Below are positions 1 to 64,000 of a stretch of DNA of 64,000 nucleotides, piece after piece (within the stretch, counting starts at the first letter, position 1; each line of letters starts with the position of its first letter). This DNA comes from Rhodococcus sp. P1Y. GTDB lineage: Bacteria > Actinomycetota > Actinomycetes > Mycobacteriales > Mycobacteriaceae. The stretch is from assembly GCF_003641205.1 (NCBI RefSeq), contig NZ_CP032762.1:2232001-2296000 (forward strand), in the 5' to 3' direction. Made by a program: the position numbers and the translations under genes. The notes below the pieces were generated by a model. It ran no database searches and was not told where the DNA came from. It saw only the letters and a list, made by a program, of their open reading frames with translations.

Positions 1-1
1 C

Positions 2-376
2 GATGCCGTCGCAGCCGCGTCGTCCTCGGGTGATGTCGTCGAGCGCGTCACGGCGATAGTCGAGACCTTCGCCGGGCGCGCGATGAAGAACCGGACCATG
101 GCGTATGCCCTGTTGGCCGAACCGGTCGATCCTGCGGTGGACGCTGAGCGGCTGGTGTTTCGGCGCAGCTTCACCGCGGCCATCTCCCAGGCGATCGTGG
201 CAGGCGTGGCAGCGGGCGAAATTCCCGAGCAGAACGTCGAGCTGGCGGCTGCCGGGTTGGTTGGAGCCGTCGGAGAAATTCTTGTCGGGCCGCTCGGTCC
301 GGATCGCGCATCGGGCCCCGAAGTCATCCCAGATCTCGTTGCTTTCGCCCTCCGATCGTTAGGAGTCACGCCATGA
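2..376 (+). CDS. TetR-family regulator, C-terminal part (cut by window start)
   Basis: Only the C-terminal ligand-binding half is in the window; the reading frame is open to the left edge and the DNA-binding helix-turn-helix is missing. The visible part is an all-helical segment with a glycine/alanine-rich helix (about 40 residues before the end) and a PDLVAFALRSLG ending, as in TetR regulators. Its stop overlaps the ATG of the acyl-CoA dehydrogenase gene by 4 bases, so the two are probably co-transcribed and the regulator may control that gene. The family call rests on the C-terminal half alone. Confidence 0.6.
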   Translation, partial: DAVAAASSSGDVVERVTAIVETFAGRAMKNRTMAYALLAEPVDPAVDAERLVFRRSFTAAISQAIVAGVAAGEIPEQNVELAAAGLVGAVGEILVGPLGPDRASGPEVIPDLVAFALRSLGVTP

Positions 377-1998
377 CCTTTCCAGTCACCCACGAGGTGT
401 TCAACCAGGTTCCGGACCTGCTGCCGTACAATACATCCCAGGATCGGTCATTGCGCGAGGGCCTCGATCGTGAGGGTGCGGGATGGTCTCTCGGTGAACT
501 GAACGAACTCGGAGATCTCGCCGGAAGCGTCGAAGTGCAGGAGTGGGGCAGGCTCGCCAACGAGAATCCTCCGGTTCTGCGAACGCACGACCGGTACGGA
601 AATCGCATCGACGAGGTCGAGTTCCACCCACACTGGCATGATTTGATGTCGGTCGCTGTTGCCAACGGACTGCACGCGACGCCGTGGCAGTGCGACCGTC
701 CCGGTGCGCATGTCGCCAGGGCCGCGAAGTTCTACGCGTGGGGTCAAGCCGATGCAGGCCACATGTGTCCGATCTCGATGACGTACGCAGCAGTGCCTGC
801 GCTACGGCACAATTCGGAATTGACGTCGATGTACGAATCGTTGCTCGCCTCGACGCATTACGACTTCGGTCTTCGGACTCCGACGGAGAAACGTGGACTC
901 ATCGCGGGTATGTCGATGACCGAGAAGCAGGGTGGGTCGGACGTTCGGGCGAACACGACCACCGCTGTGCCGTCCTCGGACGGTTCGTTCACGATCGTCG
1001 GACACAAGTGGTTCACCTCCGCGCCGATGTCCGACATGTTCCTCACCCTGGCCCAGGCGCCGGGCGGGCTCTCGTGCTTCCTGCTACCACGAGTGCTCCC
1101 GGACGGAACTCGCAATCGTATTGCACTGCAACGACTCAAGGACAAGCTCGGCAACAAGTCCAATGCGTCCGGTGAGCTCGAGTACCAGGGAGCCACGGGC
1201 TGGCTCGTCGGCGAAGAAGGACGTGGGGTGCCGACCATCATCGAGATGGTCAACATGACCCGACTCGACTGTGTCATCGGATCGGCGGCCGGAATTCGCA
1301 ACGCGACGGTCCGTGCCGTCCATCATGCGCGCCATCGGTCGGCGTTCGGGGCATCCCTGGCGGATCAGCCTCTGATGCGAAATGTGCTGTCGGATCTGAT
1401 CGTCGAATCCGAGGCCGCAACGGCTGTCATGATGCGCCTGGCGGGTGCGACCGATCGTGCTGTGCGTGGGGACGCCGAGGAAAGCGCACTGCGACGCATT
1501 GCGCTGGCGGTCACCAAGTACTGGGTGTGCAAACGCGCACCGTCGCATGTGGCCGAGGCGCTCGAATGCCTCGGCGGTAACGGCTACGTCGAAGAATCGG
1601 GCATGCCCCGTCTGTACCGCGAGTCGCCGTTGATGTCGATCTGGGAGGGTTCGGGCAACGTGGCCGCGCTCGACTCATTGCGGGCGCTCGCGAAGCAACC
1701 CGAGGCCGTAGAGGCGTACTTCACCGAGGTCGGACGCGCTGCGGGGGCGGATTCACGCCTGGACGACGCCGTGTCGCGCCTCGGCAAGGAGCTCGCCGAC
1801 CGGTCCGACATCGAATATCGCGCCCGACGCGTCGTCGAGCTGATGGCATTGGTGTTCCAAGGAGCGTCGCTCGTACGTCATGGTGACCCGTCCGTGGCAG
1901 ATGCGTTCTGCGCCAGCAGATTGGGTGAGGACTGGGGTGGTGCCTTCGGGACCCTGCCGACGGGGGTGGACACCGCGGCGGTTCTGTCCCGAATCTGA
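373..1998 (+). CDS. AidB-like acyl-CoA dehydrogenase
   Basis: A 541-residue FAD-dependent acyl-CoA dehydrogenase of the AidB type, which is longer than ordinary family members (about 380-400). Visible are the flavin-binding MSMTEKQGGSDVR region, the HKWFTSAP segment, KDKLGNKSNASGELEY, and the C-terminal ECLGGNGYVEE followed by SIWEGSGN, typical of AidB. In E. coli AidB is induced by alkylation damage and binds DNA; whether this homolog does so, or acts on a branched acyl-CoA, cannot be told from sequence. It is translationally coupled to the TetR gene upstream and ends 7 bases from the convergent DUF559-type gene. Confidence 0.85.
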   Translation: MTFPVTHEVFNQVPDLLPYNTSQDRSLREGLDREGAGWSLGELNELGDLAGSVEVQEWGRLANENPPVLRTHDRYGNRIDEVEFHPHWHDLMSVAVANGLHATPWQCDRPGAHVARAAKFYAWGQADAGHMCPISMTYAAVPALRHNSELTSMYESLLASTHYDFGLRTPTEKRGLIAGMSMTEKQGGSDVRANTTTAVPSSDGSFTIVGHKWFTSAPMSDMFLTLAQAPGGLSCFLLPRVLPDGTRNRIALQRLKDKLGNKSNASGELEYQGATGWLVGEEGRGVPTIIEMVNMTRLDCVIGSAAGIRNATVRAVHHARHRSAFGASLADQPLMRNVLSDLIVESEAATAVMMRLAGATDRAVRGDAEESALRRIALAVTKYWVCKRAPSHVAEALECLGGNGYVEESGMPRLYRESPLMSIWEGSGNVAALDSLRALAKQPEAVEAYFTEVGRAAGADSRLDDAVSRLGKELADRSDIEYRARRVVELMALVFQGASLVRHGDPSVADAFCASRLGEDWGGAFGTLPTGVDTAAVLSRI

Positions 1999-2005
1999 GC
2001 TGGAT

Positions 2006-2953
2006 CTAGCTCGGATGTGCGGCGAAGGACCCACGCGGCTTGTGCTGGTTTGCAGCCAGTAGAAACGCGCGCGCAATGCGATCGGTGAGCTCTCGGGGTG
2101 AGGACAGGTCCTCCCAATTCCAATGGACTACAACCCATCCGAGGTCCTGCATGTGATTTCTGATCCGTTTGTCCTGTAGATCCGTCACGACTGCTTCGCT
2201 GCCGTACAACCCCTGCCCCTCGTATATTCCGACGACCCCGTGATCCGGATAGAGGAAGGGTACCGATGCAAGTGCGACACCGAACTCGTCGTACAGCGTG
2301 CGGCCGAGAAGTGGGGGTGGAAGCGGCAGCGTGTCGAGCTGCATTCGACTGCGCGATTCACCCGCGCTAGCGCTGCTCGCAGTCATGAACGACACAGCCT
2401 GCCTGGCTTTCGCGACACCCGTTCTCGTTCGCGCGTCACCCAGCGCATGCGACAGCTCGTCCTGTGTGGTCAGGCCGGTGCGTAGGGCATAGTCGCCGAT
2501 ACACACAGCGGGCTCCAGCGGCAGCGACCTCGCCAGGTCGACGATAGTCCGGGCAGGGGTGGTGACCGGAAAACCGTCTTTCACCGTCAGATCGCCCTCC
2601 GGTACGGGAGTACCGTGCAATATCCGCTGTCGACCGCGTTTGCCCGCGTACGAACGTCCGATCGTGAAAGTGACCTTGTCCAGCGGAATGTCCCAAGTTT
2701 CCATCCCGTGCAACACTGCTGCGGACACATGGCTGAAGACAGTGTCGGCGCTCGACTCCGCGTAGATTGCTTCGGCGAGCATCGAATGCCTGCGATGGGG
2801 ATCGAGCGTTCGATACACGTCCGCGCGGATGAAGTACCCACGCCTCACGGTGACGAGCAAGCCGCTTGCACGTCCACGCCTCAAATCGTCGTCGGTGTGA
2901 CCTCGTGCTAGCGCCTCGACCCGGGAAAACATTTCAGTCTGTTCGAAGTCCAT
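2006..2953 (-). CDS. AbiEi/DUF559-type protein with degenerate nuclease motif (copy 1)
   Basis: 315 residues. The N-terminal part (about 1-90) resembles the AbiEi antitoxin winged-helix domain (RRGYFIRADVY, then FSHVSAAVLHGM). The middle has the usual TTPARTIVDLAR motif, and the C-terminal part has a Vsr/DUF559-like fold. In the C-terminal core the expected E-x-D-G is replaced by IYEGQG, so nuclease activity may be lost. I chose the ATG of MDFEQ at 2953 because the sister gene begins MDFDG; an in-frame start 27 bases upstream exists. No toxin partner is adjacent. It shares its family with the genes at 3142-4098 and 28828-29694. Confidence 0.7.
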   Translation of the reverse strand: MDFEQTEMFSRVEALARGHTDDDLRRGRASGLLVTVRRGYFIRADVYRTLDPHRRHSMLAEAIYAESSADTVFSHVSAAVLHGMETWDIPLDKVTFTIGRSYAGKRGRQRILHGTPVPEGDLTVKDGFPVTTPARTIVDLARSLPLEPAVCIGDYALRTGLTTQDELSHALGDARTRTGVAKARQAVSFMTASSASAGESRSRMQLDTLPLPPPLLGRTLYDEFGVALASVPFLYPDHGVVGIYEGQGLYGSEAVVTDLQDKRIRNHMQDLGWVVVHWNWEDLSSPRELTDRIARAFLLAANQHKPRGSFAAHPS

Positions 2954-3012
2954 ACTGAGTTGGACGCGCGGGCCGACCATTTGGCTCCCGTCGGCTCGAT
3001 TTTGGTTGCGCC

Positions 3013-3168
3013 GGGTTCGGGCGTGGGGTCGGATTTACCCCCGTGTTGTGCGCATTCACGCCGTCAGAACGCATAACGGGGGAGTGGATCGGGTTCGGAT
3101 GTGGGTTCGGATTTACCCCCGTGTTGTGCGCATTCATACCGTCAGAACGCATAACGGGGGAGTACATC
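3013..3168. repeat. 78-bp tandem duplication, each copy holding a palindrome
   Basis: Two copies of a 78-bp unit (3013-3090 and 3091-3168) differ at a few positions. Each holds an imperfect hairpin whose left arm begins TACCCCCGTGTTGTGCG and whose right arm is CGCATAACGGGGG. The repeats separate the two DUF559-type genes, and the right copy contains the stop codon and last codons of the second one. Confidence 0.85.
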
Positions 3169-4098
3169 GGCCCGAAATGTGCCCTCCGGCCTGGGATATC
3201 GAGCCACCCGATCCAGCGCACGCTGTACTTGGTGCACAAGAGCAGCCGGGTCGGCCAGATTGCTCCACCCGAATCGCGTGAAGGCCCAGCCGATGTCGCG
3301 TGTCCGATCCTCTCGGCGCTTCTCCTCCATCAGATTATTCCGAACATCGAGGGGCCGTTCGCCGTATTTACCCTCGCCGTCGAACTCACAGCACAGCCAC
3401 GGACCGCTGAACAAGAAGTCGGGGCGAGCGACAAATCGATTCATGGCATCGAACACGGACTGGTTGAGGTGTGGGGTCAGGCCGGCGGCGACCAGTATCA
3501 GCCGACTGCGGGTTTCGCCGACGCTGTCGCTGCGGTCCGACATGGCTGCAACCGCATCGGCTGCGCGCTGGACGCCGGTGCGGTGCCGGGCACGAGTGAC
3601 GGCGTCGTTCAACTCCCGGGTGGTGACGAGGCCGCGGCGAAGAGCCGAATCGCCAACGCACACCGCGCGTTCGAAGTCGGTCGTGCGGGCGATATCGACG
3701 ACGGTTCGCGCGGGTGTAGTCAACGAAAGGTTCTGATGCACGGTGGATTCGGAATCATCGAGGGCGGTGCCGTGGATAATCCGTCGCCGACTGGTTTTGG
3801 CTGTGATGCTCCGGCCACTGGTCGAGTGCACGCGCGCCAGTGGTAGACCCCACACGTCCATGCCCCATGCGATCGCTGCCGACTGATGGCTGAGCACCAG
3901 GGAACGCTCTTCCGACATCGCCCGCGCGAGCAACAGATGCTGTTCTTCGGAGTCGAGCGTGCAGAAATGCTCGGCGGTGACGTATGCCCCGGGACGCACC
4001 GCGAGCAGTTCCCCTCGCAACCGTGCGCGGCGTAGTTGCCCGTCGGTTACGCCGGACGCCAATGCTTGGTGGCGGAAGAACAATCCGTCGAAATCCAT
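3142..4098 (-). CDS. AbiEi/DUF559-type protein (copy 2)
   Basis: 318 residues with the same architecture as copy 1: an N-terminal AbiEi-like winged helix (GQLRRARLRGELLAVRPGAYVT), LSHQSAAIAWGMDVWGLP, TTPARTVVDIARTT, and a C-terminal DUF559/Vsr-like core. Here the acidic nuclease-type motif is preserved (CEFDGEGKYG, then EEKRRED and GWAFTRFGW). The last codons (PRYAF) are encoded by the right arm of the palindrome in the 78-bp repeat, so the C-terminus seems to have been rewritten by the repeat. No toxin partner lies next to it. Role unknown; phage defence is a guess from the domain names only. Confidence 0.7.
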   Translation of the reverse strand: MDFDGLFFRHQALASGVTDGQLRRARLRGELLAVRPGAYVTAEHFCTLDSEEQHLLLARAMSEERSLVLSHQSAAIAWGMDVWGLPLARVHSTSGRSITAKTSRRRIIHGTALDDSESTVHQNLSLTTPARTVVDIARTTDFERAVCVGDSALRRGLVTTRELNDAVTRARHRTGVQRAADAVAAMSDRSDSVGETRSRLILVAAGLTPHLNQSVFDAMNRFVARPDFLFSGPWLCCEFDGEGKYGERPLDVRNNLMEEKRREDRTRDIGWAFTRFGWSNLADPAALVHQVQRALDRVARYPRPEGTFRADVLPRYAF

Positions 4099-4147
4099 AC
4101 CCTCTTGGACGCGTCGGACCTGTCGACGGATCCCTCGGTGCCGGATT

Positions 4148-4198
4148 TACCCCCGCAATGTGCGGTTCCGGGCCTCGACGACGCACATTAGCGGGGTA
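4148..4198. repeat. Intergenic palindrome (arms 17 bp)
   Basis: Left arm TACCCCCGCAATGTGCG (4148-4164) pairs with 4182-4198 with a few mismatches. It lies downstream of pgi and upstream of DUF559-type copy 2, both on the minus strand. It resembles the palindromes at 3031-3163 in sequence, starting with the same TACCCCC. Confidence 0.75.
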
Positions 4199-4200
4199 GA

Positions 4201-4278
4201 TCGCGCTGCCGACTCGCGCTGCCGACTCGCGCTGCCGACTAGCGCAGCCGGCTCGCGCTGCCGACTCGCGCTGCCGAC
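4201..4278. repeat. 13-bp tandem repeat, six copies
   Basis: Six head-to-tail copies of TCGCGCTGCCGAC; the fourth copy is diverged. The array lies between the palindrome at 4148-4198 and the end of pgi. It is too short and has no spacers, so it is not a CRISPR array. Copy number probably varies between strains. Confidence 0.9.
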
Positions 4279-4305
4279 TCAGCAACAGCCGGCGCGGCGA
4301 CGAGA

Positions 4306-5955
4306 CTACTTCGCGCGGCCCCGCTGGTCGCGGTACCACCGAACGAGCGCGTCGGTGGACGAATCCCCCTGTTGCGCAGGCGCTTCGGAATCGGTGAGTA
4401 CCGGCGTCAGTTCGAGTGCCTGGGTCTTGCCGAGCTCGACCCCCCACTGGTCGAACGAGTCGACACCCCACACGACGCCCTCGACGAATACCTGATGCTC
4501 GTAGAGGGCGATGAGTTGACCCACAACGGACGGTGTCAGTTTGGGTGCGAGGATGGATGTCGACGGCCTGTTGCCGGGCATCACCTTGTGCGGTACGACG
4601 TCGGCGGCGGTGCCCTCGGCGGCGATCTCGTCCGCGGTCTTGCCGAAGGCCAGTACTTTGGTTTGCGCGAAGTAGTTGCTCATCAACAGGTCGTGCATGC
4701 TGCCGGTGCCGTCGCGCGTCGGCAGGTCGTCGGTGGGCTCGGCGAATCCGATGAAGTCGGCGGGGATCAGCCTCGTTCCTTGGTGCAGCAGCTGGTAGAA
4801 CGCATGCTGACCGTTGGTGCCGGGCTCGCCCCAGAAGATCTCACCGGTGGAGGTCGTCACCGGGCTGCCGTCAGCCTTGACGGATTTGCCGTTGGACTCC
4901 ATCGTCAGCTGCTGCAAGTACGCAGGGAATCGCGACAGATCGTTCGAATACGGAAGTACCGCACGAGTTTCCGAGCCGAAGAAGCTGCTGTACCAAAGCC
5001 CCAGGAGTCCGAGCAGTGCAGGGGCGTTCTGCTCGAAAGGAGTCGTCCTGAAGTGCTCGTCGACACGGTGAAAACCGTCGAGAAATTCCCCGAAGGCGTC
5101 CCGGCCGATCACGGCCATGACCGACAGCCCGATCGCGGAATCGACTGAGTAGCGTCCACCGACCCAGTCCCAGAATCCGAACATGTTGGCGGTGTCGATG
5201 CCGAACTCCGAGACTCGCTCGGCGTTGGTGGATACCGCGACGAAATGCTTCGCGACGGCATCCTCGCCCAAGGCGTCGACGAGCCAGCGCCTGGCCGCGG
5301 TGGCGTTGGTCAGAGTCTCGAGAGTGGAGAACGTCTTCGACGCGATGATGAACAGCGTCGACGCCGGAGTCAGGCCGTCGAGGGCGGCGACCAGGTCGGC
5401 AGGGTCCACGTTGGAGACGAACTTCGCAGAGATTCCCGCGTCTGCGTAGTGACGAAGAGCGTTGTAGACCATGACGGGGCCGAGGTCGGATCCGCCGATG
5501 CCGATGTTGACGACGGTGGTGATCTTCTCGCCGGTCGCGCCGAGCCATTCGCCCGAACGCACCCGATCGGTGAAATTGCCCATCCGAGTGAGAACTTCGT
5601 GAACATCTGCGACGACGTTCTGGCCGTCGACCTCCAGGGTGGCGTCGGCGGGCAACCGCAGAGCAGTGTGGAGGACCGCACGGTCCTCGGAGGTGTTGAT
5701 GTGTTCGCCTGCGAACATCGCGTCGCGTCGACCTTCGACATCCGCAGCGCGGGCCAGGTCCACGAGGAGTGAGACCGTCTCGGAGTCGATGATGTGCTTG
5801 CTGTAGTCGATGTGCAGATCGCCGACCGACAGCGTGAACGTGCGTCCGCGGTTCGGGTCGTCGGCGAACAGGTCTCGAAGCTTCTTTTCGCTGATCGCGC
5901 TGTGATGTGCCGTCAGATTCTTCCAGGCCTCGGTGCCCGTGATGTCGCCGCTCAT
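4306..5955 (-). CDS. pgi: Glucose-6-phosphate isomerase
   Basis: 549 residues, the normal length for this enzyme, which interconverts glucose 6-phosphate and fructose 6-phosphate in the cytoplasm. Recognisable motifs are [16 protein letters not shown], the [16 protein letters not shown] sugar-phosphate-binding loop, [13 protein letters not shown], and the [18 protein letters not shown] region holding catalytic residues. I took the start as [11 protein letters not shown] at 5955; the frame stays open far upstream, but that part is unlike the family. It is divergent from the aldehyde dehydrogenase gene with 81 bases between them. It sits at the same place as M. tuberculosis Rv0946c in the conserved block. 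Confidence 0.97.
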
Positions 5956-6036
5956 ATCTGCCAACACTAATGCTCGACGCCTGGTTGCGCGCACCTTCTC
6001 GTTTGTCGGGTAGCGGACAAGGGCACACTCGGTGGC

Positions 6037-7488
6037 ATGGAGATCACGCAACTCATCGAATCCATTCAACCCAAGCTGTGGATCGGCGGCCGCGCTGTCG
6101 ATGCCGAGAACGGCGCAACTTTCGAGGTCAACGATCCGGCCACCGGTAAAGCGATCGCGGTTGTCGCCGACGCCAGTCCGGCGGACGCGAAGAAGGCAAT
6201 CGATGCCGCGTCGGCGGCGCAGAAGTCTTGGGGCAAGACTCCCGCTCGTGAGCGTGGCGAAATTCTGCGGGCGGCGTTCGAGAAGATCACCGAGCGTTCC
6301 GACGACATCGCCGCGATCATGACTGCCGAGATGGGCAAGGCTCTCGCCGAGTCCAAGGCGGAGGTCAAGTACGGGGCGGAATTCTTCCGATGGTTCGCGG
6401 AGGAAGCTGTACGTATCGGCGGTCGATATGCGCCGGCCCCTGCAGGCAACGGGAGAATCCTGGTGTCCAAGGTTCCCGTCGGACCGGTCCTGGCGATCAC
6501 CCCGTGGAATTTTCCGCTGGCGATGGGAACTCGGAAGATCGGCCCGGCACTGGCAGCCGGATGCACCATCATCGTCAAGCCTGCGAGTGAGACCCCGTTG
6601 ACGATGCTCTTTCTCGCGCAACTGCTGTCCGAGGTCGGGCTGCCCGAGGGCGTGCTGTCCGTGCTCACCACGTCGAAATCGAGCGCGGTATCCACGCCGA
6701 TCCTCGAGGATCCGCGTCTTCGGAAACTGACCTTCACCGGGTCGACGGGCGTGGGCAAGAAGCTCGTCGAGCAGTCCGCGGGTGGTCTGCTTCGTACGTC
6801 GATGGAGTTGGGTGGAAACGCACCGTTCGTCGTGTTCGACGACGCCGATGTCGATGCTGCGGTCGAGGGCGCAATTCTCGCGAAACTACGCAACGGTGGC
6901 GAGGCGTGCACCGCGGCCAACCGGTTCTACGTCGCCAACGCTGTACGCGAGGAATTCACGACCAAGCTCGTCGAGAAGATGAAAGCGTTCACCCTGGGGC
7001 CGGGCTCCAACCCCGACACCAAGCTCGGTCCGCTGATCAATGCGGACCAGCTCGAAACGGTGCAGGCGCTCGTCGACGACGCTGTGAACGCGGGAGCAAC
7101 CGTCGCACTCGGTGGCACGGCGCCCGGAGGCGACGGCTACTTCTACCCGGCAACAGTGCTTACCGATGTGCCACCGAATGCGCGAATCCTGAAGGAGGAA
7201 GTGTTCGGGCCGGTTGCGCCGATCGTCGGCTTCGACACCGAAGAACAGGGCATCGACGCGGCCAACGACACCGAGTACGGATTGGCGTCGTACATCTATA
7301 CCCGTGGCCTCGACCGTGCACTGCGTGTCGCCGACGCCATCGACAGTGGAATGGTGGGCGTCAACCGCGGAGTGATCTCGGACGCGGCAGCGCCTTTCGG
7401 CGGAGTCAAAGCCTCAGGATTCGGCCGCGAAGGCGGTAGCGAGGGCATCGAGGAGTACCTGGAGACCAAGTACATCGCCCTGACCTGA
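6037..7488 (+). CDS. gabD: NAD(P)-dependent aldehyde dehydrogenase, succinate-semialdehyde type
   Basis: 483 residues, full length. It shows the cofactor-binding [10 protein letters not shown] and [11 protein letters not shown] motifs, the general-base ELGGN, and the catalytic cysteine in GEACTAANR at about residue 291. Overall it resembles GabD, which oxidises succinate semialdehyde to succinate in GABA breakdown. No GABA transaminase gene is nearby, so the substrate is inferred from similarity only. It stands alone, divergent from pgi, and ends at a palindrome shared with the convergent chorismate mutase gene. Confidence 0.85.
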
Positions 7489-7510
7489 GCGAGGTCCTGC
7501 ACAGACAAGT

Positions 7511-7550
7511 CGGCTCGTTGTGCGTGGGAATTGCCCTGCACAACGAGCCG
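7511..7550. terminator. Bidirectional hairpin between convergent genes
   Basis: A perfect 13-bp stem: CGGCTCGTTGTGC (7511-7523) pairs with 7538-7550 across a 14-base loop. It lies between the aldehyde dehydrogenase gene (+) and the chorismate mutase gene (-). No T run follows, so any termination would be of the U-less kind common in actinobacteria. Confidence 0.7.
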
Positions 7551-7555
7551 GTGAG

Positions 7556-7846
7556 TCAGCGTCCGAGTCGGCCGCGACCCAGACGAAGCAACAGCATGGC
7601 GAGGGTGTGTCCCTCCTGGCCGAGGCTGCTGAAACGGTCGAGTACCTTCATTTCGCGGCTGTGGACCATGCGGGGTCCGCCGGAAGCCATGCGCGTGCGG
7701 CCGATGAGCTGCGAGACCTCGGACCGGCGCTGGATGGCAGCGAGGATCTCGGAGTCGAGGCGATCGATCTCCTGACGGAGTGAGTCGATCTCTGCCTCGG
7801 ACGTCGGCAACGCGGTATCGGAATCGATCTTGGTCGTGGATGCCAT
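7556..7846 (-). CDS. Chorismate mutase, AroQ type, intracellular
   Basis: 96 residues of all-helical AroQ fold, converting chorismate to prephenate for phenylalanine and tyrosine synthesis. The sequence (EIDSLRQEIDRLDSEIL, then RMASGGPRMVHSREMKVL, ending LLLRLGRGRLG) closely matches what I recall of M. tuberculosis Rv0948c, whose activity depends on complex formation with DAHP synthase. The ATG at 7846 has an AGGAG just upstream; a GTG 18 bases earlier would place that AGGAG inside the gene, so I rejected it. No signal peptide, unlike the secreted family members. Confidence 0.92.
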   Translation of the reverse strand: MASTTKIDSDTALPTSEAEIDSLRQEIDRLDSEILAAIQRRSEVSQLIGRTRMASGGPRMVHSREMKVLDRFSSLGQEGHTLAMLLLRLGRGRLGR

Positions 7847-8080
7847 TTCTTCTCCTCGTGTCACAAAGTTGGATCGCTGCCCGGCTCGACACCGTTACTA
7901 CCCGGTAATGGTTCGGACGGGTGCACGCACACGATGAGTCAGTGTGCGGCGAGTCACAGCGAACAACCCCTCACCTCTGCGTGCAGAAGCCTGGGGCGTC
8001 GACTGGCTATCGACAGTCCGCGCCTCCGGGGTACGGAGAACCGACTGTGTGAGGCGGATGTCGATGAACGCTTTTTACGA

Positions 8081-10144
8081 TCACCGATCCAGTGTGCCAC
8101 CTGGATGCGGTCCTGAAAAGTCGATCGATGAGCTGAACATCTCGGCAGGACTGCCGCAGTCTTCGACCTCGGATTTCCGTCCGCGTCCCGACCGTCGCCC
8201 CAACGTGAGCAGTAGAGGAAGAGCGACAGCAGCGATCGGAACCCCGGTGACAACGAACAGCGACACCACGGGCAGTGATGTGGGAGCAGCCAGCGGACTA
8301 CCCAAAAGCGCGGTACGGACCATCACTCCGGTCACCGCGGTAACCGCAAGGCCGAGCGCCAGCCCCCCGCCCATCAGCAGGGCTCCACTGAGCAGTTCGA
8401 TCCGAAGCCCGACGCCGGACGAGACGCCGATTCGAGTCAGGCCGCGTCGTGTCCCGGACCGGGTGGTCGACCACATCAGTGTCGCGTTGACGGTGGCGAG
8501 GAAGCAGAACAACCCGGCGGGCGCGAGCACCACGATGACGCTGGCCAGGCTATTGGACGCATACTCCGCTTCCGAGGAGTCCAACCAGTCGGACACCGCG
8601 ACGATTTCTCCGTCTCCGGCGATCGATCGAAGCGAGGACAGCACGGCGTCGGTGTCGGCCGGATCGGCTGCCACGAACGCGTCCCCGGTAACGGCATCGG
8701 GCGCATTCTGGGCGAGCCAGTCGCGAGAAACCAGAATTGACGGAACCAGCGTGGGGCTCCCCGCGACGATCGCGACGATCGGCAGTGTGTGCGAGATCCC
8801 GTCGCCGGTAGCGAATCGAAGATCCTGACCGACGGAGTATCCGTCGTCCGAGGCAGCCTGTGCGCTCAGCGCCACCCCTGGGACCGGTCCGTCGGTCACG
8901 TCCTCGAGTCGGCCGTCCGTGACGTCGACCGAGCGTGTTGCCAAGAACGCGACCGGGTCGATTCCCGCAGCGTCCAAGCCGATTGCTGTGTCGCGATCGG
9001 TGGCGATCAGTTCCGTGGACAGCGACGCGTCCACGAGACCGCTTTCGACGGATGCCCAGTCGGTGTCCTGGGGTGGATTCGTCACCACAAAGTCCGCGCG
9101 GACTTCGTCGCGTGTTGCGCGGGCGACTGCTGTGTTGTCCGCGCCGATGGTCACCAGCACCGAACCCGCGATCCCCACGAACAGCAGAGCAGGGACTGCC
9201 AGCACGGTCGTCGCGTCGCGCGCCGACCGCGCCGTGCGAGTCGCCAGGTGAACGACGCCGCCCCGCCTGCCTCGGACGAGATCGACGCTTCGAGACAGCA
9301 GTCCGACGACGATCGGAATCACAACGGGACCGACAGCGGCGAGCGCGCCGCACAGAATCATCGGAAGAAGTAGCCCCAGCCCCACGGCTCCGTCTCCGGG
9401 AGCCCCGGCGCCCAGGGCTCCGATGAGGACCACCAGCACGAGAGCCGCGCCCGAGAGAGCCCAGCGGCGAGCCCGGATCCGGTGACTGACGTTGATGGAG
9501 CGTGTTGCCGACAGCGGCGACACCCCGAGGACCCGCTTGGAGCCGACACGGGCGCCGGCCAGCGCGACGACGATAGTCGCCGCAACGGTAGGTACAAGCG
9601 CAAATGCACGACCACTGATGTCGAACTTCTCCGAGACGAATCCCGTATCGATGAGAATGCCGAGAATCATCGGTGCTGCAGGGAGGGATACGGCCGCGCC
9701 TGCCAGGCCGGCGACGGCTGCGAGAGCGACGATCTCCCAGACCAGCAGGCGACGCAGAATCGGAGCGGTGGTACCGAGAAGTCGGAGAATGCCGAACTCA
9801 CGTCTGCGTGCGGCGATCACATAGCCCACCGTGGTGGACAACGTGACGCCGGTCAGAAAGCATGCGATCACGCCCACCGTCCCGGCCACGGACATGAGAT
9901 CCTCGGCGCCGGATCCGAGCGGGGTGTAGTGCTCGGTCGCGGTCGTGGGTGCGCCGTCGCCATCGAGAACACCAGACCCACTGATCTGTACATCGAACCC
10001 CTCGTCCGGCGCCATCACCGCCGTGACCAGAAGCTGAGCACATGCGCCGATCATCGCGCCGCCGACGACCAGTGTGGCGAACGCGCCGAGAAACAGGCCG
10101 CGGTGATGTCGGAGGTTTGCCGTTGCCAACCGCAACATATTCAC
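8081..10144 (-). CDS. ABC transporter permease, FtsX/MacB type
   Basis: 687 residues with an N-terminal membrane anchor (residues about 14-38) followed by a short extracytoplasmic part. Two FtsX-type membrane blocks follow, at about 85-210 and in the C-terminal third, separated by a large extracytoplasmic domain. Such permeases usually export antibiotics, peptides or lipids, or work mechanically on the cell wall. It starts (GTG at 10144, or ATG at 10138) directly after the stop of the ATPase gene, so the two form one transporter. The two-component genes just upstream probably regulate it, as is common for antibiotic-responsive exporters. Confidence 0.85.
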   Translation of the reverse strand: MNMLRLATANLRHHRGLFLGAFATLVVGGAMIGACAQLLVTAVMAPDEGFDVQISGSGVLDGDGAPTTATEHYTPLGSGAEDLMSVAGTVGVIACFLTGVTLSTTVGYVIAARRREFGILRLLGTTAPILRRLLVWEIVALAAVAGLAGAAVSLPAAPMILGILIDTGFVSEKFDISGRAFALVPTVAATIVVALAGARVGSKRVLGVSPLSATRSINVSHRIRARRWALSGAALVLVVLIGALGAGAPGDGAVGLGLLLPMILCGALAAVGPVVIPIVVGLLSRSVDLVRGRRGGVVHLATRTARSARDATTVLAVPALLFVGIAGSVLVTIGADNTAVARATRDEVRADFVVTNPPQDTDWASVESGLVDASLSTELIATDRDTAIGLDAAGIDPVAFLATRSVDVTDGRLEDVTDGPVPGVALSAQAASDDGYSVGQDLRFATGDGISHTLPIVAIVAGSPTLVPSILVSRDWLAQNAPDAVTGDAFVAADPADTDAVLSSLRSIAGDGEIVAVSDWLDSSEAEYASNSLASVIVVLAPAGLFCFLATVNATLMWSTTRSGTRRGLTRIGVSSGVGLRIELLSGALLMGGGLALGLAVTAVTGVMVRTALLGSPLAAPTSLPVVSLFVVTGVPIAAVALPLLLTLGRRSGRGRKSEVEDCGSPAEMFSSSIDFSGPHPGGTLDR

Positions 10145-10942
10145 TCACCTACCTTTCCGTCGAGCGTTGTCGTGCACCGTGTTCACAGCGCGCGAGACGC
10201 GGTCTGCATCCCCGCCGGGGAGCCTGTCGACCACCACTCCGTCCGCCAGAACGATCACCTCGTCCGCCCACGACGCGGCCCAGGCGTCGTGGGTCACCAT
10301 CACCACCGTCGAGCCGAACTGGGATGCAACCTGCCGAAGCAGTACCAGGACATCGTGGGCTGTGCGCACATCGAGGGCCCCGGTCGGCTCGTCCGCGAAC
10401 ACCACCGACGGTTGGTTCAACATCGCCCGTGCGATCGCCACCCGTTGACGTTGCCCTCCGGACAACGTGTCGATCGCATCTCGTGCCCGATCGGCAAGAC
10501 CTACCCTGCCCAGTACCTCGCGAACACGACCGTCGGTGACATGACCGCGGACGGGGGAATGTGCGCCCGCGAGCCGCGCAGGCAGAGCGACGTTCTCTGC
10601 GACATCGAGCGCATCGAACAGGTTGTAATCCTGAAATACGAAACCGCAACGGTCACGCCTGAGCTCCGCGAGTTGGTCGTCGTCGAGCCCGCCGAGTGGG
10701 ATTCCGTCGAGAGTCACCATGCCTTGATCTGGTTGCTCGAGCCCGCTCAGGCAGTTGAGTAGAGTCGACTTCCCCGAACCGGACGAGCCCATGATCGCCG
10801 TCCACGACGACGGGGCGAAACTATGAGTGATGCCGCCCAGAACTGGTACCGACTTCTTGTCGAATCGCTTCACCAATCCTTGGGCTGCGGTGATGCCGCG
10901 AGACGGTGGGAGGGAACGTTCGTACTGCGCGTTGGAGGGCAT
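10145..10942 (-). CDS. ABC transporter ATP-binding protein
   Basis: 265 residues. Walker A GSSGSGKST, signature LSGGQRQRVAIARAM, Walker B VVFADEPTGALD and the switch histidine in MVTHD are all present, in the arrangement of MacB/LolD-type ATPases. It pairs with the FtsX-type permease encoded immediately downstream. The two-component genes lie about 85 bases upstream on the same strand, with a possible promoter between. Confidence 0.93.
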   Translation of the reverse strand: MPSNAQYERSLPPSRGITAAQGLVKRFDKKSVPVLGGITHSFAPSSWTAIMGSSGSGKSTLLNCLSGLEQPDQGMVTLDGIPLGGLDDDQLAELRRDRCGFVFQDYNLFDALDVAENVALPARLAGAHSPVRGHVTDGRVREVLGRVGLADRARDAIDTLSGGQRQRVAIARAMLNQPSVVFADEPTGALDVRTAHDVLVLLRQVASQFGSTVVMVTHDAWAASWADEVIVLADGVVVDRLPGGDADRVSRAVNTVHDNARRKGR

Positions 10943-11026
10943 GTACTCATGAAAGCCTTCAAGGCGCTACGAATCAGTAGGCTGAAGGCTACTTCCTAGG
11001 TAGCGCGTACGCCACCATCGCGTCGG

Positions 11027-11689
11027 TCAGGAGATTCCGCGTAGATAGGTGAGGACGGCTGTCACCCGGCGGTCGGTGTCGGATCCGAGCGGCAGTTTGG
11101 CGAAAATGTTTCCGATGTGTTTACGTACCGCAGCGTCGGACACGACGAGTGTTTCGGCGATGCGTGCGTTCGTGTGTCCCTCGGCCATCAGCGACAGCAC
11201 TTCGAGTTCGCGCGCGGTGAGGACGGCCAGCGATCCCTGCCGCCGCGAGCTACCGACCAAGGCCTGCACGACTTCTGGATCGATGACGGTCCCACCCGCC
11301 GCCACCTTCTCCAGCGCCTCGACGAACTCGCGGACGTGGCCGACGCGTTCTTTGACGAGATATCCGATGCCGCCGGGAGCCGGGTTGTCGATCAGGTCGG
11401 AGACGTACGCCACCGACGTGTACTGCGAGAGGATCAGAACGCTCAGACCCGGTTTCGTCCTACGTAATTCGACTGCAGCGGCCAGACCCTCGTCTGTGAA
11501 CGTCGGCGGCATGCGGACATCGGTGATCACGAGGTCCGGGTCGTGGGCGGACACCGCGTCGTGAAGGGAGGCGACGCTCGACACCGATGCGCACACTCTG
11601 TGGCCGGCTGATTCCACGACCGCGGCTATGCCCTCACGTAACAGTGGAAGATCATCTGCAAGAACAATTTTCAGGCTGGAATGGGGCAT
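11027..11689 (-). CDS. LuxR/NarL-type response regulator
   Basis: 220 residues. The N-terminal receiver domain (about 7-125) has the phospho-acceptor aspartate in DLVITDVRMPP. The C-terminal LuxR helix-turn-helix contains LTARELEVLSLMAEGHTNARIAETLVVSDAAVRKHIGNIFAKL. Its start lies inside the 3' end of the sensor kinase gene (19-base overlap), so the pair is co-translated. It probably controls the downstream ABC exporter. Confidence 0.93.
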   Translation of the reverse strand: MPHSSLKIVLADDLPLLREGIAAVVESAGHRVCASVSSVASLHDAVSAHDPDLVITDVRMPPTFTDEGLAAAVELRRTKPGLSVLILSQYTSVAYVSDLIDNPAPGGIGYLVKERVGHVREFVEALEKVAAGGTVIDPEVVQALVGSSRRQGSLAVLTARELEVLSLMAEGHTNARIAETLVVSDAAVRKHIGNIFAKLPLGSDTDRRVTAVLTYLRGIS

Positions 11690-12861
11690 CTCATCTCCAC
11701 TGTGGTTCCTCTGCCAAGCGGACTCGACACGGAGATAGTGCCACCGAGCGCGTCGACGCGGTGCGACAATCCGGTGAGCCCCCGCCCCGAGGCGGGGTCG
11801 GCCCCGCCGATCCCGTTGTCGGAGATCACGAGTCTCCAGGTGCCGTCGATCACAGCAGCGGTGATCGATACCGCGTCGGCTTGGGCATGCTTGATCGAAT
11901 TGGTGATGACTTCGCTGATGACGAAGTACGACACCTGCTCGACGCGAGAGGGCGGCCGGTAGTCCGTTGGAAGGTTGAGACTCACCTCGATCGGCAGTTC
12001 ACCGAGCAGATCTTCGGTAGCTGCTAGCAACCCCGACTCGGTCAAGGCCTGCGGCAGGATACCGCGGATGGTGCGCCGAAGCTCACGCATCGACTCGTCC
12101 ACTTGGCGATGAGCCGTTTCGAGCAGTTCTCGGGTTCGGTCGTCGCGGGCCGATTGCTCGGCAAGCCCGATACTCAGACCGACGGCGACCAACCGATGCT
12201 GGACACCGTCGTGCAGCATCCCCTCGATCCGGGCTCGTTCGGTGTCGAAGGCGTCGAGAAGTCCGGTCCTCGAGGTCTGTAAACGGTCGACCTCGACCTC
12301 GAGTTCCGCCGTCGATCGCATCGGAACCGTGTGTGCCAGTTCGCTGTTGGCAGTAGCTATCGCTGCGCAGAGGTAGAGAATCAGTACAGCAGTCGGCAGC
12401 GCTATCACCGGCAATGCCAATGCAGCGGGCATGGTGGTTACCTGAAGCGAGAACACACTGATCGGGTCGCTGCGGACCAGAACCGGTGCGGCAAGCAAGG
12501 TTGGGACGGCGATTGCTCCACCCACCAGCACCGCGGCTGCAACAGGAGCGAGAACAGCCGCGGCAACCAGCGAGTACGCAGCGTGGCGTAGGACAGCGGT
12601 GTTGCTCTCTTTCCACGCCTGGGCCTTGACGGGTTCGATGACGCTCAGTCGCGACACCTCTGCGGTCACGATCGTCCGCGCAGCCGCATCGCGCCACCCG
12701 GGCACCGACATCACGATCAGCAGCGGAATCGACAAGATCAGAACCGTGCCACCGACTACCACTGTCGAAGCGCAGTACAACAGCGCTCGCCACGGCCACC
12801 TCGACGTCACGAAGCCGAGTGGTGGGTACAGCGACGAACTCAGCGACCCCCTCCGGTTCAC
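11671..12861 (-). CDS. Sensor histidine kinase, NarL/DesK class
   Basis: 396 residues with a GTG start. The N-terminal half has about four membrane segments arranged in two pairs (for example LLYCASTVVVGGTVLILSIPLLIV), resembling the putative-sensor domain found with LuxR-type partners. A dimerisation/phosphotransfer region follows with the histidine in RIEGMLHDGVQHRLVA, then a C-terminal ATPase domain with VISEVITNSIKHA and DNGIGGADPASGRGLTGL. It is the partner of the overlapping response regulator. The stimulus is unknown; the adjoining FtsX-type exporter suggests cell-envelope or antibiotic stress. Confidence 0.9.
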   Translation of the reverse strand: MNRRGSLSSSLYPPLGFVTSRWPWRALLYCASTVVVGGTVLILSIPLLIVMSVPGWRDAAARTIVTAEVSRLSVIEPVKAQAWKESNTAVLRHAAYSLVAAAVLAPVAAAVLVGGAIAVPTLLAAPVLVRSDPISVFSLQVTTMPAALALPVIALPTAVLILYLCAAIATANSELAHTVPMRSTAELEVEVDRLQTSRTGLLDAFDTERARIEGMLHDGVQHRLVAVGLSIGLAEQSARDDRTRELLETAHRQVDESMRELRRTIRGILPQALTESGLLAATEDLLGELPIEVSLNLPTDYRPPSRVEQVSYFVISEVITNSIKHAQADAVSITAAVIDGTWRLVISDNGIGGADPASGRGLTGLSHRVDALGGTISVSSPLGRGTTVEMRCPIPA

Positions 12862-12941
12862 ATCGGCACGGTATCAGTGGCCGTCGTGCCGATGGGATCG
12901 TGTGATCGGGTGTCAGTACACGCCGGTAACCTGGACGGGCG

Positions 12942-15389
12942 ATGAACACGAACCTCACTGCTGTACCCGCGCCCGGAAAGTCCAAGTCCGAAGCCCTGCT
13001 GGAGGGTCTCAACCCCCAGCAGCGCGAGGCTGTGATGCACTCGGGATCGCCGCTCCTCATCGTGGCCGGCGCGGGGTCGGGCAAGACGGCTGTTCTGACA
13101 CGTCGTATTGCGTACCTGTTGGCCGAGCGCGGGGTCATGCCGGGCCAGGTTCTGGCCATCACGTTCACCAACAAGGCCGCTGCGGAGATGCGCGAGCGCG
13201 TCGCCGGCCTCGTCGGTCCCCGGGCCAACAGCATGTGGGTCTCGACGTTCCACTCGAGCTGCGTACGCATCCTCCGCAACCAGGCTTCGTTGCTGCCCGG
13301 GCTCAACTCGAACTTCTCGATCTACGACGCCGACGACTCACGCCGCCTGCTGACGATGATCTCCAAAGACCTGCAGATCGACACCAAGAAGTTCTCCGCG
13401 CGTCTGCTGTCGACTGCCATCTCGAACCTCAAGAACGAGCTGATCGGGCCGGACGATGCGGCGTCGGACGCCGAGAAGCAGATGGTCGAGCTGCCCAAGC
13501 TCGTGGCAAAGGTGTACGCCATCTACCAGCAGCGGTTACGCGCGGCCAATGCAATGGACTTCGACGACCTGATCGGCGAGACCGTCGGGCTGCTCCAAGC
13601 GTTTCCGCAGGTTGCCGAGTACTACCGGCGCCGGTTCCGGCACGTGCTCGTCGACGAGTATCAGGACACCAACCACGCGCAGTACATGTTGGTCCGGGAG
13701 TTGGTCGGCCGTGAGGATTCGGACGGGGCGCTCCAGGGCACCATCTCACCGGGTGAGCTCTGCGTGGTCGGTGACGCGGACCAGTCCATCTACGCGTTCC
13801 GCGGCGCGACCATCCGCAATATCGAAGAGTTCGAACGTGACTACCCGGACGCTCGGACCATTCTGCTCGAGCAGAACTATCGGTCGACACAGAACATCCT
13901 CTCCGCCGCCAACTCGGTCATCTCGCGCAACACCGGCAGACGCGACAAGAAGCTCTGGACGGACTCGGGTGAGGGCGAGCTCATCGTCGGATACGTCGCC
14001 GACAACGAGCACGACGAGGCGTCGTTCGTCGCGTCGGAAATCGATCGGCTCGTCGACAACCACGACGTGCGGTACGACGAGGTGGCGGTCTTCTATCGCA
14101 CCAACAACTCGTCGCGTGCACTCGAAGAGATATTCATCAGGCTCGGATTGCCCTACAAGGTCGTGGGCGGGGTGCGCTTCTACGAGCGCAAGGAAGTCCG
14201 CGACATGGTCGCCTACATGAGAGTGCTGTCCAACGAGGACGACACGGTGAGCATGCGCCGCATTCTCAACACGCCGCGGCGGGGGATCGGCGATCGCGCC
14301 GAAGCATGCGTAGCGGTGCACGCCGAACAACGCGACATCAGCTTCTCCAAGGCCTTGCACGACGCCGCCGCAGGCAAGGTGGCTCTGCTCAACTCGCGTT
14401 CGCAGAAGCTGATCGGCCAGTTCCTCGAAATGCTCGACGAGCTCCGTGCGGTTCTGGGCAGCACGGATGACGACGGCAACGACATCGGGGACATCGGGGA
14501 GGTCGTCGAAGCCGTCCTCGATCGCACCGGCTATCGGGCGGAGCTCGAAGCCAGCAGTGACCCGCAGGACGGTGCGCGGCTCGACAACCTCAACGAACTG
14601 GTCAGTGTCGCAAGAGAATTCACTTCCGAAGCACGCAACCTCGCTGCTGTGGAGGCGGAATCCGAGGTCGAGGTCGAAGTGGAAGAGGGGACACCGGAGC
14701 CAGGTTCGCTCGCAGCATTCCTCGAACGGGTCTCGCTCGTCGCCGACACCGACCAAATCCCCGACTCGGGCACGGGCGTCGTGACGCTGATGACGCTGCA
14801 CACCGCCAAGGGTCTGGAGTTTCCGGTGGTGTTCGTGACCGGTTGGGAGGACGGGCAATTCCCGCACATGCGTGCGCTGGGCGATCCGGCCGAACTGTCG
14901 GAGGAGCGCAGGCTCGCATACGTGGGGATCACCCGCGCACGCCACCGTCTGTACGTCACACGCGCAATCATGCGGTCCGCGTGGGGGCAGCCCATCAACA
15001 ATCCCGAGTCACGATTCCTGCAAGAGATTCCGCAGTCGCTGATCGACTGGAAGCGTGAAGACCCAGGCGTCGGTGCGAGACCGAGATCCGGCGGCTTCGG
15101 TGGTGGTGGTTTCGGCGGCGGCGGTGGCTATGGCGGTGGTGGTTTCGGCGGTGGTGGTTTCGGAGAGCGTCGTGGGCAGCAATCGACACCTAGCTTCGGG
15201 TCCGCACGCGCGCGCAACAACACTTTGGTGCTCGCAGTGGGCGACCGCGTCAATCACGACAAGTACGGCCTCGGAACGGTGTTGGAGTCCACGGGAAGTG
15301 GGACCTCTGCCATGGTGCTCGTGGACTTCGGTACGTCCGGCCGGGTGAAGATGATGCTCATCGGCGGAGTTCCGATGACCAAGCTCTGA
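12942..15389 (+). CDS. uvrD1: ATP-dependent DNA helicase UvrD1/PcrA
   Basis: 815 residues of superfamily 1 helicase, used in nucleotide excision repair and removal of stalled complexes. Walker A is AGAGSGKTAV (about 42-51); other motifs seen are AITFTNKAAAEM, LVDEYQDTN, VGDADQSIYAFRGA, EQNYRST and VTLMTLHTAKGLEFPVVF. The C-terminal tail carries a glycine-phenylalanine-rich stretch (about 712-740), then a Tudor-like domain (VGDRVNHDKYGLGTVL) of the kind that binds RNA polymerase. This is the same position as Rv0949 in M. tuberculosis. The gly-rich stretch is longer than I would expect and may be a flexible linker. Confidence 0.95.
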   Translation: MNTNLTAVPAPGKSKSEALLEGLNPQQREAVMHSGSPLLIVAGAGSGKTAVLTRRIAYLLAERGVMPGQVLAITFTNKAAAEMRERVAGLVGPRANSMWVSTFHSSCVRILRNQASLLPGLNSNFSIYDADDSRRLLTMISKDLQIDTKKFSARLLSTAISNLKNELIGPDDAASDAEKQMVELPKLVAKVYAIYQQRLRAANAMDFDDLIGETVGLLQAFPQVAEYYRRRFRHVLVDEYQDTNHAQYMLVRELVGREDSDGALQGTISPGELCVVGDADQSIYAFRGATIRNIEEFERDYPDARTILLEQNYRSTQNILSAANSVISRNTGRRDKKLWTDSGEGELIVGYVADNEHDEASFVASEIDRLVDNHDVRYDEVAVFYRTNNSSRALEEIFIRLGLPYKVVGGVRFYERKEVRDMVAYMRVLSNEDDTVSMRRILNTPRRGIGDRAEACVAVHAEQRDISFSKALHDAAAGKVALLNSRSQKLIGQFLEMLDELRAVLGSTDDDGNDIGDIGEVVEAVLDRTGYRAELEASSDPQDGARLDNLNELVSVAREFTSEARNLAAVEAESEVEVEVEEGTPEPGSLAAFLERVSLVADTDQIPDSGTGVVTLMTLHTAKGLEFPVVFVTGWEDGQFPHMRALGDPAELSEERRLAYVGITRARHRLYVTRAIMRSAWGQPINNPESRFLQEIPQSLIDWKREDPGVGARPRSGGFGGGGFGGGGGYGGGGFGGGGFGERRGQQSTPSFGSARARNNTLVLAVGDRVNHDKYGLGTVLESTGSGTSAMVLVDFGTSGRVKMMLIGGVPMTKL

Positions 15390-15425
15390 CGGCAACGTAG
15401 AGGTGGGTGCAGATGCACTCTTACG

Positions 15426-15471
15426 TGTCAGGCGCACGCCCAAGTGCTAGCACTTGAACGTGCGTCTGGCA
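15426..15471. terminator. Nested palindrome between convergent uvrD1 and M23 genes
   Basis: Outer arms 15426-15438 and 15459-15471 pair with two mismatches. Between them is a perfect 16-base palindrome CAAGTGCTAGCACTTG (15441-15456). The position between convergent stops supports termination in both directions, but no T run is present. Confidence 0.65.
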
Positions 15472-15573
15472 CACAGAAGTGCGTTCGGCAGGTTCGATGA
15501 GTGCCCAGCAGATCAGGCGAGCTCCTGGTGCTTCGAGATTTCGCACGCCGCGGCGTCCGATGAAGGGTGAGTC

Positions 15574-16638
15574 TCAGTCCGACTCAGGTCCGAGGCCGAT
15601 GCCCCGGGATGCGAGCCACGGCAGTGGGTCGATCTTGTTCTCGCCCGGCAGGTGGACCTCGAAGTGCAGGTGCGGGCCGGTGGAGAAGCCGCGGTTGCCC
15701 ATGCGTGCGATCTGATCGCCTGCCATGACTTCCTGGCCGACGGAGACGGTAGCGCTGTCGATGTGACCGTAGACGGTAATGGTGCCGTCGGCGTGCTGCA
15801 GGCGAACCCACATTCCGAAGCCTGCGGCGGGGCCGGCGTCGATGACCTTGCCGTCGGCGACTGCGAGGATCGGAGTACCGATTGCGTTCGCGATGTCGAC
15901 GCCTGCGTGCAGGACGCCCCAGCGCTGACCGAAGTTGGAGGTGTACGTGCCGACCGCGGGGAGAACGAACAGTGGGCGACGTGCTGCAGCCTCGCGGGCA
16001 GCTCGCTCTTCACTGAATCGCTGGCCCTTGGCGAGCAGGTCGCTGAACTGGCTGAGATCGACCGGGTTCGCGACGTTCAGAATCTGTGGTGCGGACGAGG
16101 GCGAAACATCCGGGGTGGTGTCGGCGGCGAAGCTGGCGGCCTGAGGAACAGCCGTTGCAGCAATTCCCGGTGCTGCAGGTGCTGCGCCCGCAGCGAGTGC
16201 AACTTCCTCGGAAGTGCTCGGTGTAGCAGGCCCGTGATCGATGACTGCCTGGCCTGCGGCGACGACGGCTCCTGCAGCGACTGCAAGGACGGCCGCGCGG
16301 CCCTTCATGGCGGCGGGCGGCATCGGGATGCGGTGTGCACCACCCTTGCGAGCAACGGCGATCTCGTTGGCCGGGATGATGTCGGTGACTATATTCGAGC
16401 CGGAAACGAAATCAGGCCCCGCCGTGACGTCCAGTTCAGGAGTGCTGTGCAGCTCACTGTCGTGGTAGGTCTCGGCCGAGCCGTAGTTGCTGGCGAAGTA
16501 GTCGTAGCCGGTTGTCTCGAAGTCATCTGCTTCGGCGTTCCAGCTGGTCTGAGTCGAGTACACCGTGGGTGCGCTTTCAACTGCCGTGGCCGGCTTGACG
16601 AACCGGCTGGTGGTGAATGACGCGCGGTGCTGCGACAA
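15574..16638 (-). CDS. Secreted or membrane-anchored M23 metallopeptidase
   Basis: About 354 residues. A membrane segment or uncleaved signal (MKGRAAVLAVAAGAVVAAGQ) lies roughly 100 residues in, preceded by a long cytoplasmic head. The C-terminal M23 (LytM) domain has the zinc ligands in HAGVDIANAIGTPI and in GPHLHFEVHLPG, so it is probably an active peptidoglycan endopeptidase. I prefer the TTG at 16638 because a GGGAGG lies 9 bases upstream. The ATG at 16743 is in frame but abuts a CRP-like site. This corresponds to Rv0950c. Expression is probably under CRP-type control from 16745-16760. Confidence 0.88.
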   Translation of the reverse strand: MSQHRASFTTSRFVKPATAVESAPTVYSTQTSWNAEADDFETTGYDYFASNYGSAETYHDSELHSTPELDVTAGPDFVSGSNIVTDIIPANEIAVARKGGAHRIPMPPAAMKGRAAVLAVAAGAVVAAGQAVIDHGPATPSTSEEVALAAGAAPAAPGIAATAVPQAASFAADTTPDVSPSSAPQILNVANPVDLSQFSDLLAKGQRFSEERAAREAAARRPLFVLPAVGTYTSNFGQRWGVLHAGVDIANAIGTPILAVADGKVIDAGPAAGFGMWVRLQHADGTITVYGHIDSATVSVGQEVMAGDQIARMGNRGFSTGPHLHFEVHLPGENKIDPLPWLASRGIGLGPESD

Positions 16639-16744
16639 GACTTGCAACCTCCCGCTTCCGTGATCTGCTCGTGACTTAAGACTCGGCAGACGGTAACGAA
16701 ACGATTGCGGTGCGCGCAAGTTAATCGCCCTAACCCGCGGCATA

Positions 16745-16760
16745 TGTGAGATGGCTCACA
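16745..16760. promoter_or_regulatory. CRP/GlxR-like binding site
   Basis: TGTGAGATGGCTCACA matches the CRP consensus TGTGA-N6-TCACA exactly. It lies about 107 bases upstream of the preferred M23 start on the minus strand and about 145 bases upstream of the preferred start of the divergent membrane protein, so it could serve either. Actinobacterial Crp/GlxR proteins bind this motif, and cell-wall hydrolase genes are known targets. Confidence 0.7.
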
Positions 16761-16903
16761 AGCCGAGCAGGGCTTTTGCTGAGATCGCCTGTGATCTCCA
16801 ACAGGTCTCGACTACCCCCGACACTTGTGCTGAAACCTCGGCATTGCAACGCATCGTTACAGCGACGCTCGGCATCTCCTATTCGGCGCGTGATGCTCTG
16901 CGG

Positions 16904-18739
16904 ATGGGCGTGAGAACGATAGCGTCGTCAGACGTGGCGTCTCCATCGCAAGTAGGCAAAGTCCCTCCTCGCTCGATCGAGGGTCGTTTCGAAGACGGCA
17001 AGAGCGCCCGTCCTGCTGCTCTTGCGGCAACGATGGTGACCCTCTTGTCCGCAGTGGCGGCGTGCGCTGCCCTCGGCCTCGATACGGCTTCGTCCACGGA
17101 CGGCGGCGACCCGGGCCCTGGCGTCGTACTCGCGGCGATCGTTGCAGTGGGCCCGTTCGCTTCTGTAGCTCTGTTGGCGGTCCTCACGGTCTTCGCTCGC
17201 CCGGCCTTGGCCGGAGCGCTCACGGCCGGTTACGGCGCCGTGTCGGTCGGTCAGGTGATGCTGGATCTCGGTCTCGTCGATTCGCCGATCGACGCCAACC
17301 GCCTCGAACTGTTTCGGCCGACCACGGCCGAAGCCCTCGACCCCGCGATCGGCGCGTACGTCCTGCTCGGTGCGCACGGTGCAGCCGTCGTCGGCGGCAT
17401 CCTCGGTCTCGTCGCGATCGGGCGAGCCTCGTTCGAGGACGGGTACGGCCACTCACCACGCGCCGACCTGACCGGTCGAGCATCTGCCGTCCGATTCGGC
17501 GGCTTCCTGTCCGTCATCGCAGTCGTCGCTGCGCTGGCGGCGGCCGCGGCGATGTTCGCACCTCCTTACATCTCGTCGGATTCGATCGTCCTGGTCCCAG
17601 CTGTCGTCGAATCGCCTCTGACCATCGCGATCGGATCGGGATTGGTCGCGCTGAGTGTCCTGGTCGTCGTCACCGCGGCGCTCGCCTCGATCTCTCCAGC
17701 CGTGGCGTCGGCCGCGGTGGTGGGGGTCGGTGCTGGAGTGTTCGGCCTCTTCGGGTCGAGGGTCGTTGCTGGGGCGGCGTCCGGGGCCGGCATCGATGTC
17801 TCGACGGGAGCGTGGGTCGGCGCGGTGTCCGGGGCCGTGCTCGTCATGGTCGGGATTCTTGGTCTCCCGGTTTCAGCCGTCCGTGATCGTCGAGGCGGCG
17901 TCGAGGGACCAACGCGGGGTCGATCGTCGGATGCCGTTCATTTCATGAGGTGGCACGTTCTGGCAGGGGCCTGCGGCGTCGTGGCAGCGCTCGCGCTCGG
18001 TGCGGGTGCACTGCTACCGATTCTCGAGCTCCCTACAGGACTCCCTGATCCGCGCATTCTGGCGACTCGTACGGTGGCGATCGCAGCGTTCGTGCTGGTG
18101 ATCGCGTCCGTACCGCTGTTCTTCTCCTTGTTCGCCGCTGTTGTCCGCCCCGCCCTCGGCGTCATTTCGGTGGCTGCATTGATGGCGTCATCGGGTGTTC
18201 TGCAGTCGCTCGTTCTGGCCACCGACATCGACGGAATCGGGGTCGGCATCGGTGGGTTCGCGATCGGAGTCGGGGCAGCTGCAGCGGCGGTCTGCGGCCT
18301 CGCGGTCCTGGTCGCGGGCAGTGCAGAACGGGACGACGTCGATACCTCCGACCCGGTTGTCGACCGGCCCCTGGCATGGGTCGCCTCGATCGGTGGCCTG
18401 GTCTCCGCAGTCGGACTCGGGTTGCCCCTGTACCGAGGCGCCGACGTGTCCGCCGCGTCGTTCGCGGAGTTCCCGCTGGGGTGGGACGCCTGGGGCCAAG
18501 CAGTGCTGGCCGTGACCGTGCTGATTTCCGTCGTCGTGGCCGCGCGTTCGCGTCCGGCACGGGGAGCGGCGCTGCTCGCCGGATGCGTGGTCGCTGTGGT
18601 GATCTATCTGCTCGGCTGGCCGCTGACGCAAGGGCGCGCGCTCGACCCTTCGGTTGGGCCTGGTGTGGCGGCCGGAGCGCTCGGAGCCGTCATTCTCGCT
18701 GTGGCGGCGATACTTTCGGCGCGTCGCCGCTCGCAGTGA
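16904..18739 (+). CDS. Large multi-pass membrane protein of unknown function
   Basis: About 611 residues with 14-16 predicted hydrophobic segments spread over the whole length, very rich in alanine, valine and glycine. No catalytic or substrate-binding motif was recognised. The frame is open from 16751, but that first ATG falls inside the CRP-like site, so I take the ATG at 16904; GTG at 16910 is also possible. It lies between the M23 peptidase and sucC. Confidence 0.65.
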   Translation: MGVRTIASSDVASPSQVGKVPPRSIEGRFEDGKSARPAALAATMVTLLSAVAACAALGLDTASSTDGGDPGPGVVLAAIVAVGPFASVALLAVLTVFARPALAGALTAGYGAVSVGQVMLDLGLVDSPIDANRLELFRPTTAEALDPAIGAYVLLGAHGAAVVGGILGLVAIGRASFEDGYGHSPRADLTGRASAVRFGGFLSVIAVVAALAAAAAMFAPPYISSDSIVLVPAVVESPLTIAIGSGLVALSVLVVVTAALASISPAVASAAVVGVGAGVFGLFGSRVVAGAASGAGIDVSTGAWVGAVSGAVLVMVGILGLPVSAVRDRRGGVEGPTRGRSSDAVHFMRWHVLAGACGVVAALALGAGALLPILELPTGLPDPRILATRTVAIAAFVLVIASVPLFFSLFAAVVRPALGVISVAALMASSGVLQSLVLATDIDGIGVGIGGFAIGVGAAAAAVCGLAVLVAGSAERDDVDTSDPVVDRPLAWVASIGGLVSAVGLGLPLYRGADVSAASFAEFPLGWDAWGQAVLAVTVLISVVVAARSRPARGAALLAGCVVAVVIYLLGWPLTQGRALDPSVGPGVAAGALGAVILAVAAILSARRRSQ

Positions 18740-18763
18740 GGCGTAGGACACACGCCGCGGTCC

Positions 18764-18779
18764 GGTGAGATAGACCACA
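18764..18779. promoter_or_regulatory. Weak CRP/GlxR-like site upstream of sucC
   Basis: GGTGAGATAGACCACA differs from TGTGA-N6-TCACA at two positions but has the central TA favoured by GlxR. It lies about 110 bases before the sucC start. Expected regulation by CRP of a TCA-cycle gene makes it plausible; the match alone is weak. Confidence 0.3.
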
Positions 18780-18885
18780 TACCATCCATGCGCCCGATGC
18801 GGCCGCGGGGCACCTGGATAAAGTCGATCATCAGACCCGCTCACACCCCTGGAGCGGGCGTCAACGTAGACGAGACGGTGAGCTG

Positions 18886-20049
18886 ATGGATCTCTTCGAA
18901 TACCAGGCGAAGGAATTGTTCGCCAAGCATGGCGTACCCACCTCCGCCGGTCGTGTCACCGACACGGTCGCCGGAGCAACACAGATTGCCGAAGAAATCG
19001 GCAAGCCAGTAATGGTCAAGGCGCAGGTCAAGGTCGGCGGCCGCGGCAAGGCCGGTGGCGTCAAGTACTCCAAGGACGTCGCAGCAGCCACCGAGAACGC
19101 AGAAGCGATTCTCGGACTCGACATCAAGGGCCACGTCGTCAAGAAGCTTCTCGTTGCAGAAGCCTCCGACATCGCCGAGGAGTACTACATCTCCTTCCTG
19201 CTCGACCGCACCAACCGCACTTACCTCGCGATGTGTTCGGTCGAGGGTGGAGTCGAAATCGAGGTGACGGCGGAGGAAAACCCCGACGCACTCGCACGTA
19301 TCCCGGTCGACGCTGTCAAGGGCGTCGACCTTGCTTTTGCTCGTGAAATCGCCGAAAAGGGCAAGCTTCCCGCCGAGGTGCTCGACGCCGCTGCGGTGAC
19401 CATCCAGAAGCTGTGGGAGGTCTTCATCAACGAAGACGCTCTCCTGGTCGAGGTCAACCCGCTGGTTCGCACCCCGGACGATCAGATCCTCGCCCTCGAC
19501 GGCAAGGTCACGCTCGACGCCAACGCAGACTTCCGTCAGCCGGGCCACGCCGAATTCGAGGACAAGGATGCAGCTGATCCCCTCGAGGCGAAGGCCAAGG
19601 AGAACGACCTCAACTACGTCAAGCTCGACGGACAGGTCGGCATCATCGGCAACGGCGCCGGACTCGTCATGTCCACGCTCGATGTCGTCGCCTACGCGGG
19701 CGAGGCTCACGGTGGCGTCAAGCCTGCCAACTTCCTCGACATCGGCGGCGGCGCCTCGGCTGAGGTCATGGCAGCAGGCCTCGACGTCATTCTCGGCGAC
19801 GAGCAGGTCAAGAGCGTGTTCGTCAACGTCTTCGGTGGAATCACCGCGTGCGACGCCGTTGCCAACGGCATTGTCGGCGCACTGAAGAAGCTTGGCGACG
19901 ACGCAAACAAGCCGTTGGTTGTCCGTCTCGACGGCAACAAGGTCGAAGAGGGCCGCAAGATTCTCGCCGACGCCGCGCACCCGCTGGTGACGCTCGCCGG
20001 AACCATGGACGAGGGCGCCGACAAGGCCGCCGAGCTGGCAGCGAAGTAG
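18886..20049 (+). CDS. sucC: Succinyl-CoA synthetase, beta subunit
   Basis: 387 residues, full length. It has the ATP-grasp domain at the N-terminus ([34 protein letters not shown]) and the C-terminal CoA-ligase domain with [13 protein letters not shown] and [18 protein letters not shown]. With SucD it converts succinyl-CoA to succinate with nucleotide triphosphate formation in the TCA cycle. sucD starts 8 bases after its stop. Confidence 0.97.
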
Positions 20050-20057
20050 AGGAAACC

Positions 20058-20969
20058 ATGTCTATCTTTCTGAACAAGGACAACAAGGTCATCGTCCAGG
20101 GCATCACCGGCGGCGAAGGCACCAAGCACACCGCCCTGATGCTCAAGGCCGGAACGCAGGTCGTCGGCGGCGTCAACGCACGCAAGGCCGGAACCACGGT
20201 CAAGCACGTCGACGCCGACGGCAACGACATCGAGCTCCCCGTCTTCGCTTCGGTCGCAGAAGCAATGGAAAAGACCGGCGCCGACGTCTCCATCGCGTTC
20301 GTGCCGCCTGCATTCTCGAAGGACGCCATCGTCGAGGCGATCGACGCGGAGATCCCGCTGCTCGTCGTCATCACCGAAGGCATCCCCGTGCAGGACTCCG
20401 CGTACGCGTGGGCCTACAACGTGGAGAAGGGCAAGAAGACCCGCATCATCGGCCCGAACTGCCCCGGAATCATCACCCCCGGTGAAGCTCTCGTCGGCAT
20501 CACGCCTGCCAACATCTCGGGAACCGGCCCCATCGGCTTGGTCTCCAAGTCCGGCACGCTGACCTACCAGATGATGTTCGAGCTCCGCGACTTCGGCTTC
20601 TCGACGGCCATCGGCATCGGCGGAGACCCGGTCGTCGGTACGACGCACATCGACGCCATCGAGGCGTTCGAGAACGATCCCGAGACCAAGGTCATCGTCA
20701 TGATCGGTGAAATCGGCGGCGACGCAGAAGAGCGCGCAGCCGACTACATCAAGGCCAACGTGACCAAGCCGGTTGTCGGCTACGTCGCAGGCTTCACCGC
20801 TCCCGAGGGCAAGACCATGGGCCACGCAGGCGCCATCGTCTCCGGCTCGCTCGGAACGGCTCAGGCGAAGAAGGACGCTCTCGAGGCCGCAGGCGTCAAG
20901 GTCGGCAAGACGCCGTCCGAGACCGCTGCTCTGGCTCGCGAGATCCTGGAATCGCTTTCGGTCAAGTAA
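20058..20969 (+). CDS. sucD: Succinyl-CoA synthetase, alpha subunit
   Basis: 303 residues. The N-terminal CoA-binding Rossmann domain begins [31 protein letters not shown] follows, and the phosphorylated catalytic histidine is in GHAGAIVSG at about residue 256. The start at 20058 gives the family's length and follows a GAGGAAACC Shine-Dalgarno. It is the last gene of sucC-sucD and ends at a clear intrinsic terminator. Confidence 0.97.
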
Positions 20970-20980
20970 GTACTCCCGCA

Positions 20981-21015
20981 AAAGGCCCGTCACTCGAGGA
21001 GTGGCGGGCTTTTTC
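20981..21015 (+). terminator. Intrinsic terminator after sucD
   Basis: GCCCGTCAC pairs with GTGGCGGGC (with a G-U pair) around a short loop and is followed by a run of T. This is one of the few classical terminators with a U tract in the window. Confidence 0.85.
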
Positions 21016-21156
21016 GTGCCCTGGCTTCGCTTGAATGGACCCCGGTAGCTACCAGATCGTATGGATGGACCAATCAAGCGATGCGGCCGGAAGTTCTCAG
21101 AATCATCGTGAGGCGAAAGGTGTTCATTACTCCGCGTAACAGATTCACTGGCTCTC

Positions 21157-22383
21157 ATGACTACGACCGAGAACCGCTCAGCATTGACCAAGGACTGGCC
21201 CGATGCGCCGACGTCCGCCGAAGGTTGGATCGCCCGTGCAGGTGAGGTGGCGCAGCTGCTGGCTGTCGACGCCGTCGCCCGTGACAAGGGCAACGCCGCA
21301 CCGCACGATGAGGTGCAGTTGCTCAAAGACTCGGGCCTGGTAACCCTTTTGGGGCCGGTCGAGCACGGCGGAGCAGGTCAGGACTGGCCGACGGCCTACC
21401 AGGTAATCCGTCGCGTCGCTGCAGCCGACGGATCGATCGGACAGCTGCTCGGCTACCACCTGCTGTGGTTCTGGGCTGCCCGTCTCGTCGGTACGAAGGA
21501 GCAGATCCAGGCCGTCGAAGCCGATGCGACGACGAACAAGTGGTTCTTCGGAGGCGCGGTCAACCCGCGTGACAACGACGTAGCCGTCACCGACGAGGGC
21601 GACACGATCGTGTTCGACGGCGCCAAGTCCTTCTCGACGGGAAGCCGCGTGTCCGACGTAACGGTTCTCGAAGGCGCACTGACCGGCAGTGATGCTCATG
21701 TCTTCGCCATCGTGCCGTCGAACATCGAGGGTCTGACGTTCCACGACGACTGGGACAACATCGGTCTCCGCCAGACCGAGAGCGGAAGCGTCACCATCGA
21801 CAAGGTGCGTGTCGACTGGGCGAGTGCAGCCGGATTCGTCGACAAGCAATTTCAGCCGCGGGTGTACAACACCCTCAATGTGCCGACCATTCAGTTGGTG
21901 TTCGTCAACTTCTACCTCGGTATCGCGCGGGGCGCGCTGGAAGAGGCGGCGTCGTACACCAAGGACAAGACTCGGGCCTGGCTGCACAGCACGGTCGACA
22001 AGGCTGTCGACGAGCCGTACATCATCGACGTCTACGGCGATTTGACCTCCAAGTTGTGGGCCGTCGAGGCACTGGCTGATGCTGTTGCGTTGGAGGGGCA
22101 GAAGATTCACGACAACGCGTGGGACGTGACGGCCGAGGACCGCGGTGACCACGAGGTTAGAGTCGCCGCTGTGAAGGCTCGTGCCACCGAGGTGTCACTG
22201 GAAATCACCTCGACGGTGTTCGAAGCGTTGGGTGCTCGTGCAACAGCGAGTAAGTACGGCTTCGACCGCTTCTGGCGCAACGTGCGCACCCACACCCTGC
22301 ACGATCCCGTCGCCTACAAGCGTCGTGAGGTCGGGCGTTGGGTCTTGACCGGGGAACTTCCCGAACCGACCTGGTATTCGTAA
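21157..22383 (+). CDS. Acyl-CoA dehydrogenase-fold monooxygenase, SfnC/DszC-like
   Basis: 408 residues. The acyl-CoA dehydrogenase fold is clear (GPVEHGGAGQDWPTAYQVIRRVAAADGSIGQLLGYH, GAKSFSTGSRVSD, IGLRQTESGSV). The sequence resembles the flavin-dependent SfnC/DszC group, which oxidises sulfur compounds with reduced FMN, more than true dehydrogenases. The next gene is an SfnG-like sulfone monooxygenase, which supports a role in releasing sulfur from organosulfur compounds. The exact substrate is not predictable. A 25-bp perfect hairpin separates the two. Confidence 0.75.
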   Translation: MTTTENRSALTKDWPDAPTSAEGWIARAGEVAQLLAVDAVARDKGNAAPHDEVQLLKDSGLVTLLGPVEHGGAGQDWPTAYQVIRRVAAADGSIGQLLGYHLLWFWAARLVGTKEQIQAVEADATTNKWFFGGAVNPRDNDVAVTDEGDTIVFDGAKSFSTGSRVSDVTVLEGALTGSDAHVFAIVPSNIEGLTFHDDWDNIGLRQTESGSVTIDKVRVDWASAAGFVDKQFQPRVYNTLNVPTIQLVFVNFYLGIARGALEEAASYTKDKTRAWLHSTVDKAVDEPYIIDVYGDLTSKLWAVEALADAVALEGQKIHDNAWDVTAEDRGDHEVRVAAVKARATEVSLEITSTVFEALGARATASKYGFDRFWRNVRTHTLHDPVAYKRREVGRWVLTGELPEPTWYS

Positions 22384-22394
22384 CCGCGCTTTTA

Positions 22395-22446
22395 CCTCCC
22401 GTGCGTGCGTAGTTACGTCCCGACGTAACTACGCACGCACGGGAGG
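22395..22446. repeat. Perfect 25-bp stem palindrome with 2-base loop
   Basis: 22395-22419 and 22422-22446 are perfect reverse complements. This is the strongest hairpin in the window. It lies 11 bases after the SfnC-like stop and about 20 bases before the SfnG-like start, so it may terminate or attenuate transcription between them. Part of the left arm reads GTAGTTACGTC. Confidence 0.95.
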
Positions 22447-22467
22447 CGTAGCCACACAAGGAGAACG

Positions 22468-23580
22468 ATGAGCACCGAAAAAATCGCCGACGCAATTAAA
22501 TTCGCCTACTGGGTTCCCAATGTCAGTGGCGGGTTGGTCACCAGTGATATCGAACAGCGCACCAGCTGGGACTACGAGTACAACAAGAAGCTCGCGCAGA
22601 CGGCCGAGAACAACGGATTCGAGTACGCGCTCAGTCAGGTGCGGTACGAGGCCAGCTACGGTGCCGAGTTCCAGCACGAGTCCACCAGCTTCAGTCTTGC
22701 GTTGCTTCTGGCAACCGAGCGGTTGAAAGTCATTGCGGCAGTGCACCCCGGGCTGTGGCAACCGGCAGTGCTGGCCAAACTCGGTGCTACGGCCGACCAT
22801 CTGTCGAATGGCCGGTTCGCGGTGAACGTCGTGAGCGGCTGGTTCAAGGACGAGTTCACCCACCTCGGTGAGCCGTGGCTCGAGCACGACGAAAGATACC
22901 GGCGCAGCGCCGAATTCCTTCAGGTGCTTCGAAAGATCTGGACCGAGGACGACGTCGACTTCCGCGGCGACTTCTATCGGATCCACGATTTCACCTTGAA
23001 GCCGAAGCCGCTCAACACACCCGATCGGCCCAATCCCGAACTCTTCCAGGGCGGCAATTCGTCTGCGGCACAGGAGAACGCGGGACGTTACTCGGACTGG
23101 TACTTCAGCAACGGCAAGGACTACGACGGCGTCACGGAGCAATTGGACAACATCAGGCGCGTCGCTCGGGAAAATCAGCGTGAGGTCAAGTTCGGTCTCA
23201 ACGGCTTCATCATTGCCCGCGATACCGAGAAGGAGGCCAAGGACACCCTCCGAGAGATCATCGAGAAGGCCAACAAGCCTGCGGTCGAGGGATTCAAGGG
23301 TGCTGTCCAACAGGCGGGGTCGTCCACCAAGGACGGAAAGGGCATGTGGGCCGATTCGTCGTTCGAAGACCTCGTTCAGTACAACGACGGATTCAAGAGC
23401 CAGCTGATCGGTACTCCCGAGCAGATTGCACACCGCATCGTCGAGTACCGCAAGCGCGGCGTCGATCTGATTCTGGGCGGTTTCCTGCATTTCCAGGAGG
23501 AGATCGAGTACTTCGGCGCAAAGGTGCTGCCGCTCGTACGAGAGTTGGAGTCCGCGACTGAATTGGTCGACGCTGTCTGA
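22468..23580 (+). CDS. sfnG: LLM-class flavin monooxygenase, dimethyl sulfone monooxygenase (SfnG-like)
   Basis: 370 residues of luciferase-like TIM barrel. Motifs typical of the SfnG/SsuD branch are FAYWVPNVSGG, FEYALSQVRY, AAVHPGLWQPAVLAKLGATAD, RFAVNVVSGWFKDEF and the C-terminal LIGTPEQIAHRI. SfnG uses reduced FMN to split dimethyl sulfone to methanesulfinate during growth without sulfate. A good AAGGAG Shine-Dalgarno precedes the ATG. In M. tuberculosis a different LLM-type gene (Rv0953c) sits near this place. Confidence 0.85.
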   Translation: MSTEKIADAIKFAYWVPNVSGGLVTSDIEQRTSWDYEYNKKLAQTAENNGFEYALSQVRYEASYGAEFQHESTSFSLALLLATERLKVIAAVHPGLWQPAVLAKLGATADHLSNGRFAVNVVSGWFKDEFTHLGEPWLEHDERYRRSAEFLQVLRKIWTEDDVDFRGDFYRIHDFTLKPKPLNTPDRPNPELFQGGNSSAAQENAGRYSDWYFSNGKDYDGVTEQLDNIRRVARENQREVKFGLNGFIIARDTEKEAKDTLREIIEKANKPAVEGFKGAVQQAGSSTKDGKGMWADSSFEDLVQYNDGFKSQLIGTPEQIAHRIVEYRKRGVDLILGGFLHFQEEIEYFGAKVLPLVRELESATELVDAV

Positions 23581-23653
23581 GCCAAGACAACGAGTCGGGT
23601 CCGTAGACTAGCGTGGTCTGCGGACCCGATCTCATTGCTACCAGGAGTGTGTC

Positions 23654-24832
23654 ATGACCTTTTCACCAGAAGGCCCGCGTCCGTCGGGGCCCGATTCCGG
23701 CGGTTATGGCAACCCGTACTCGCCTGAGGGCGCTCGGCCTCCCGAGGCCGGGACGAGCGGCTACGGCGCTGGTTATTCTCCGGACAACGCCAGGTCTGCG
23801 GCTCCGGGATACTCCGGTTACGGTCAGACCTCACCGTCGTACGGCGGACCGGCGCAACAGGCTCAGTTCGGGGTGAATCAGCCTGGCTCTTCGTCGCCGA
23901 GTGGGCAGCCGTACAACCCTCCGCTCGCCTCGGACAGGCCTACGCAGCTTCCTAGAATTCTGACGCTCGTGGTCGTTGTACTCGGTGTCGTCAACTTCCT
24001 GGTCGGTCTCGCTGGTCAGTTCGAGTTCTTCGGAGACGTCGTCAACTTCTTCTTCGTCCAGGCCGGCGATCCGACGTCCATTGCGCTGCTACTGGCCGGT
24101 GGGTTGGTCGCCGCTTTCGGATTACTGCCCAAGCAGACGAACACGATCGGTATCGCGGCGGCCCTATCGGTGGCCGGATGGCTGGTTCTGGTTTTCCAGT
24201 CGTTCAACACCGGCGACGCGGGACCCGTCGGCACGTCGATCGAACTGGGTACAGGCGCGTTCGTGGTGCTGGTCCTCGGGTTCGTACAGTCGGTGCTCGC
24301 TGTTGCAGCCACGCTGTTCGACGCGGGAGTTCTCAAGGCCCCGCAGCCGAAGCCCACAACGTACGGCCAGCAGAACTTCGGCGGTGCCTTCGGTCAGCAG
24401 GCCGCCGGCTACGGTCAGCAAAACCCGAACTACGCAGGCTACGGCCAGCAACAGTACGGTCAGCCGTCCCCGAGTCAGCCGTCGCAGAATCAAGCGTCCC
24501 AGAACCAGGCGCCCCAGAATCAGGGCTATGTACCGCCTGCATACACCGGTCCGTCGCAGGGCCAGCCCAACCAGAACACGACGGGAAGCCTGGGCTACCC
24601 CGTCGGGACCTCCAAGCCGGACGCGCCGCAGGGTGGTTTGACTGGCCCGGCGAGCCAGAACTCGCCGTACAGCCAGCCGCACTACGGGCAGCCTCCGGTC
24701 GGGTCTGCCGGCTACGGCGCGCCCCAGCACGCGGTTCCGCCCGAGTCGGAAGAGTCGGAAGGCGACACTCCTCCGTACAGCGCTCCGACACAGGCGTTCG
24801 GACAAACACCCTCGGACGACGACAAGAAGTGA
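23654..24832 (+). CDS. DUF5336 membrane protein (Rv0954-like) with Q/G/P-rich tails
   Basis: 392 residues. The N-terminal 85 residues are rich in Gly, Tyr, Pro and Ser. About four membrane segments follow (for example ILTLVVVVLGVVNFLVGLAG and VAATLFDAG), then a long cytoplasmic tail dominated by QNPxYxGYGQQ-type repeats. This layout fits the mycobacterial 34-kDa antigen-like family of Rv0954, whose members associate with the septum or pole. It is followed by the Rv0955-like membrane gene in the same order as M. tuberculosis. Confidence 0.8.
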   Translation: MTFSPEGPRPSGPDSGGYGNPYSPEGARPPEAGTSGYGAGYSPDNARSAAPGYSGYGQTSPSYGGPAQQAQFGVNQPGSSSPSGQPYNPPLASDRPTQLPRILTLVVVVLGVVNFLVGLAGQFEFFGDVVNFFFVQAGDPTSIALLLAGGLVAAFGLLPKQTNTIGIAAALSVAGWLVLVFQSFNTGDAGPVGTSIELGTGAFVVLVLGFVQSVLAVAATLFDAGVLKAPQPKPTTYGQQNFGGAFGQQAAGYGQQNPNYAGYGQQQYGQPSPSQPSQNQASQNQAPQNQGYVPPAYTGPSQGQPNQNTTGSLGYPVGTSKPDAPQGGLTGPASQNSPYSQPHYGQPPVGSAGYGAPQHAVPPESEESEGDTPPYSAPTQAFGQTPSDDDKK

Positions 24833-24889
24833 GGCCTACTCGGCGCGCCTGATGGAAGGGTTCGCCGGTTGATGAAACGCTCGTAGCCG

Positions 24890-26392
24890 ATGAGCGCCGT
24901 ACTGAACCAGGAAAGACGCGGCCGACGCACGACCCGTCCGCCGCAGCGTCGACCGATCCTGTCGCCCGCCGAGTCCCGAACGTTGGTCGGCGTCGCCTTC
25001 CGAATCCCCGGAATCTTTATCGCAATCATTGCGACGGTAGTTCTGGTGACTCTGGTGTCGGTCAACAGCGAACTGACCGGCACGTTCGGCGCGATCGCGG
25101 GTCTGTGGTTTGCCATCCATCAGGTTCCGCTGAGTATCGCGGGCACGTCTCTCGGTGTGTTCCCGTTGTTGCCTACCTTGGTGTTGGCGGTGGCTGTCGC
25201 GCGTGGGGTCGCGCGAACAGTGAGCGAGTCGACCACCCGTCGTGAAGCCGGGTGGACCCTCGGCGCCGCTGTGCTCGGCCCGTTGGTCGTGACGGCCGTG
25301 GCTCTTGCGGTCGCCGCGGATGCCTCGGCGGCGATCGGCTTACAAAGTCCACACGCCTTGCTGGCGTTCGCGTGGGTTGCTGGTGTGCACGCGATCTCCG
25401 CTGCCGCCGGGCTCGTCTACGGCGCGTGGAACCTCGAGCCCGTGTCCCGACGAGTGCCGACGTGGATCCGAGAACTCGCTGCTCCGACGGTCCGCGCTGC
25501 GTCGGTACTGGTGGCAGGCAGCGCGGCAATCGTCCTCGTCGCGATGGTTGCCTCGTGGTCGACGCTGGAGATGCTGCTCGACGCAGGAAACGGCTTCGTC
25601 GGCTTCCTCGGCCTTACCGTCCTGTCTGTTCTCTATCTTCCCAACGTGATTCTCGGCTCCCTCGCCGTCGCTGTCGGGTCCTCGGCGCACGTAGGCGACG
25701 TGTCGGTCAGCCTGTTTCGCACGGCGGGCGGCCCCGTCCCTCCGCTGCCGATTCTGTCCGTTCTCCCTGAGGGTCCGGCACAGACGGTCTGGATGGCGAT
25801 GCTGATCGTGCCTGTCGCGGCAGGCGTGTTCCTCGGCCGTGACTGCGCGCGCAGGACCGTCGACGTGCACTACGCACTGTCCTCGGTCTGGCTCGGTTCC
25901 GCGGTCCTCGGCGTGACGGCGTTGATTCTCGGTTTCGCAGCCGGGGGCGCTCTCGGGACCTTCGGGACTGTTCAGGTGACGGTGTGGTCGCTCGGCCTCC
26001 TGGTATTCGCCCTGGTCGCCGTCGTCGGATCCGTCGCTGCCGCGGTGACGGCATGGCGGGGCGGCTCGAAGCAGGCGGTCGACGAAACCGACCCCGTCCG
26101 TTTCGAACCCGTAGCGGCCATCGCCCAACCCGTCGAACAGCAGTCCGTCGAACGTGAGGGTGTCGTCCACGAAGACCGTGCCGTCGAGGCCGAGGTGGTC
26201 GAGGAGCCAGGCGTCGACGATTCGGCGACGGATGCTCCGGTGGTGAGCGCGGAGGCCGATGCCGAGATCGTGGATGTCGTCGATGCCGAAGTCGTGGACC
26301 CCCCGTCAGACGACGAGCCCGGCGGAGTGACCCAGGGGGACGAGAGCGCAGCCGGCGGAGTGACCCAGACAGACGAGAGCTCCAAGGGCTGA
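24890..26392 (+). CDS. DUF6350 multi-pass membrane protein (Rv0955-like)
   Basis: 500 residues with about 10-12 hydrophobic segments in the first 390 residues, then an acidic, low-complexity cytoplasmic tail. The tail has two short repeats (GGVTQGDES and GGVTQTDES). No catalytic motif is apparent. Its place between the Rv0954-like gene and purN is the same as Rv0955. A role in the cell envelope or division is suspected for the family, not shown here. Confidence 0.75.
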   Translation: MSAVLNQERRGRRTTRPPQRRPILSPAESRTLVGVAFRIPGIFIAIIATVVLVTLVSVNSELTGTFGAIAGLWFAIHQVPLSIAGTSLGVFPLLPTLVLAVAVARGVARTVSESTTRREAGWTLGAAVLGPLVVTAVALAVAADASAAIGLQSPHALLAFAWVAGVHAISAAAGLVYGAWNLEPVSRRVPTWIRELAAPTVRAASVLVAGSAAIVLVAMVASWSTLEMLLDAGNGFVGFLGLTVLSVLYLPNVILGSLAVAVGSSAHVGDVSVSLFRTAGGPVPPLPILSVLPEGPAQTVWMAMLIVPVAAGVFLGRDCARRTVDVHYALSSVWLGSAVLGVTALILGFAAGGALGTFGTVQVTVWSLGLLVFALVAVVGSVAAAVTAWRGGSKQAVDETDPVRFEPVAAIAQPVEQQSVEREGVVHEDRAVEAEVVEEPGVDDSATDAPVVSAEADAEIVDVVDAEVVDPPSDDEPGGVTQGDESAAGGVTQTDESSKG

Positions 26393-26447
26393 CCGGGGTC
26401 GAAACGGACCTGCTTGAGAAGGTCGTGGGGGGCAGCGACTAGTCTGC

Positions 26448-27131
26448 TTGCTGGCCCCAGGTTCGGCCCCGACGGGCGATCCGTCCCGATATTTCAGGAG
26501 AAGTGCGCTGACTGCCTCGCGTGAGACACCCGCTCGGGTTGTTGTCCTCGCATCCGGTACGGGGTCGCTGTTGCAGGCGCTCATCGCGGCTGCCGGGGAG
26601 AGTTCGTATCCGGCGCGCATCGTCGCTGTCGGCGTCGATCGCGACTGCGACGCAGCCCGTCACGCACACGCTGCAGGTATCGAGCACTTCCGCGTCGGAC
26701 TGCGCGATCATGCCGATCGGGACGAATGGGATGCGGCCTTGACCGATCGGGTCGTCGCCCATCGCCCCGACCTCGTCGTGACGGCTGGTTTCATGAAGAT
26801 TCTCGGCGGACGCTTCCTCTCCGCTTTCGCCGGACGAATCGTCAATACTCACCCTGCTCTGCTCCCGTCGTTCCCAGGAGCTCATGCCGTTGCGGACGCA
26901 CTCGCATACGGCGTCAAACTGACCGGTTCGACGGTCCATCTCGTCGACGAAGGCGTCGACACCGGACCGATCCTCGCTCAGGAAGCTGTGCCGGTACTGG
27001 CCGACGACGACCAGAGCACCCTGCACGAACGAATCAAGACCGTGGAACGCCGACTGCTGGTCGACGTCATTGCCGCTGTGGCTACCCGAGGTGTTGTCTC
27101 CGATGGACGAAAGGCTCAGATTCAACCATGA
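26448..27131 (+). CDS. purN: Phosphoribosylglycinamide formyltransferase
   Basis: Up to 227 residues. It transfers the formyl group from 10-formyl-THF to GAR in purine synthesis. Motifs are [15 protein letters not shown], the catalytic region [20 protein letters not shown] with the histidine, and [16 protein letters not shown] with the aspartate. The in-frame TTG at 26448 gives a 20-residue extension. The best Shine-Dalgarno (AGGAG at 26496) points to CTG at 26508 as the true start, giving 207 residues. The stop overlaps the purH ATG by 4 bases. Confidence 0.93.
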
Positions 27132-28678
27132 GTGAACGTAAAGCTGTGCGCCGCGCGCTGGTCAGCGTCTATGACAAGACCGGATTGATCGAGCTCGCCA
27201 CCGGCCTGCACAACGCTGGAGTGGCTCTGGTCTCCACCGGATCGACGGCATCGAAGATCGCCGACGCAGGAATCCCGGTCACCAAGGTCGAGGAGCTCAC
27301 CGGCTTCCCCGAAACGCTCGACGGTCGTGTCAAGACCCTTCACCCGCGAGTGCATGCGGGTGTTCTGGCCGATACCCGTCGGCCCGAACACCTTTCGCAG
27401 CTGGAGGAACTCGGTATCGAGGCCTTCGAGCTCGTGGTGGTCAACCTCTATCCGTTCACCGACACCGTCGCCAGCGGTGCGACGCCCGACGAATGCGTCG
27501 AGCAGATCGACATCGGTGGACCCTCGATGGTGCGCGCCGCAGCGAAAAATCACCCGTCTGTCGCGGTGGTCGTCGATCCGGCGCGTTACTCCGAGGTTCT
27601 GGAGGCTGTCGCAGGCGGTGGGTTCACCCTTTCTGAGCGCATTTCTCTTGCAGCACAGGCTTTTCAGCATACGGCCGCCTACGATGTCGCTGTGGCGTCG
27701 TGGATGAGCAGTGTGCTCGTGGATTCCGACGAGCAGTTCCCGGCGTGGATCGGCGGAACCTGGGAGCGCTCGGCTGTCCTCCGCTACGGCGAGAACCCGC
27801 ACCAGGCTGCGGCGCTGTACAAGTCGCCGTCTGCTGACGGCATCGCGCAGGCGGAGCAGTTGCACGGTAAAGAGATGTCCTACAACAACTTCACCGATGC
27901 CGACGCTGCCTGGCGCGCAGCGTTCGATCACGATGCCCCGACCGTCGCGATCATCAAGCACGCCAACCCCTGTGGCATCGCAGTGGGGGCGGATATCGCC
28001 GAAGCGCACCGCAAGGCGCATGCGTGCGATCCGGTCAGTGCGTACGGCGGCGTCATCGCGGCCAACCGTGAGGTCACCGTCGAGATGGCCGAGCAGGTGG
28101 CCGAAATCTTCACCGAGGTGATCGTCGCCCCGTCGTACGCGGACGGTGCACTCGGAGTTCTGCAGCGCAAGAAGAACGTTCGTGTACTTCTGGCAACTCC
28201 GCCGTCCGCGACGGGGATCGAGCTCAAGCCGATCTCCGGTGGCACGTTGCTGCAGCAGCGCGATGCGATCGATGCCGACGGAGACAATCCAGCGAACTGG
28301 ACCCTCGCCGCGGGCGAGAAAGCGGACGAGCAGACGTTGAAGGATCTCGAATTCGCTTGGCGCGCAGGTCGAGCCGTCAAGTCGAACGCCATTCTGCTTG
28401 CCAAGGACGGCGCATCCGTCGGTGTCGGCATGGGCCAGGTCAACCGCGTCGACGCCGCGCATCTCGCAGTCCAGCGTGCGGGTGATCGTGTCGAGGGGTC
28501 GGTAGCGTCCTCGGACGCATTCTTCCCGTTCCCCGACGGTTTACAGGTACTGCTCAACGCCGGCGTCAAGGCCGTCGTTCAGCCTGGCGGATCCGTCCGC
28601 GACAACGAGGTCATCGCAGCCGCTCAGGACGCGGGTGTCACTCTCTACCTCACAGGTTCGCGTCACTTCGCGCACTGA
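27128..28678 (+). CDS. purH: Bifunctional AICAR transformylase/IMP cyclohydrolase
   Basis: 516 residues performing the last two steps of IMP synthesis. The N-terminal MGS-like cyclohydrolase domain (about 1-140) includes [12 protein letters not shown] and [15 protein letters not shown]. The C-terminal transformylase domain includes [13 protein letters not shown], the catalytic KHANPCG and DAFFPFPDG. The start overlaps the purN stop as ATGA, so both are translated from one message. It ends just before a 21-bp stem palindrome. Confidence 0.97.
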
Positions 28679-28688
28679 TCCTTACCTT

Positions 28689-28745
28689 CGAATTTGTAGT
28701 TATGCAGCCGTTTACCGCGCTTTTGGCTGCATAACTACAAATTCG
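28689..28745. repeat. 21-bp stem palindrome after purH
   Basis: 28689-28709 and 28725-28745 are perfect reverse complements; part of the arm reads TTTGTAGTTATGCAGCC. The position 10 bases after the purH stop suggests a U-less terminator. It also forms the left flank of the DUF559-type gene at 28828. Confidence 0.93.
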
Positions 28746-28827
28746 CAGTCTGTGGATAACTTTTCCGGCTATCCACAGATTCGGTTTCGCCACTTCTCAG
28801 GGTGCTTGGCGGTGCAATCGTGTTCAA

Positions 28828-29694
28828 GTGCACTTCGACATGCCGTTCAGGGGTTCCCGGGCCATAGGCGCCGGCCACGTGACCCGACATCGGCTCGCTC
28901 ACGATTTCGATCGCCTGCATCGTGACGTGTACATCAGAAAGAACGTCGTGGTGGACGCGGTGGTTCGTGCACATGCGTCGCACACGTTGGCTGGTAGCGG
29001 CGCGGTGTCGTGCGGATTGTCTGCGGCGGCGCTACACGGTGCGAAGTGGATTGACCCTGATGAACTGGCCGAGTTGATCTGGCCGGCACGGACTCGACAA
29101 CTGAGCGGCCTTCGTATCAGGTTCGACAAAGTGCTCGCCGCAGATACCGTGATGGTGGGCGGAGTGCTGGCGACGTCGGTGCCGCGGACGATGTTCGATC
29201 TTGCTCGACAGTTGCCGAGGCTGAAAGCGCTTCAAATCCTCGACTCCCTTGCCCGCGCGACCGGTGGCTCGGCCAAGGGTGCGCTGTCTTTGGCTGAGCG
29301 CTCCATTGGAGTTCGAGGAGGCGTCGCCGCGCAAGGAGTGCTGGAGTTGGTCGACCCAGGCGCCGAGTCGCCTCAGGAGACGAAGACCCGGTTGCTCTTG
29401 ATCGACGCGGGTTTGCCTCGCCCCACAACTCAGATCCGCGTTGCCGACGCCAGCGGGCGAGTGTTCGCTCGCTGCGATATGGGGTGGCCGGAGTGGAAGG
29501 TTGTCGTGGAGTACGACGGCGTCCAGCACTGGACGTCCGAGAAACAGCGCACGTGGGACATCGAGAGATACGAGAGGCTCGAACGCGCAGGCTGGCTGGT
29601 GGTGCGCGTCAATTCCGAGCAGTTGCGAGCCAGACCAGGCGAAGTGGTCGAGCGTGTTCGGCAGAAGTTGCGGGCAGCTGGCGCTCCGGTCTGA
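28828..29694 (+). CDS. AbiEi/DUF559-type protein (copy 3)
   Basis: 288 residues with a GTG start; an ATG four codons later is also possible. Shared features with the two minus-strand copies near 2000-4100 are the AbiEi-like N-terminus (HRLAHDFDRLHRDVYI), SCGLSAAALHGAKW and TSVPRTMFDLARQL. The C-terminal DUF559 core is WKVVVEYDGVQHW, then RYERLERAGWLVVRV with the acidic residues kept. It is flanked on both sides by long palindromes (28689-28745 and 29699-29747). It interrupts the conserved purH to AAA/VWA order, which suggests insertion as a unit. Confidence 0.75.
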   Translation: MHFDMPFRGSRAIGAGHVTRHRLAHDFDRLHRDVYIRKNVVVDAVVRAHASHTLAGSGAVSCGLSAAALHGAKWIDPDELAELIWPARTRQLSGLRIRFDKVLAADTVMVGGVLATSVPRTMFDLARQLPRLKALQILDSLARATGGSAKGALSLAERSIGVRGGVAAQGVLELVDPGAESPQETKTRLLLIDAGLPRPTTQIRVADASGRVFARCDMGWPEWKVVVEYDGVQHWTSEKQRTWDIERYERLERAGWLVVRVNSEQLRARPGEVVERVRQKLRAAGAPV

Positions 29695-29698
29695 GGAG

Positions 29699-29747
29699 TT
29701 TGTACTTGTGCAGACGCCACGCCGGAGTCCGTCTGCACAAGTACAAA
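29699..29747. repeat. 18-bp stem palindrome after DUF559-type copy 3
   Basis: TTTGTACTTGTGCAGACG (29699-29716) is the perfect reverse complement of 29730-29747. It begins 5 bases after the stop codon, so the stem can form immediately after translation ends. No T run follows. Confidence 0.93.
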
Positions 29748-29792
29748 TCGGGCGGGGGTGCACAAACGTGCGAACGCTCGTAGCTTGGTGAA

Positions 29793-31178
29793 GTGACCTC
29801 TACCCAACCTGGCATCACCACCGTCGGCGAACTGCGCGCATCCGGACACGTGCAGCGTTCGGTCAAAGACGAACTCCGGGAGAATCTGCTCGACGCGCTC
29901 CGCGAGGGCCGAGACGCGTGGCCGGGGATTCTCGGCTTCGACAAGACCGTGCTCCCACAATTCGAACGTGCGATTCTTGCCGGTCACGACGTCGTTCTGC
30001 TCGGCGAACGTGGTCAGGGCAAGACGCGTCTTCTCCGCACACTCAACCTGCTGCTCGACGAGTGGTCCCCGGTCATCGAGGGCTCCGAACTCGGCGAACA
30101 TCCGTACGACCCCATCACGCCTGCAAGTATCAGGCGGGCGAAGGAACTCGGGGATCAGCTGCCCATTTCGTGGCGTCATCGCGACGCCAGATACGCCGAG
30201 AAGCTGGCTACTCCGGACACGTCGGTGGCGGACCTCGTCGGCGATGTCGATCCGGTGAAGGTCGCCGAAGGTCGAAGCCTCGGCGATCCCGAGACCATCC
30301 ACTTCGGCCTGGTTCCGCGCAGTCATCGCGGCATCGTCGCTATCAACGAGTTGCCCGACCTTGCTGAACGTATCCAGGTTTCCCTGCTCAACGTCATGGA
30401 AGAACGTGACATTCAGGTCCGCGGTTACACGTTGCGACTACCACTGGACGTCGTACTCGTAGCCAGCGCGAACCCTGAGGACTACACCAACCGCGGGCGC
30501 ATCATCACCCCGCTCAAGGACCGGTTCGGCGCCGAGATCCGCACGCACTACCCACACGCGCTCGCCGACGAGATTTCGGTGATCGAGCAGGAGGCAAACC
30601 TCCCGGCGAACGTGCCGTCGTACCTGCTCGAGGTGCTGGCGCGATTCACGCGGCTGCTACGTGAATCTCCGTCGGTGGACCAGCGATCGGGTGTCTCCGC
30701 TCGATTCGCGATCGCAGCGGCGGAAACCATTGCTGCCGCAGCAGTTCACCGCGCTGCCGTGCTCGGTGAGGCCGAAGCGGTGGCCAGGCCGGTGGATCTC
30801 GGAACCATCATCGAGGTACTCCGAGGCAAGGTGGAATTCGAATCGGGCGAGGAGGGCCGCGAAACCGAGGTCCTCGAGCACTTGCTGAGGCGTGCCACCG
30901 CGGATACCGTCCGCGATCGCCTCGGTGGGATCAACCTGGCGCCCCTGGTCACCGCGATCGAGCAGGGAGAGCCCGTGGTGACGGGCGATCGGATCGCTGC
31001 CAAGACACTCATCGGCGAGCTGCCCGACCTGGTAGTGCTGCAGGAGGTCGACGACCGGTTGGAGGCAACCTCCGACGGCGAGAAAGCCGCTGCGACCGAA
31101 CTCGCACTCGAAGGTCTGTACCTCGCGCGTCGAATCTCGAAGGATCCGGATGACGACGGCCAGACGGTGTACAGCTGA
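29793..31178 (+). CDS. AAA+ ATPase of the Mg-chelatase/MoxR type (Rv0958-like)
   Basis: 461 residues, GTG start. Walker A is LLGERGQGKTRLL (about residues 68-78); GIVAINELPDLAERIQVSLLNVMEERDIQVRGY contains Walker B and a pore-loop-like region; SANPEDYTNRGRIITPLKDRFGAEIRTHYP holds sensor 1 and the arginine finger. It is not part of a chlorophyll pathway: such ATPases work with VWA proteins in protein maturation or cofactor insertion. The stop shares bases with the ATG of the VWA gene (ATGA type), matching Rv0958-Rv0959. Confidence 0.9.
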   Translation: MTSTQPGITTVGELRASGHVQRSVKDELRENLLDALREGRDAWPGILGFDKTVLPQFERAILAGHDVVLLGERGQGKTRLLRTLNLLLDEWSPVIEGSELGEHPYDPITPASIRRAKELGDQLPISWRHRDARYAEKLATPDTSVADLVGDVDPVKVAEGRSLGDPETIHFGLVPRSHRGIVAINELPDLAERIQVSLLNVMEERDIQVRGYTLRLPLDVVLVASANPEDYTNRGRIITPLKDRFGAEIRTHYPHALADEISVIEQEANLPANVPSYLLEVLARFTRLLRESPSVDQRSGVSARFAIAAAETIAAAAVHRAAVLGEAEAVARPVDLGTIIEVLRGKVEFESGEEGRETEVLEHLLRRATADTVRDRLGGINLAPLVTAIEQGEPVVTGDRIAAKTLIGELPDLVVLQEVDDRLEATSDGEKAAATELALEGLYLARRISKDPDDDGQTVYS

Positions 31179-33127
31179 TGCCTGCCAGTAGATACGGGCG
31201 GTACCACGACGGTCCCGATCCGCTGGCGCCGCCGGTCGACCTGAGGGAAGCCCTCGAATCCATCGGCAACGATGTGCTCGAGGGAGCTTCTCCGCGTCGT
31301 GCGCTACAGGAAATGCTCAGGCGCGGAACGCAGAACATGAGGGGTCTCGACGAGCTCGCTGCCGACGCCAACCGTCGTCGGCGAGATCTATTGCGCAAGA
31401 ACAATCTCGACGGAACCTTGCAGGAGGTTCGTGAGCTGCTCGACAAGGCCGTTCTCGAGGAGCGCAAGACCCTCGCTCGCGCTCTCGACGACGACGCCAG
31501 GTTCCAGGAAATGCAGATCGGTGACTTGTCGCCGTCCACTGCGCAGGCTGTACAGGAGCTCGCCGATTACGACTGGCGCTCGTCCGAGGCGCGCGAGAAT
31601 TACGAGAAGATCAAGGATCTGCTCGGACGCGAAATGCTCGATCAGCGGTTCGCGGGGATGAAGAACGCGCTCGAGAATGCGACGGACGAGGACCGTCAGG
31701 CCATCAGCGAGATGCTGAAGGACCTGAACGAGCTTCTTGCCAAGCACAACCAAGGCGCGGACACCGAGCAGGACTTTGCCGAGTTCATGTCCAAGCACGG
31801 CCAGCATTTCCCCGAGAACCCGCAGAATGTGGACGAGCTCCTCGACTCGCTTGCCCAACGAGCAGCAGCAGCGCAGCGTCTCAGAAATTCTCTGAGCCCG
31901 GAACAGCGCGCAGAGCTGGATGCGTTGGCGCAGCAGGCGTTCGGGGATTCTAACTTGCTGAGTCAGTTGGATCAGCTCGATCAGAACCTCCAGCAGGCCA
32001 GGCCCGGCGAGGATTGGGACGGGTCGCAGAACTTCCGCGGCGAGAACGGAATGGGTCTCGGCGATGGCACCGGCGCTCTGCAGGACATCGCGGATCTGGA
32101 GAACCTGGGAAATCAGCTGTCGCAGCAGTACAACGGCGCCGCTCTCGACGACATCGACGCCGAGGCTCTGCTCAAGCAACTCGGTCCCGAAGCGGCAGCC
32201 GACGCCCGAATGCTGTCCGAGCTCGAAAAGGCTCTGGAACAGCAGGGTTTCATGGACAAGGGCGCTGACGGTCAATGGCGTCTGTCGCCCAAGGCGATGC
32301 GTCAGCTCGGTCAGTCTGCGCTCAAGGACGTGGCGGGCAAGATTTCCCGACGCGGGGGCGAGAGAGACACACGCAAGGCCGGCGCGATGGGGGAGCCGAC
32401 GGGTGCGTCGCGTGCATGGGAGTTCGGTGACACCGAGCCGTGGGACGTGACGAGAACTGTCAACAACGCAGTGCTCAGGACAGCGGCGAGCGGGGGAGCG
32501 TTCCCGGTTCAGCTACAGGTCACCGACGTCGAGATCAGCGAGACCGAAACGCGCACGCAGGCGGCGGTTGCTCTGCTCGTCGACACGTCGTTCTCGATGG
32601 TGATGGACGGTAGATGGGTGCCGATGAAGCGCACGGCATTGGCGCTCAATCACCTTGTCAGTACCAGGTTTCGAGGCGATGATCTGCAGCTGATCGGGTT
32701 CGGACGCCATGCGCAGAAACTGACCGCGTCGGAATTGGCAGGACTGGACGGAGCCTACGATCAGGGCACCAACCTGCATCATGCCCTGCTGCTGGCAGCA
32801 CGGCACCTGCGTCGGCACCCCAATGCGCAACCTGTGGTGCTGATCGTGACCGACGGCGAACCGACGGCTCATCTCGAACCCGACGGGCACGCGTACTTCG
32901 ACTATCCGCCGTCGGCACGCACGTTGGGGTTGACGGTGAGAGAGCTCGACACCATCGCGAAACTCGGTGCGCAGGTGACCATTTTCCGGCTGGGGGACGA
33001 CCCGGGTCTTGCGAGGGTCGTGGATCGAATGGCGGAGAGAGTGGGCGGCCGCGTCATTGCACCGGATCTCGACGGTCTCGGTGCTGCAGTGGTGACCGAT
33101 TATCTGAAGCGTCGTCGCAAAGGCTAG
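31178..33127 (+). CDS. VWA-domain protein (Rv0959-like)
   Basis: 649 residues. The first 400 residues are charged and rich in coiled-coil-like helices (many Leu, Glu, Gln). The C-terminal von Willebrand A domain (about 460-645) has an intact metal-binding DTSFSMVM (DxSxS) and later VTDGEPT. It partners the overlapping AAA+ ATPase, most likely as its substrate adaptor. Target unknown. Confidence 0.88.
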   Translation: MPASRYGRYHDGPDPLAPPVDLREALESIGNDVLEGASPRRALQEMLRRGTQNMRGLDELAADANRRRRDLLRKNNLDGTLQEVRELLDKAVLEERKTLARALDDDARFQEMQIGDLSPSTAQAVQELADYDWRSSEARENYEKIKDLLGREMLDQRFAGMKNALENATDEDRQAISEMLKDLNELLAKHNQGADTEQDFAEFMSKHGQHFPENPQNVDELLDSLAQRAAAAQRLRNSLSPEQRAELDALAQQAFGDSNLLSQLDQLDQNLQQARPGEDWDGSQNFRGENGMGLGDGTGALQDIADLENLGNQLSQQYNGAALDDIDAEALLKQLGPEAAADARMLSELEKALEQQGFMDKGADGQWRLSPKAMRQLGQSALKDVAGKISRRGGERDTRKAGAMGEPTGASRAWEFGDTEPWDVTRTVNNAVLRTAASGGAFPVQLQVTDVEISETETRTQAAVALLVDTSFSMVMDGRWVPMKRTALALNHLVSTRFRGDDLQLIGFGRHAQKLTASELAGLDGAYDQGTNLHHALLLAARHLRRHPNAQPVVLIVTDGEPTAHLEPDGHAYFDYPPSARTLGLTVRELDTIAKLGAQVTIFRLGDDPGLARVVDRMAERVGGRVIAPDLDGLGAAVVTDYLKRRRKG

Positions 33128-33169
33128 TGGTGCGGTCAAGTGCAGCTTGGGGCACTTATCCGCACCACT
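33126..33169. terminator. 18-bp stem palindrome between convergent genes
   Basis: AGTGGTGCGGTCAAGTGC (33126-33143) pairs with 33152-33169 with two mismatches. It starts on the stop codon of the VWA gene and ends 5 bases before the stop of the convergent DUF1707 gene, so it can serve both. Confidence 0.8.
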
Positions 33170-33173
33170 GAGG

Positions 33174-33743
33174 TTACTTCTTCACCTTGATTCCGACTCC
33201 GCCCCAGAACGCGAAACCGGTGACAATGACGCGCGGCGCTCCGGGCGCTCCGGTCTGACTCAGATGATCGAAGCCGCCCATGATGCCGGCGCCGCGCACC
33301 TCAACGGCGATGTTCGACGGCACCGTGATCTCAATGCCGCCCATGATCGCAACGCAGTTGATCGTCACCACGGGAGCGGAGAAATGTGCCTGGCATAGGT
33401 CGATTTCACCGCCGCCCCAGAATGCGATTGCGTCGATACGCGGGGCGACAGTCCATTCGCCCTTGCGAGTGAAGCCGCTCATGATCGCGATCGCGCGATC
33501 GTTCCCGACGCGGCCGGGCGAATCGTCGATTCCGGTCGGCGGTGACAACGCGAGGTCCGTGGTCAACAGGTCGAGTTCGCCGTACGTCTTGGCCTTGTAG
33601 GCGGCTGTGGTGCGTTCGTCGTACTCGCTCACGCTCAGCTGTCCGTCGGCGAGCGCGTCGCTGAGGAGTTTGGCGACGAGGTTGCGGTCGGCGTCGGCGG
33701 CTCGGATGTTCGCCCTGTGCTGTTCGGGTAGCTGATCGCTCAC
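33174..33743 (-). CDS. DUF1707 protein with LiaF-like C-terminal domain
   Basis: 189 residues. The N-terminal DUF1707 domain is clear (NIRAADADRNLVAKLLSDALADGQLSVSEYDERTTAAYKAKTYGELDLLTTDL). The C-terminal half is a beta-rich repeat pattern with AIMGGIEITVPSNIAVEVRGAGIMGGFD and WGGVGIKV, like the LiaF/DUF2154 family linked to cell-wall stress. No membrane segment. It begins 13 bases after the stop of the lipoprotein gene upstream, so the two may form an operon. M. tuberculosis Rv0966c is, as I recall, similar. Confidence 0.8.
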   Translation of the reverse strand: MSDQLPEQHRANIRAADADRNLVAKLLSDALADGQLSVSEYDERTTAAYKAKTYGELDLLTTDLALSPPTGIDDSPGRVGNDRAIAIMSGFTRKGEWTVAPRIDAIAFWGGGEIDLCQAHFSAPVVTINCVAIMGGIEITVPSNIAVEVRGAGIMGGFDHLSQTGAPGAPRVIVTGFAFWGGVGIKVKK

Positions 33744-33756
33744 CCGAGTCAGGCTA

Positions 33757-34221
33757 CTAGGCGGCGTTGACTATGGCTCGGTCTCCGAGCGGTGACTGAA
33801 GCGTCATCTGCATCGTTCCGTAGACGGCGACCATGATGCACGCCTTGTCCGCAGCCTCCGGCAAGGTGCCGGTGCGCAGCGCGACGACCACCTCGGTGGC
33901 GGACTCGGTGACGTCGACGTGCGCGCCGTAGCACTCGGGTGTGCCGGTGACGAAGTGGATGGCGATGGTGTTGGGGGAGATCTGACTCCACGATTCGAAC
34001 GGGGTCGGTGCCGCGCGTACCAGCGTCGGCGTGGACTCGAACATCGTCCCCACTTCACCGACCGGAACTTCGACGGGCACCGGCGGTGCGCTCGGGTTGT
34101 GCATCATGTCAGCGGGGGCGGTAGTTTCGGTGGTTTCTACAGACTCACTACTGTCGGCCATCTCGCTACCGCAGCCGACCAGCAGGAAGCACAGCAGAAC
34201 TCCTGCAGCCAGAAACCTCAT
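33757..34221 (-). CDS. Putative lipoprotein
   Basis: 154 residues from MRFLAAGVLLCFLLVGCGSEM, a lipoprotein signal with LVGC as lipobox. A Ser/Thr/Glu-rich linker follows, then a small domain with two cysteines (PECYGAHV and DKACIMVAVYG). The start at 34221 has GGAGG very close to it. An in-frame ATG at 34287 overlaps the stop of the transporter gene and could be used by coupling, but would lengthen the signal peptide by 22 residues. No known domain was recognised. Confidence 0.65.
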   Translation of the reverse strand: MRFLAAGVLLCFLLVGCGSEMADSSESVETTETTAPADMMHNPSAPPVPVEVPVGEVGTMFESTPTLVRAAPTPFESWSQISPNTIAIHFVTGTPECYGAHVDVTESATEVVVALRTGTLPEAADKACIMVAVYGTMQMTLQSPLGDRAIVNAA

Positions 34222-34286
34222 TCCTCCAAGGTAACCGTGTGAGCTGAGGAGAACCTTTGGGCAGCCCAAGAAAACGTCCGGCTGCA

Positions 34287-35210
34287 TCAGGCAAGCAGTG
34301 CAGTAATGATCGCAATCACCGGGATCGAGATGATCGTCGTGACGAAGGCTGTGTCTCGTGCCATCACCACGCCTCGGTTGTAGCGATTGGCGAAGACGAA
34401 CACGTTCTGTGCGGTCGGAAGCGCAGAAATGACTGTGATGGCGAAAAGCTCGTGACCCTCCAGGCCCATCGCCAGCGCCATGAGGAATCCGAGAATCGGC
34501 TGCAGGACCATCTTGAGCGTCGAAGCAATGAGCACGTCGCGACGCGGACTCGGTCCCTTCTGCAGGACCCGCGCACCGTAGAGCGACAGGCCGAAGGCGA
34601 GCAGTGCGCCCGGGACCGCGGCGCCGCCGACTAGGTCGAACGGCTGCATGATCGACTCGGGCAGTTCGATGCCGGTGATCGAGAGCAACAGCCCTGCGGC
34701 GCCTGCAAGCACGATCGGATTCTTGAACGGCGTGATCACGATGTTGCGAATGGATGCCTTCTCGCGCATCGTCGACAGATCGAGGATCGTCAGCGCAAGC
34801 GGCGAATAGACCATGATCTGAAACAGCAGCAGGGGTGCGACGAAGTTGGCGTCGCCGAGCACGAAAACCGCGATGGGGATACCGAGGTTGGCGGCGTTGA
34901 CGTACGAGGACGCAAGTCCACCGATGGTTGCCTCGGGGACGTCTCGTTTCAGTAGAAACTTGGCGATGAGGAAGTAGATCGCGCCGACGACGAGGGCCGT
35001 GACGCCTGCAACCACGAGGATCGGAGAGAGGATCACCGCGAGATCCGACTGCGCGAGCGTCACGAAGAGCAGGGCGGGTGTCGCGACGAAGAACACGAGG
35101 CGGCTCAACACGAACTGGCCGTGCTCGCCCAGCACCTTGTACTTCGCCAGCACGTACCCGAGAGCGATGACGATGAAGATGACCGTGAAACCTTCGAGAA
35201 CTCCGGACAT
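34287..35210 (-). CDS. AEC-family auxin-efflux-type transporter
   Basis: About 307 residues with some ten membrane segments in two five-helix halves. MSGVLEGFTVIFIVIALGYVLAK at the start, NAANLGIPIAVFVLGD in the middle and SALPTAQNVFVFANRYN near the end are typical of the AEC family (MdcF and relatives, dicarboxylate or other anion transport). I chose the ATG at 35210; an upstream GTG at 35267 lies only 3 bases from the ribosomal-operon terminator, leaving no room for a promoter. Substrate unknown. Confidence 0.85.
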   Translation of the reverse strand: MSGVLEGFTVIFIVIALGYVLAKYKVLGEHGQFVLSRLVFFVATPALLFVTLAQSDLAVILSPILVVAGVTALVVGAIYFLIAKFLLKRDVPEATIGGLASSYVNAANLGIPIAVFVLGDANFVAPLLLFQIMVYSPLALTILDLSTMREKASIRNIVITPFKNPIVLAGAAGLLLSITGIELPESIMQPFDLVGGAAVPGALLAFGLSLYGARVLQKGPSPRRDVLIASTLKMVLQPILGFLMALAMGLEGHELFAITVISALPTAQNVFVFANRYNRGVVMARDTAFVTTIISIPVIAIITALLA

Positions 35211-35270
35211 AAAGCGGGACGTCTCGATTCTCTGGGAAGGCTGGTCGCCCGTAACTCTAGTGCTCACGCA

Positions 35271-35303
35271 GAAAGGCCACGCACTCCAGGTGCGTGGCCT
35301 TTC
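35271..35303 (-). terminator. Terminator of the rpmB-rpmG-rpsN-rpsR operon
   Basis: GAAAGGCCACGCA (35271-35283) is the perfect reverse complement of 35291-35303 across a 7-base loop. It lies 16 bases beyond the rpsR stop. The outer pairs give a short T run on the minus-strand transcript. Confidence 0.85.
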
Positions 35304-35318
35304 CTTGAAAAGCTGGGT

Positions 35319-35573
35319 CTAGCGGCTGGTGAACGGCAGCAGTGCCATCTCACGAGCGTTCTTCACTGCGACAGCAACCTGACGCTGCTGCTGCGGGGTG
35401 AGGCCGGTGACGCGGCGGCTACGGATCTTGCCGCGGTCCGAGATGAACTGACGAAGAAGGTTGATGTCCTTGTAGTCCACCGTGGTTACCTTGGCGGCGT
35501 TCAACGGGTTCTTCTTGGGTCGACGTCCTGCCTCTGCGCGGACCTTCTTCGACGGTGCTCTCTTGACTGCCAT
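35319..35573 (-). CDS. rpsR: Ribosomal protein S18, zinc-independent paralog
   Basis: 84 residues with the S18 signature ([50 protein letters not shown]). No cysteines are present, so it is of the C-minus kind that replaces the zinc-binding form when zinc is scarce. Last gene of the four-gene minus-strand operon behind a Zur-like box. A normal copy should exist elsewhere in the genome. Confidence 0.95.
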
Positions 35574-35590
35574 CTGTATTTCCCTGTTCC

Positions 35591-35896
35591 TTACCAGCTC
35601 GACTTGTGGACGCCTGGCAGCTCCCCACGGTGAGCCATCTCGCGCACCTTCACGCGTGACAGACCAAATTTCCGCAGGTGACCGCGCGGACGTCCATCCG
35701 CAGCGTCACGATTGCGCAATCGTACCGGACTCGCGTCGCGCGGTAGACGCTGCAGTGCCGCTTGGGCCTCGGCCCGCTCGGAATCGGGTGTCGACGGCTT
35801 CCGGATGATCTCCTTCAGCTCGCTGCGCCGCGCTGCCCAACGCTCGACGACGACCTTGCGCTGCTCGTTCTTGGCGATCTTGGACTTCTTGGCCAT
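35591..35896 (-). CDS. rpsN: Ribosomal protein S14, zinc-independent paralog
   Basis: 101 residues, the long form of S14 ([28 protein letters not shown] and [30 protein letters not shown]). The long form lacks the CxxC zinc ribbon; none is present here. It lies between rpmG (1-base gap) and rpsR in the zinc-starvation operon. Confidence 0.96.
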
Positions 35897-35897
35897 G

Positions 35898-36065
35898 TCA
35901 GCGTTCCTCCCTGAAGTCGACGTGTCTACGGACGACCGGGTCGTACTTCTTCATGACCATCCGGTCGGGGTTGTTGCGCCGGTTCTTCCTGGTCACGTAC
36001 GTGTAGCCGGTCCCGGCCGTCGATTTGAGCTTGATGATCGGACGTACGTCGGTGCTCTTGCCCAT
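35898..36065 (-). CDS. rpmG: Ribosomal protein L33, zinc-independent paralog
   Basis: 55 residues ([45 protein letters not shown]). It has the L33 pattern but no cysteines. Its ATG shares one base with the stop of rpmB and its stop lies 1 base before the start of rpsN, so the three are tightly coupled. Confidence 0.95.
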
Positions 36066-36301
36066 CAGAGTTTCACCCCTCGCGCGGAGAGTTTCGCGAC
36101 CACGGCGTCGATGCCGTCACGGTCGATGGTTTTGATGCCTTTCGCCGACAACGTCAGCGTGACGCGTCGTCCGAGGCTGGGGACGAAGTACGTCTTCTTC
36201 TGGATGTTCGGGTCCCACCGGCGGTTGGTTCTTACGTGCGAGTGGGAAACGGACTTGCCGAATCCTGGTTTCCTTCCGGTCACCTGGCAGTGCGCGGACA
36301 T
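36065..36301 (-). CDS. rpmB: Ribosomal protein L28, zinc-independent paralog
   Basis: 78 residues ([55 protein letters not shown]). A single cysteine remains near the N-terminus, so the four-cysteine zinc site is absent. It is the first gene of the operon. The Zur-like box lies 22 bases upstream of its start. Divergent from mrf. Confidence 0.95.
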
Positions 36302-36323
36302 ACGCGCTCCTCCTTAGCTGTTA

Positions 36324-36339
36324 TGACAATCGTTTTCGA
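36324..36339 (-). promoter_or_regulatory. Zur-like box for rpmB operon
   Basis: TGACAATCGTTTTCGA closely matches the mycobacterial Zur operator pattern (TGANAATCATTNTCA). It lies just upstream of rpmB. Zinc-loaded Zur binding here would silence the C-minus ribosomal genes when zinc is plentiful. Confidence 0.8.
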
Positions 36340-36378
36340 CAAAGCGGTGTTCCGAATGTAGCGTGCTTCCGTACGGAA

Positions 36379-36394
36379 TGACAATCATTGTCGA
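36379..36394 (+). promoter_or_regulatory. Zur-like box for mrf operon
   Basis: TGACAATCATTGTCGA contains the perfect dyad GACAAT-C-ATTGTC. It ends 15 bases before the mrf start. Together with the second box 55 bases away it gives each divergent operon its own operator. Confidence 0.85.
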
Positions 36395-36409
36395 TAGAAG
36401 GGAATTCTC

Positions 36410-37660
36410 GTGGACGGTCGCACGCCACTCGTGCTCGTGTCCGGTTGGACGGGAGCCATGGACGATGTGGTGACGTCCCTACTGTCCGACGGAACCGTTG
36501 CGGTCCGTCACGATCTCAGCCGCGTGTACGAGGGGGTGGTCCGCAGGACGATCCTCGCTCCGGGCGAAGCTCCGCGCGAGACGATCCTCGAACTCGCGCA
36601 CGGGTGCGTCTCGTGCACTCTGCGTGAGGACTTGTTACCGCTGCTGCGGAAGCTGGCCCACCGGAGTTCGGTGAATCGAATCGTGCTGGCGATGGACCCG
36701 GCACTCGAGCCCGAAGCGCTGTGTTGGGCAGTGGAGAACGTCATCGTCGCGGGCGTAGTTGGTCAGGTCGACGGCTCCGCCTCACGTGACGTCTCGATCA
36801 CGGCCGTCGTCGATTGCCTCGACGCGGCAACGTGGCTCACTGACGCCACCGGTGACGATGCGCTCGCCGACCGCGGCATCGTTGCCAGCGGCGACGACGA
36901 TCGAACCGTCGCTCAGGTCGTCGTCGGTCAGGTCGACTACGCCGATGCACTCGTCGTCAGCGCGGGACCGGACGTCGGCGGATGGGAGCGCGCGAAACTT
37001 GCCGCGGTGCTGTCGAGGTTGGCGCCGGGTGCACCCGTTGCCTGGGTCGGCCCAGGGGATGTGCTCGACATCGAAGCGCTCATCGCTGCAGTACCTTTCG
37101 ACGCGCGACGGGGCGAGGTCACCGACGCTCACTCACCGTTGCTTCGTGGTCAGCCACCACTCACCGCGGACTGCGGGGTGACGCTCGTCGAATTCGCCGC
37201 AGACCGACCCTTTCATCCCGAACGGTTGCACGAGGCCATCGACGTGTTGTTGGACGGTGTTGTGTCCGCGCGCGGACGTGCCTGGGTGGCAACGCAACCC
37301 GACGAAGCGCTGTGGATCGAATCGGCAGGCGGAGGGTTACGCGTCGCCAGCGCAGGCAAGTGGCTCGCGGCGATGGCTCCGCAGGAGCAGGACCGCGTCG
37401 ACACCTCCCGTCGAGCAATGGCTGCGCTTCGGTGGGACGAGACGTTCGGAGATCGTGACACCTCGCTCGTCGTACTCGTGCACGCCGCTGATCCGTCGGA
37501 GATCGATCGGACCCTGCGGTGGGCGCTCGTGTCCGACGACGAGATGAACGACCGCGACGCATGGGCGCAGTGGAACGATCCGTTCGGCCAATGGCACGAA
37601 GACCCATGTGAGACATCAGAATCCCCATATCAGGACACCCGGCGAGAGGCTCAGGAATGA
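36410..37660 (+). CDS. mrf: MRF, COG0523/CobW-type ribosome hibernation factor-recruiting protein
   Basis: 416 residues, GTG start. It is related to COG0523 metal GTPases and keeps a cysteine pair in [11 protein letters not shown], like the family's CxCC metal motif. The P-loop is degenerate: [11 protein letters not shown] stands where GxxGxGK(S/T) is expected. In mycobacteria, MRF encoded with the C-minus ribosomal genes recruits the hibernation factor to zinc-depleted ribosomes; the context here is the same. Overlaps rpmE by 4 bases. GTP hydrolysis is doubtful given the missing lysine. Confidence 0.85.
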
Positions 37661-37917
37661 AACAAGGAATACACCCCGACTACCACCCGGTGGTCTTCCA
37701 GGACGCAGGCACGGGAACGCAGTTCCTCACCCGCTCCACCATCACCGCGACCCGCGAGGTGCAGTGGGAGGACGGCAACACGTACCCACTCGTCATCGTC
37801 GACGTGACCAGCGAATCGCACCCTTTCTGGACCGGTGCCACTCGCATCATGGATACCCAGGGTCGCGTCGAGAAGTTCGAGAAGCGCTACGGGCGCCGCA
37901 CCCGGAAGGAAAGCTGA
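37657..37917 (+). CDS. rpmE: Ribosomal protein L31 type B (zinc-independent)
   Basis: 86 residues ([29 protein letters not shown], ending [12 protein letters not shown]). The length and absence of the CxxC pair mark it as type B. The ATG overlaps the end of mrf, and rpmF follows after 3 bases. Confidence 0.95.
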
Positions 37918-37920
37918 GTC

Positions 37921-38088
37921 ATGGCCGTCCCGAAACGGAAGATGTCGCGTTCCAATACTCGTAGTCGCCGCGCGCAGTGGAAGGCCACGGCTCCCGATTT
38001 GGTGACCGTCCGCGTCGGTGGACAGGAGTTCCGGGTGCCTCGCCGGCTCGTCAAGGCTGTGCAGACGGGCGTATACGACCCGAGCTAG
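37921..38088 (+). CDS. rpmF: Ribosomal protein L32
   Basis: 55 residues ([27 protein letters not shown], then [19 protein letters not shown]). No cysteines, as in the only L32 I recall from M. tuberculosis (Rv0979A). It starts 3 bases after rpmE, so it is apparently read from the Zur-controlled promoter or from an internal one not seen. A 24-bp stem palindrome follows. Confidence 0.95.
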
Positions 38089-38097
38089 TCCGCTTCT

Positions 38098-38161
38098 CCG
38101 CCGAGATCGAAGTTGTGTCCGTATTTTCCGCGTTTTCCGGACATAACTTCGATCTCGGCGG
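38098..38161. repeat. 24-bp stem palindrome after rpmF
   Basis: 38098-38121 pairs with 38138-38161 with one mismatch. Left arm ends GAAGTTGTGTCCG and right-arm complement GAAGTTATGTCCG, so the arms differ by a G/A exactly as in the 3013-3168 repeats. It ends 16 bases before the start of the next gene. Confidence 0.93.
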
Positions 38162-38177
38162 TTGTACGTTTGTTTTC

Positions 38178-39239
38178 ATGACCGAGCCCTCCGTCAAGGA
38201 CGTCAAGCGCTGGCGCAGGTACCTGGCCGACGAACGGGCAGAGGCCGCGGTCTACCGCGATCTGGCCGGGCGTCGCACCGGTGAGGAGCGGGAGATATTG
38301 CTCGCTCTGGCCGACGCCGAGGGCCGTCACGAAGAACATTGGCGACGGGCACTCGGTGATCGCGTAGGAATGCCGCTCAAAGGCAGTGCCCGCACCCGGC
38401 TCCTCGGTCTGCTTGCTCGACGCTTCGGATCGGTGTTCGTGCTCGCACTTGCGCAGCGCGCCGAGACTCGTAGTCCCTACACCTCGGAGTCCGGTGCTAC
38501 CGAGGCCATGATCGCCGACGAGCAGATCCACGCCGAAGTCGTGCGAGGGCTCGCCACCCGTGGGCGAAACCGACTGTCCGGCAACTTCAGAGCCGCGGTC
38601 TTCGGAGCCAACGACGGGCTCGTCAGCAACCTCGCGCTCGTGCTCGGGATCAGCGGCAGCGGAGTGTCCAACCACATCATCCTGGTCACAGGCCTGGCAG
38701 GTCTGCTAGCCGGAGCTTTGTCCATGGGAGCAGGCGAGTACGTATCCGTCCGTTCCCAGCGTGAGTTGCTCGAGGCGTCGTCACCCGCGGGTTCGGCGCG
38801 CGAGGCTGTGAGGCACCTCGATGTCGACGCCAACGAACTAGCCCTGGTGTATCGAGCCCGCGGCATGTCAGCCGAAGAAGCCGAGCTCAAAGCGTCGGGA
38901 GTGCTGGGGCGCATCGCGCCGGACGACCCCATGGAAACCGATCCCGAGACGCACGAATCCGTCGGGACCGGCATCGGCGCGGCCTTGGCGAGCTTCTGTT
39001 TCTTCGCGTCCGGCGCAGTGATACCCGTGTTGCCCTACCTCGCCGGCTTGGAAGGTGTTGTAGCGCTGGTGGTTGCTGCAGTCCTCGTCGGCATCGCGTT
39101 GATCGGAACCGGGCTGGTGGTCGGGCTGCTCAGCGGCGGACCTCCCGTTCGTCGCGCACTGCGCCAGCTCGCCATCGGCTACGGGGCGGCGGGTGCGACG
39201 TATCTGCTGGGTGCGCTCTTCGGCAGCGGCGGGATCTGA
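38178..39239 (+). CDS. VIT1/CCC1-type iron-manganese transporter with ferritin-like N-domain
   Basis: 353 residues. The N-terminal part (about 1-140) is a rubrerythrin/ferritin-like helical domain with spaced Glu and His (EAAVYRDLAGRRTGEER, EGRHEEHW, ADEQIHAEVVRGL). The C-terminal part is the VIT1 membrane domain with about five segments (FRAAVFGANDGLVSNLALVLGI, LSMGAGEYVSVRSQRELL). Such proteins move Fe(II) or Mn(II) across the membrane. The ATG at 38178 lies 16 bases beyond the hairpin, leaving little 5' leader. Confidence 0.9.
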   Translation: MTEPSVKDVKRWRRYLADERAEAAVYRDLAGRRTGEEREILLALADAEGRHEEHWRRALGDRVGMPLKGSARTRLLGLLARRFGSVFVLALAQRAETRSPYTSESGATEAMIADEQIHAEVVRGLATRGRNRLSGNFRAAVFGANDGLVSNLALVLGISGSGVSNHIILVTGLAGLLAGALSMGAGEYVSVRSQRELLEASSPAGSAREAVRHLDVDANELALVYRARGMSAEEAELKASGVLGRIAPDDPMETDPETHESVGTGIGAALASFCFFASGAVIPVLPYLAGLEGVVALVVAAVLVGIALIGTGLVVGLLSGGPPVRRALRQLAIGYGAAGATYLLGALFGSGGI

Positions 39240-39285
39240 GAAAATCAGCGGCGTTTCCACAACGCGCCGCGTTAGTGTGTCAGGC

Positions 39286-40440
39286 ATGTCGATTCTCTCC
39301 CGTTCGCTCGTTGCCGCAGTGTCGGTGGTATCCCTGACGCTCGGTGCTACCGCGCTGAGCGTGTCGGTCGCGACCGCGGACGAGGTGGATACGACGCCGG
39401 GCACCGTCGTCGACGTGGAAGAACTGGCACCGGGCCTCGTCCTTCCCGGCGCCGCGGATGCCAAGCGGATCACATACTGGACAACTGGATTCGACGGTAA
39501 GCCCGCGCTGAGCACCGGCGCATTCTTCGTCCCCGAAGGTGAAGCACCAGAGGGCGGTTGGCCCGTCCTCGGGTGGGCACACGGAACGTCCGGATTGGGC
39601 GACGACTGTGCTCCCAGTCTGGTCGGCCCCGCCGATGCGGGTCGGGACCGTCAGTACCTCGGGACCTGGCTCGATCAGGGCTACGCGATCGCCGCGACGG
39701 ATTACGCGGGCCTCGGCACGCCCGGCCTGATGCCGTATCTCGACGGGAAGGCATCGGCGCACAGTGTGGTCGACTCGGTGAAAGCCTCACGCGAGGTCGA
39801 CGCCTCGCTGTCGAACAAGTGGGTGGTCATCGGCCAGTCCCAAGGCGGCGGCGCGGCCATCACCACGGCCAGATACGCAACGGAATTCGGTGGCTCCGAG
39901 CTGGATTACCGAGGAGCCGTCGGGACCGGTGTTCCGGCGAACATCGAGCTTGCCTTGCTGCCTCTCGGTCCGGGTGTGCTTCCCGTCGCCGCAGGTAAAG
40001 GGTTGACGACGTATCTGCTGTACATCCTGGCCGGGCTGCGATACGCGCATCCGGAGATCGATCTGAATTCTTACCTCACCGAGCAGGGGAGACAACTCGT
40101 CGACCGCGCGGAAACGGTCTGTGTGCTGGATGCCGAGGAAGAATTTGCTGGAACGATCTCCGGTGATCTGTTCAGCAGACCGCTGAACCAGATTCCGAAC
40201 TTCTACGGATTGTTAAACGACTACATGGGCGTTCCCACCTCGGGCTACGACCGACCGCTGTTCATCGGGCAAGGTCTGACGGACACCGATGTTCCCGCGC
40301 CTGCTGCACTTTCGTTGGTAGCTCAGCTGAAAGCCAACGGTCAGGACGTCACGTTGCACACCTATCCCACCGATCACAGCGGTGCACTACTTCAGTCACG
40401 GGTGGATTCCATTCCGTTCGTGAAGCAACTCTTCGAATAG
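39286..40440 (+). CDS. Secreted lipase/esterase (alpha/beta hydrolase, LIP family)
   Basis: 384 residues. A signal peptide ends near ATADE (about residue 33). The hydrolase shows GWAHGTSGLGDDCAPS and the nucleophile elbow in VIGQSQGGGAA. A C-terminal YPTDHSGAL contains the probable catalytic histidine and FIGQGLTDTDVPAP the acid region. It resembles the secretory lipase family found in Rhodococcus and Candida. Probable role: triglyceride or ester hydrolysis outside the membrane. Confidence 0.85.
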   Translation: MSILSRSLVAAVSVVSLTLGATALSVSVATADEVDTTPGTVVDVEELAPGLVLPGAADAKRITYWTTGFDGKPALSTGAFFVPEGEAPEGGWPVLGWAHGTSGLGDDCAPSLVGPADAGRDRQYLGTWLDQGYAIAATDYAGLGTPGLMPYLDGKASAHSVVDSVKASREVDASLSNKWVVIGQSQGGGAAITTARYATEFGGSELDYRGAVGTGVPANIELALLPLGPGVLPVAAGKGLTTYLLYILAGLRYAHPEIDLNSYLTEQGRQLVDRAETVCVLDAEEEFAGTISGDLFSRPLNQIPNFYGLLNDYMGVPTSGYDRPLFIGQGLTDTDVPAPAALSLVAQLKANGQDVTLHTYPTDHSGALLQSRVDSIPFVKQLFE

Positions 40441-40618
40441 CGCCTCATCTTGGGAGCCGTGACCTACTTGGCGGGTTAGATCACAAGCACCGCAACGTTT
40501 TTTGCGATAGTTCGGTCTGCCGATCATGTCGGACCACTCTCTTAGGGTTCGTCTCACCAGCGTCCACATAGGGCGCAGCCGTCCTAGACGGTGGGGCCAA
40601 ACCATCGGGAGTGTTGCA

Positions 40619-41422
40619 ATGCCAATCATTGATTTGACTAGGGAAGACCACGCCTACTTCTTTGGGCTTTTTCAAACAGATGGTCACCTCCAGGGCGGGA
40701 CTGGGCAGAAGGGCAAAGCTACGATCGAGTTGGGCGCGAGAGATGTTGAGCTTTTGTTGCAACTCCCGGCTCTTTTTCCAGGCTTGAACTCGACGATATC
40801 GACTCGTACACGATCAACGAACTTCGTCGACGTCTATACGAGCGCGACGTGGCGAATTTGCAACCTCGGATTCCGGCGCGAACTCGAGCATTGCGGTGTC
40901 CCTGTCGGGCGCAAGTCGAGGGATGTGGGACTGCCTAGTGGTCCGTTTCATGAACGGGGCTATTTTCGTGGACTGTTAGACGGAGATGGCAGTGTCGGTT
41001 TCACACGGACAGGCCTGCCCTTTGTCAGCTTTGTCACGGCATCGTCGCACCTGGCAGATTACTTCTGCGTGACCGTCGAGGCGATCACAGGCGCGGTGCG
41101 CACCGCGAAACGCAACACCAGAGACAACGTCTTCAATTTGATGGTTGCGAGTGACCCGGCCGCGAAACTTGCTGGATGGGCCTATCCGCCCGGATGTTTA
41201 GCTTTGGACCGCAAGCGTTTGGCAGCGACGGATGTTTCGCGATGGGGTAGGCCGGCGGGTATGCGGGCTTACCCAATCCTTGGCCGACGACCGTGGACGG
41301 CAGAGGAAGATGTGATCGTGGGGTCAACGTCTATTCGGGGTGCAGCTCAACATTTAGGCCGAACAGAACGATCTATCCAGCTTCGTCGCTGGCGCCTGCG
41401 GAACGCACTCCGCGGAACGTAG
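40619..41422 (+). CDS. Free-standing LAGLIDADG homing endonuclease with C-terminal SANT/HTH-like domain
   Basis: 267 residues. Two LAGLIDADG motifs are present: AYFFGLFQTDG (about residues 12-22) and GYFRGLLDGDG (about 114-124), each with the acidic residue needed for cleavage, so one chain can form the complete active site. Residues about 228-265 (RPWTAEEDVIVGSTSIRGAAQHLGRTERSIQLRRW) look like a SANT/helix-turn-helix DNA-binding tail. I chose the ATG at 40619 with GGGAG 11 bases upstream. Base composition is lower in GC than the neighbours. There are no intein splicing blocks. It lies next to an rtcB-like remnant. Confidence 0.8.
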   Translation: MPIIDLTREDHAYFFGLFQTDGHLQGGTGQKGKATIELGARDVELLLQLPALFPGLNSTISTRTRSTNFVDVYTSATWRICNLGFRRELEHCGVPVGRKSRDVGLPSGPFHERGYFRGLLDGDGSVGFTRTGLPFVSFVTASSHLADYFCVTVEAITGAVRTAKRNTRDNVFNLMVASDPAAKLAGWAYPPGCLALDRKRLAATDVSRWGRPAGMRAYPILGRRPWTAEEDVIVGSTSIRGAAQHLGRTERSIQLRRWRLRNALRGT

Positions 41423-41434
41423 TTCAGTTAGAAA

Positions 41435-41593
41435 ACCGAAGTACTTGCTGTCCCTGGCTTTCCTGAAGGAGTTAAGCTCGTCGAGTAGATTCCGAACGCA
41501 TACACGTCGATCGACACTGTGTTGGCCGACGCCGTTGACCTGGTGACGATCGAGCACGAGTTGCGTCAGATCCTCAACGTCAAGGGGACGTGA
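41435..41593 (+). pseudogene. Remnant of an rtcB-like RNA ligase gene (C-terminal end)
   Basis: Reading this stretch in one frame gives PGFPEGVKLVE, a TAG stop, then IPNAYTSIDTVLADAVDL continuing to ELRQILNVKGT and a TGA. The pattern (AYxxIDxVxxxxxDLVxxxHxLRQxxxVKG) is how RtcB proteins end. The TAG at 41486-41488 could be GAG changed by one base. No upstream RtcB sequence is seen before the endonuclease gene. Homology is judged by eye from the family's C-terminal pattern. Confidence 0.5.
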
Positions 41594-41597
41594 CCGC

Positions 41598-41643
41598 CAG
41601 TGGCACGGATAAGCGCCAGGAAGCGCACTTATCCGTGCCACTG
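41598..41643. repeat. 16-bp stem palindrome after the rtcB remnant
   Basis: CAGTGGCACGGATAAG (41598-41613) is the perfect reverse complement of 41628-41643. It begins 4 bases after the remnant's stop, the usual place for a terminator, suggesting that the remnant was once the end of a transcribed gene. Confidence 0.88.
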
Positions 41644-41681
41644 GGCCGCAACAGACCATCCGGTATGAGAGAGTCGAAAGC

Positions 41682-42137
41682 ATGGACGATCTGCAACCGA
41701 TGCGGCCTGTGAGTGTGCAACCGGACGAGCGACAGGCCGCGCCGATGTGGAAGCGTGTGTCAGCTTATGGCTTCGTTGCGTTGGTCGGCCTGATGGCGTT
41801 CTTGGTCGACAATGGCTCACCGTGGACGATTTCGATCGGTGTCGCGGTGTCGGTCTCGGGCGCGGTCTTGTTTGCTCTGTCGTGTCGTAGAACGTTCGAC
41901 GAACACACAGGGGTTCGCATTCCGTGGATTGGACCGCCGCCGAACAGTCCACGCAGACAGGATTTGCTGAGCGACGTGGGCGCGCCGCTCGCCCTGTTCG
42001 GAGCGCTCCTCGCAGCCGGGAACTCCTCGATTCCGTGGCCGGTGGCGCTGCCTGTGGTCATTTTCGTTTTCGTTGGATCGACAGTGTGCGCGTTCGCGGT
42101 GCACAACCGCAGGGTCACAACCACTTCTGACGCTTGA
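41682..42137 (+). CDS. Small membrane protein, function unknown
   Basis: 151 residues with four hydrophobic segments in two pairs (VSAYGFVALVGLMAFLVD, ISIGVAVSVSGAVLFALSC; LSDVGAPLALFGALLAAG, WPVALPVVIFVFVGSTVCAFAV). No family recognised. Its last 23 bases overlap the 3' end of the convergent corA gene. Confidence 0.6.
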   Translation: MDDLQPMRPVSVQPDERQAAPMWKRVSAYGFVALVGLMAFLVDNGSPWTISIGVAVSVSGAVLFALSCRRTFDEHTGVRIPWIGPPPNSPRRQDLLSDVGAPLALFGALLAAGNSSIPWPVALPVVIFVFVGSTVCAFAVHNRRVTTTSDA

Positions 42138-43143
42138 ACACGGTGTAGAGAACGCTCGAGCAGAACACCATCGCGAGGATGGCGAGCGGATAACCTAGGT
42201 GCCATTTGAGTTCCGGCATGTCCTCGAAGTTCATGCCGTAGATCGCGGCTATCAACGACGGCGCGAAAAGTATTGCACCCCAGGACGAGATCTTCTTGAC
42301 CTGCTCGTTCTGATCCAACGAAACTTGGGTCATCGCGCGCATCTCTTCGTTCTGCTGCTGCGCGACGAGGGTTGCGTTGACGGACAACGCATTTTGTAGG
42401 TTCACTCGGAACGCCTCGACGCGCTCGGCGATCCGCACGCAGTGATCGAGGACGTCCCGCAGGTTTCGCTGCAGTTCGATGTCGACGTCGTACTTGTCCC
42501 CGCCGCGTTTGAGCTGTTCGATCATCGCGACGAGCGGCCCGGTTGCCCGCTCGAACTCGGTGACCTCACGAGAGAGCGTGTAGATCCGCTTGGAGACCGC
42601 AGGGTCGCGTGAGAAGAGCTGATCCTCGATCTCGTCGATGTCGTTCTGCAGGCCCTCGACGACGGGTTCGTACTCGTCGACGGTCTGGTCGAGGATGGCG
42701 TACAGGACCGCTTCGGTTCCCAGCTTCAGCAGTTCCGGTGTGTCTTCGAGGCGCTTGCGGACGACGTGCAGTTCACGCCTCTCGGCGTGCCTGATCGTGA
42801 CGACGAACTGTGGGCCGACGAAGACGTGGAGTTCACCGAACTCGACTTTCTCGGTCTCGTCGATGTAGCGGGCCGGTCTCAACACCACGAACAGCTGGTC
42901 GCCGTAGCGTTCCAGTTTGGGGCGCTGATGCACCTCGATGGCGTCCTCGACTGCGAGCCGGTGGAGACCGAACTCGGCTGCGACCGAGTTGATCTCGTCG
43001 GTATCGGGTCGATACAAGCCGATCCACGCCATACCGTGGTGTTCGCGAACTGCCTCGTAGGTGCTCTCGAGGGTGTCGGGTGTGATGGTTCGTTTGCCGT
43101 CGACGTAGACAGCGTTGTCGACGATCGTCAACGTGGCACCCAA
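42115..43143 (-). CDS. corA: CorA-type magnesium/cobalt transporter
   Basis: 342 residues. A large N-terminal cytoplasmic domain and long helix are followed by two C-terminal membrane segments. The signature [11 protein letters not shown] between them contains the GMN selectivity motif. The protein ends in a basic RQKWL tail facing the cytoplasm. It imports Mg(II) or Co(II). It stands alone, convergent with the small membrane protein gene. Confidence 0.95.
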
Positions 43144-43208
43144 CCTCTCGCGTAGAAGTCCAACGACGAAAGCCTGCCAGATTGGTCTTACGTATGGACA
43201 ATGGGTGC

Positions 43209-43643
43209 ATGGATCAGCGCGTTCATTTTCTTACGCTCGCGACCCCTGACCTCGACAGCTCGCGTGCGTTCTACAAGGGCGGCCTCGGGTGGACACCACT
43301 GCTCGACGTGCCGGGCGAGATCATCTTCTTCCAGATCGGGCCTGGCCTGGTTCTCGGCTTGTTCGACGCGCAGAAGTTCACCGCAGACCTGGGACACGAG
43401 GGCGAACCCGCAACCGTCGGCGGTCTGACGCTGTCGCACAACGTCGATTCGCCTGCCGAGGTGGATTCTGCGATGGAGGCTGCCGTCGGTGCCGGTGCGA
43501 CGGTGATCAAACCGCCACAGAAGGCGGAGTTCGGCGGCTACCACGGGCACTTCGCGGACCCCAACGGCCTTATCTGGGAGGTCTGTCACAACCCAGGGTG
43601 GAGCGTCGACGACGACGGAACCGTCAGGTTGGCCGAGCTGTAG
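43209..43643 (+). CDS. VOC-family (glyoxalase/dioxygenase-fold) protein
   Basis: 144 residues, one pair of beta-alpha-beta-beta-beta modules: [26 protein letters not shown], then [23 protein letters not shown] with the family's conserved acidic residue near the end. Substrate unknown. I took the ATG of MDQRVHF at 43209; in-frame starts lie at 43182 (TTG) and 43194 (ATG). Confidence 0.85.
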
Positions 43644-43763
43644 GTCCTTCCCGCGGTCGGGTTACGTTCCCGCTACCCCGATCGGAGGCGCGGGAACGCA
43701 AGGCGATCGCGGGAGCGATCGGAGCCGGTTGGCGCCACCGATGCCACGTGCGACCCTGTACCC

Positions 43764-44381
43764 GTGCTGGTCGATGTGCTGGGTTATGTGGGGATCGTGG
43801 CGTTCGCGGCGTCGGGTGCGCTCATCGGTGTGCGCAAGCGTCTGGACTTGTTCGGGGTCTGTGTCGTCGGGATCACCACGGGCATCGGCGGCGGCATCAT
43901 TCGCGACGTCCTGCTCGGCATTCATCCTCCGACCTCGCTGGATCAGTGGCCGAACCTGACCGTTGCGTTCATCACCTCACTCGTGGTTTTCCGTGCGCAT
44001 CCGATCATGAATCGCATCTGGCGTGGAGTGCTGCTGTTCGACGCGTTCGGGATGGGCCTGTTCGCGTCCACGGGCGCGACCATCGCGCTTGCTGCGGGCG
44101 GGAGCTCGCTGTCGGCGTGCCTGATCGGCGCGACCACGGCCGTCGCAGGTGGTGTCATCCGCGACATTCTCGTCAACGAGGTGCCGCTGCTGCTTCGCCG
44201 CGATCTGTACGCGGTGCCCGCACTGCTGGGCTCGTCGGTGGTCGCGATAGTGGAGGGAACGGGGTGGCCGGACAACGTCGGCCTGGTCATCGGCACTGTA
44301 GCGGCGACAGGTCTACGCGTGCTCGCTCTGTGGCGACGCTGGAATCTGCCCATCGCCAGACGATTGCCGGTTGACGATTAG
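43764..44381 (+). CDS. TRIC-type/UPF0126 cation channel protein
   Basis: 205 residues, GTG start. Two copies of a three-helix unit each contain the glycine-rich motif ([17 protein letters not shown] and [18 protein letters not shown]). A seventh hydrophobic segment is followed by a basic end. Bacterial members are monovalent-cation channels. It precedes mprA by 56 bases, with the TCTCAG repeat pair between. Confidence 0.85.
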
Positions 44382-44398
44382 GACACGCGGAGGACCCT

Positions 44399-44415
44399 TC
44401 TCAGACATATCTCAG
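44399..44415 (+). promoter_or_regulatory. TCTCAG-N5-TCTCAG direct repeat upstream of mprA
   Basis: Two TCTCAG hexamers 11 bases apart, about one helical turn. The same arrangement occurs upstream of pepD (46577-46593). MprA is known to bind paired direct repeats in front of mprA and pepD in mycobacteria, so this is probably its operator for autoregulation. Confidence 0.7.
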
Positions 44416-44437
44416 TCCGTCAGTCCAAACTAGGACA

Positions 44438-45124
44438 ATGCGCATTTTGGTTGTCGACGACGATCGAGCGGTTCGGGACTCGCTCAGGAGGTCTCTCACC
44501 TTCAACGGGTACACGGTGGAACTGGCGGTCGACGGGCTCGACGCCCTGGAGAAAGTCGCCGCGGCTCGCCCCGATGCTCTTGTTCTCGACGTCATGATGC
44601 CCAGGCTCGACGGGCTCGAAGTGTGCAGGCGGCTCCGAAGCACCGGCGACGATCTCCCCATCCTGGTCCTCACCGCCAGGGACTCGGTATCGGAACGTGT
44701 TGCCGGACTCGACGCCGGTGCAGACGACTATCTACCCAAACCCTTCGCGCTCGAAGAACTCCTCGCGAGGCTGCGTGCCCTTCTTCGGCGCACAGCCATG
44801 GACGCCGAGGGGGAGTCGGAGGCGCTCACGTTCGCCGATCTCTCGCTCGATCCGGTCACCCGTGAGGTGACCCGGGCGGAGCGCTCGATCAGCCTGACAC
44901 GCACCGAGTTCTCGCTGATGGAAATGCTGATGACGAACCCGCGCAGGGTGCTCACTCGTAGCCGAATCCTGGAAGAAGTGTGGGGATACGACTTTCCGAC
45001 TTCGGGGAACGCACTCGAGGTCTACGTCGGGTATCTGCGACGCAAGACCGAGGCCGAGGGTGAGTCTCGTCTGATCCACACCGTTCGCGGAGTGGGGTAC
45101 GTGCTGCGCGAGACGCCCCCGTGA
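44438..45124 (+). CDS. mprA: Response regulator MprA
   Basis: 228 residues of OmpR type. The receiver has the acceptor aspartate in [13 protein letters not shown] and the conserved lysine in [13 protein letters not shown]. The C-terminal winged helix includes [34 protein letters not shown]. Overlaps mprB by 4 bases, and pepD and moaB follow, as in M. tuberculosis (Rv0981-Rv0984), where the pathway answers envelope stress and controls sigE/sigB. Confidence 0.93.
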
Positions 45125-46551
45125 TGGTTGCTCCCTTCGGCCGCAAGCCCACCACGGTGGACCCTACGGTGATGCGCCCTCCCATGCCCTTGACACGGAC
45201 GGTGTCGTTGCGTTGGCGGGTGACGCTGCTGGCTGCGTCGGTGGTGGCAATCGCTGTGGCCGTCATGGCCATTGCTGCCTATGCGGTGGTCTCGCGCGCG
45301 CTGTACGCCGACGTGGACGCTCAACTTCGATCCCGCGCGGATGCGCTGATCAACAGCAACTTGGTGACCTTCGATCCTCGCTATGTCGCAGGCGCAACGC
45401 TGTACAGCACCGACGTGTCGGTGGCGTTGATCTACCCGGATCTGACCAAATACGTTGCGCCGGGCTCGAAAGTCCCCATCGGCGAACCCGAGATCGCGGT
45501 GGCCACAGGCGCATCGGAGCTGTCGCTTCGCACGGTCGACGACCAACGCGTGCTCAGTCAGCGTGCGCAGGACGGCAGTGCGATCGTTATCTCTCAACGT
45601 CTTTCGCCGACGGGCGCAGTCCTGGACAGGCTGGCGTGGGTGCTTCTCATCGTTGGTGGATGTGGCGTGGTGTTGGCAGCGGGCGCGGGTATGGCCGTCG
45701 GGCGAACCGGGTTGCGGCCGATCGCGCGTCTGACGGCCGCGGCCGAACGGGTGGCTCGAACCGATGATCTGACGCCGATTCCAGTGACGGGTGACGACGA
45801 ATTGGCGCGTCTCACCGAGAGTTTCAACACGATGCTCAGGGCGCTGGCGGAGTCGCGTGGGCGTCAGAGCAGGCTCGTCGCCGACGCGGGCCACGAGCTT
45901 CGAACTCCGCTGACGTCGCTGCGAACCAACATGGAGTTGCTGATCGCATCGGGTAGGCCCGGTGCACCGTCGATTCCCGACGAGGACATGGCCGAGCTTC
46001 GTAACGACGTCGTCGCGCAGATTCAGGAGCTCTCCACTTTGGTAGGCGATCTCGTCGATCTGGCTCGCGAGGATGCACCCGAGACGGTGTTCGAACGAGT
46101 CGATCTAGCCGATGCAGTCGAGCGAAGTCTGGAGCGGGCGCGGCGTCGTCGAAACGAAATCGATTTCAACGCAACGCTGGAACCCTGGTTTGTCTACGGC
46201 GATCACGCGGGATTGTCGCGGGCCGTCCTGAACGTTCTGGACAACGCCGCCAAATGGAGCCCTACCGGTGGTGAAGTGCGCATCGGTATGCGCCAGATCG
46301 GCGAAGGCTTGATGGAACTGACCGTGGACGACGCCGGTCCCGGTATCCCCGAAGAAGATCGCGAATTGGTCTTCGAGCGCTTCTACCGGTCGACGGCATC
46401 GCGCTCGATGCCAGGATCCGGCCTCGGGCTCGCAATAGTGCGCCAGGTCGTCGTCAAACACGGCGGAACGATCGGCGTCGAAGTGTCCGAACGAGGAGGC
46501 ACGTTGATTCGAATCATCTTGCCCGGTGAAGCCGCGACCGAACTCGGTTGA
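45121..46551 (+). CDS. mprB: Sensor histidine kinase MprB
   Basis: 476 residues, GTG start. Two membrane segments (about 35-58 and 165-190) frame an extracytoplasmic sensor domain. HAMP follows, then the phospho-accepting histidine in [20 protein letters not shown]. The ATPase domain has [32 protein letters not shown] and [12 protein letters not shown]. In mycobacteria the sensor domain interacts with DnaK and with PepD. The start overlaps the mprA stop as GTGA. Confidence 0.93.
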
Positions 46552-46576
46552 TAGTCACGGGAAACTGATAGGTACG

Positions 46577-46593
46577 TCTCAGCACGCTCTCAG
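46577..46593 (+). promoter_or_regulatory. TCTCAG-N5-TCTCAG direct repeat upstream of pepD
   Basis: Same repeat and same spacing as the pair at 44399-44415, lying between mprB and pepD about 80 bases before the pepD start. It is the expected place for MprA binding. Only the five spacer bases differ. Confidence 0.7.
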
Positions 46594-46672
46594 TACCACC
46601 GGGCAATGTAGTCGTTAACAAAGCGGGTGACCTCGTGGACGCGAGGCTTCAAAGTGAAAGAAGCGACTGCAG

Positions 46673-48184
46673 ATGACCGACGATCGTAATGGCTCCGAGC
46701 GAGATGACTCTTCGCCGACGCAGGACCATTCAGCCCAGCAAGACTCGACCCAGCAGAACCCAGGCCAGCAGAACCCAGGCCCTCAGGGTCCTGCTCAGCA
46801 GTCGGATCAGCACGCGACGCAGCAGTTCCCGACGCAGCAGAATTCGCCCCAGTCGGCGTACGGTCAGCCAGGGCAATATGCGCGTCCGGCGTACGGGCAG
46901 AACCCGTATCAGCAGGGCTACGGCTACAGCCAGCAGCACGCGCCTTCGCAGCATGCGACCCCGACGCATCACGAGGCGCCTGTGCAGGCACCGGCTGCGC
47001 TGAAGAGTCGACCCGGCAGAACAACTCTCGTGGCAGGCGCGATTGCTCTTGTACTGGTCGGTGGCGGAATCGGTGGCGCTGTAGGTGTTCTCGCAGCCGG
47101 TGGTGGTAACGGCTCAGGCGCTGCGACCAACTCGCTCAACTCGACGGTGACGGCAGCGCAGCCCGCGGCCAATATCCCCGACGGTTCCATTCAGGCTGTG
47201 GCCAACAAGGTCCTGCCGAGTGTCGTGCAGATCCAGGTCACCGGCAGCCAGGCCGAGGGTGAAGGTTCTGGAGTCATCCTTTCCTCGGACGGTCTCATCC
47301 TGACCAACAATCACGTCGCGACCGGAGCGGGGGCCAACGGCAAGCTGACGGTTGCCTTCAACGACGGCTCGACTGCTCAGGCCACCCTCGTCGGCGCCGA
47401 CGCTGTGTCCGACATGGCCGTCATCAAGGTGGAGGGCCGGACCGACCTGACGCCCATCGAGCTCGGTTCCTCGTCCAATTTGCAGGTCGGCCAGCAGGTC
47501 GTCGCGATCGGATCACCGCTCGGTCTGGCCGGCACGGTCACCACAGGCATCGTGTCCTCGCTCAACCGGCCCGTGTCGACCAGCGGAGAGTCGGGCAACC
47601 AGAACTCCGTCATCGACGCGATCCAGACCGATGCAGCCATCAACCCCGGTAACTCGGGCGGCGCGCTCGTCAACACCGAAGGCCAGCTCATCGGCATCAA
47701 CACGGCCATCGCGACGCTCGGCGGCAGTGAGTCCTCGGGCTCGCAGAGCGGCTCGATCGGACTCGGGTTCGCCATCCCGGTGGATCAGGCCAAGCGCATC
47801 GCGGACGAATTGAGCACAACCGGCAAGGCGACGCAGGCCATGATCGGCGTGCAGGTGCCGTCGAAGGACGATGCCAACGGCGCAACGGTCGTCGAGGTCA
47901 CTGAGGGTGGCCCAGCTGCCGCGGCCGGCATCCCCAAGGGCGCCGTCATCACCAAGGTCGACGACCGAGTCGTCTCCTCCGGGGACGCGCTCATCGCCGC
48001 TGTCCGCTCGCACGCACCGGGCGATTCCGTCACCATCACCTACACCGACGGCGGAAGCGAGAAGACCGCTGACGTGAAGCTCGGTACCGCGGAACCGCAG
48101 ACCGCACCAGTCCAGGCGCCGTCCAGGTCCGGCTCCGAGTCGCAGTCCCCGTTCCAGATCCCTGGCTTCCCCGGGGGTCGTTGA
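46673..48184 (+). CDS. pepD: HtrA-type serine protease PepD
   Basis: 503 residues. The N-terminal 120 residues are rich in Gln, Pro and Tyr (cytoplasmic). One membrane anchor follows (TLVAGAIALVLVGGGIGGAVGVL). The trypsin-like domain has the histidine in LTNNHVA, aspartate in VSDMAVIKV and serine in NPGNSGGAL; a C-terminal PDZ domain follows (GGPAAAAGIPKGAVI). It degrades or refolds misfolded envelope proteins and feeds back on MprAB. Starts 121 bases after mprB and overlaps the next gene by 1 base. Confidence 0.94.
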   Translation: MTDDRNGSERDDSSPTQDHSAQQDSTQQNPGQQNPGPQGPAQQSDQHATQQFPTQQNSPQSAYGQPGQYARPAYGQNPYQQGYGYSQQHAPSQHATPTHHEAPVQAPAALKSRPGRTTLVAGAIALVLVGGGIGGAVGVLAAGGGNGSGAATNSLNSTVTAAQPAANIPDGSIQAVANKVLPSVVQIQVTGSQAEGEGSGVILSSDGLILTNNHVATGAGANGKLTVAFNDGSTAQATLVGADAVSDMAVIKVEGRTDLTPIELGSSSNLQVGQQVVAIGSPLGLAGTVTTGIVSSLNRPVSTSGESGNQNSVIDAIQTDAAINPGNSGGALVNTEGQLIGINTAIATLGGSESSGSQSGSIGLGFAIPVDQAKRIADELSTTGKATQAMIGVQVPSKDDANGATVVEVTEGGPAAAAGIPKGAVITKVDDRVVSSGDALIAAVRSHAPGDSVTITYTDGGSEKTADVKLGTAEPQTAPVQAPSRSGSESQSPFQIPGFPGGR

Positions 48185-48774
48185 TGCCGGTCGACACCGA
48201 TCGTCTCGCGACCGTTGCAACGATTTACGCACAGCGTGAGTCCCAGCAGGGCCTTACTACTACGGTAAGCAGTATGGAACTCGAGGCACCTCTGGCTGGG
48301 CGCGCGTTGGTTGTAATCGTCGACGACAAAACTGCGCACAGCGCCGACAAGAACGATTCGACCGGTCCTCTGGTGACCGAACTGCTCACCGAAGCCGGAT
48401 TTCTGGTCGACGGGGTGGTCGCCGTCACGTCGGACGAGGTCGACGTGCGCAATGCCCTCAACACCGCTGTGATCGGCGGCGTCGATCTGGTCGTCTCGAT
48501 CGGGGGGACCGGAGTGTCCCCACGGGACGTGACGCCAGATGTGACGGCGGAGGTTCTCGACCGCGAGATCCCCGGCATTTCGGAGGCGCTGCGCTCGTCC
48601 GGGCTCGCTGCGGGTTCGCTCGACGCCGGTCTATCCCGCGGCCTGGTCGGCGTGTCCGGCAGCACGCTGGTAGTCAACCTTGCATCCTCGCGGGCAGCAA
48701 TCCGCGACGGAATGGCGACGCTGACGCCGTTGGCGAGCCAGGTCATCTCCGAGCTGTCCGGTTTGGACGCCTGA
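48184..48774 (+). CDS. moaB: MoaB/MogA-type molybdopterin-binding protein
   Basis: 196 residues. The core (about 30-195) has the MoCF_biosynth fold with VSIGGTGVSPRDVTPDVTAEVLDREIPGISEAL, the motif that binds molybdopterin during its adenylylation. A later GVSGSTLVVNLASSRAAIRDGM fits the family. About 30 extra N-terminal residues lack similarity; the core could also start at an internal ATG (48274). The ATG shares one base with the pepD stop. Corresponds to Rv0984. Confidence 0.88.
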   Translation: MPVDTDRLATVATIYAQRESQQGLTTTVSSMELEAPLAGRALVVIVDDKTAHSADKNDSTGPLVTELLTEAGFLVDGVVAVTSDEVDVRNALNTAVIGGVDLVVSIGGTGVSPRDVTPDVTAEVLDREIPGISEALRSSGLAAGSLDAGLSRGLVGVSGSTLVVNLASSRAAIRDGMATLTPLASQVISELSGLDA

Positions 48775-48783
48775 GCCAGGGCC

Positions 48784-48963
48784 ATGTCCGAGGACGAAGA
48801 AGGAGAGAACGACGCAGCGAGCCGGGCCCGTGCAGAACGGGCCCGGCTCGCTCGCATTTTCGGCGAGGTACTGCCGGAGGAGACGTCCGACGATCTCGGC
48901 GACGGCAGCGATCGCAGATCGACCGACTGGTTCGAGCGGGAACGTCCCCCACACCATTTTTAG
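48784..48963 (+). CDS. Small acidic conserved-looking protein
   Basis: 59 residues: MSEDEEGENDAASRARAE, a short basic helix RARLARIFGEVLPEE, an acidic stretch and an ending DWFERERPPHHF. It starts 9 bases after the moaB stop in the same direction, preceded by GAGCCAGGGCC. The amphipathic helix and tight spacing suggest a real gene at the end of the mprA-mprB-pepD-moaB unit. No function recognised. Confidence 0.6.
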   Translation: MSEDEEGENDAASRARAERARLARIFGEVLPEETSDDLGDGSDRRSTDWFERERPPHHF

Positions 48964-49516
48964 TGTGATCCACAACACATTATTGGGCCCTGAATCACAG
49001 GTTTGTTAGTAGTTCGTTTACCCGCCGTTAGCGGACCGCGCGCCCCATTTCCTACCTGACGACTTCGAATCACCGTGATTGCAAACGAGGAGTAGAGCAT
49101 CAGGCATGGGGGTACGCCGTCAGTTACCGGAACGTCTGCCCACATCAGGGCGCTTTTACGGCGCGGTGAGGTTTGTAACGGAACCGCAACGACGCCGATA
49201 GGTGTGATCCGGGTTACCGTCAAGTAGGGTGTGACAGGCGTTCACACGTACGAAACACATCACGATTCAGACAACTACGACGGGCAATCGTAGGGATTGT
49301 CACGATCCGGCAACTCCTCTAATGTTCCCCTCAGCTTCCAACGGCACGGACTCGGGCGACACGCTCCGGGGCGGATCGGGTGGAACTGAATACGAACCTG
49401 ATCCAAGGATCTAGTTCTGCTCGGGGATCTTCGGCATTGCTGCCGTCGTGACCCGGGGGTGAAAGCCACAAGCTTCCCGTGCGAATGCGCTGGGACTGAA
49501 CATGATGAGGAAGTAA
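48964..49516. other. 553-bp intergenic region before the first porin gene
   Basis: No convincing gene was found on either strand. It contains several GTTAC/GTAAC motifs (near 49125, 49173, 49212), a TGTGA-N6-ACACA sequence at 48964-48979 and a GTGTGA-N7-TCACAC dyad at 49229-49247. The length and motif density suggest a heavily regulated promoter or an untranslated RNA leader for the porin gene. Confidence 0.5.
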
Positions 49517-50227
49517 ATGACGGAGATCCAGAAGCCGCGGCGTAGCCGTGGACTGAAGTCCATGAGCGCTGCAGTTGTAGCCGGCGCTTCGGTTGTCGGC
49601 CTGGTGCTCGGCACGGGTACCGCGTCCGCAGCTGTTGACAGCTCCAACTCGGTTGTGGATGCCAACGGCAACCTCATCACCGTGACGCTGTCCGACACCT
49701 TCATCAACAGCGTCCCGCCGCTCGACGGCAACCCACTCACGCGTGAGTGGTTCGCCAACGGCGTTGCAGGCTGGGAAGTTACCGGGCCTGACGCCGACGA
49801 CTTCGAAGGCACCGTCGCAGTTGGCTACCAGGTCGGCTACCCGGCCAGCCTCGGTGGCAAGATCACCTTCGGCTACTCGACCCCGAACTTCAGCATCGGT
49901 GGCGGCACGGATCTCAACTTCGACGAGACCGGCCTTACCGATGGAACCAACAGCAGCTCCTTCTCCACCAACGACCTCCTGCCGTCGCTCGGCTTCGAGG
50001 CCGAGATCGCTCCCGGACCCGGCATCGTCGACGCCACCGGCGCTTCGGGCAACGTCCAGGGCACCGAGGGTGACGCTGCTGGCGCTTCGGGCACCATCCA
50101 GATCGCCAACGTTCACGGCACCGCTACCGGCATCCTCGGTAACGTCCGCGTTCGCCCGTACGTCATGGTCACCAGCTCCACCGGTGACGTTGCTGTGACC
50201 TACGGCAACCCTTGGGTCTTCAACTGA
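49517..50227 (+). CDS. MspA-family porin
   Basis: 236 residues. A signal peptide (about 1-38) ends GTGTASAA; the GAGGAAG Shine-Dalgarno fixes the ATG. The mature part is beta-rich with MspA-type sequence (VGYQVGYPASLGGKITFGYSTPN, GNVRVRPYVMVTSSTGDVAVTYGNPWVFN). MspA porins form octameric channels for small hydrophilic solutes through the mycolic-acid outer membrane. No cysteines, unlike the two relatives at 52057 and 52779. Confidence 0.9.
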   Translation: MTEIQKPRRSRGLKSMSAAVVAGASVVGLVLGTGTASAAVDSSNSVVDANGNLITVTLSDTFINSVPPLDGNPLTREWFANGVAGWEVTGPDADDFEGTVAVGYQVGYPASLGGKITFGYSTPNFSIGGGTDLNFDETGLTDGTNSSSFSTNDLLPSLGFEAEIAPGPGIVDATGASGNVQGTEGDAAGASGTIQIANVHGTATGILGNVRVRPYVMVTSSTGDVAVTYGNPWVFN

Positions 50228-50277
50228 TCTAGATCGGTTGAGCTCTTAGCTTCACCCAGCGCTAGCGCGCTGAACAC

Positions 50278-50315
50278 GATCGGGCCCGTCCGGATTACTC
50301 CGGCCGGGCCCGATC
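50278..50315 (+). terminator. Terminator after the first porin gene
   Basis: GATCGGGCCCG pairs with CGGGCCCGATC, extended inside by CCGG pairs around ATTACT. A strong GC-rich stem without a long T run, about 50 bases after the stop. Confidence 0.8.
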
Positions 50316-50395
50316 TCGTTGTCCCACTCTCATATTCGACAAACGCGCGGGCGAACGTCAGTGGCGACGTCGGCGCGAGAAATGGTTGAACATCG

Positions 50396-50821
50396 ATGCG
50401 CCCCACACTGATCTCCGCAGTCGCCGTGATCGCACTGATCGCACTGTCCGGTTGTAGTAGTGACTCCGGTAGCGAAGCGAGCAGCGCCAATGCGGACGTA
50501 TGCACGCAGTTTGCGGCCGCCCATGACGACTTGACCGAGCTGAGCGCAGCCGGGCCCGTCGACGGCGACGTCGATAAATGGACTGCTGACAAAGATGCCG
50601 CCATCGCGAAATTCACGCCGCTCGCCGATCAGGCAAGCGGCGACGTGCAATCCGCCATCCAATCACTTACTGCAGCACTGCCGCAGGATTCGTTGGAACT
50701 GGCCGAGCCGGGTAGCGAATCGGGTCAGGCGTTCGTGGACAACTCTGCTGCCGTTGCGTCCTCGTGCGAGAGCGACGGCACGGCTATCACCCTCGCTGAA
50801 TTTCCTCTTCAGGCTTTCTAA
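50396..50821 (+). CDS. Putative lipoprotein
   Basis: 141 residues. The signal MRPTLISAVAVIALIALSGC carries a clear lipobox (LSGC). The mature part has a Ser-rich linker and two cysteines (ADVCTQF and ASSCESD), possibly forming a disulfide that closes a small helical domain. No family recognised. It stands alone between the first porin and a small secreted protein. Confidence 0.7.
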   Translation: MRPTLISAVAVIALIALSGCSSDSGSEASSANADVCTQFAAAHDDLTELSAAGPVDGDVDKWTADKDAAIAKFTPLADQASGDVQSAIQSLTAALPQDSLELAEPGSESGQAFVDNSAAVASSCESDGTAITLAEFPLQAF

Positions 50822-50911
50822 CCGCTCGGATCACCCGCCCGCGAATGTGATGTGGGTTACACTTCGGTCGTTCTAGAGCTCTGTCCACCTGGGTCGGGTA
50901 TTGGAGCGAAA

Positions 50912-51232
50912 ATGTTCGGCAAGGGTTCGTTGGTTGTGTTGAGTGTGTGTGCAATGGCGATCGGGTTTGCGGGTGCGGCGACAGCGGCAGTGCCCACGCT
51001 GCCGCCCGAGTCGACCGTAGGGCTGGGTGAGTCGGAGGCCGAAGCGGAACTGGAAGATGCCGGCTACAGTCCGTACGTGATCTCCCGTCACGGAGGTGGC
51101 GCCGAATGCGTCGTGTTCAATCAGGTGTCCGTCACCGATTACAACCAGTGGGTCGAGGACTCGGAGACCAGTGGCACATTCTCCGACGACGATGAATACA
51201 CGGTATTTCTTGCAGTGAATTGCACATCGTGA
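50912..51232 (+). CDS. Small secreted protein, PASTA-like
   Basis: 106 residues. A signal peptide (MFGKGSLVVLSVCAMAIGFAGAATA) precedes an 80-residue domain that begins LPPESTVGLGESEAEAELEDAGY, reminiscent of the VGxxxxxAxxxLxxxG start of PASTA domains. Two cysteines probably pair. The ATG at 50912 has GGAG 7 bases upstream; a longer frame to 50852 is less likely. Function unknown. Confidence 0.65.
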   Translation: MFGKGSLVVLSVCAMAIGFAGAATAAVPTLPPESTVGLGESEAEAELEDAGYSPYVISRHGGGAECVVFNQVSVTDYNQWVEDSETSGTFSDDDEYTVFLAVNCTS

Positions 51233-51282
51233 CCTGCCTACGGCCGCCATCTGCGTAGCGCGCGCGTTCGTATAGCAAGAGA

Positions 51283-51323
51283 AAAGGCCCGCCGTTCCTG
51301 ATTTCAGGTAACGGCGGGCCTTT
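51283..51323. terminator. Bidirectional terminator between secreted protein and mscL
   Basis: AAAGGCCCGCCGTT (51283-51296) pairs perfectly with 51310-51323. The A and T runs at the outer ends give a U-containing tail in both directions, serving the plus-strand gene ending at 51232 and mscL on the minus strand. Confidence 0.88.
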
Positions 51324-51336
51324 CGATTGTTACGAT

Positions 51337-51816
51337 CTACGGCTTGCTGTGCTGCCCGCTACCGGAGTCGTCCGAATCGCCGATGGCCTCGCCGCTGCCA
51401 CCCGTGTCGTCGGCAGGCGTCGACAGCTTCTGGCCGACGGTGGTTCCGCCCGCCAGAATGTCGCGAATCTGGACCAAAACGTCGACGTCGCTCAACTCCT
51501 TGTCGGGTTGGCTCACGAAGCGCTTCTTCGCGGTGTTGACCGGCAAGATGAGCACGAAGTAGACCACCGCGGCGATGATCACGAAGTTGATGATGGCTGT
51601 GACCACTGCGCCGAGATTGATGAAAGTCTCTGCGCTGGAGGTGATCTGGAATCCCCAGCCGTACTCGTTCGATCCGCCGATCGCGGACACGAGAGGGTTG
51701 ACGATGTTAGTGGTGAAGGCTGTGACGATTGCGGTGAACGCTGCGCCGACGACCACCGCGACGGCGAGATCCACAACGTTTCCGCGGAGAAGGAAGTCCT
51801 TGAAACCCTTGAGCAT
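51337..51816 (-). CDS. mscL: Large-conductance mechanosensitive channel
   Basis: 159 residues. MLKGFKDFLLRGNVVDLAVAVVVGAAFTAIV is the typical amphipathic start plus first membrane helix; a second helix (INFVIIAAVVYFVLILPVN) and a charged cytoplasmic tail follow. It opens under membrane tension to relieve osmotic downshock. The C-terminal tail is longer than usual and Ser/Gly/Asp-rich. The ATG at 51816 has GGAGG just upstream. Corresponds to Rv0985c. Confidence 0.95.
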   Translation of the reverse strand: MLKGFKDFLLRGNVVDLAVAVVVGAAFTAIVTAFTTNIVNPLVSAIGGSNEYGWGFQITSSAETFINLGAVVTAIINFVIIAAVVYFVLILPVNTAKKRFVSQPDKELSDVDVLVQIRDILAGGTTVGQKLSTPADDTGGSGEAIGDSDDSGSGQHSKP

Positions 51817-52056
51817 GGGCCCTCCTTGGGCTGATCGGTCGGACGGTGTGTGGCTTCGAGCGTCGAGGCTAGTCGACCTCGGCGGCAATCTGGTGGACCT
51901 GCGAGGAATTCGAAACTGCGTGTGCGTCCGCGGTACACATATTTTCATTCGACCTCGCTAATGACTACGGCGCAATGCCGATGTATCCTTCCCGAAGAAT
52001 GAGTCTCGGTGACGTATGTCGAGGCGGCCTTAATTCATTGTTGTACGAGGGGAACC

Positions 52057-52725
52057 ATGAACAAGTCTCGCTTTTCCGCGCTGCGCAGGATCGGTCGAAT
52101 CGCTGTGCTCGGTGCAGTGGGATCGGTCGCTGTCGGGCTGATGTCCACCGGGGCCGCCAACGCCGAAACTTTCGTCCCTCTCCCCAACGGAGAGAAGGTC
52201 GCCGGACCGTACAAGATCGCGCACTTCGACGAGTCCGCCAAGGTCGCGCCGCAGATCGCGTTCAACGGCCTCAACCGGAACGCCTGGGCCACCGGGACCG
52301 CGCTGTCGGAGGTGCCCGAGGGCGCTACCGGCACCCTGAAGACCGGCTACCTCGTCGGCTGCCAGCTCGACATGGACGACCTCAGCTTCGGGCTCGACCT
52401 CGGCGCCGGAATCGAAGGTGGCAACACCAACATCATCACGCTGTTCCCCATTCCTTTCCTCATCGGTGGCGAGGGTGAGACCACCAACAAGATCGAGGGC
52501 GGTGTCTCGTTCGACGTTCCGCTGAAGGATCGTGAAGTGGCAGCTGTCGAGGTCGCGTCGAAGGACGTGAAGGGGCCGATCACCGCGATCCAGTACCAGG
52601 ACGTCGCGATCTCGGTTCAGAACTGCGGAGGCTACGCCCAGGCCCGCTCGTACACGACCCTCGAGCTCACCGGCGACTACCGCTACAAGGGCACATTGTA
52701 CGGCCAGCCGTTCAGCATCGGCTGA
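52057..52725 (+). CDS. MspA-family porin-like protein
   Basis: 222 residues. A signal peptide ends STGAANAE (about 32). The mature beta-rich domain starts TFVPLPNGEKV and contains two cysteines (VGCQLDM and QNCGGYAQARSY), ending YGQPFSIG. This Cys-containing subgroup of MspA relatives is common in Rhodococcus and Nocardia. The ATG at 52057 follows GAGGGG. The next gene is a paralog 53 bases downstream. Confidence 0.85.
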   Translation: MNKSRFSALRRIGRIAVLGAVGSVAVGLMSTGAANAETFVPLPNGEKVAGPYKIAHFDESAKVAPQIAFNGLNRNAWATGTALSEVPEGATGTLKTGYLVGCQLDMDDLSFGLDLGAGIEGGNTNIITLFPIPFLIGGEGETTNKIEGGVSFDVPLKDREVAAVEVASKDVKGPITAIQYQDVAISVQNCGGYAQARSYTTLELTGDYRYKGTLYGQPFSIG

Positions 52726-52778
52726 GACGACGCCGGCCGATGAATACTTCGCAGGACATCACGAGGGGAACAGTCAAG

Positions 52779-53501
52779 TTGAAGAACAACAAGAGCGCAG
52801 CCGCCCGCATTGCGGCTCTGGGCGCCGTTGGCGCCATTGCGATCGGATTCTGGTCGGCAGGTGCAGCAAGCGCCGATACGTTCGTGCCGTTGGCCGACAA
52901 TGAGATCTCTAAGACGCTCGTCGACGGAACTACGGTGACGATCAAGGGATTCGGTCAGAGCGGCCTCATCTCACCGTCGATGGGTGCCACGCCGACTCAG
53001 CGCAACGTGTGGGTGACCGGTAACTACACCGTCGAGACGTCCAACCCCGGCGGCGGATCCATCGAGCCCGGTTTCCTCGTCGGATGCCAGGTCGATTTCG
53101 CCGCCGGTATCAGCGGTGGCGTTGAAGGCTCGTTCGGGCAGGGCAACACCATCAGCCTCGAGCCCGGAACTTTGGATCTCGGAATCACTCGCACGCAGCC
53201 GAACACGTACGACATCGGTGCAGGAGTCAACTTGGACCTCGCTCCCGGCCAGCTCAACGACGTCAAGCTCGTTGCGGACGAAACCGACGCCAAGATCGAC
53301 GGCGTGACCGTCGCGACCGAGGTGTCGAACAGCTTCGACTTCTCCGGCAACGGAGGCGGTTTCACCTTCGCCGACGAAACCTTGAGTGTCTCCGGTTGTG
53401 CTGGCTTCGCCGAAGCTCGCTCGTACGTCAACGTCACCATCGACAACGATGCCGTCACCTCTACCGTGACGCTGTGGGGACAGCCCTTCAGCATCGGCTG
53501 A
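52779..53501 (+). CDS. MspA-family porin-like protein, paralog of the preceding gene
   Basis: 240 residues from the TTG at 52779. This start places GAGGGGAAC about 10 bases upstream, as in the paralog, and leaves an ideal signal peptide ending GAASA. An ATG at 52740 is in frame but has no visible Shine-Dalgarno. The mature part begins DTFVPLADNEI, has the two-cysteine pattern (VGCQVDF and SGCAGFAEARSYV) and ends WGQPFSIG. It is 33 residues longer between the cysteines than its neighbour. It ends at a 21-bp perfect hairpin. Confidence 0.83.
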   Translation: MKNNKSAAARIAALGAVGAIAIGFWSAGAASADTFVPLADNEISKTLVDGTTVTIKGFGQSGLISPSMGATPTQRNVWVTGNYTVETSNPGGGSIEPGFLVGCQVDFAAGISGGVEGSFGQGNTISLEPGTLDLGITRTQPNTYDIGAGVNLDLAPGQLNDVKLVADETDAKIDGVTVATEVSNSFDFSGNGGGFTFADETLSVSGCAGFAEARSYVNVTIDNDAVTSTVTLWGQPFSIG

Positions 53502-53516
53502 TACGTAAGGCTCCTG

Positions 53517-53561
53517 AACACTTCCGGCGACGATGCGATACGCATCGTCGCCGGAAGTGTT
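53517..53561 (+). terminator. Terminator after the tandem porin genes
   Basis: A perfect 21-bp stem (53517-53537 with 53541-53561) with a 3-base loop. TTCC follows the stem. Confidence 0.9.
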
Positions 53562-53637
53562 TCCGTAGCACAAACAAGCTGATTGTGATTTCCAACAGAG
53601 TTAGTGCTCGACGACCTGGCAGGATAGTATCTCCGCT

Positions 53638-54156
53638 ATGGGACGTCACAGAGCAGGGGATGCTGCACCGTCAGGCGACTGGATCGACGCCGAAATCGGT
53701 AGGCGTCACCGCCTGTCGGTCTTTCACGATCCCATTGTCGCACCGGAAGATCGGTCCGCGCTGCTGCTACTTTTTCCCACCCAGACCGATGTCGAGGATT
53801 ACGCGCACCGGGACGAGGCGTATCGCAACCTGGGTACGTCCGCGGCTCTACATGTCCTTCGGAACGTCTTCGCGGACTTCGATTCCTACGTGCTGAGGCT
53901 GTCCGACCAGCGTGTTGTCGAGCACCGCCCGATGCGGTCCGACGACGTCCTGCACAGTGACGTGTTCATCGAAACGCACGAGTGCGACGGCGACGCCGAT
54001 GTTTTCGCTCTTCGTATCGTGTTCACAGACACAATCGGTGCGTTGGTGTTCACCAACTTCGCGACGTTCGTCGGCCAGTTGGACAACCCATCACAGCAGG
54101 CCGAGGACGACGAAGAAGTCAAAGCCTCCGACGACGGCCTCGCAGCTACCGTCTAG
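53638..54156 (+). CDS. Hypothetical cytoplasmic protein with acidic tail
   Basis: 172 residues, ATG start. A mixed alpha/beta domain (FHDPIVAPEDRSALLLLFPTQTDVEDYAHRDEAY, VFALRIVFTDTIGALVFTNFATFVGQLD) ends in an acidic tail (QQAEDDEEVKASDDG). No membrane segment and no family recognised. It lies between the porins and the SAF protein, convergent with the latter. The stop codon sits in a 16-bp direct duplication. Confidence 0.55.
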   Translation: MGRHRAGDAAPSGDWIDAEIGRRHRLSVFHDPIVAPEDRSALLLLFPTQTDVEDYAHRDEAYRNLGTSAALHVLRNVFADFDSYVLRLSDQRVVEHRPMRSDDVLHSDVFIETHECDGDADVFALRIVFTDTIGALVFTNFATFVGQLDNPSQQAEDDEEVKASDDGLAATV

Positions 54157-54179
54157 CGAGATCACCGTCTAGCGAGATC
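54148..54179. repeat. 16-bp tandem duplication at a stop codon
   Basis: ACCGTCTAGCGAGATC occurs twice head to tail; the first copy includes the TAG of the hypothetical gene. A recent slip-type duplication, with no clear function. Confidence 0.9.
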
Positions 54180-54184
54180 TCTAC

Positions 54185-54889
54185 TTAACGGAGCGTCACG
54201 GTCAGGGCGCTGACGAGGGATGCGGCGGCGACGGTTGTTGCATCCTGGGCCGACATGGCTACCAACACCACTCGATCCTGACTCCGCTGCCGATCCCCGT
54301 CGGACGAGACCAGGACCACCACTGCGTCGGACGCCAGGACCCGTGCGGTCCGGTCGTCGTCTCCTTCGCCGACCGTCAGGACGTCGACGGTGTCGCCCGA
54401 GCGGAGCAGGTCCGTGACTCCTGCGTCGCTGAGGCGGATGGGGACCACGCGGGCGTCGGGAACGTCGATCGTCGCCTGCGCGAGTCGTGAGGACAGAATC
54501 CGAACGTCGGTGAGCGGCTCGCCCGCCCGCACCGGTCCAGCGACGGTGTGCGTCAGCACGTCACCGGTATCGCTCGACGCCCCGTCGGGAACCGTCGAGG
54601 GCGAGAACTCTTTGACACCGATGTCGGCAGCGGCCAGCTGAACTCCCGGCGTCAGATCACGCGCTGCGACCACGACGGGTACCTGATCCTCGACGACCGA
54701 GTCACGGGCGAAAACGACGATCCCCGCAGCCGCGAGAATTCCGGCGGCAATCCGGCGCAACATCAGTGGCCGCGCCCAAGCCGGACGGGCGGAAAGACGG
54801 TCGAACAGCGTGGCGTCGAGACGCGAGGACTTGTTGCTGGTGGTTGTCCGAGAACCGGAAGTGCGAGGCGAACTGGGAGTGCGGGGCAT
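54185..54889 (-). CDS. SAF-domain (CpaB/RcpC-like) membrane protein
   Basis: 234 residues. The Ser/Thr/Arg-rich cytoplasmic head is followed by one membrane segment (MLRRIAAGILAAAGIVVFA) and an SAF domain (VPVVVAARDLTPGVQLAAADIGVKEF, PVRAGEPLTDVRIL). SAF domains of this type occur in pilus assembly (CpaB) and bind cell-wall sugars. No pilus genes are adjacent. It precedes the FmdB and cyclo-ligase genes on the opposite side of mscL, roughly where Rv0990c stands in M. tuberculosis. Confidence 0.75.
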   Translation of the reverse strand: MPRTPSSPRTSGSRTTTSNKSSRLDATLFDRLSARPAWARPLMLRRIAAGILAAAGIVVFARDSVVEDQVPVVVAARDLTPGVQLAAADIGVKEFSPSTVPDGASSDTGDVLTHTVAGPVRAGEPLTDVRILSSRLAQATIDVPDARVVPIRLSDAGVTDLLRSGDTVDVLTVGEGDDDRTARVLASDAVVVLVSSDGDRQRSQDRVVLVAMSAQDATTVAAASLVSALTVTLR

Positions 54890-54982
54890 GGGCAGAAACT
54901 AGCGGGGCTCCGGCCTCGGCAACCGACCGAACAGGCCCCGGCTGTGGATAAAGCCGGGGCCTGTGGACAAAGTGCGAAAAAC

Positions 54983-55312
54983 CTACGAGCTGGCGGCAGC
55001 CTTCGTCGTCGAAGACGAGCTGCTCGAAGACGAAGAATCGCTGCTCGAGGCGGCCTTCGCCGGCGTCGACTCGGTCTTGGCGGGCGCCGAGTCGCTCTTG
55101 GACTCGCCTGCGCTTTCGCTTACTGTGCTCGATCCGCCGCGGCTGTCGGTCCGGTAGAATCCGCTGCCCTTGAACACGATTCCAACCGAGTTGAACAGCT
55201 TACGAAGCTTGCCCGTGCACTGCGGGCACACAGTCAACGAGTCGTCACTGAACGACTGCACGATGTCGAATCGGTTGTCGCATTCGGTGCAGGCGTACGA
55301 ATAGGTGGGCAT
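54983..55312 (-). CDS. FmdB-family zinc-ribbon protein (Rv0991c-like)
   Basis: 109 residues. The N-terminal 45 residues form an FmdB zinc ribbon with two cysteine pairs (YACTECDNRF and TVCPQCTGKL). The remaining part is disordered: Lys/Thr/Glu-rich, then a serine tract (SSSDSSSSSSSSST). Mycobacterial Rv0991c has been described as a redox-regulated chaperone working with Hsp70. Downstream of the cyclo-ligase on the same strand, as in M. tuberculosis. Confidence 0.88.
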   Translation of the reverse strand: MPTYSYACTECDNRFDIVQSFSDDSLTVCPQCTGKLRKLFNSVGIVFKGSGFYRTDSRGGSSTVSESAGESKSDSAPAKTESTPAKAASSSDSSSSSSSSSTTKAAASS

Positions 55313-55399
55313 CGATGTTCCTCCGCGCTGGTCAACTCCTGATATGGAGAGAGCATTAGCACTCTACAGTCATGACTGCCAACGCAGCTATTCGGCGGA

Positions 55400-55996
55400 C
55401 TATTCCCTGTTCAGCGCGACCAGGCCACGGTTCGGCGTCAGCGCGTGAGTACACCGACGGTCGTGCGGTTCCTCGGGCAACGCGTCTACGAGTTCTCCGT
55501 CCCGCACGATCGCGACGATCGGAACTTCCGGGCCGACGAGATCGAGAGTCCTGTCGTAGAAGCCCGCACCCCGTCCCAGGCGAACTCCCCGTAAATCTAC
55601 GGCCAGAGCGGGAACGAACACGAGAGTGCACTCGGAGACGGACTCCGGGTCCAGTACCGAACCCGTCGGTTCCATCAATCCGTACGGAGCGCCGCGCAGA
55701 TTGTCTCTGCCTGTGTACTCTGCCCAGTGCAATGGGCCTGGTTCTCCAGCCACGGGCACCAGGACCGCGGGGGTTTCGCAGCGAAGTGCGTCGAGCAGAT
55801 CGAGTGAGCCCGGCTCGCTTCCGACCGGCACGTACGCCGCTACCGCTGTTGCTCCGCGCGCCGATTCGGCTGCGGCATGACACAGTCTCGAAGATTCCAT
55901 GGCCCGCTCGTCGGGATCGATGCAGCGACGCCGAGTCAGGACATAGCGTCGCCACTCATCCTTGGAGACCGGCGTCACGGAATCTTCGCGCGTCAT
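55400..55996 (-). CDS. 5-formyltetrahydrofolate cyclo-ligase
   Basis: 198 residues. It converts 5-formyl-THF to 5,10-methenyl-THF with ATP. Motifs are KDEWRRYVLTRRR near the start, VPVAGEPGPLHWAEYTGRDNLRGAPYGLMEP, and the Mg-ATP-binding LRGVRLGRGAGFYDRTL. I took MTREDS at 55996; an in-frame ATG at 56014 is possible. The transposon end at 56052 lies 38-56 bases upstream, so the native promoter has probably been separated from the gene. Matches Rv0992c. Confidence 0.92.
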   Translation of the reverse strand: MTREDSVTPVSKDEWRRYVLTRRRCIDPDERAMESSRLCHAAAESARGATAVAAYVPVGSEPGSLDLLDALRCETPAVLVPVAGEPGPLHWAEYTGRDNLRGAPYGLMEPTGSVLDPESVSECTLVFVPALAVDLRGVRLGRGAGFYDRTLDLVGPEVPIVAIVRDGELVDALPEEPHDRRCTHALTPNRGLVALNRE

Positions 55997-56051
55997 GAAT
56001 TCGAGCTTATGCATTGATGGACCACAGCCACCACACGCGGAGCGAATCCGC

Positions 56052-56144
56052 TGTCAGTTTCAGAAGACGGCTGCACTCTTTGCAGGCGTTTCGAGGGTGA
56101 GTGCACGTGTCTTCTGACATTCTGATGTCAGAAGTGCGGTGCAC
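56052..56144. repeat. Transposon left-end repeats (TniA-binding sites)
   Basis: Three related sequences: 56052-56076 (TCAGAAGACGGCTGCAC core, direct), 56101-56119 (GTGCACGTGTCTTCTGACA, inverted) and 56126-56144 (TGTCAGAAGTGCGGTGCAC, direct). All share TCAGAAG and end in GCAC. Tn402-type ends have arrays of such 19-bp transposase sites. Confidence 0.85.
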
Positions 56145-56181
56145 GGTCGCGTTCGGCTCTCGGTGATAGGGGAGGCTTGTG

Positions 56182-57861
56182 ATGGACCCCGACAAGCTCG
56201 CCATCGTGGAGACCGGTGTGCTGACAGCGTCGGGGGAGCGGTGGTCCCAGGCCGAGGCCCGTTTCGGTGTCCTGGCTCCCTTGCTGGAGATGCATCCGGT
56301 GCGTTCGGAAGCGGTCGACGCTGCAGCGCAGCGCTTGGGACTATCCAGGCGGCGGGTCTACACGTTGATCGGCAGGCTCAGGAACGGGACGGGGACAGTC
56401 ACCGATCTTCTGACGAAGGTCTCGTCGGGTGGGCGTGGCCGCAGCCGAGTAGCGGCTGAGGTTGAGGAATTGATCGGCGACCATCTCACCCGATATTTTC
56501 TTCATCGCCAGAAGTTGAGTGTCGCTGCGCTGCATCGACGTATCGCGCTGGCGTGTCACCGCGCGGGTCTGCCAGTGCCGGCCAGAAACACCGTCACCGC
56601 ACGAATCGCCGCCCTCCATCCGGCATCGGTGGCCAGGTCCCGCGGAGGACCCGATGCCGCCCGCCCGCGTCAGTCCGCCGGCGACAGTCCACCGACAGTT
56701 GCGGGGATTCTCGATCAGGTCCAGATCGACCACACCGTCGTCGATGTGATGATCGTCGACGAGTACGAGCGGCAACCGATCGGTCGCCCCTACCTGACGA
56801 TCGCCATTGATGTCTTCAGCCGTTCCGTACTCGGGTTCGTCGTCACTTTGGAGCCGCCGTCGTCGATATCGGTCGGGTTGTGCCTGGGCCGCGTGTGCTG
56901 CGAGAAGCAGACATGGCTGGAGGCATGCGAGCTCGCTGAGCAGGTGCAGTGGCCGATGGCAGGGAAGCCGAAGCAGTTGTATCTCGACAACGCCTCCGAG
57001 TTCAAAAGCGAAGCGCTGCGCCGCGGATGCGCCCAGCACGCCATCACCCTCGAATACCGTCCTCCGGGCCGACCGCACTACGGCGGGATCGTCGAACGCA
57101 TCATCGGGACGGCGATGACGGCGGTGCACGAGCTGCCTGGGACCACCTTCTCGAACCCAGCGGACCGAGGAAGCTACGACTCGGACAAGCATGCGGCGTT
57201 GACATTGCGTGAGTTGGAACGCTGGCTGGTCCTGGCCATAGCCTCGTATCACGCGAGTGTTCACGCAGGGATCGGGAACACTCCGGCCGCGGTGTGGGCC
57301 GGCGGGGTCGCCGCAGTTGGTCATGCCCCTCGTGTGGTGCTCGGCGAAACCGCGTTCCTGGTGGACTTTCTTCCCGTCATCCGGCGACGTCTGACGCGTA
57401 CGGGCTTCGTTCTCGATCACGTGCACTACTTCTCGAACGCGCTCAAACCGTGGGTTGCGCGGCGAGAGGATCTGGGGCGGTTCGTGATACGACGTGACCC
57501 ACGCGATTTGAGCAGAATCTGGGTCCTCGAACCAGACGGTGCCGGCTATGTCGAGGTGCCGTACCGGACGATGTCACATCCCGCGGTGACACTGTGGGAG
57601 CACAGAGCTGCTATCACCCGTCTCCGCGAACAAGGTCGGTCGAACGTCGATGAGGGCGCACTGTTTTCGATGATCGAGCAGATGCGCGAGGTCACCGACC
57701 GCTCGCAGAAAGCCACCCGCAAAGCCCGGCGCAACCGTGCCCGCCGCATGCATCTCACCGGCGCCGCGTCTGCGCCGATCCCGGCGATCTACCCGCCGGT
57801 GGAGCCTCGAGCGGACGGCGGCACCGCAACGCCGGTCTTCAGCGATATCGAGGAATGGTGA
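56182..57861 (+). CDS. tniA: Transposase TniA (DDE, Mu/Tn7 TnsB type)
   Basis: 559 residues. The N-terminal part has helix-turn-helix regions (AAQRLGLSRRRVYTLIGRL). The integrase core shows aspartates in VQIDHT (about 183) and YLDNASEF (about 269) and glutamate in GGIVERIIG (about 305), giving the classical 35-residue D-E spacing. A Mu-type C-terminal domain and basic tail follow. The ATG at 56182 has GGGGAGG at good distance. It cuts and joins the element's ends during replicative transposition. Confidence 0.93.
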   Translation: MDPDKLAIVETGVLTASGERWSQAEARFGVLAPLLEMHPVRSEAVDAAAQRLGLSRRRVYTLIGRLRNGTGTVTDLLTKVSSGGRGRSRVAAEVEELIGDHLTRYFLHRQKLSVAALHRRIALACHRAGLPVPARNTVTARIAALHPASVARSRGGPDAARPRQSAGDSPPTVAGILDQVQIDHTVVDVMIVDEYERQPIGRPYLTIAIDVFSRSVLGFVVTLEPPSSISVGLCLGRVCCEKQTWLEACELAEQVQWPMAGKPKQLYLDNASEFKSEALRRGCAQHAITLEYRPPGRPHYGGIVERIIGTAMTAVHELPGTTFSNPADRGSYDSDKHAALTLRELERWLVLAIASYHASVHAGIGNTPAAVWAGGVAAVGHAPRVVLGETAFLVDFLPVIRRRLTRTGFVLDHVHYFSNALKPWVARREDLGRFVIRRDPRDLSRIWVLEPDGAGYVEVPYRTMSHPAVTLWEHRAAITRLREQGRSNVDEGALFSMIEQMREVTDRSQKATRKARRNRARRMHLTGAASAPIPAIYPPVEPRADGGTATPVFSDIEEW

Positions 57862-57865
57862 GCCG

Positions 57866-58804
57866 ATGACCGCATCGACAGGAAGCAGCGACGAAGCCAC
57901 CGAGTCGTCCGGTGAGGATTTGGGGCACCTGCGGGAGTCGGTTCGTCCGCTCGCCGCACTCGACGACGCGGACAGGATCCGGTTGATCCGGTCGGAGAGG
58001 TGGATTGGGTATCCGCAGGCCCGTACGGTCATCGACCATCTGGAGACGTTGTTGTCGTGGCCGGACCGACAGCGTATGCCGAACCTACTGTTGCTCGGTC
58101 CGACGAACAACGGCAAGTCGATGATCATCGAAAAGTTCCGGCGCACTCATCCGCCGATCAGCTTGTCCGATCGCGAGCAGATACCGGTGTTGTGCATGCA
58201 GATGCCCCCGGACCCGTCACCCGGCCGGTTCTACCTCGCACTGCTCACAGCGTTGGGAACACCGACCAGGCCCCGCAATCGGGTCCACGAACTCGAACAG
58301 CAAGCATTGATGCTGCTCCGCGTCACCGGCGTACGGATGTTGATCATCGACGAGCTCCACAATGTTCTCGCCGGCCGCGACAACGTGCGCCGCGAATTCT
58401 TGAACGTGCTGCGGTTTTTGGGCAACGAACTACGCATTCCTCTTGTCGCTGTCGGCACCCGTGATGCTTACCTCGCCATCCGGACCGATCCCCAGTTGGA
58501 GAATCGATTCCATCCCATGACTTTGCCGGTCTGGACCAACACTGCCGACACCAGATCACTGCTGGCCAGCTTCAGCACGAGCTTCCCCCTCCGCAAACCC
58601 TCGCACGTGACATCACTGGAGATGACCGACTACCTCCTTACTCGCTCCGAGGGCACCATCGGTGAACTGGCAACGTTGCTCACTGCCGCAGCAGTGACCG
58701 CCGTCGACAGCGGAGAGGAAGCGATGACCTCATCGGTGCTCACGCGCACTCCGTACCTCGGCCCCACGGAGCGACGCCGCCAGTTCGAACGCCACCTCGC
58801 GTGA
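57866..58804 (+). CDS. tniB: Transposition ATPase TniB
   Basis: 312 residues. AAA+ ATPase with Walker A LLLLGPTNNGKSMII (about 74-88) and Walker B MLIIDELHN. Related to TnsC and MuB, it marks target DNA and activates TniA. It starts 4 bases after the tniA stop, and its stop overlaps the tniQ start. Confidence 0.93.
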   Translation: MTASTGSSDEATESSGEDLGHLRESVRPLAALDDADRIRLIRSERWIGYPQARTVIDHLETLLSWPDRQRMPNLLLLGPTNNGKSMIIEKFRRTHPPISLSDREQIPVLCMQMPPDPSPGRFYLALLTALGTPTRPRNRVHELEQQALMLLRVTGVRMLIIDELHNVLAGRDNVRREFLNVLRFLGNELRIPLVAVGTRDAYLAIRTDPQLENRFHPMTLPVWTNTADTRSLLASFSTSFPLRKPSHVTSLEMTDYLLTRSEGTIGELATLLTAAAVTAVDSGEEAMTSSVLTRTPYLGPTERRRQFERHLA

Positions 58805-60033
58805 ACGCGCGGCTCGCACCGATGCCCGGTGATGCGTACGTTCGCCCGTGGCCGCTGCACCCGCAGCCACTGCCAGGTGAGGTCCTCTCGTCATGGTTGG
58901 CCCGGATATGCGAGCTGTATCCGCACATCAGGCCCTCTGACCTTCTTGCAGAACTCGAAATCGATTGTGCTGTCGAAGATCTCGACCGCTACACACCGGA
59001 GCCGATACTTGCCGAGCTGGCCGGTCGCGGTGCAGTCCCGGTAGAGAGGGTGCGGATGATGACGTTGGCGGGGTGGACACCGTGGCTGCTCGACAGCACC
59101 GACCCCGCCGGCTGCGACTTCGACACCTACGTCCACCAGTTCTCGATCCTGCTACCGGCCGACCTCGCGAGGGAGGATCGACGACGTCGCACACCCACGA
59201 GCGAGGCATGGTTGCCGTGGGCGAGCACTCCGCGTAGTCGGGCATGCCCGGCATGTGTCGACAGCCTCGAATCCACTGCTGGTATCAACATGGCTCTGCT
59301 GCAGCAATATCCGGTGCTGAGCAGCTGCCTCGACCACCGTTGTCGACTCGAACCCTGCTCTGTTTTCCCTGGTCATGCGATCTTCTGGGATCAGGTCCGG
59401 TTCGGTTCGGACGAACGGGTCTCGCCCGTTCCGGTTCCCTCGGCGGTCACGGACCTCGATCGGCGCAGCACCGAGGCCCTGACGACGGGATGGGTGGAAC
59501 TCGGCCCAGGCCGGGTACATGCCGCAGTGTGGTTCCGGCTTCTGCGCACCGTCGTCGACGAAGTGTCCTCGCCACTGGTTCGCACCGGACGGTGGGCGAC
59601 GAGGCTCGTTGCGATCTGGAAGGCCGCCGGTCGTTCTCGCCCGTTGCGGACCGCGTGGGTTCCGTTCGAGGACCTGCACTGGGACGAGCAGGCGAAAGTC
59701 CTCAAGGCCGCGGCGATCGCCATTGCGTTGGTCGAGAGCGGTGAGATCGATGCCGGCGGTGCGCACGCATCTCTGCTGAGCCCACGACCCTATGAGCCGG
59801 TCGATCCCGGGACAGCTCCGACGCGCTCGTCTTATCCCGCACCCGAGCGCGACCTGTGGGCTGACGCGCACGCTGCGGCCGAGGCCGCCATCGCGGCGGC
59901 GCGTGTCGATCCCGCATCCGCCAGTTCGTTGTACAACTTCCTGCGCATGGGGTGCCGCACCGCGGCGGAGCTGGATGAGACGGTGCAACTGTTCCTTGAC
60001 CACGGGATCCCGCTGCACCATCCGCCGACATAG
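58801..60033 (+). CDS. tniQ: Target-selection protein TniQ
   Basis: 410 residues, GTG start overlapping tniB (GTGA). The N-terminal TniQ domain includes PLPGEVLSSWLARICELYPHI. A zinc-ribbon-like pair is seen in SRACPACVDS and SSCLDHRCRL. TniQ is a relative of TnsD and directs insertion in Tn402/Tn5053 elements. The C-terminal half is helical and less conserved. Confidence 0.9.
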   Translation: MNARLAPMPGDAYVRPWPLHPQPLPGEVLSSWLARICELYPHIRPSDLLAELEIDCAVEDLDRYTPEPILAELAGRGAVPVERVRMMTLAGWTPWLLDSTDPAGCDFDTYVHQFSILLPADLAREDRRRRTPTSEAWLPWASTPRSRACPACVDSLESTAGINMALLQQYPVLSSCLDHRCRLEPCSVFPGHAIFWDQVRFGSDERVSPVPVPSAVTDLDRRSTEALTTGWVELGPGRVHAAVWFRLLRTVVDEVSSPLVRTGRWATRLVAIWKAAGRSRPLRTAWVPFEDLHWDEQAKVLKAAAIAIALVESGEIDAGGAHASLLSPRPYEPVDPGTAPTRSSYPAPERDLWADAHAAAEAAIAAARVDPASASSLYNFLRMGCRTAAELDETVQLFLDHGIPLHHPPT

Positions 60034-60064
60034 CTCTCGCCCGATGGAGCGGGGTCGTCCGCGA

Positions 60065-60389
60065 TGTGAAGTGACACCGAAGTTGTCCAATCGGACCAGG
60101 TAGTTGTCCACCGCGTTGCTGGGGGAATGCCTGGTCGGGTGCCAAATAACCTGTCCAATGATCGAAAATCTTCGGTCTCTGCGCGTGTTGTCAGTGAAGT
60201 TGTCCAACGTGAAGACCAGCCGGAGCCCGTCCTCGTGTTGGCGATGAGGGGGTCTGGACCTGCGGCGATGACAAGGAAGCTAGCGCGGCCGTGGGGAGCT
60301 TTCATGCGGGCGGTCTTCAGGAGTGGACATGCCCTGGTCACGATTGGACAGAAAGGCTGTCAATTGGACAACCAGCGTGTCACTTCACA
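60065..60389. mobile_element. 325-bp inverted-repeat element with 5-bp target duplication (mini-transposon candidate)
   Basis: The outer ends are 27-bp inverted repeats: TGTGAAGTGACAC, five variable bases, then TTGTCCAAT (60065-60091; complement at 60363-60389). The 5 bases outside each end are identical (CGCGA at 60060-60064 and 60390-60394), as for a target duplication. Inside are further copies of the GTTGTCCAA motif: plus strand at 60102, 60150 and 60198, minus strand at 60343. It codes for no protein. It sits between tniQ and the recombinase gene, so a resolution site is the alternative reading. Confidence 0.75.
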
Positions 60390-60567
60390 CGCGACGCACA
60401 CGCGGCGATAGCAGAGGAGCCCGTTTTCGCGCCGGGGTCATAGTCACCAACGTTATTTGTGCGGTGACCGACGAGAATTTTCCTTCCCGCACCGTCTCCG
60501 CGGAAACGCCTGCTCAGCGTGCTTTCGGCCTGAGAAGTCTGTCGGGAGGGCCCGCTACAGTCCAGCC

Positions 60568-61740
60568 ATGACAGATCGCCAGCTCGTAGACGGCCCGACC
60601 ACGATCCCGGCTGTCGTGCCGGGTGCCGCGGCGGTGTTTCCAGACCTACCGCCCGAGGTTGCTGCTCGGATCGAGCGTTCCATGGCCGCGTCCCGCTCGA
60701 CCGGTACCCGCCGGGCCTACACCTCGGCGTGGCGACGCTTCGAGACCTGGTGCACCGTCGCCGGGCACCACGCGTTGCCGGCGCATCCCGCGACAGTGGC
60801 GGCCTACCTCGTCGCCGCGGCCGACACGCTCACCGTCGACGGGACGCGGGCGTACGCGGCCGCGACGTTCGGCAAGTGGATTGCGGCGATCGCCGACCGC
60901 CACCGCGCTACCGGACACGACAACCCGTGCGGGCACGAGATGGTGCGCGCCACCCTCGCCGGTATCCGGCGGGACTACGCGTCGGCGGGGGAGCGGCCCC
61001 GCAACCCGCGCGCACCGCTGCTGACCTCCGACATCACCACGATCGTCGACCACGCCCGACGCACTACAGCGGGGTGGGCGTCGGAGGTGCTCGAACGCCG
61101 CGACACCGCGCTGCTGCTGATGGGATACACCGGCGCATTTCGACGCAGCGAACTCGTAGCGCTGGAATGCCGCGATGTGCGCCGCGACCGTCTCGACGGT
61201 GCGCACGTACGGATCCGAAGATCGAAGACCGACCAGGACGGAACCGGCATCGGAACGGTGAAAGCGCTTCCGTTCACCGACTGCCACGAATCCTGCCCGG
61301 TCTGCGCGTGGGTGCGATGGCTGCAGATCGTCGCCGCGTTCGACACCGGGGGCAGAGCCGCCGTCATTCGACTGCTTTCTCGCGCAGCACAATTCGACTC
61401 CCATCTCTGCCGCGGCACCCTGCCGACCGCCGAGAAACGGTCGCCGCTGTTCCGGTCTGTCCGCAAGAACGGCAACCTCTCCGACACTGTGTTGTCCGGG
61501 GCAGCGGTCCATGCGGCGATCCGCCGCCGCGCAGCTCACGCCGGGTACGACCCCGAGACTGTCATGCAGCTCGGCGGCCATTCCCTGCGGGCAGGATTCG
61601 TCACCCAAGCCTTCCGTAACGGTGCCGATGCACATGCGATCATGCGCCAGACCGGGCACACCACACCCGCAATGGTCGAGACATATGCCCGCGAGCACGC
61701 CCCTCTGGTCGGCAACGCGGTCACCGAACTCGGTCTATGA
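60568..61740 (+). CDS. Tyrosine recombinase (integrase/resolvase candidate)
   Basis: 390 residues. The N-terminal core-binding domain (RAYTSAWRRFETWCTVAGHHALPAHPATVAAYL) is followed by a catalytic domain with Arg in YTGAFRRSELVAL (about 192), HSLRAGF (His-x-x-Arg, about 337-340), GHTT and the tyrosine in MVETYAREH (about 373), so it should be active. I chose the ATG at 60568. It overlaps the next gene by 4 bases. In this place classical Tn5053 has the serine resolvase tniR, so this enzyme probably resolves cointegrates. Confidence 0.88.
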   Translation: MTDRQLVDGPTTIPAVVPGAAAVFPDLPPEVAARIERSMAASRSTGTRRAYTSAWRRFETWCTVAGHHALPAHPATVAAYLVAAADTLTVDGTRAYAAATFGKWIAAIADRHRATGHDNPCGHEMVRATLAGIRRDYASAGERPRNPRAPLLTSDITTIVDHARRTTAGWASEVLERRDTALLLMGYTGAFRRSELVALECRDVRRDRLDGAHVRIRRSKTDQDGTGIGTVKALPFTDCHESCPVCAWVRWLQIVAAFDTGGRAAVIRLLSRAAQFDSHLCRGTLPTAEKRSPLFRSVRKNGNLSDTVLSGAAVHAAIRRRAAHAGYDPETVMQLGGHSLRAGFVTQAFRNGADAHAIMRQTGHTTPAMVETYAREHAPLVGNAVTELGL

Positions 61741-62831
61741 CCGGGCGTGTGACTTCACCCGTGAACGCCGATAGGGCGACCGGGGTAGATGCTGACCACG
61801 ACGACTGCACCGGTTCGATTCGACCAGCGGATATCACGAACGTGGCGGTGCCGAAGCGGGATCGGCACACGTGGTCACTGTTCGAGGACTGGTGCACCGC
61901 CCATGACGAAACACCACTGGCGGCCTCCCCGGATTCACTTGCTCGGTTCCTCTCGGCGCACCCCGCGGCGTCCACGACCCAGCGCCGCCGGATCGCGGTG
62001 ATCGACGCCGCCCATTCCCGGCACCTGTTACCCCAGCCGGGCCGTGCGGAGGTCGTCCGGGCTGCGCTGGACGTGGCGCGTACGGCGCGCCTGCACGAGC
62101 TGGCAGCCGTGATCGGCGGCGTCATCGCGCGCCTCCCCGAATCCGGTTGGCCGTCCGAACTGTTCGCGCGGCGAGACGCCCTCGTCCTGGTCTTTGCCTC
62201 GACCGGTCTGCCGTACACCCAGATCGCGGCCCTGCGGCCCTGCGACGTCACCGCCGATCCGAGGATCGATGCCCTTCGTATCGACACAGGCCGCGGCGTT
62301 CGCACCGTCACTCCTCTCGCACTGATGGAGACGGGTATCTCGCCGCGGACGGTGTTCCAGCGCTGGTTGGAGGTGCTGGGCCATCACACGCGGTACCCGA
62401 ACACTCGAATGCTCGCCGACGCTCTCGATGCCGTGGGCGGTACCGGGCTCAGCGGATTCGACCGGTACGTCGATCCGGCCGGTCGACAGCCGCTGTCGAC
62501 CGCAATCGACCGGTGGGGTCACACCCCGCTGACTGCGACTGCACTTACCGCCCATGCGGTCGCCGACATCGTTCGAGCGCACCTGGACGGACGAGCACCT
62601 GTGCACCGACACCATTCGGTGCAGGCACGGCAGCCGAGCACAGATCTCGTACCCAAGCCCGCCTCGGCTTCGCTACTCGACCCCGGCTACTACGAACACG
62701 GGACTCGGGCACGCCGAGACGCACACCAGCTACTCGGTGGCGTCGATTCGACGCTCGACGACGTCGAAGAGCGTGCGGATTCACTGTTGAAGCGGCTTCT
62801 CGAATTCGTCGAGGCAGAAGTGCCGCCGTGA
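61737..62831 (+). CDS. Recombinase-fold protein lacking catalytic residues (helper candidate)
   Basis: 364 residues. The N-terminal half parallels the preceding recombinase (HTWSLFEDWCTAHDETPLAASPDSLARFLSAH). ELFARRDALVLVFASTGLPYTQIAALRPCDVT aligns with the active enzyme's ERRDTALLLMGYTGAFRRSELVALECRDVR, but the catalytic Arg is replaced by Pro/Tyr. I find no HxxR box and no C-terminal tyrosine. It is translated together with the active enzyme through an ATGA overlap. Probably a DNA-binding partner, not a recombinase. Confidence 0.7.
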   Translation: MTGRVTSPVNADRATGVDADHDDCTGSIRPADITNVAVPKRDRHTWSLFEDWCTAHDETPLAASPDSLARFLSAHPAASTTQRRRIAVIDAAHSRHLLPQPGRAEVVRAALDVARTARLHELAAVIGGVIARLPESGWPSELFARRDALVLVFASTGLPYTQIAALRPCDVTADPRIDALRIDTGRGVRTVTPLALMETGISPRTVFQRWLEVLGHHTRYPNTRMLADALDAVGGTGLSGFDRYVDPAGRQPLSTAIDRWGHTPLTATALTAHAVADIVRAHLDGRAPVHRHHSVQARQPSTDLVPKPASASLLDPGYYEHGTRARRDAHQLLGGVDSTLDDVEERADSLLKRLLEFVEAEVPP

Positions 62832-63090
62832 GGTCGGCCGTTCGTGCCGCGAAGATGGTCCCTGCACCCGTTCAGGCCGCTTCTGTGGCGTGGAGACGCT
62901 CGACGAGACCGGGGTGAACCGATCGATCAGATCTCCGCTTGCGTGAACTCGACTGTGTCGCCCTCCGGTGCACCGACATTCCGGGAGCAATCGCCGGAGG
63001 GAACTTCGGTTCGGGTGAACCCCTCAGGCTCGGTGTGCGTACACCACAGTGAAGCCCACCGCTGGCGTGGGCACGAGGACAGGACACGTG

Positions 63091-64000
63091 ATGAGCACTT
63101 CAAGGTTCCGTATGGCAACGTCGCTGCTCGCGTCGGCGGCGGTGATCGCCCTCGCCGGGTGCGGTTCCACCGAACCCACCGGTTCGGTGGCGGTGTCGAG
63201 CACTCCGGTGTCCACGTCGGCGGACGCGAAGGCTGCGACACCCGATGTGGCACCGTCCGAACCCGGACTGGTGGTGTACGCCAGTAACTACTCTGTGAGT
63301 GACACGGTCTCTCGGGTACAGCGCGCGCTGGAGACGGCGGGAGCTGTGGCAGCCACTGTGGATTTCGAGAAGTTGGCACAGGGAGCAGGTGAGACGATCC
63401 GCCCGACCACCGTGGTGATCGGGGGGAATCCGAAAGCGGCGTCGCCGTTGATCGCCGCGGACCAACGGGCCGCGATCGACCTTCCACAGAAGTACCTGGT
63501 CTGGCAGGCCGCCAACGGAACGGTGTTTCTGGCATACAACTCCGCCGAGTACATCGCGACGCTCGCAGGCATCCCGGTCTCGTCCGACGCCCTCGACGGA
63601 CTCCGGGCCGGCTCGGCATCGACCGCGTCCGATGCGACGGGATCCTCGGCGGCCGCCGCAGAGGGCACCGATGTGTCCGCAGCGCCGGGATACCTGGTCG
63701 AGAAGACCAGTGATGCATCGGTTGCAGCGTCCATTGCCCGATACGAGGCAGCGTTCGCGGCCAAGAATCAGCCCACAGTCGCAACCGTCGATCTCGCGTC
63801 CGCCGCTGCCGAGACACCTCTGAGGCCCACCATGGTCACCTACGTCGGTAATCCTGCGGTCTCGACTGCGCTGGTCGGAGCGCAGCAGACCATGGGGATC
63901 GACCTCCCCGCCCGATACGTGGCGTGGCAGGATGCCGAAGGGATCGTTCACGTGGCTCACCCCGATATCCGTGTACTCGCCGCTCGGCATTCGATCTCGC
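63091..64000 (+). CDS. Lipoprotein with two DUF302 domains (cut by window end)
   Basis: The first 303 residues are visible; the frame is open at 64000. A lipoprotein signal (ASAAVIALAGC) with lipobox LAGC is followed by a Ser/Thr/Ala linker. Two tandem DUF302 domains follow (GLVVYASNYSVSDTVSRVQRALETAG with VVIGGNPKAASPL and AIDLPQKYLVWQ; then GYLVEKTSDASVAASIARYEAAF with VTYVGNPAVSTAL and GIDLPARYVAWQ). DUF302 proteins are often found with metal-resistance and thiol genes. It appears to be transposon cargo. Homologous domains were judged by eye. Confidence 0.75.
   Translation, partial: MSTSRFRMATSLLASAAVIALAGCGSTEPTGSVAVSSTPVSTSADAKAATPDVAPSEPGLVVYASNYSVSDTVSRVQRALETAGAVAATVDFEKLAQGAGETIRPTTVVIGGNPKAASPLIAADQRAAIDLPQKYLVWQAANGTVFLAYNSAEYIATLAGIPVSSDALDGLRAGSASTASDATGSSAAAAEGTDVSAAPGYLVEKTSDASVAASIARYEAAFAAKNQPTVATVDLASAAAETPLRPTMVTYVGNPAVSTALVGAQQTMGIDLPARYVAWQDAEGIVHVAHPDIRVLAARHSIS

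Follow-up and report, generated by a model that had tools for sequence, protein, structure and literature searches.

A 325-bp segment of Rhodococcus sp. P1Y DNA is very probably a non-autonomous mini-transposon of the Tn7/Tn402 (TnsB/TniA) superfamily, whose insertion is directed by a conserved block next to a tyrosine recombinase gene. The segment occupies positions 60065 to 60389 (plus strand) of the window, by which we mean the whole 64,000-nucleotide stretch that was analysed, and the family to which it belongs was named F1. It has inverted tips, its site is empty in 12 relatives, and homologues are present at other sites. In the genomes compared, insertion with duplication of the target, empty sites, independent insertions and, for most copies, a fixed distance and orientation relative to the block were all evident.

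Structure of F1 and its host element

F1 sits between tniQ and the tyrosine recombinase gene of a Tn402-type element, which is 18,470 bp long in all. The host begins at position 56052 and runs on the plus strand to position 64000, its right end being beyond the window; its ends start with TGTCAGTTTCAGAAG, read TGTCAGTTTCAGAAGACGGCTGCAC, and are flanked by a perfect TCCGC duplication of their own. Its genes in the window, all on the plus strand, are tniA (56179 to 57861, with Mu-transpos_C above the Pfam cut-off and rve just below it), tniB (57737 to 58804), tniQ (58801 to 60033), the tyrosine recombinase gene (60568 to 61740, Phage_integrase), which is the neighbour of the proposed target, and the second gene of the recombinase module (61737 to 62831). 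The second protein has no Pfam match and a weak similarity to the recombinase. It shows about 24-31% similarity in parts to the tyrosine-recombinase genes of relatives, and is possibly a helper derived from such an enzyme. The host element with the identical 325-bp insert was found in three of 37 genomes of the genus, including that of the window. The match in G024 extends over 18,474 bp at 99.1%, that in G035 over 10,013 bp up to the contig end, and the flanking bases of both differ from those in the window.

On either side of F1 lies one copy of the 5-bp target duplication CGCGA (60060 to 60064 and 60390 to 60394). The terminal inverted repeats, at 60065 to 60091 on the plus strand and at 60363 to 60389 on the minus strand, the latter being the end nearest the recombinase block, are 27 nt long and 85% complementary. 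Their outermost 13 nt, TGTGAAGTGACAC, are perfectly complementary and occur in exact form nowhere else in the window; in the left repeat this tip is followed by the first box, TTGTCCAAT. Boxes of the TGTCCA type form two arrays that face inward, four on the plus strand at the left (60083 to 60207; element positions 20, 41, 88, and 137) and three on the minus strand at the right (60323 to 60371; 20, 40, and 61 from the right tip, hence 20-21 bp apart). To judge from Tn7-type ends, both arrays presumably serve as transposase-binding sites. Six TTGTCCAA boxes with at most one mismatch lie within the 335 bp of F1 plus its duplications. Shuffled sequence contained 26.5 such boxes per 64,000 bp, or about 0.14 expected in 335 bp, and from this rate the chance of six is calculated to be about 1e-8. 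The original prediction had described the 325 bp, the 27-bp repeats, the CGCGA flanks and the plus-left, minus-right boxes without error, and it was right that the motif is unlike the repeats of the host element, whose ends begin differently from the F1 tips.

The longest open reading frame kept within the 325 bp encodes 47 amino acids. No Pfam match was found in one open reading frame overlapping the segment (60127 to 60411), and no Rfam match to the 325 bp up to an E value of 0.1. With its TGT/ACA tips, 5-bp duplication, inverted repeats, one-copy empty site, and copies with varied duplications, F1 has the features of a DDE-type mini-transposon. It has in addition the inward arrays of approximately 20-bp boxes at both ends (four left, three right, presumed to bind transposase) that characterize Tn7-like elements. 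As the 325 bp encode neither TnsB/TniA nor TnsC/TniB, F1 is not classified as a Tn7-like transposon but as a non-autonomous element with the behaviour of one. The 25-bp-type TCAGAAG ends of the Tn5053/Tn402 family are absent from F1.

It is very unlikely that F1 was moved by the TniABQ proteins of its host. The tni system does adjoin F1, and tni-defective elements of the Tn5053 family are presumed to be mobile in trans (PMC7765201), but the tips and boxes of F1 differ from the host ends, and five of ten genomes with F1 copies or remnants, including RHA1 and G289, have no TniA match at E ≤ 1e-12.

Empty sites and copies at other locations

The junction was compared with 30 recombinase loci, each taken with 1.5 kb on either side. 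F1 is inserted within a host-type element in three of them (L087, L088, L107). In another 12 (L089-L093, L099-L105), all Tn402-type elements, the sequence to the left and right of the junction aligns but F1 is missing; the tniQ-side identity to the window is 93-96%. In all 12, the tniQ end runs into the recombinase side with a single copy of the target, which is CGCGA in nine and CGCGG in three. The remaining 15 loci are too divergent upstream for the empty-site comparison, and one of these, L111, holds another copy of F1.

Similarity searching (E ≤ 1e-4) detected F1 in 11 of 401 genomes of the family and an end-pattern search detected it in nine, and a similarity search of plasmids gave seven records, six of them from Rhodococcus. 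Fifteen distinct F1 loci were distinguished, the last few of them partial and seven of them with both tips: the window (together with G024 and G035), RHA1 (two), G13, ZPP, G289 (two), G279, G299 (two), G234, LW-XY12/G129 (one common locus), DND3, MSA14, and G225. These counts leave aside a weak match in Embleya, internal matches of 29 and 50 bp in G107 and contig 2 of G279, two-mismatch ends in G076 and G564, plasmid matches at chance level, and three weak matches in the window's genome. Six of the seven two-tipped copies have perfect 5-bp repeats that differ from one another, namely CGCGA in the window, GGATT in RHA1 pRHL3, CGAAA in G13, CACAT in ZPP, GACAC in G289 contig 498, and CGACG in G279; in the seventh (G289 contig 190), four of five bases match. 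The second copy in RHA1 has a damaged right tip and adjoins a serine resolvase gene (L063 9356-9687 and 9932-10933). Left of the copy in ZPP, a 14-bp sequence (L019 5986-5999) is identical to the right tip of F1 (CCTGTCACTTCACA), so that F1 may have inserted there next to the remnant of an earlier F1.

Because the site is empty in relatives and copies elsewhere carry other duplications, we conclude that F1 is a mini-transposon and not a fixed recombination site. The prediction of a mini-transposon with Tn7/TniA-type ends other than those of the host is supported by the 12 empty sites and by the copies with other duplications. Two of the comparisons that it had proposed agree with this: related Tn402-type elements lacking the insert exist, each with a single target copy, and copies at other sites with different repeats were found in Rhodococcus. 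It had offered as an alternative that the array is the resolution site of the adjacent recombinase and the CGCGA match is due to chance; in such a res-like site, the boxes would bind the tyrosine recombinase or a helper. Nine of the 15 F1 copies do lie by the block of the recombinase module. Twelve close relatives, however, keep the recombinase without the 325 bp; the duplications vary among F1 copies, yet match within six of seven; and the recombinase is present in 150 of 401 family genomes (E ≤ 1e-40), against 11 of 401 for F1. Nor is the segment confined to the junction of tniQ and this recombinase, since its relatives occur elsewhere. As it was worded, the alternative is refuted, and we give a res-like site next to no credence. 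Of the proposed link to the recombinase, the fixed resolution site has thus been lost, and what stands is a neighbourhood that is not coincidental and looks like a target.

Distance to the recombinase block

The proposed target mark is a conserved block, TTTGTGCG...GACGAGAATTTTCC...CGCACC, at positions 60456 to 60493 on the plus strand, upstream of the tyrosine recombinase gene and starting 66 bp past the F1 right tip. Across the host and its relatives the block reads TTTGTGCG...GANAATT...CGCACC. The distance from the right tip of F1 to the block could be taken directly in the window (66 bp), RHA1 (62 bp), G289 contig 498 (62 bp), G279 (65 bp), and G299 (64 bp). Raw distances in G13, ZPP, G289 contig 190, and LW-XY12/G129 were 272, 317, 121, and 1239 bp, with an element of a second family, F2, in between. 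The F2 inserts at these four loci have their own perfect 5-bp repeats (CCGAC, ACAAA, ACACC, and ACCAG), and subtraction of the F2 length plus repeat leaves 65, 65, 61, and 63 bp between F1 and the block. Nine of the 15 F1 loci, among them all seven two-tipped copies, therefore lie 61-66 bp from the block, four of the nine distances resting on the subtraction of a later F2 insert, and the right end points toward the block in nine of nine. If placement were even over 400 bp and independence is assumed, the probability of nine copies within a 5-bp span would be about 5e-15, and that of the five direct distances within 4 bp about 5e-8; for the seven copies with different duplications our own arithmetic gave about 3e-11.

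The copy in RHA1 is nested in F3, a mini-element of a third family (1014 bp including F1, duplication CTCAT), and the block is still 62 bp away. The bases at this insertion point are those of F3, yet the distance is kept, which suggests that the block and not the local sequence sets the place of insertion. Insertion that keeps one distance and orientation to a recognised site while the target duplications vary is directed insertion of the Tn7 type.

Six of the 15 loci do not follow the rule. No block was found within 2.5 kb of F1 in DND3 and MSA14 (L021, L022); in these two, F1 is followed on its right, after 15-17 bp, by an F2-like left tip, and the corresponding spacing in the four F2-interrupted loci is 17-19 bp. 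In G225 (L065) the block is 448 bp from F1. The damaged RHA1 copy (L063) has no block, its neighbour being the serine resolvase, and the right F1 end is missing in the other copy of G299 and in G234 (L056, L059). RHA1, G13, and ZPP retain the block with no intact recombinase gene downstream in the right orientation. A recombination site and a promoter/operator are both possible roles for the block. A search for a recombinase core within it gave best dyads of 6-9 of 11 pairs in 20 blocks, with centre and spacer free and without a shuffle control, and was not convincing.

Fixed placement also bears on the possibility that F1 is a mini-element of some other box-ended family, such as IS21 (IstA/IstB), with a merely passive proximity to the recombinase. 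IS21-type ends likewise have repeated boxes and short duplications, and an IS21-like element is located near one F1 copy (L057). The repeats of that element read TGAAGTGGCCCC, however, and differ from the F1 boxes, and a fixed distance and orientation to one block, which is common to TnsABC-TniQ elements, is unexpected of IS21. We consider this origin improbable.

F2 approaches the same block at its own distance. At 15 loci its right tip was 49-52 bp away (52, 51, 49, 50, 50, 51, 49, 52, 51, 49, 49, 49, 52, 49, and 49 bp). The F2 tips read TGTAGGTT/AACCTACA, with the left tip CGTAGGTT in G13 (L018). Five loci (L133, L155, L159, L160, and L162) have similar flanks and may stem from one insertion, the tip in L159 having one mismatch and no clear array; we therefore claim only at least seven independent F2 insertions after merging loci with the same or similar flanks, four of them with duplications on both sides. 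As L155-L162 were chosen for F2 or TnsB matches near the recombinase, they inform on distance and not on frequency.

Small elements of both additional families were seen as well. F2 mini-elements with 5-bp duplications lie by recombinase modules or their remains at L057 14192-14447, L020 5085-6255, L019 6324-6570, L060 (a 55-bp relic), and L018 (202 bp); the F2 mini-element of 1171 bp contains an open reading frame for a 191-amino-acid protein without Pfam match. F3, likewise array-ended (TGTCCTGACTCAGTGA, TGGCGA-like boxes), is found at L057 14489-14731, L017 5349-6362, and L132 6001-6243, with the perfect duplications GGCGC, CTCAT, and GGCCT.

Candidate machinery and known systems

F2 includes elements with genes. 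On pRpMTN (L133), an F2 Tn7-like element beside the recombinase module carries genes annotated as TnsA-like, integrase, TniB, and TniQ. In Pfam, TniB and TniQ scored above the cut-off, whereas TnsA and rve stayed below it. The far end of this element was not found. TnsA- and TnsB-type genes also adjoin the recombinase in L139/L161 and L162, in an operon that looks interrupted or is seen in part. In Rhodococcus jostii RHA1, two elements with F2-type tips, each about 7 kb long, are complete. The one on pRHL3 (L134 6749-13784, 7036 bp, duplication GCAGG) is annotated with TnsA-like, HTH/transposase, AAA, and TniQ genes, and the one on pRHL1 (L135 6704-13525, 6822 bp, duplication ACAAC) lies in an unannotated record and has a TnsB match. 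Five Tn7-like loci (L134-L138) are not beside the tyrosine recombinase in question, so that F2-type transposases have other targets too. The F2 TnsB and the host TniA are 22-25% identical in local alignments.

Full-length transposons with F1 ends, which the original prediction had envisaged, were not found among the genomes, plasmids, phages, and viral contigs searched. Neither similarity nor end pattern revealed one in the 401 family genomes, and none was present in two sister genera (28 and 18 genomes) or in 394 genomes of the class; a search of genome contigs added only an F1 copy in Rhodococcoides trifolii. The ten genomes with F1 copies or remnants contain nine TnsB-like and five TniA-like places. 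F1 ends were absent around four of the TnsB-like places, two more in RHA1, and one TniA-like place in G279, and they were also absent from the TniA-like loci of the F1 genomes taken with 1.5-kb flanks. The genome of the window lacks a relative of the F2-type TnsB at E ≤ 1e-15, so its F1 copy can at present probably move only as a passenger of the host.

From F2 and the known behaviour of Tn7-like elements we infer the class of the transposase, the role of the boxes as its binding sites, and the reader of the block; F1 would accordingly be moved by a TniA-like enzyme. A transposase of the TnsB/TniA type, supplied in trans, would bind and pair the boxes at both ends of F1. A TnsC/TniB-type ATPase and a target selector would bring it to the block, which may be marked by a TniQ/TnsD-type protein or by the tyrosine recombinase bound to its own site. 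The TGT/ACA tips would then be joined to the two target strands with a 5-bp stagger, about 64 bp from the block and with the right end toward it, which would create the 5-bp duplication. Tn7-like elements are described as inserting at a set distance from the site that they recognise, which is about 50 bp in CASTs (PMC8649781).

With Tn7 and Tn7-like elements F1 shares TGT...ACA ends, arrays of approximately 20-bp boxes, the 5-bp duplication, and fixed distance and orientation, and one member of its sister family F2 carries TnsA, TnsB, TniB/TnsC, and TniQ; F1 itself, in contrast, is gene-less, and its mark is the block at a tyrosine-recombinase module. MITEs and TIME-type elements are short, lack a transposase gene, and have inverted ends and a target duplication. 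F1 has these features in common with them, whereas its insertion is directed rather than scattered. Resolvases of the Tn3-family type are serine recombinases. Tn5053-family elements target the resolution sites of resolvases, as stated in PMC11406308 and PMC7765201, and this makes the bound-recombinase reading attractive for F1. The Tn5053/Tn402 "res site hunters" described there resemble F1 in targeting resolution sites of other mobile elements, but they use sites of Tn3-family-type resolvases, where F1 has a tyrosine-recombinase neighbour, and the end sequences differ. By analogy, F1 is best read as hunting the site of a tyrosine recombinase as Tn5053 hunts res sites.

TnsF/Tsy likewise links Tn7 targeting with tyrosine-recombinase proteins (PMC10293859), but in that case the element selects comM through a recombinase-derived protein of its own, whereas for F1 the recombinase module is the target neighbourhood. 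In two Tn7-like clades, the elements themselves include tyrosine or serine resolvases (PMC8649781); for F1 and F2, such a module is instead the landing place. The same paper describes an Actinobacteria-dominated Tn7-like clade that had no experimentally characterised member in 2021. Tn7706, a published Tn7-like transposon of Rhodococcus erythropolis, has tnsA, tnsB, tniQ, and tniB, and the word "tyrosine" does not occur in the main text of that paper (PMC12915292). A literature search of titles and abstract openings, mostly of papers other than subscription ones, yielded no report of such a target or of such mini-elements.

Tn7-like systems are under development for programmable insertion, and how varied their target selectors are is still being explored. 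The loci described here amount to a naturally replicated experiment, in which two end families each keep their own distance to one mark while the neighbouring sequence differs, and F1 provides a minimal substrate of 325 bp with both ends. The finding on F1 and F2 would extend "res hunting" to tyrosine recombinases. We think it rather probable that these loci reflect a guild of Tn7-superfamily elements, some with a TnsABC-TniQ operon, some cargo-bearing and some gene-less, in which at least two end families are represented. Their common attachment site would be the crossover region of a tyrosine-recombinase module that is widespread in actinobacteria, and each family would keep a fixed distance of its own to it (about 50 and about 64 bp). 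If so, the resolution modules of plasmids and transposons would be a general landing pad, and gene-less mini-elements would ride the same targeting path.
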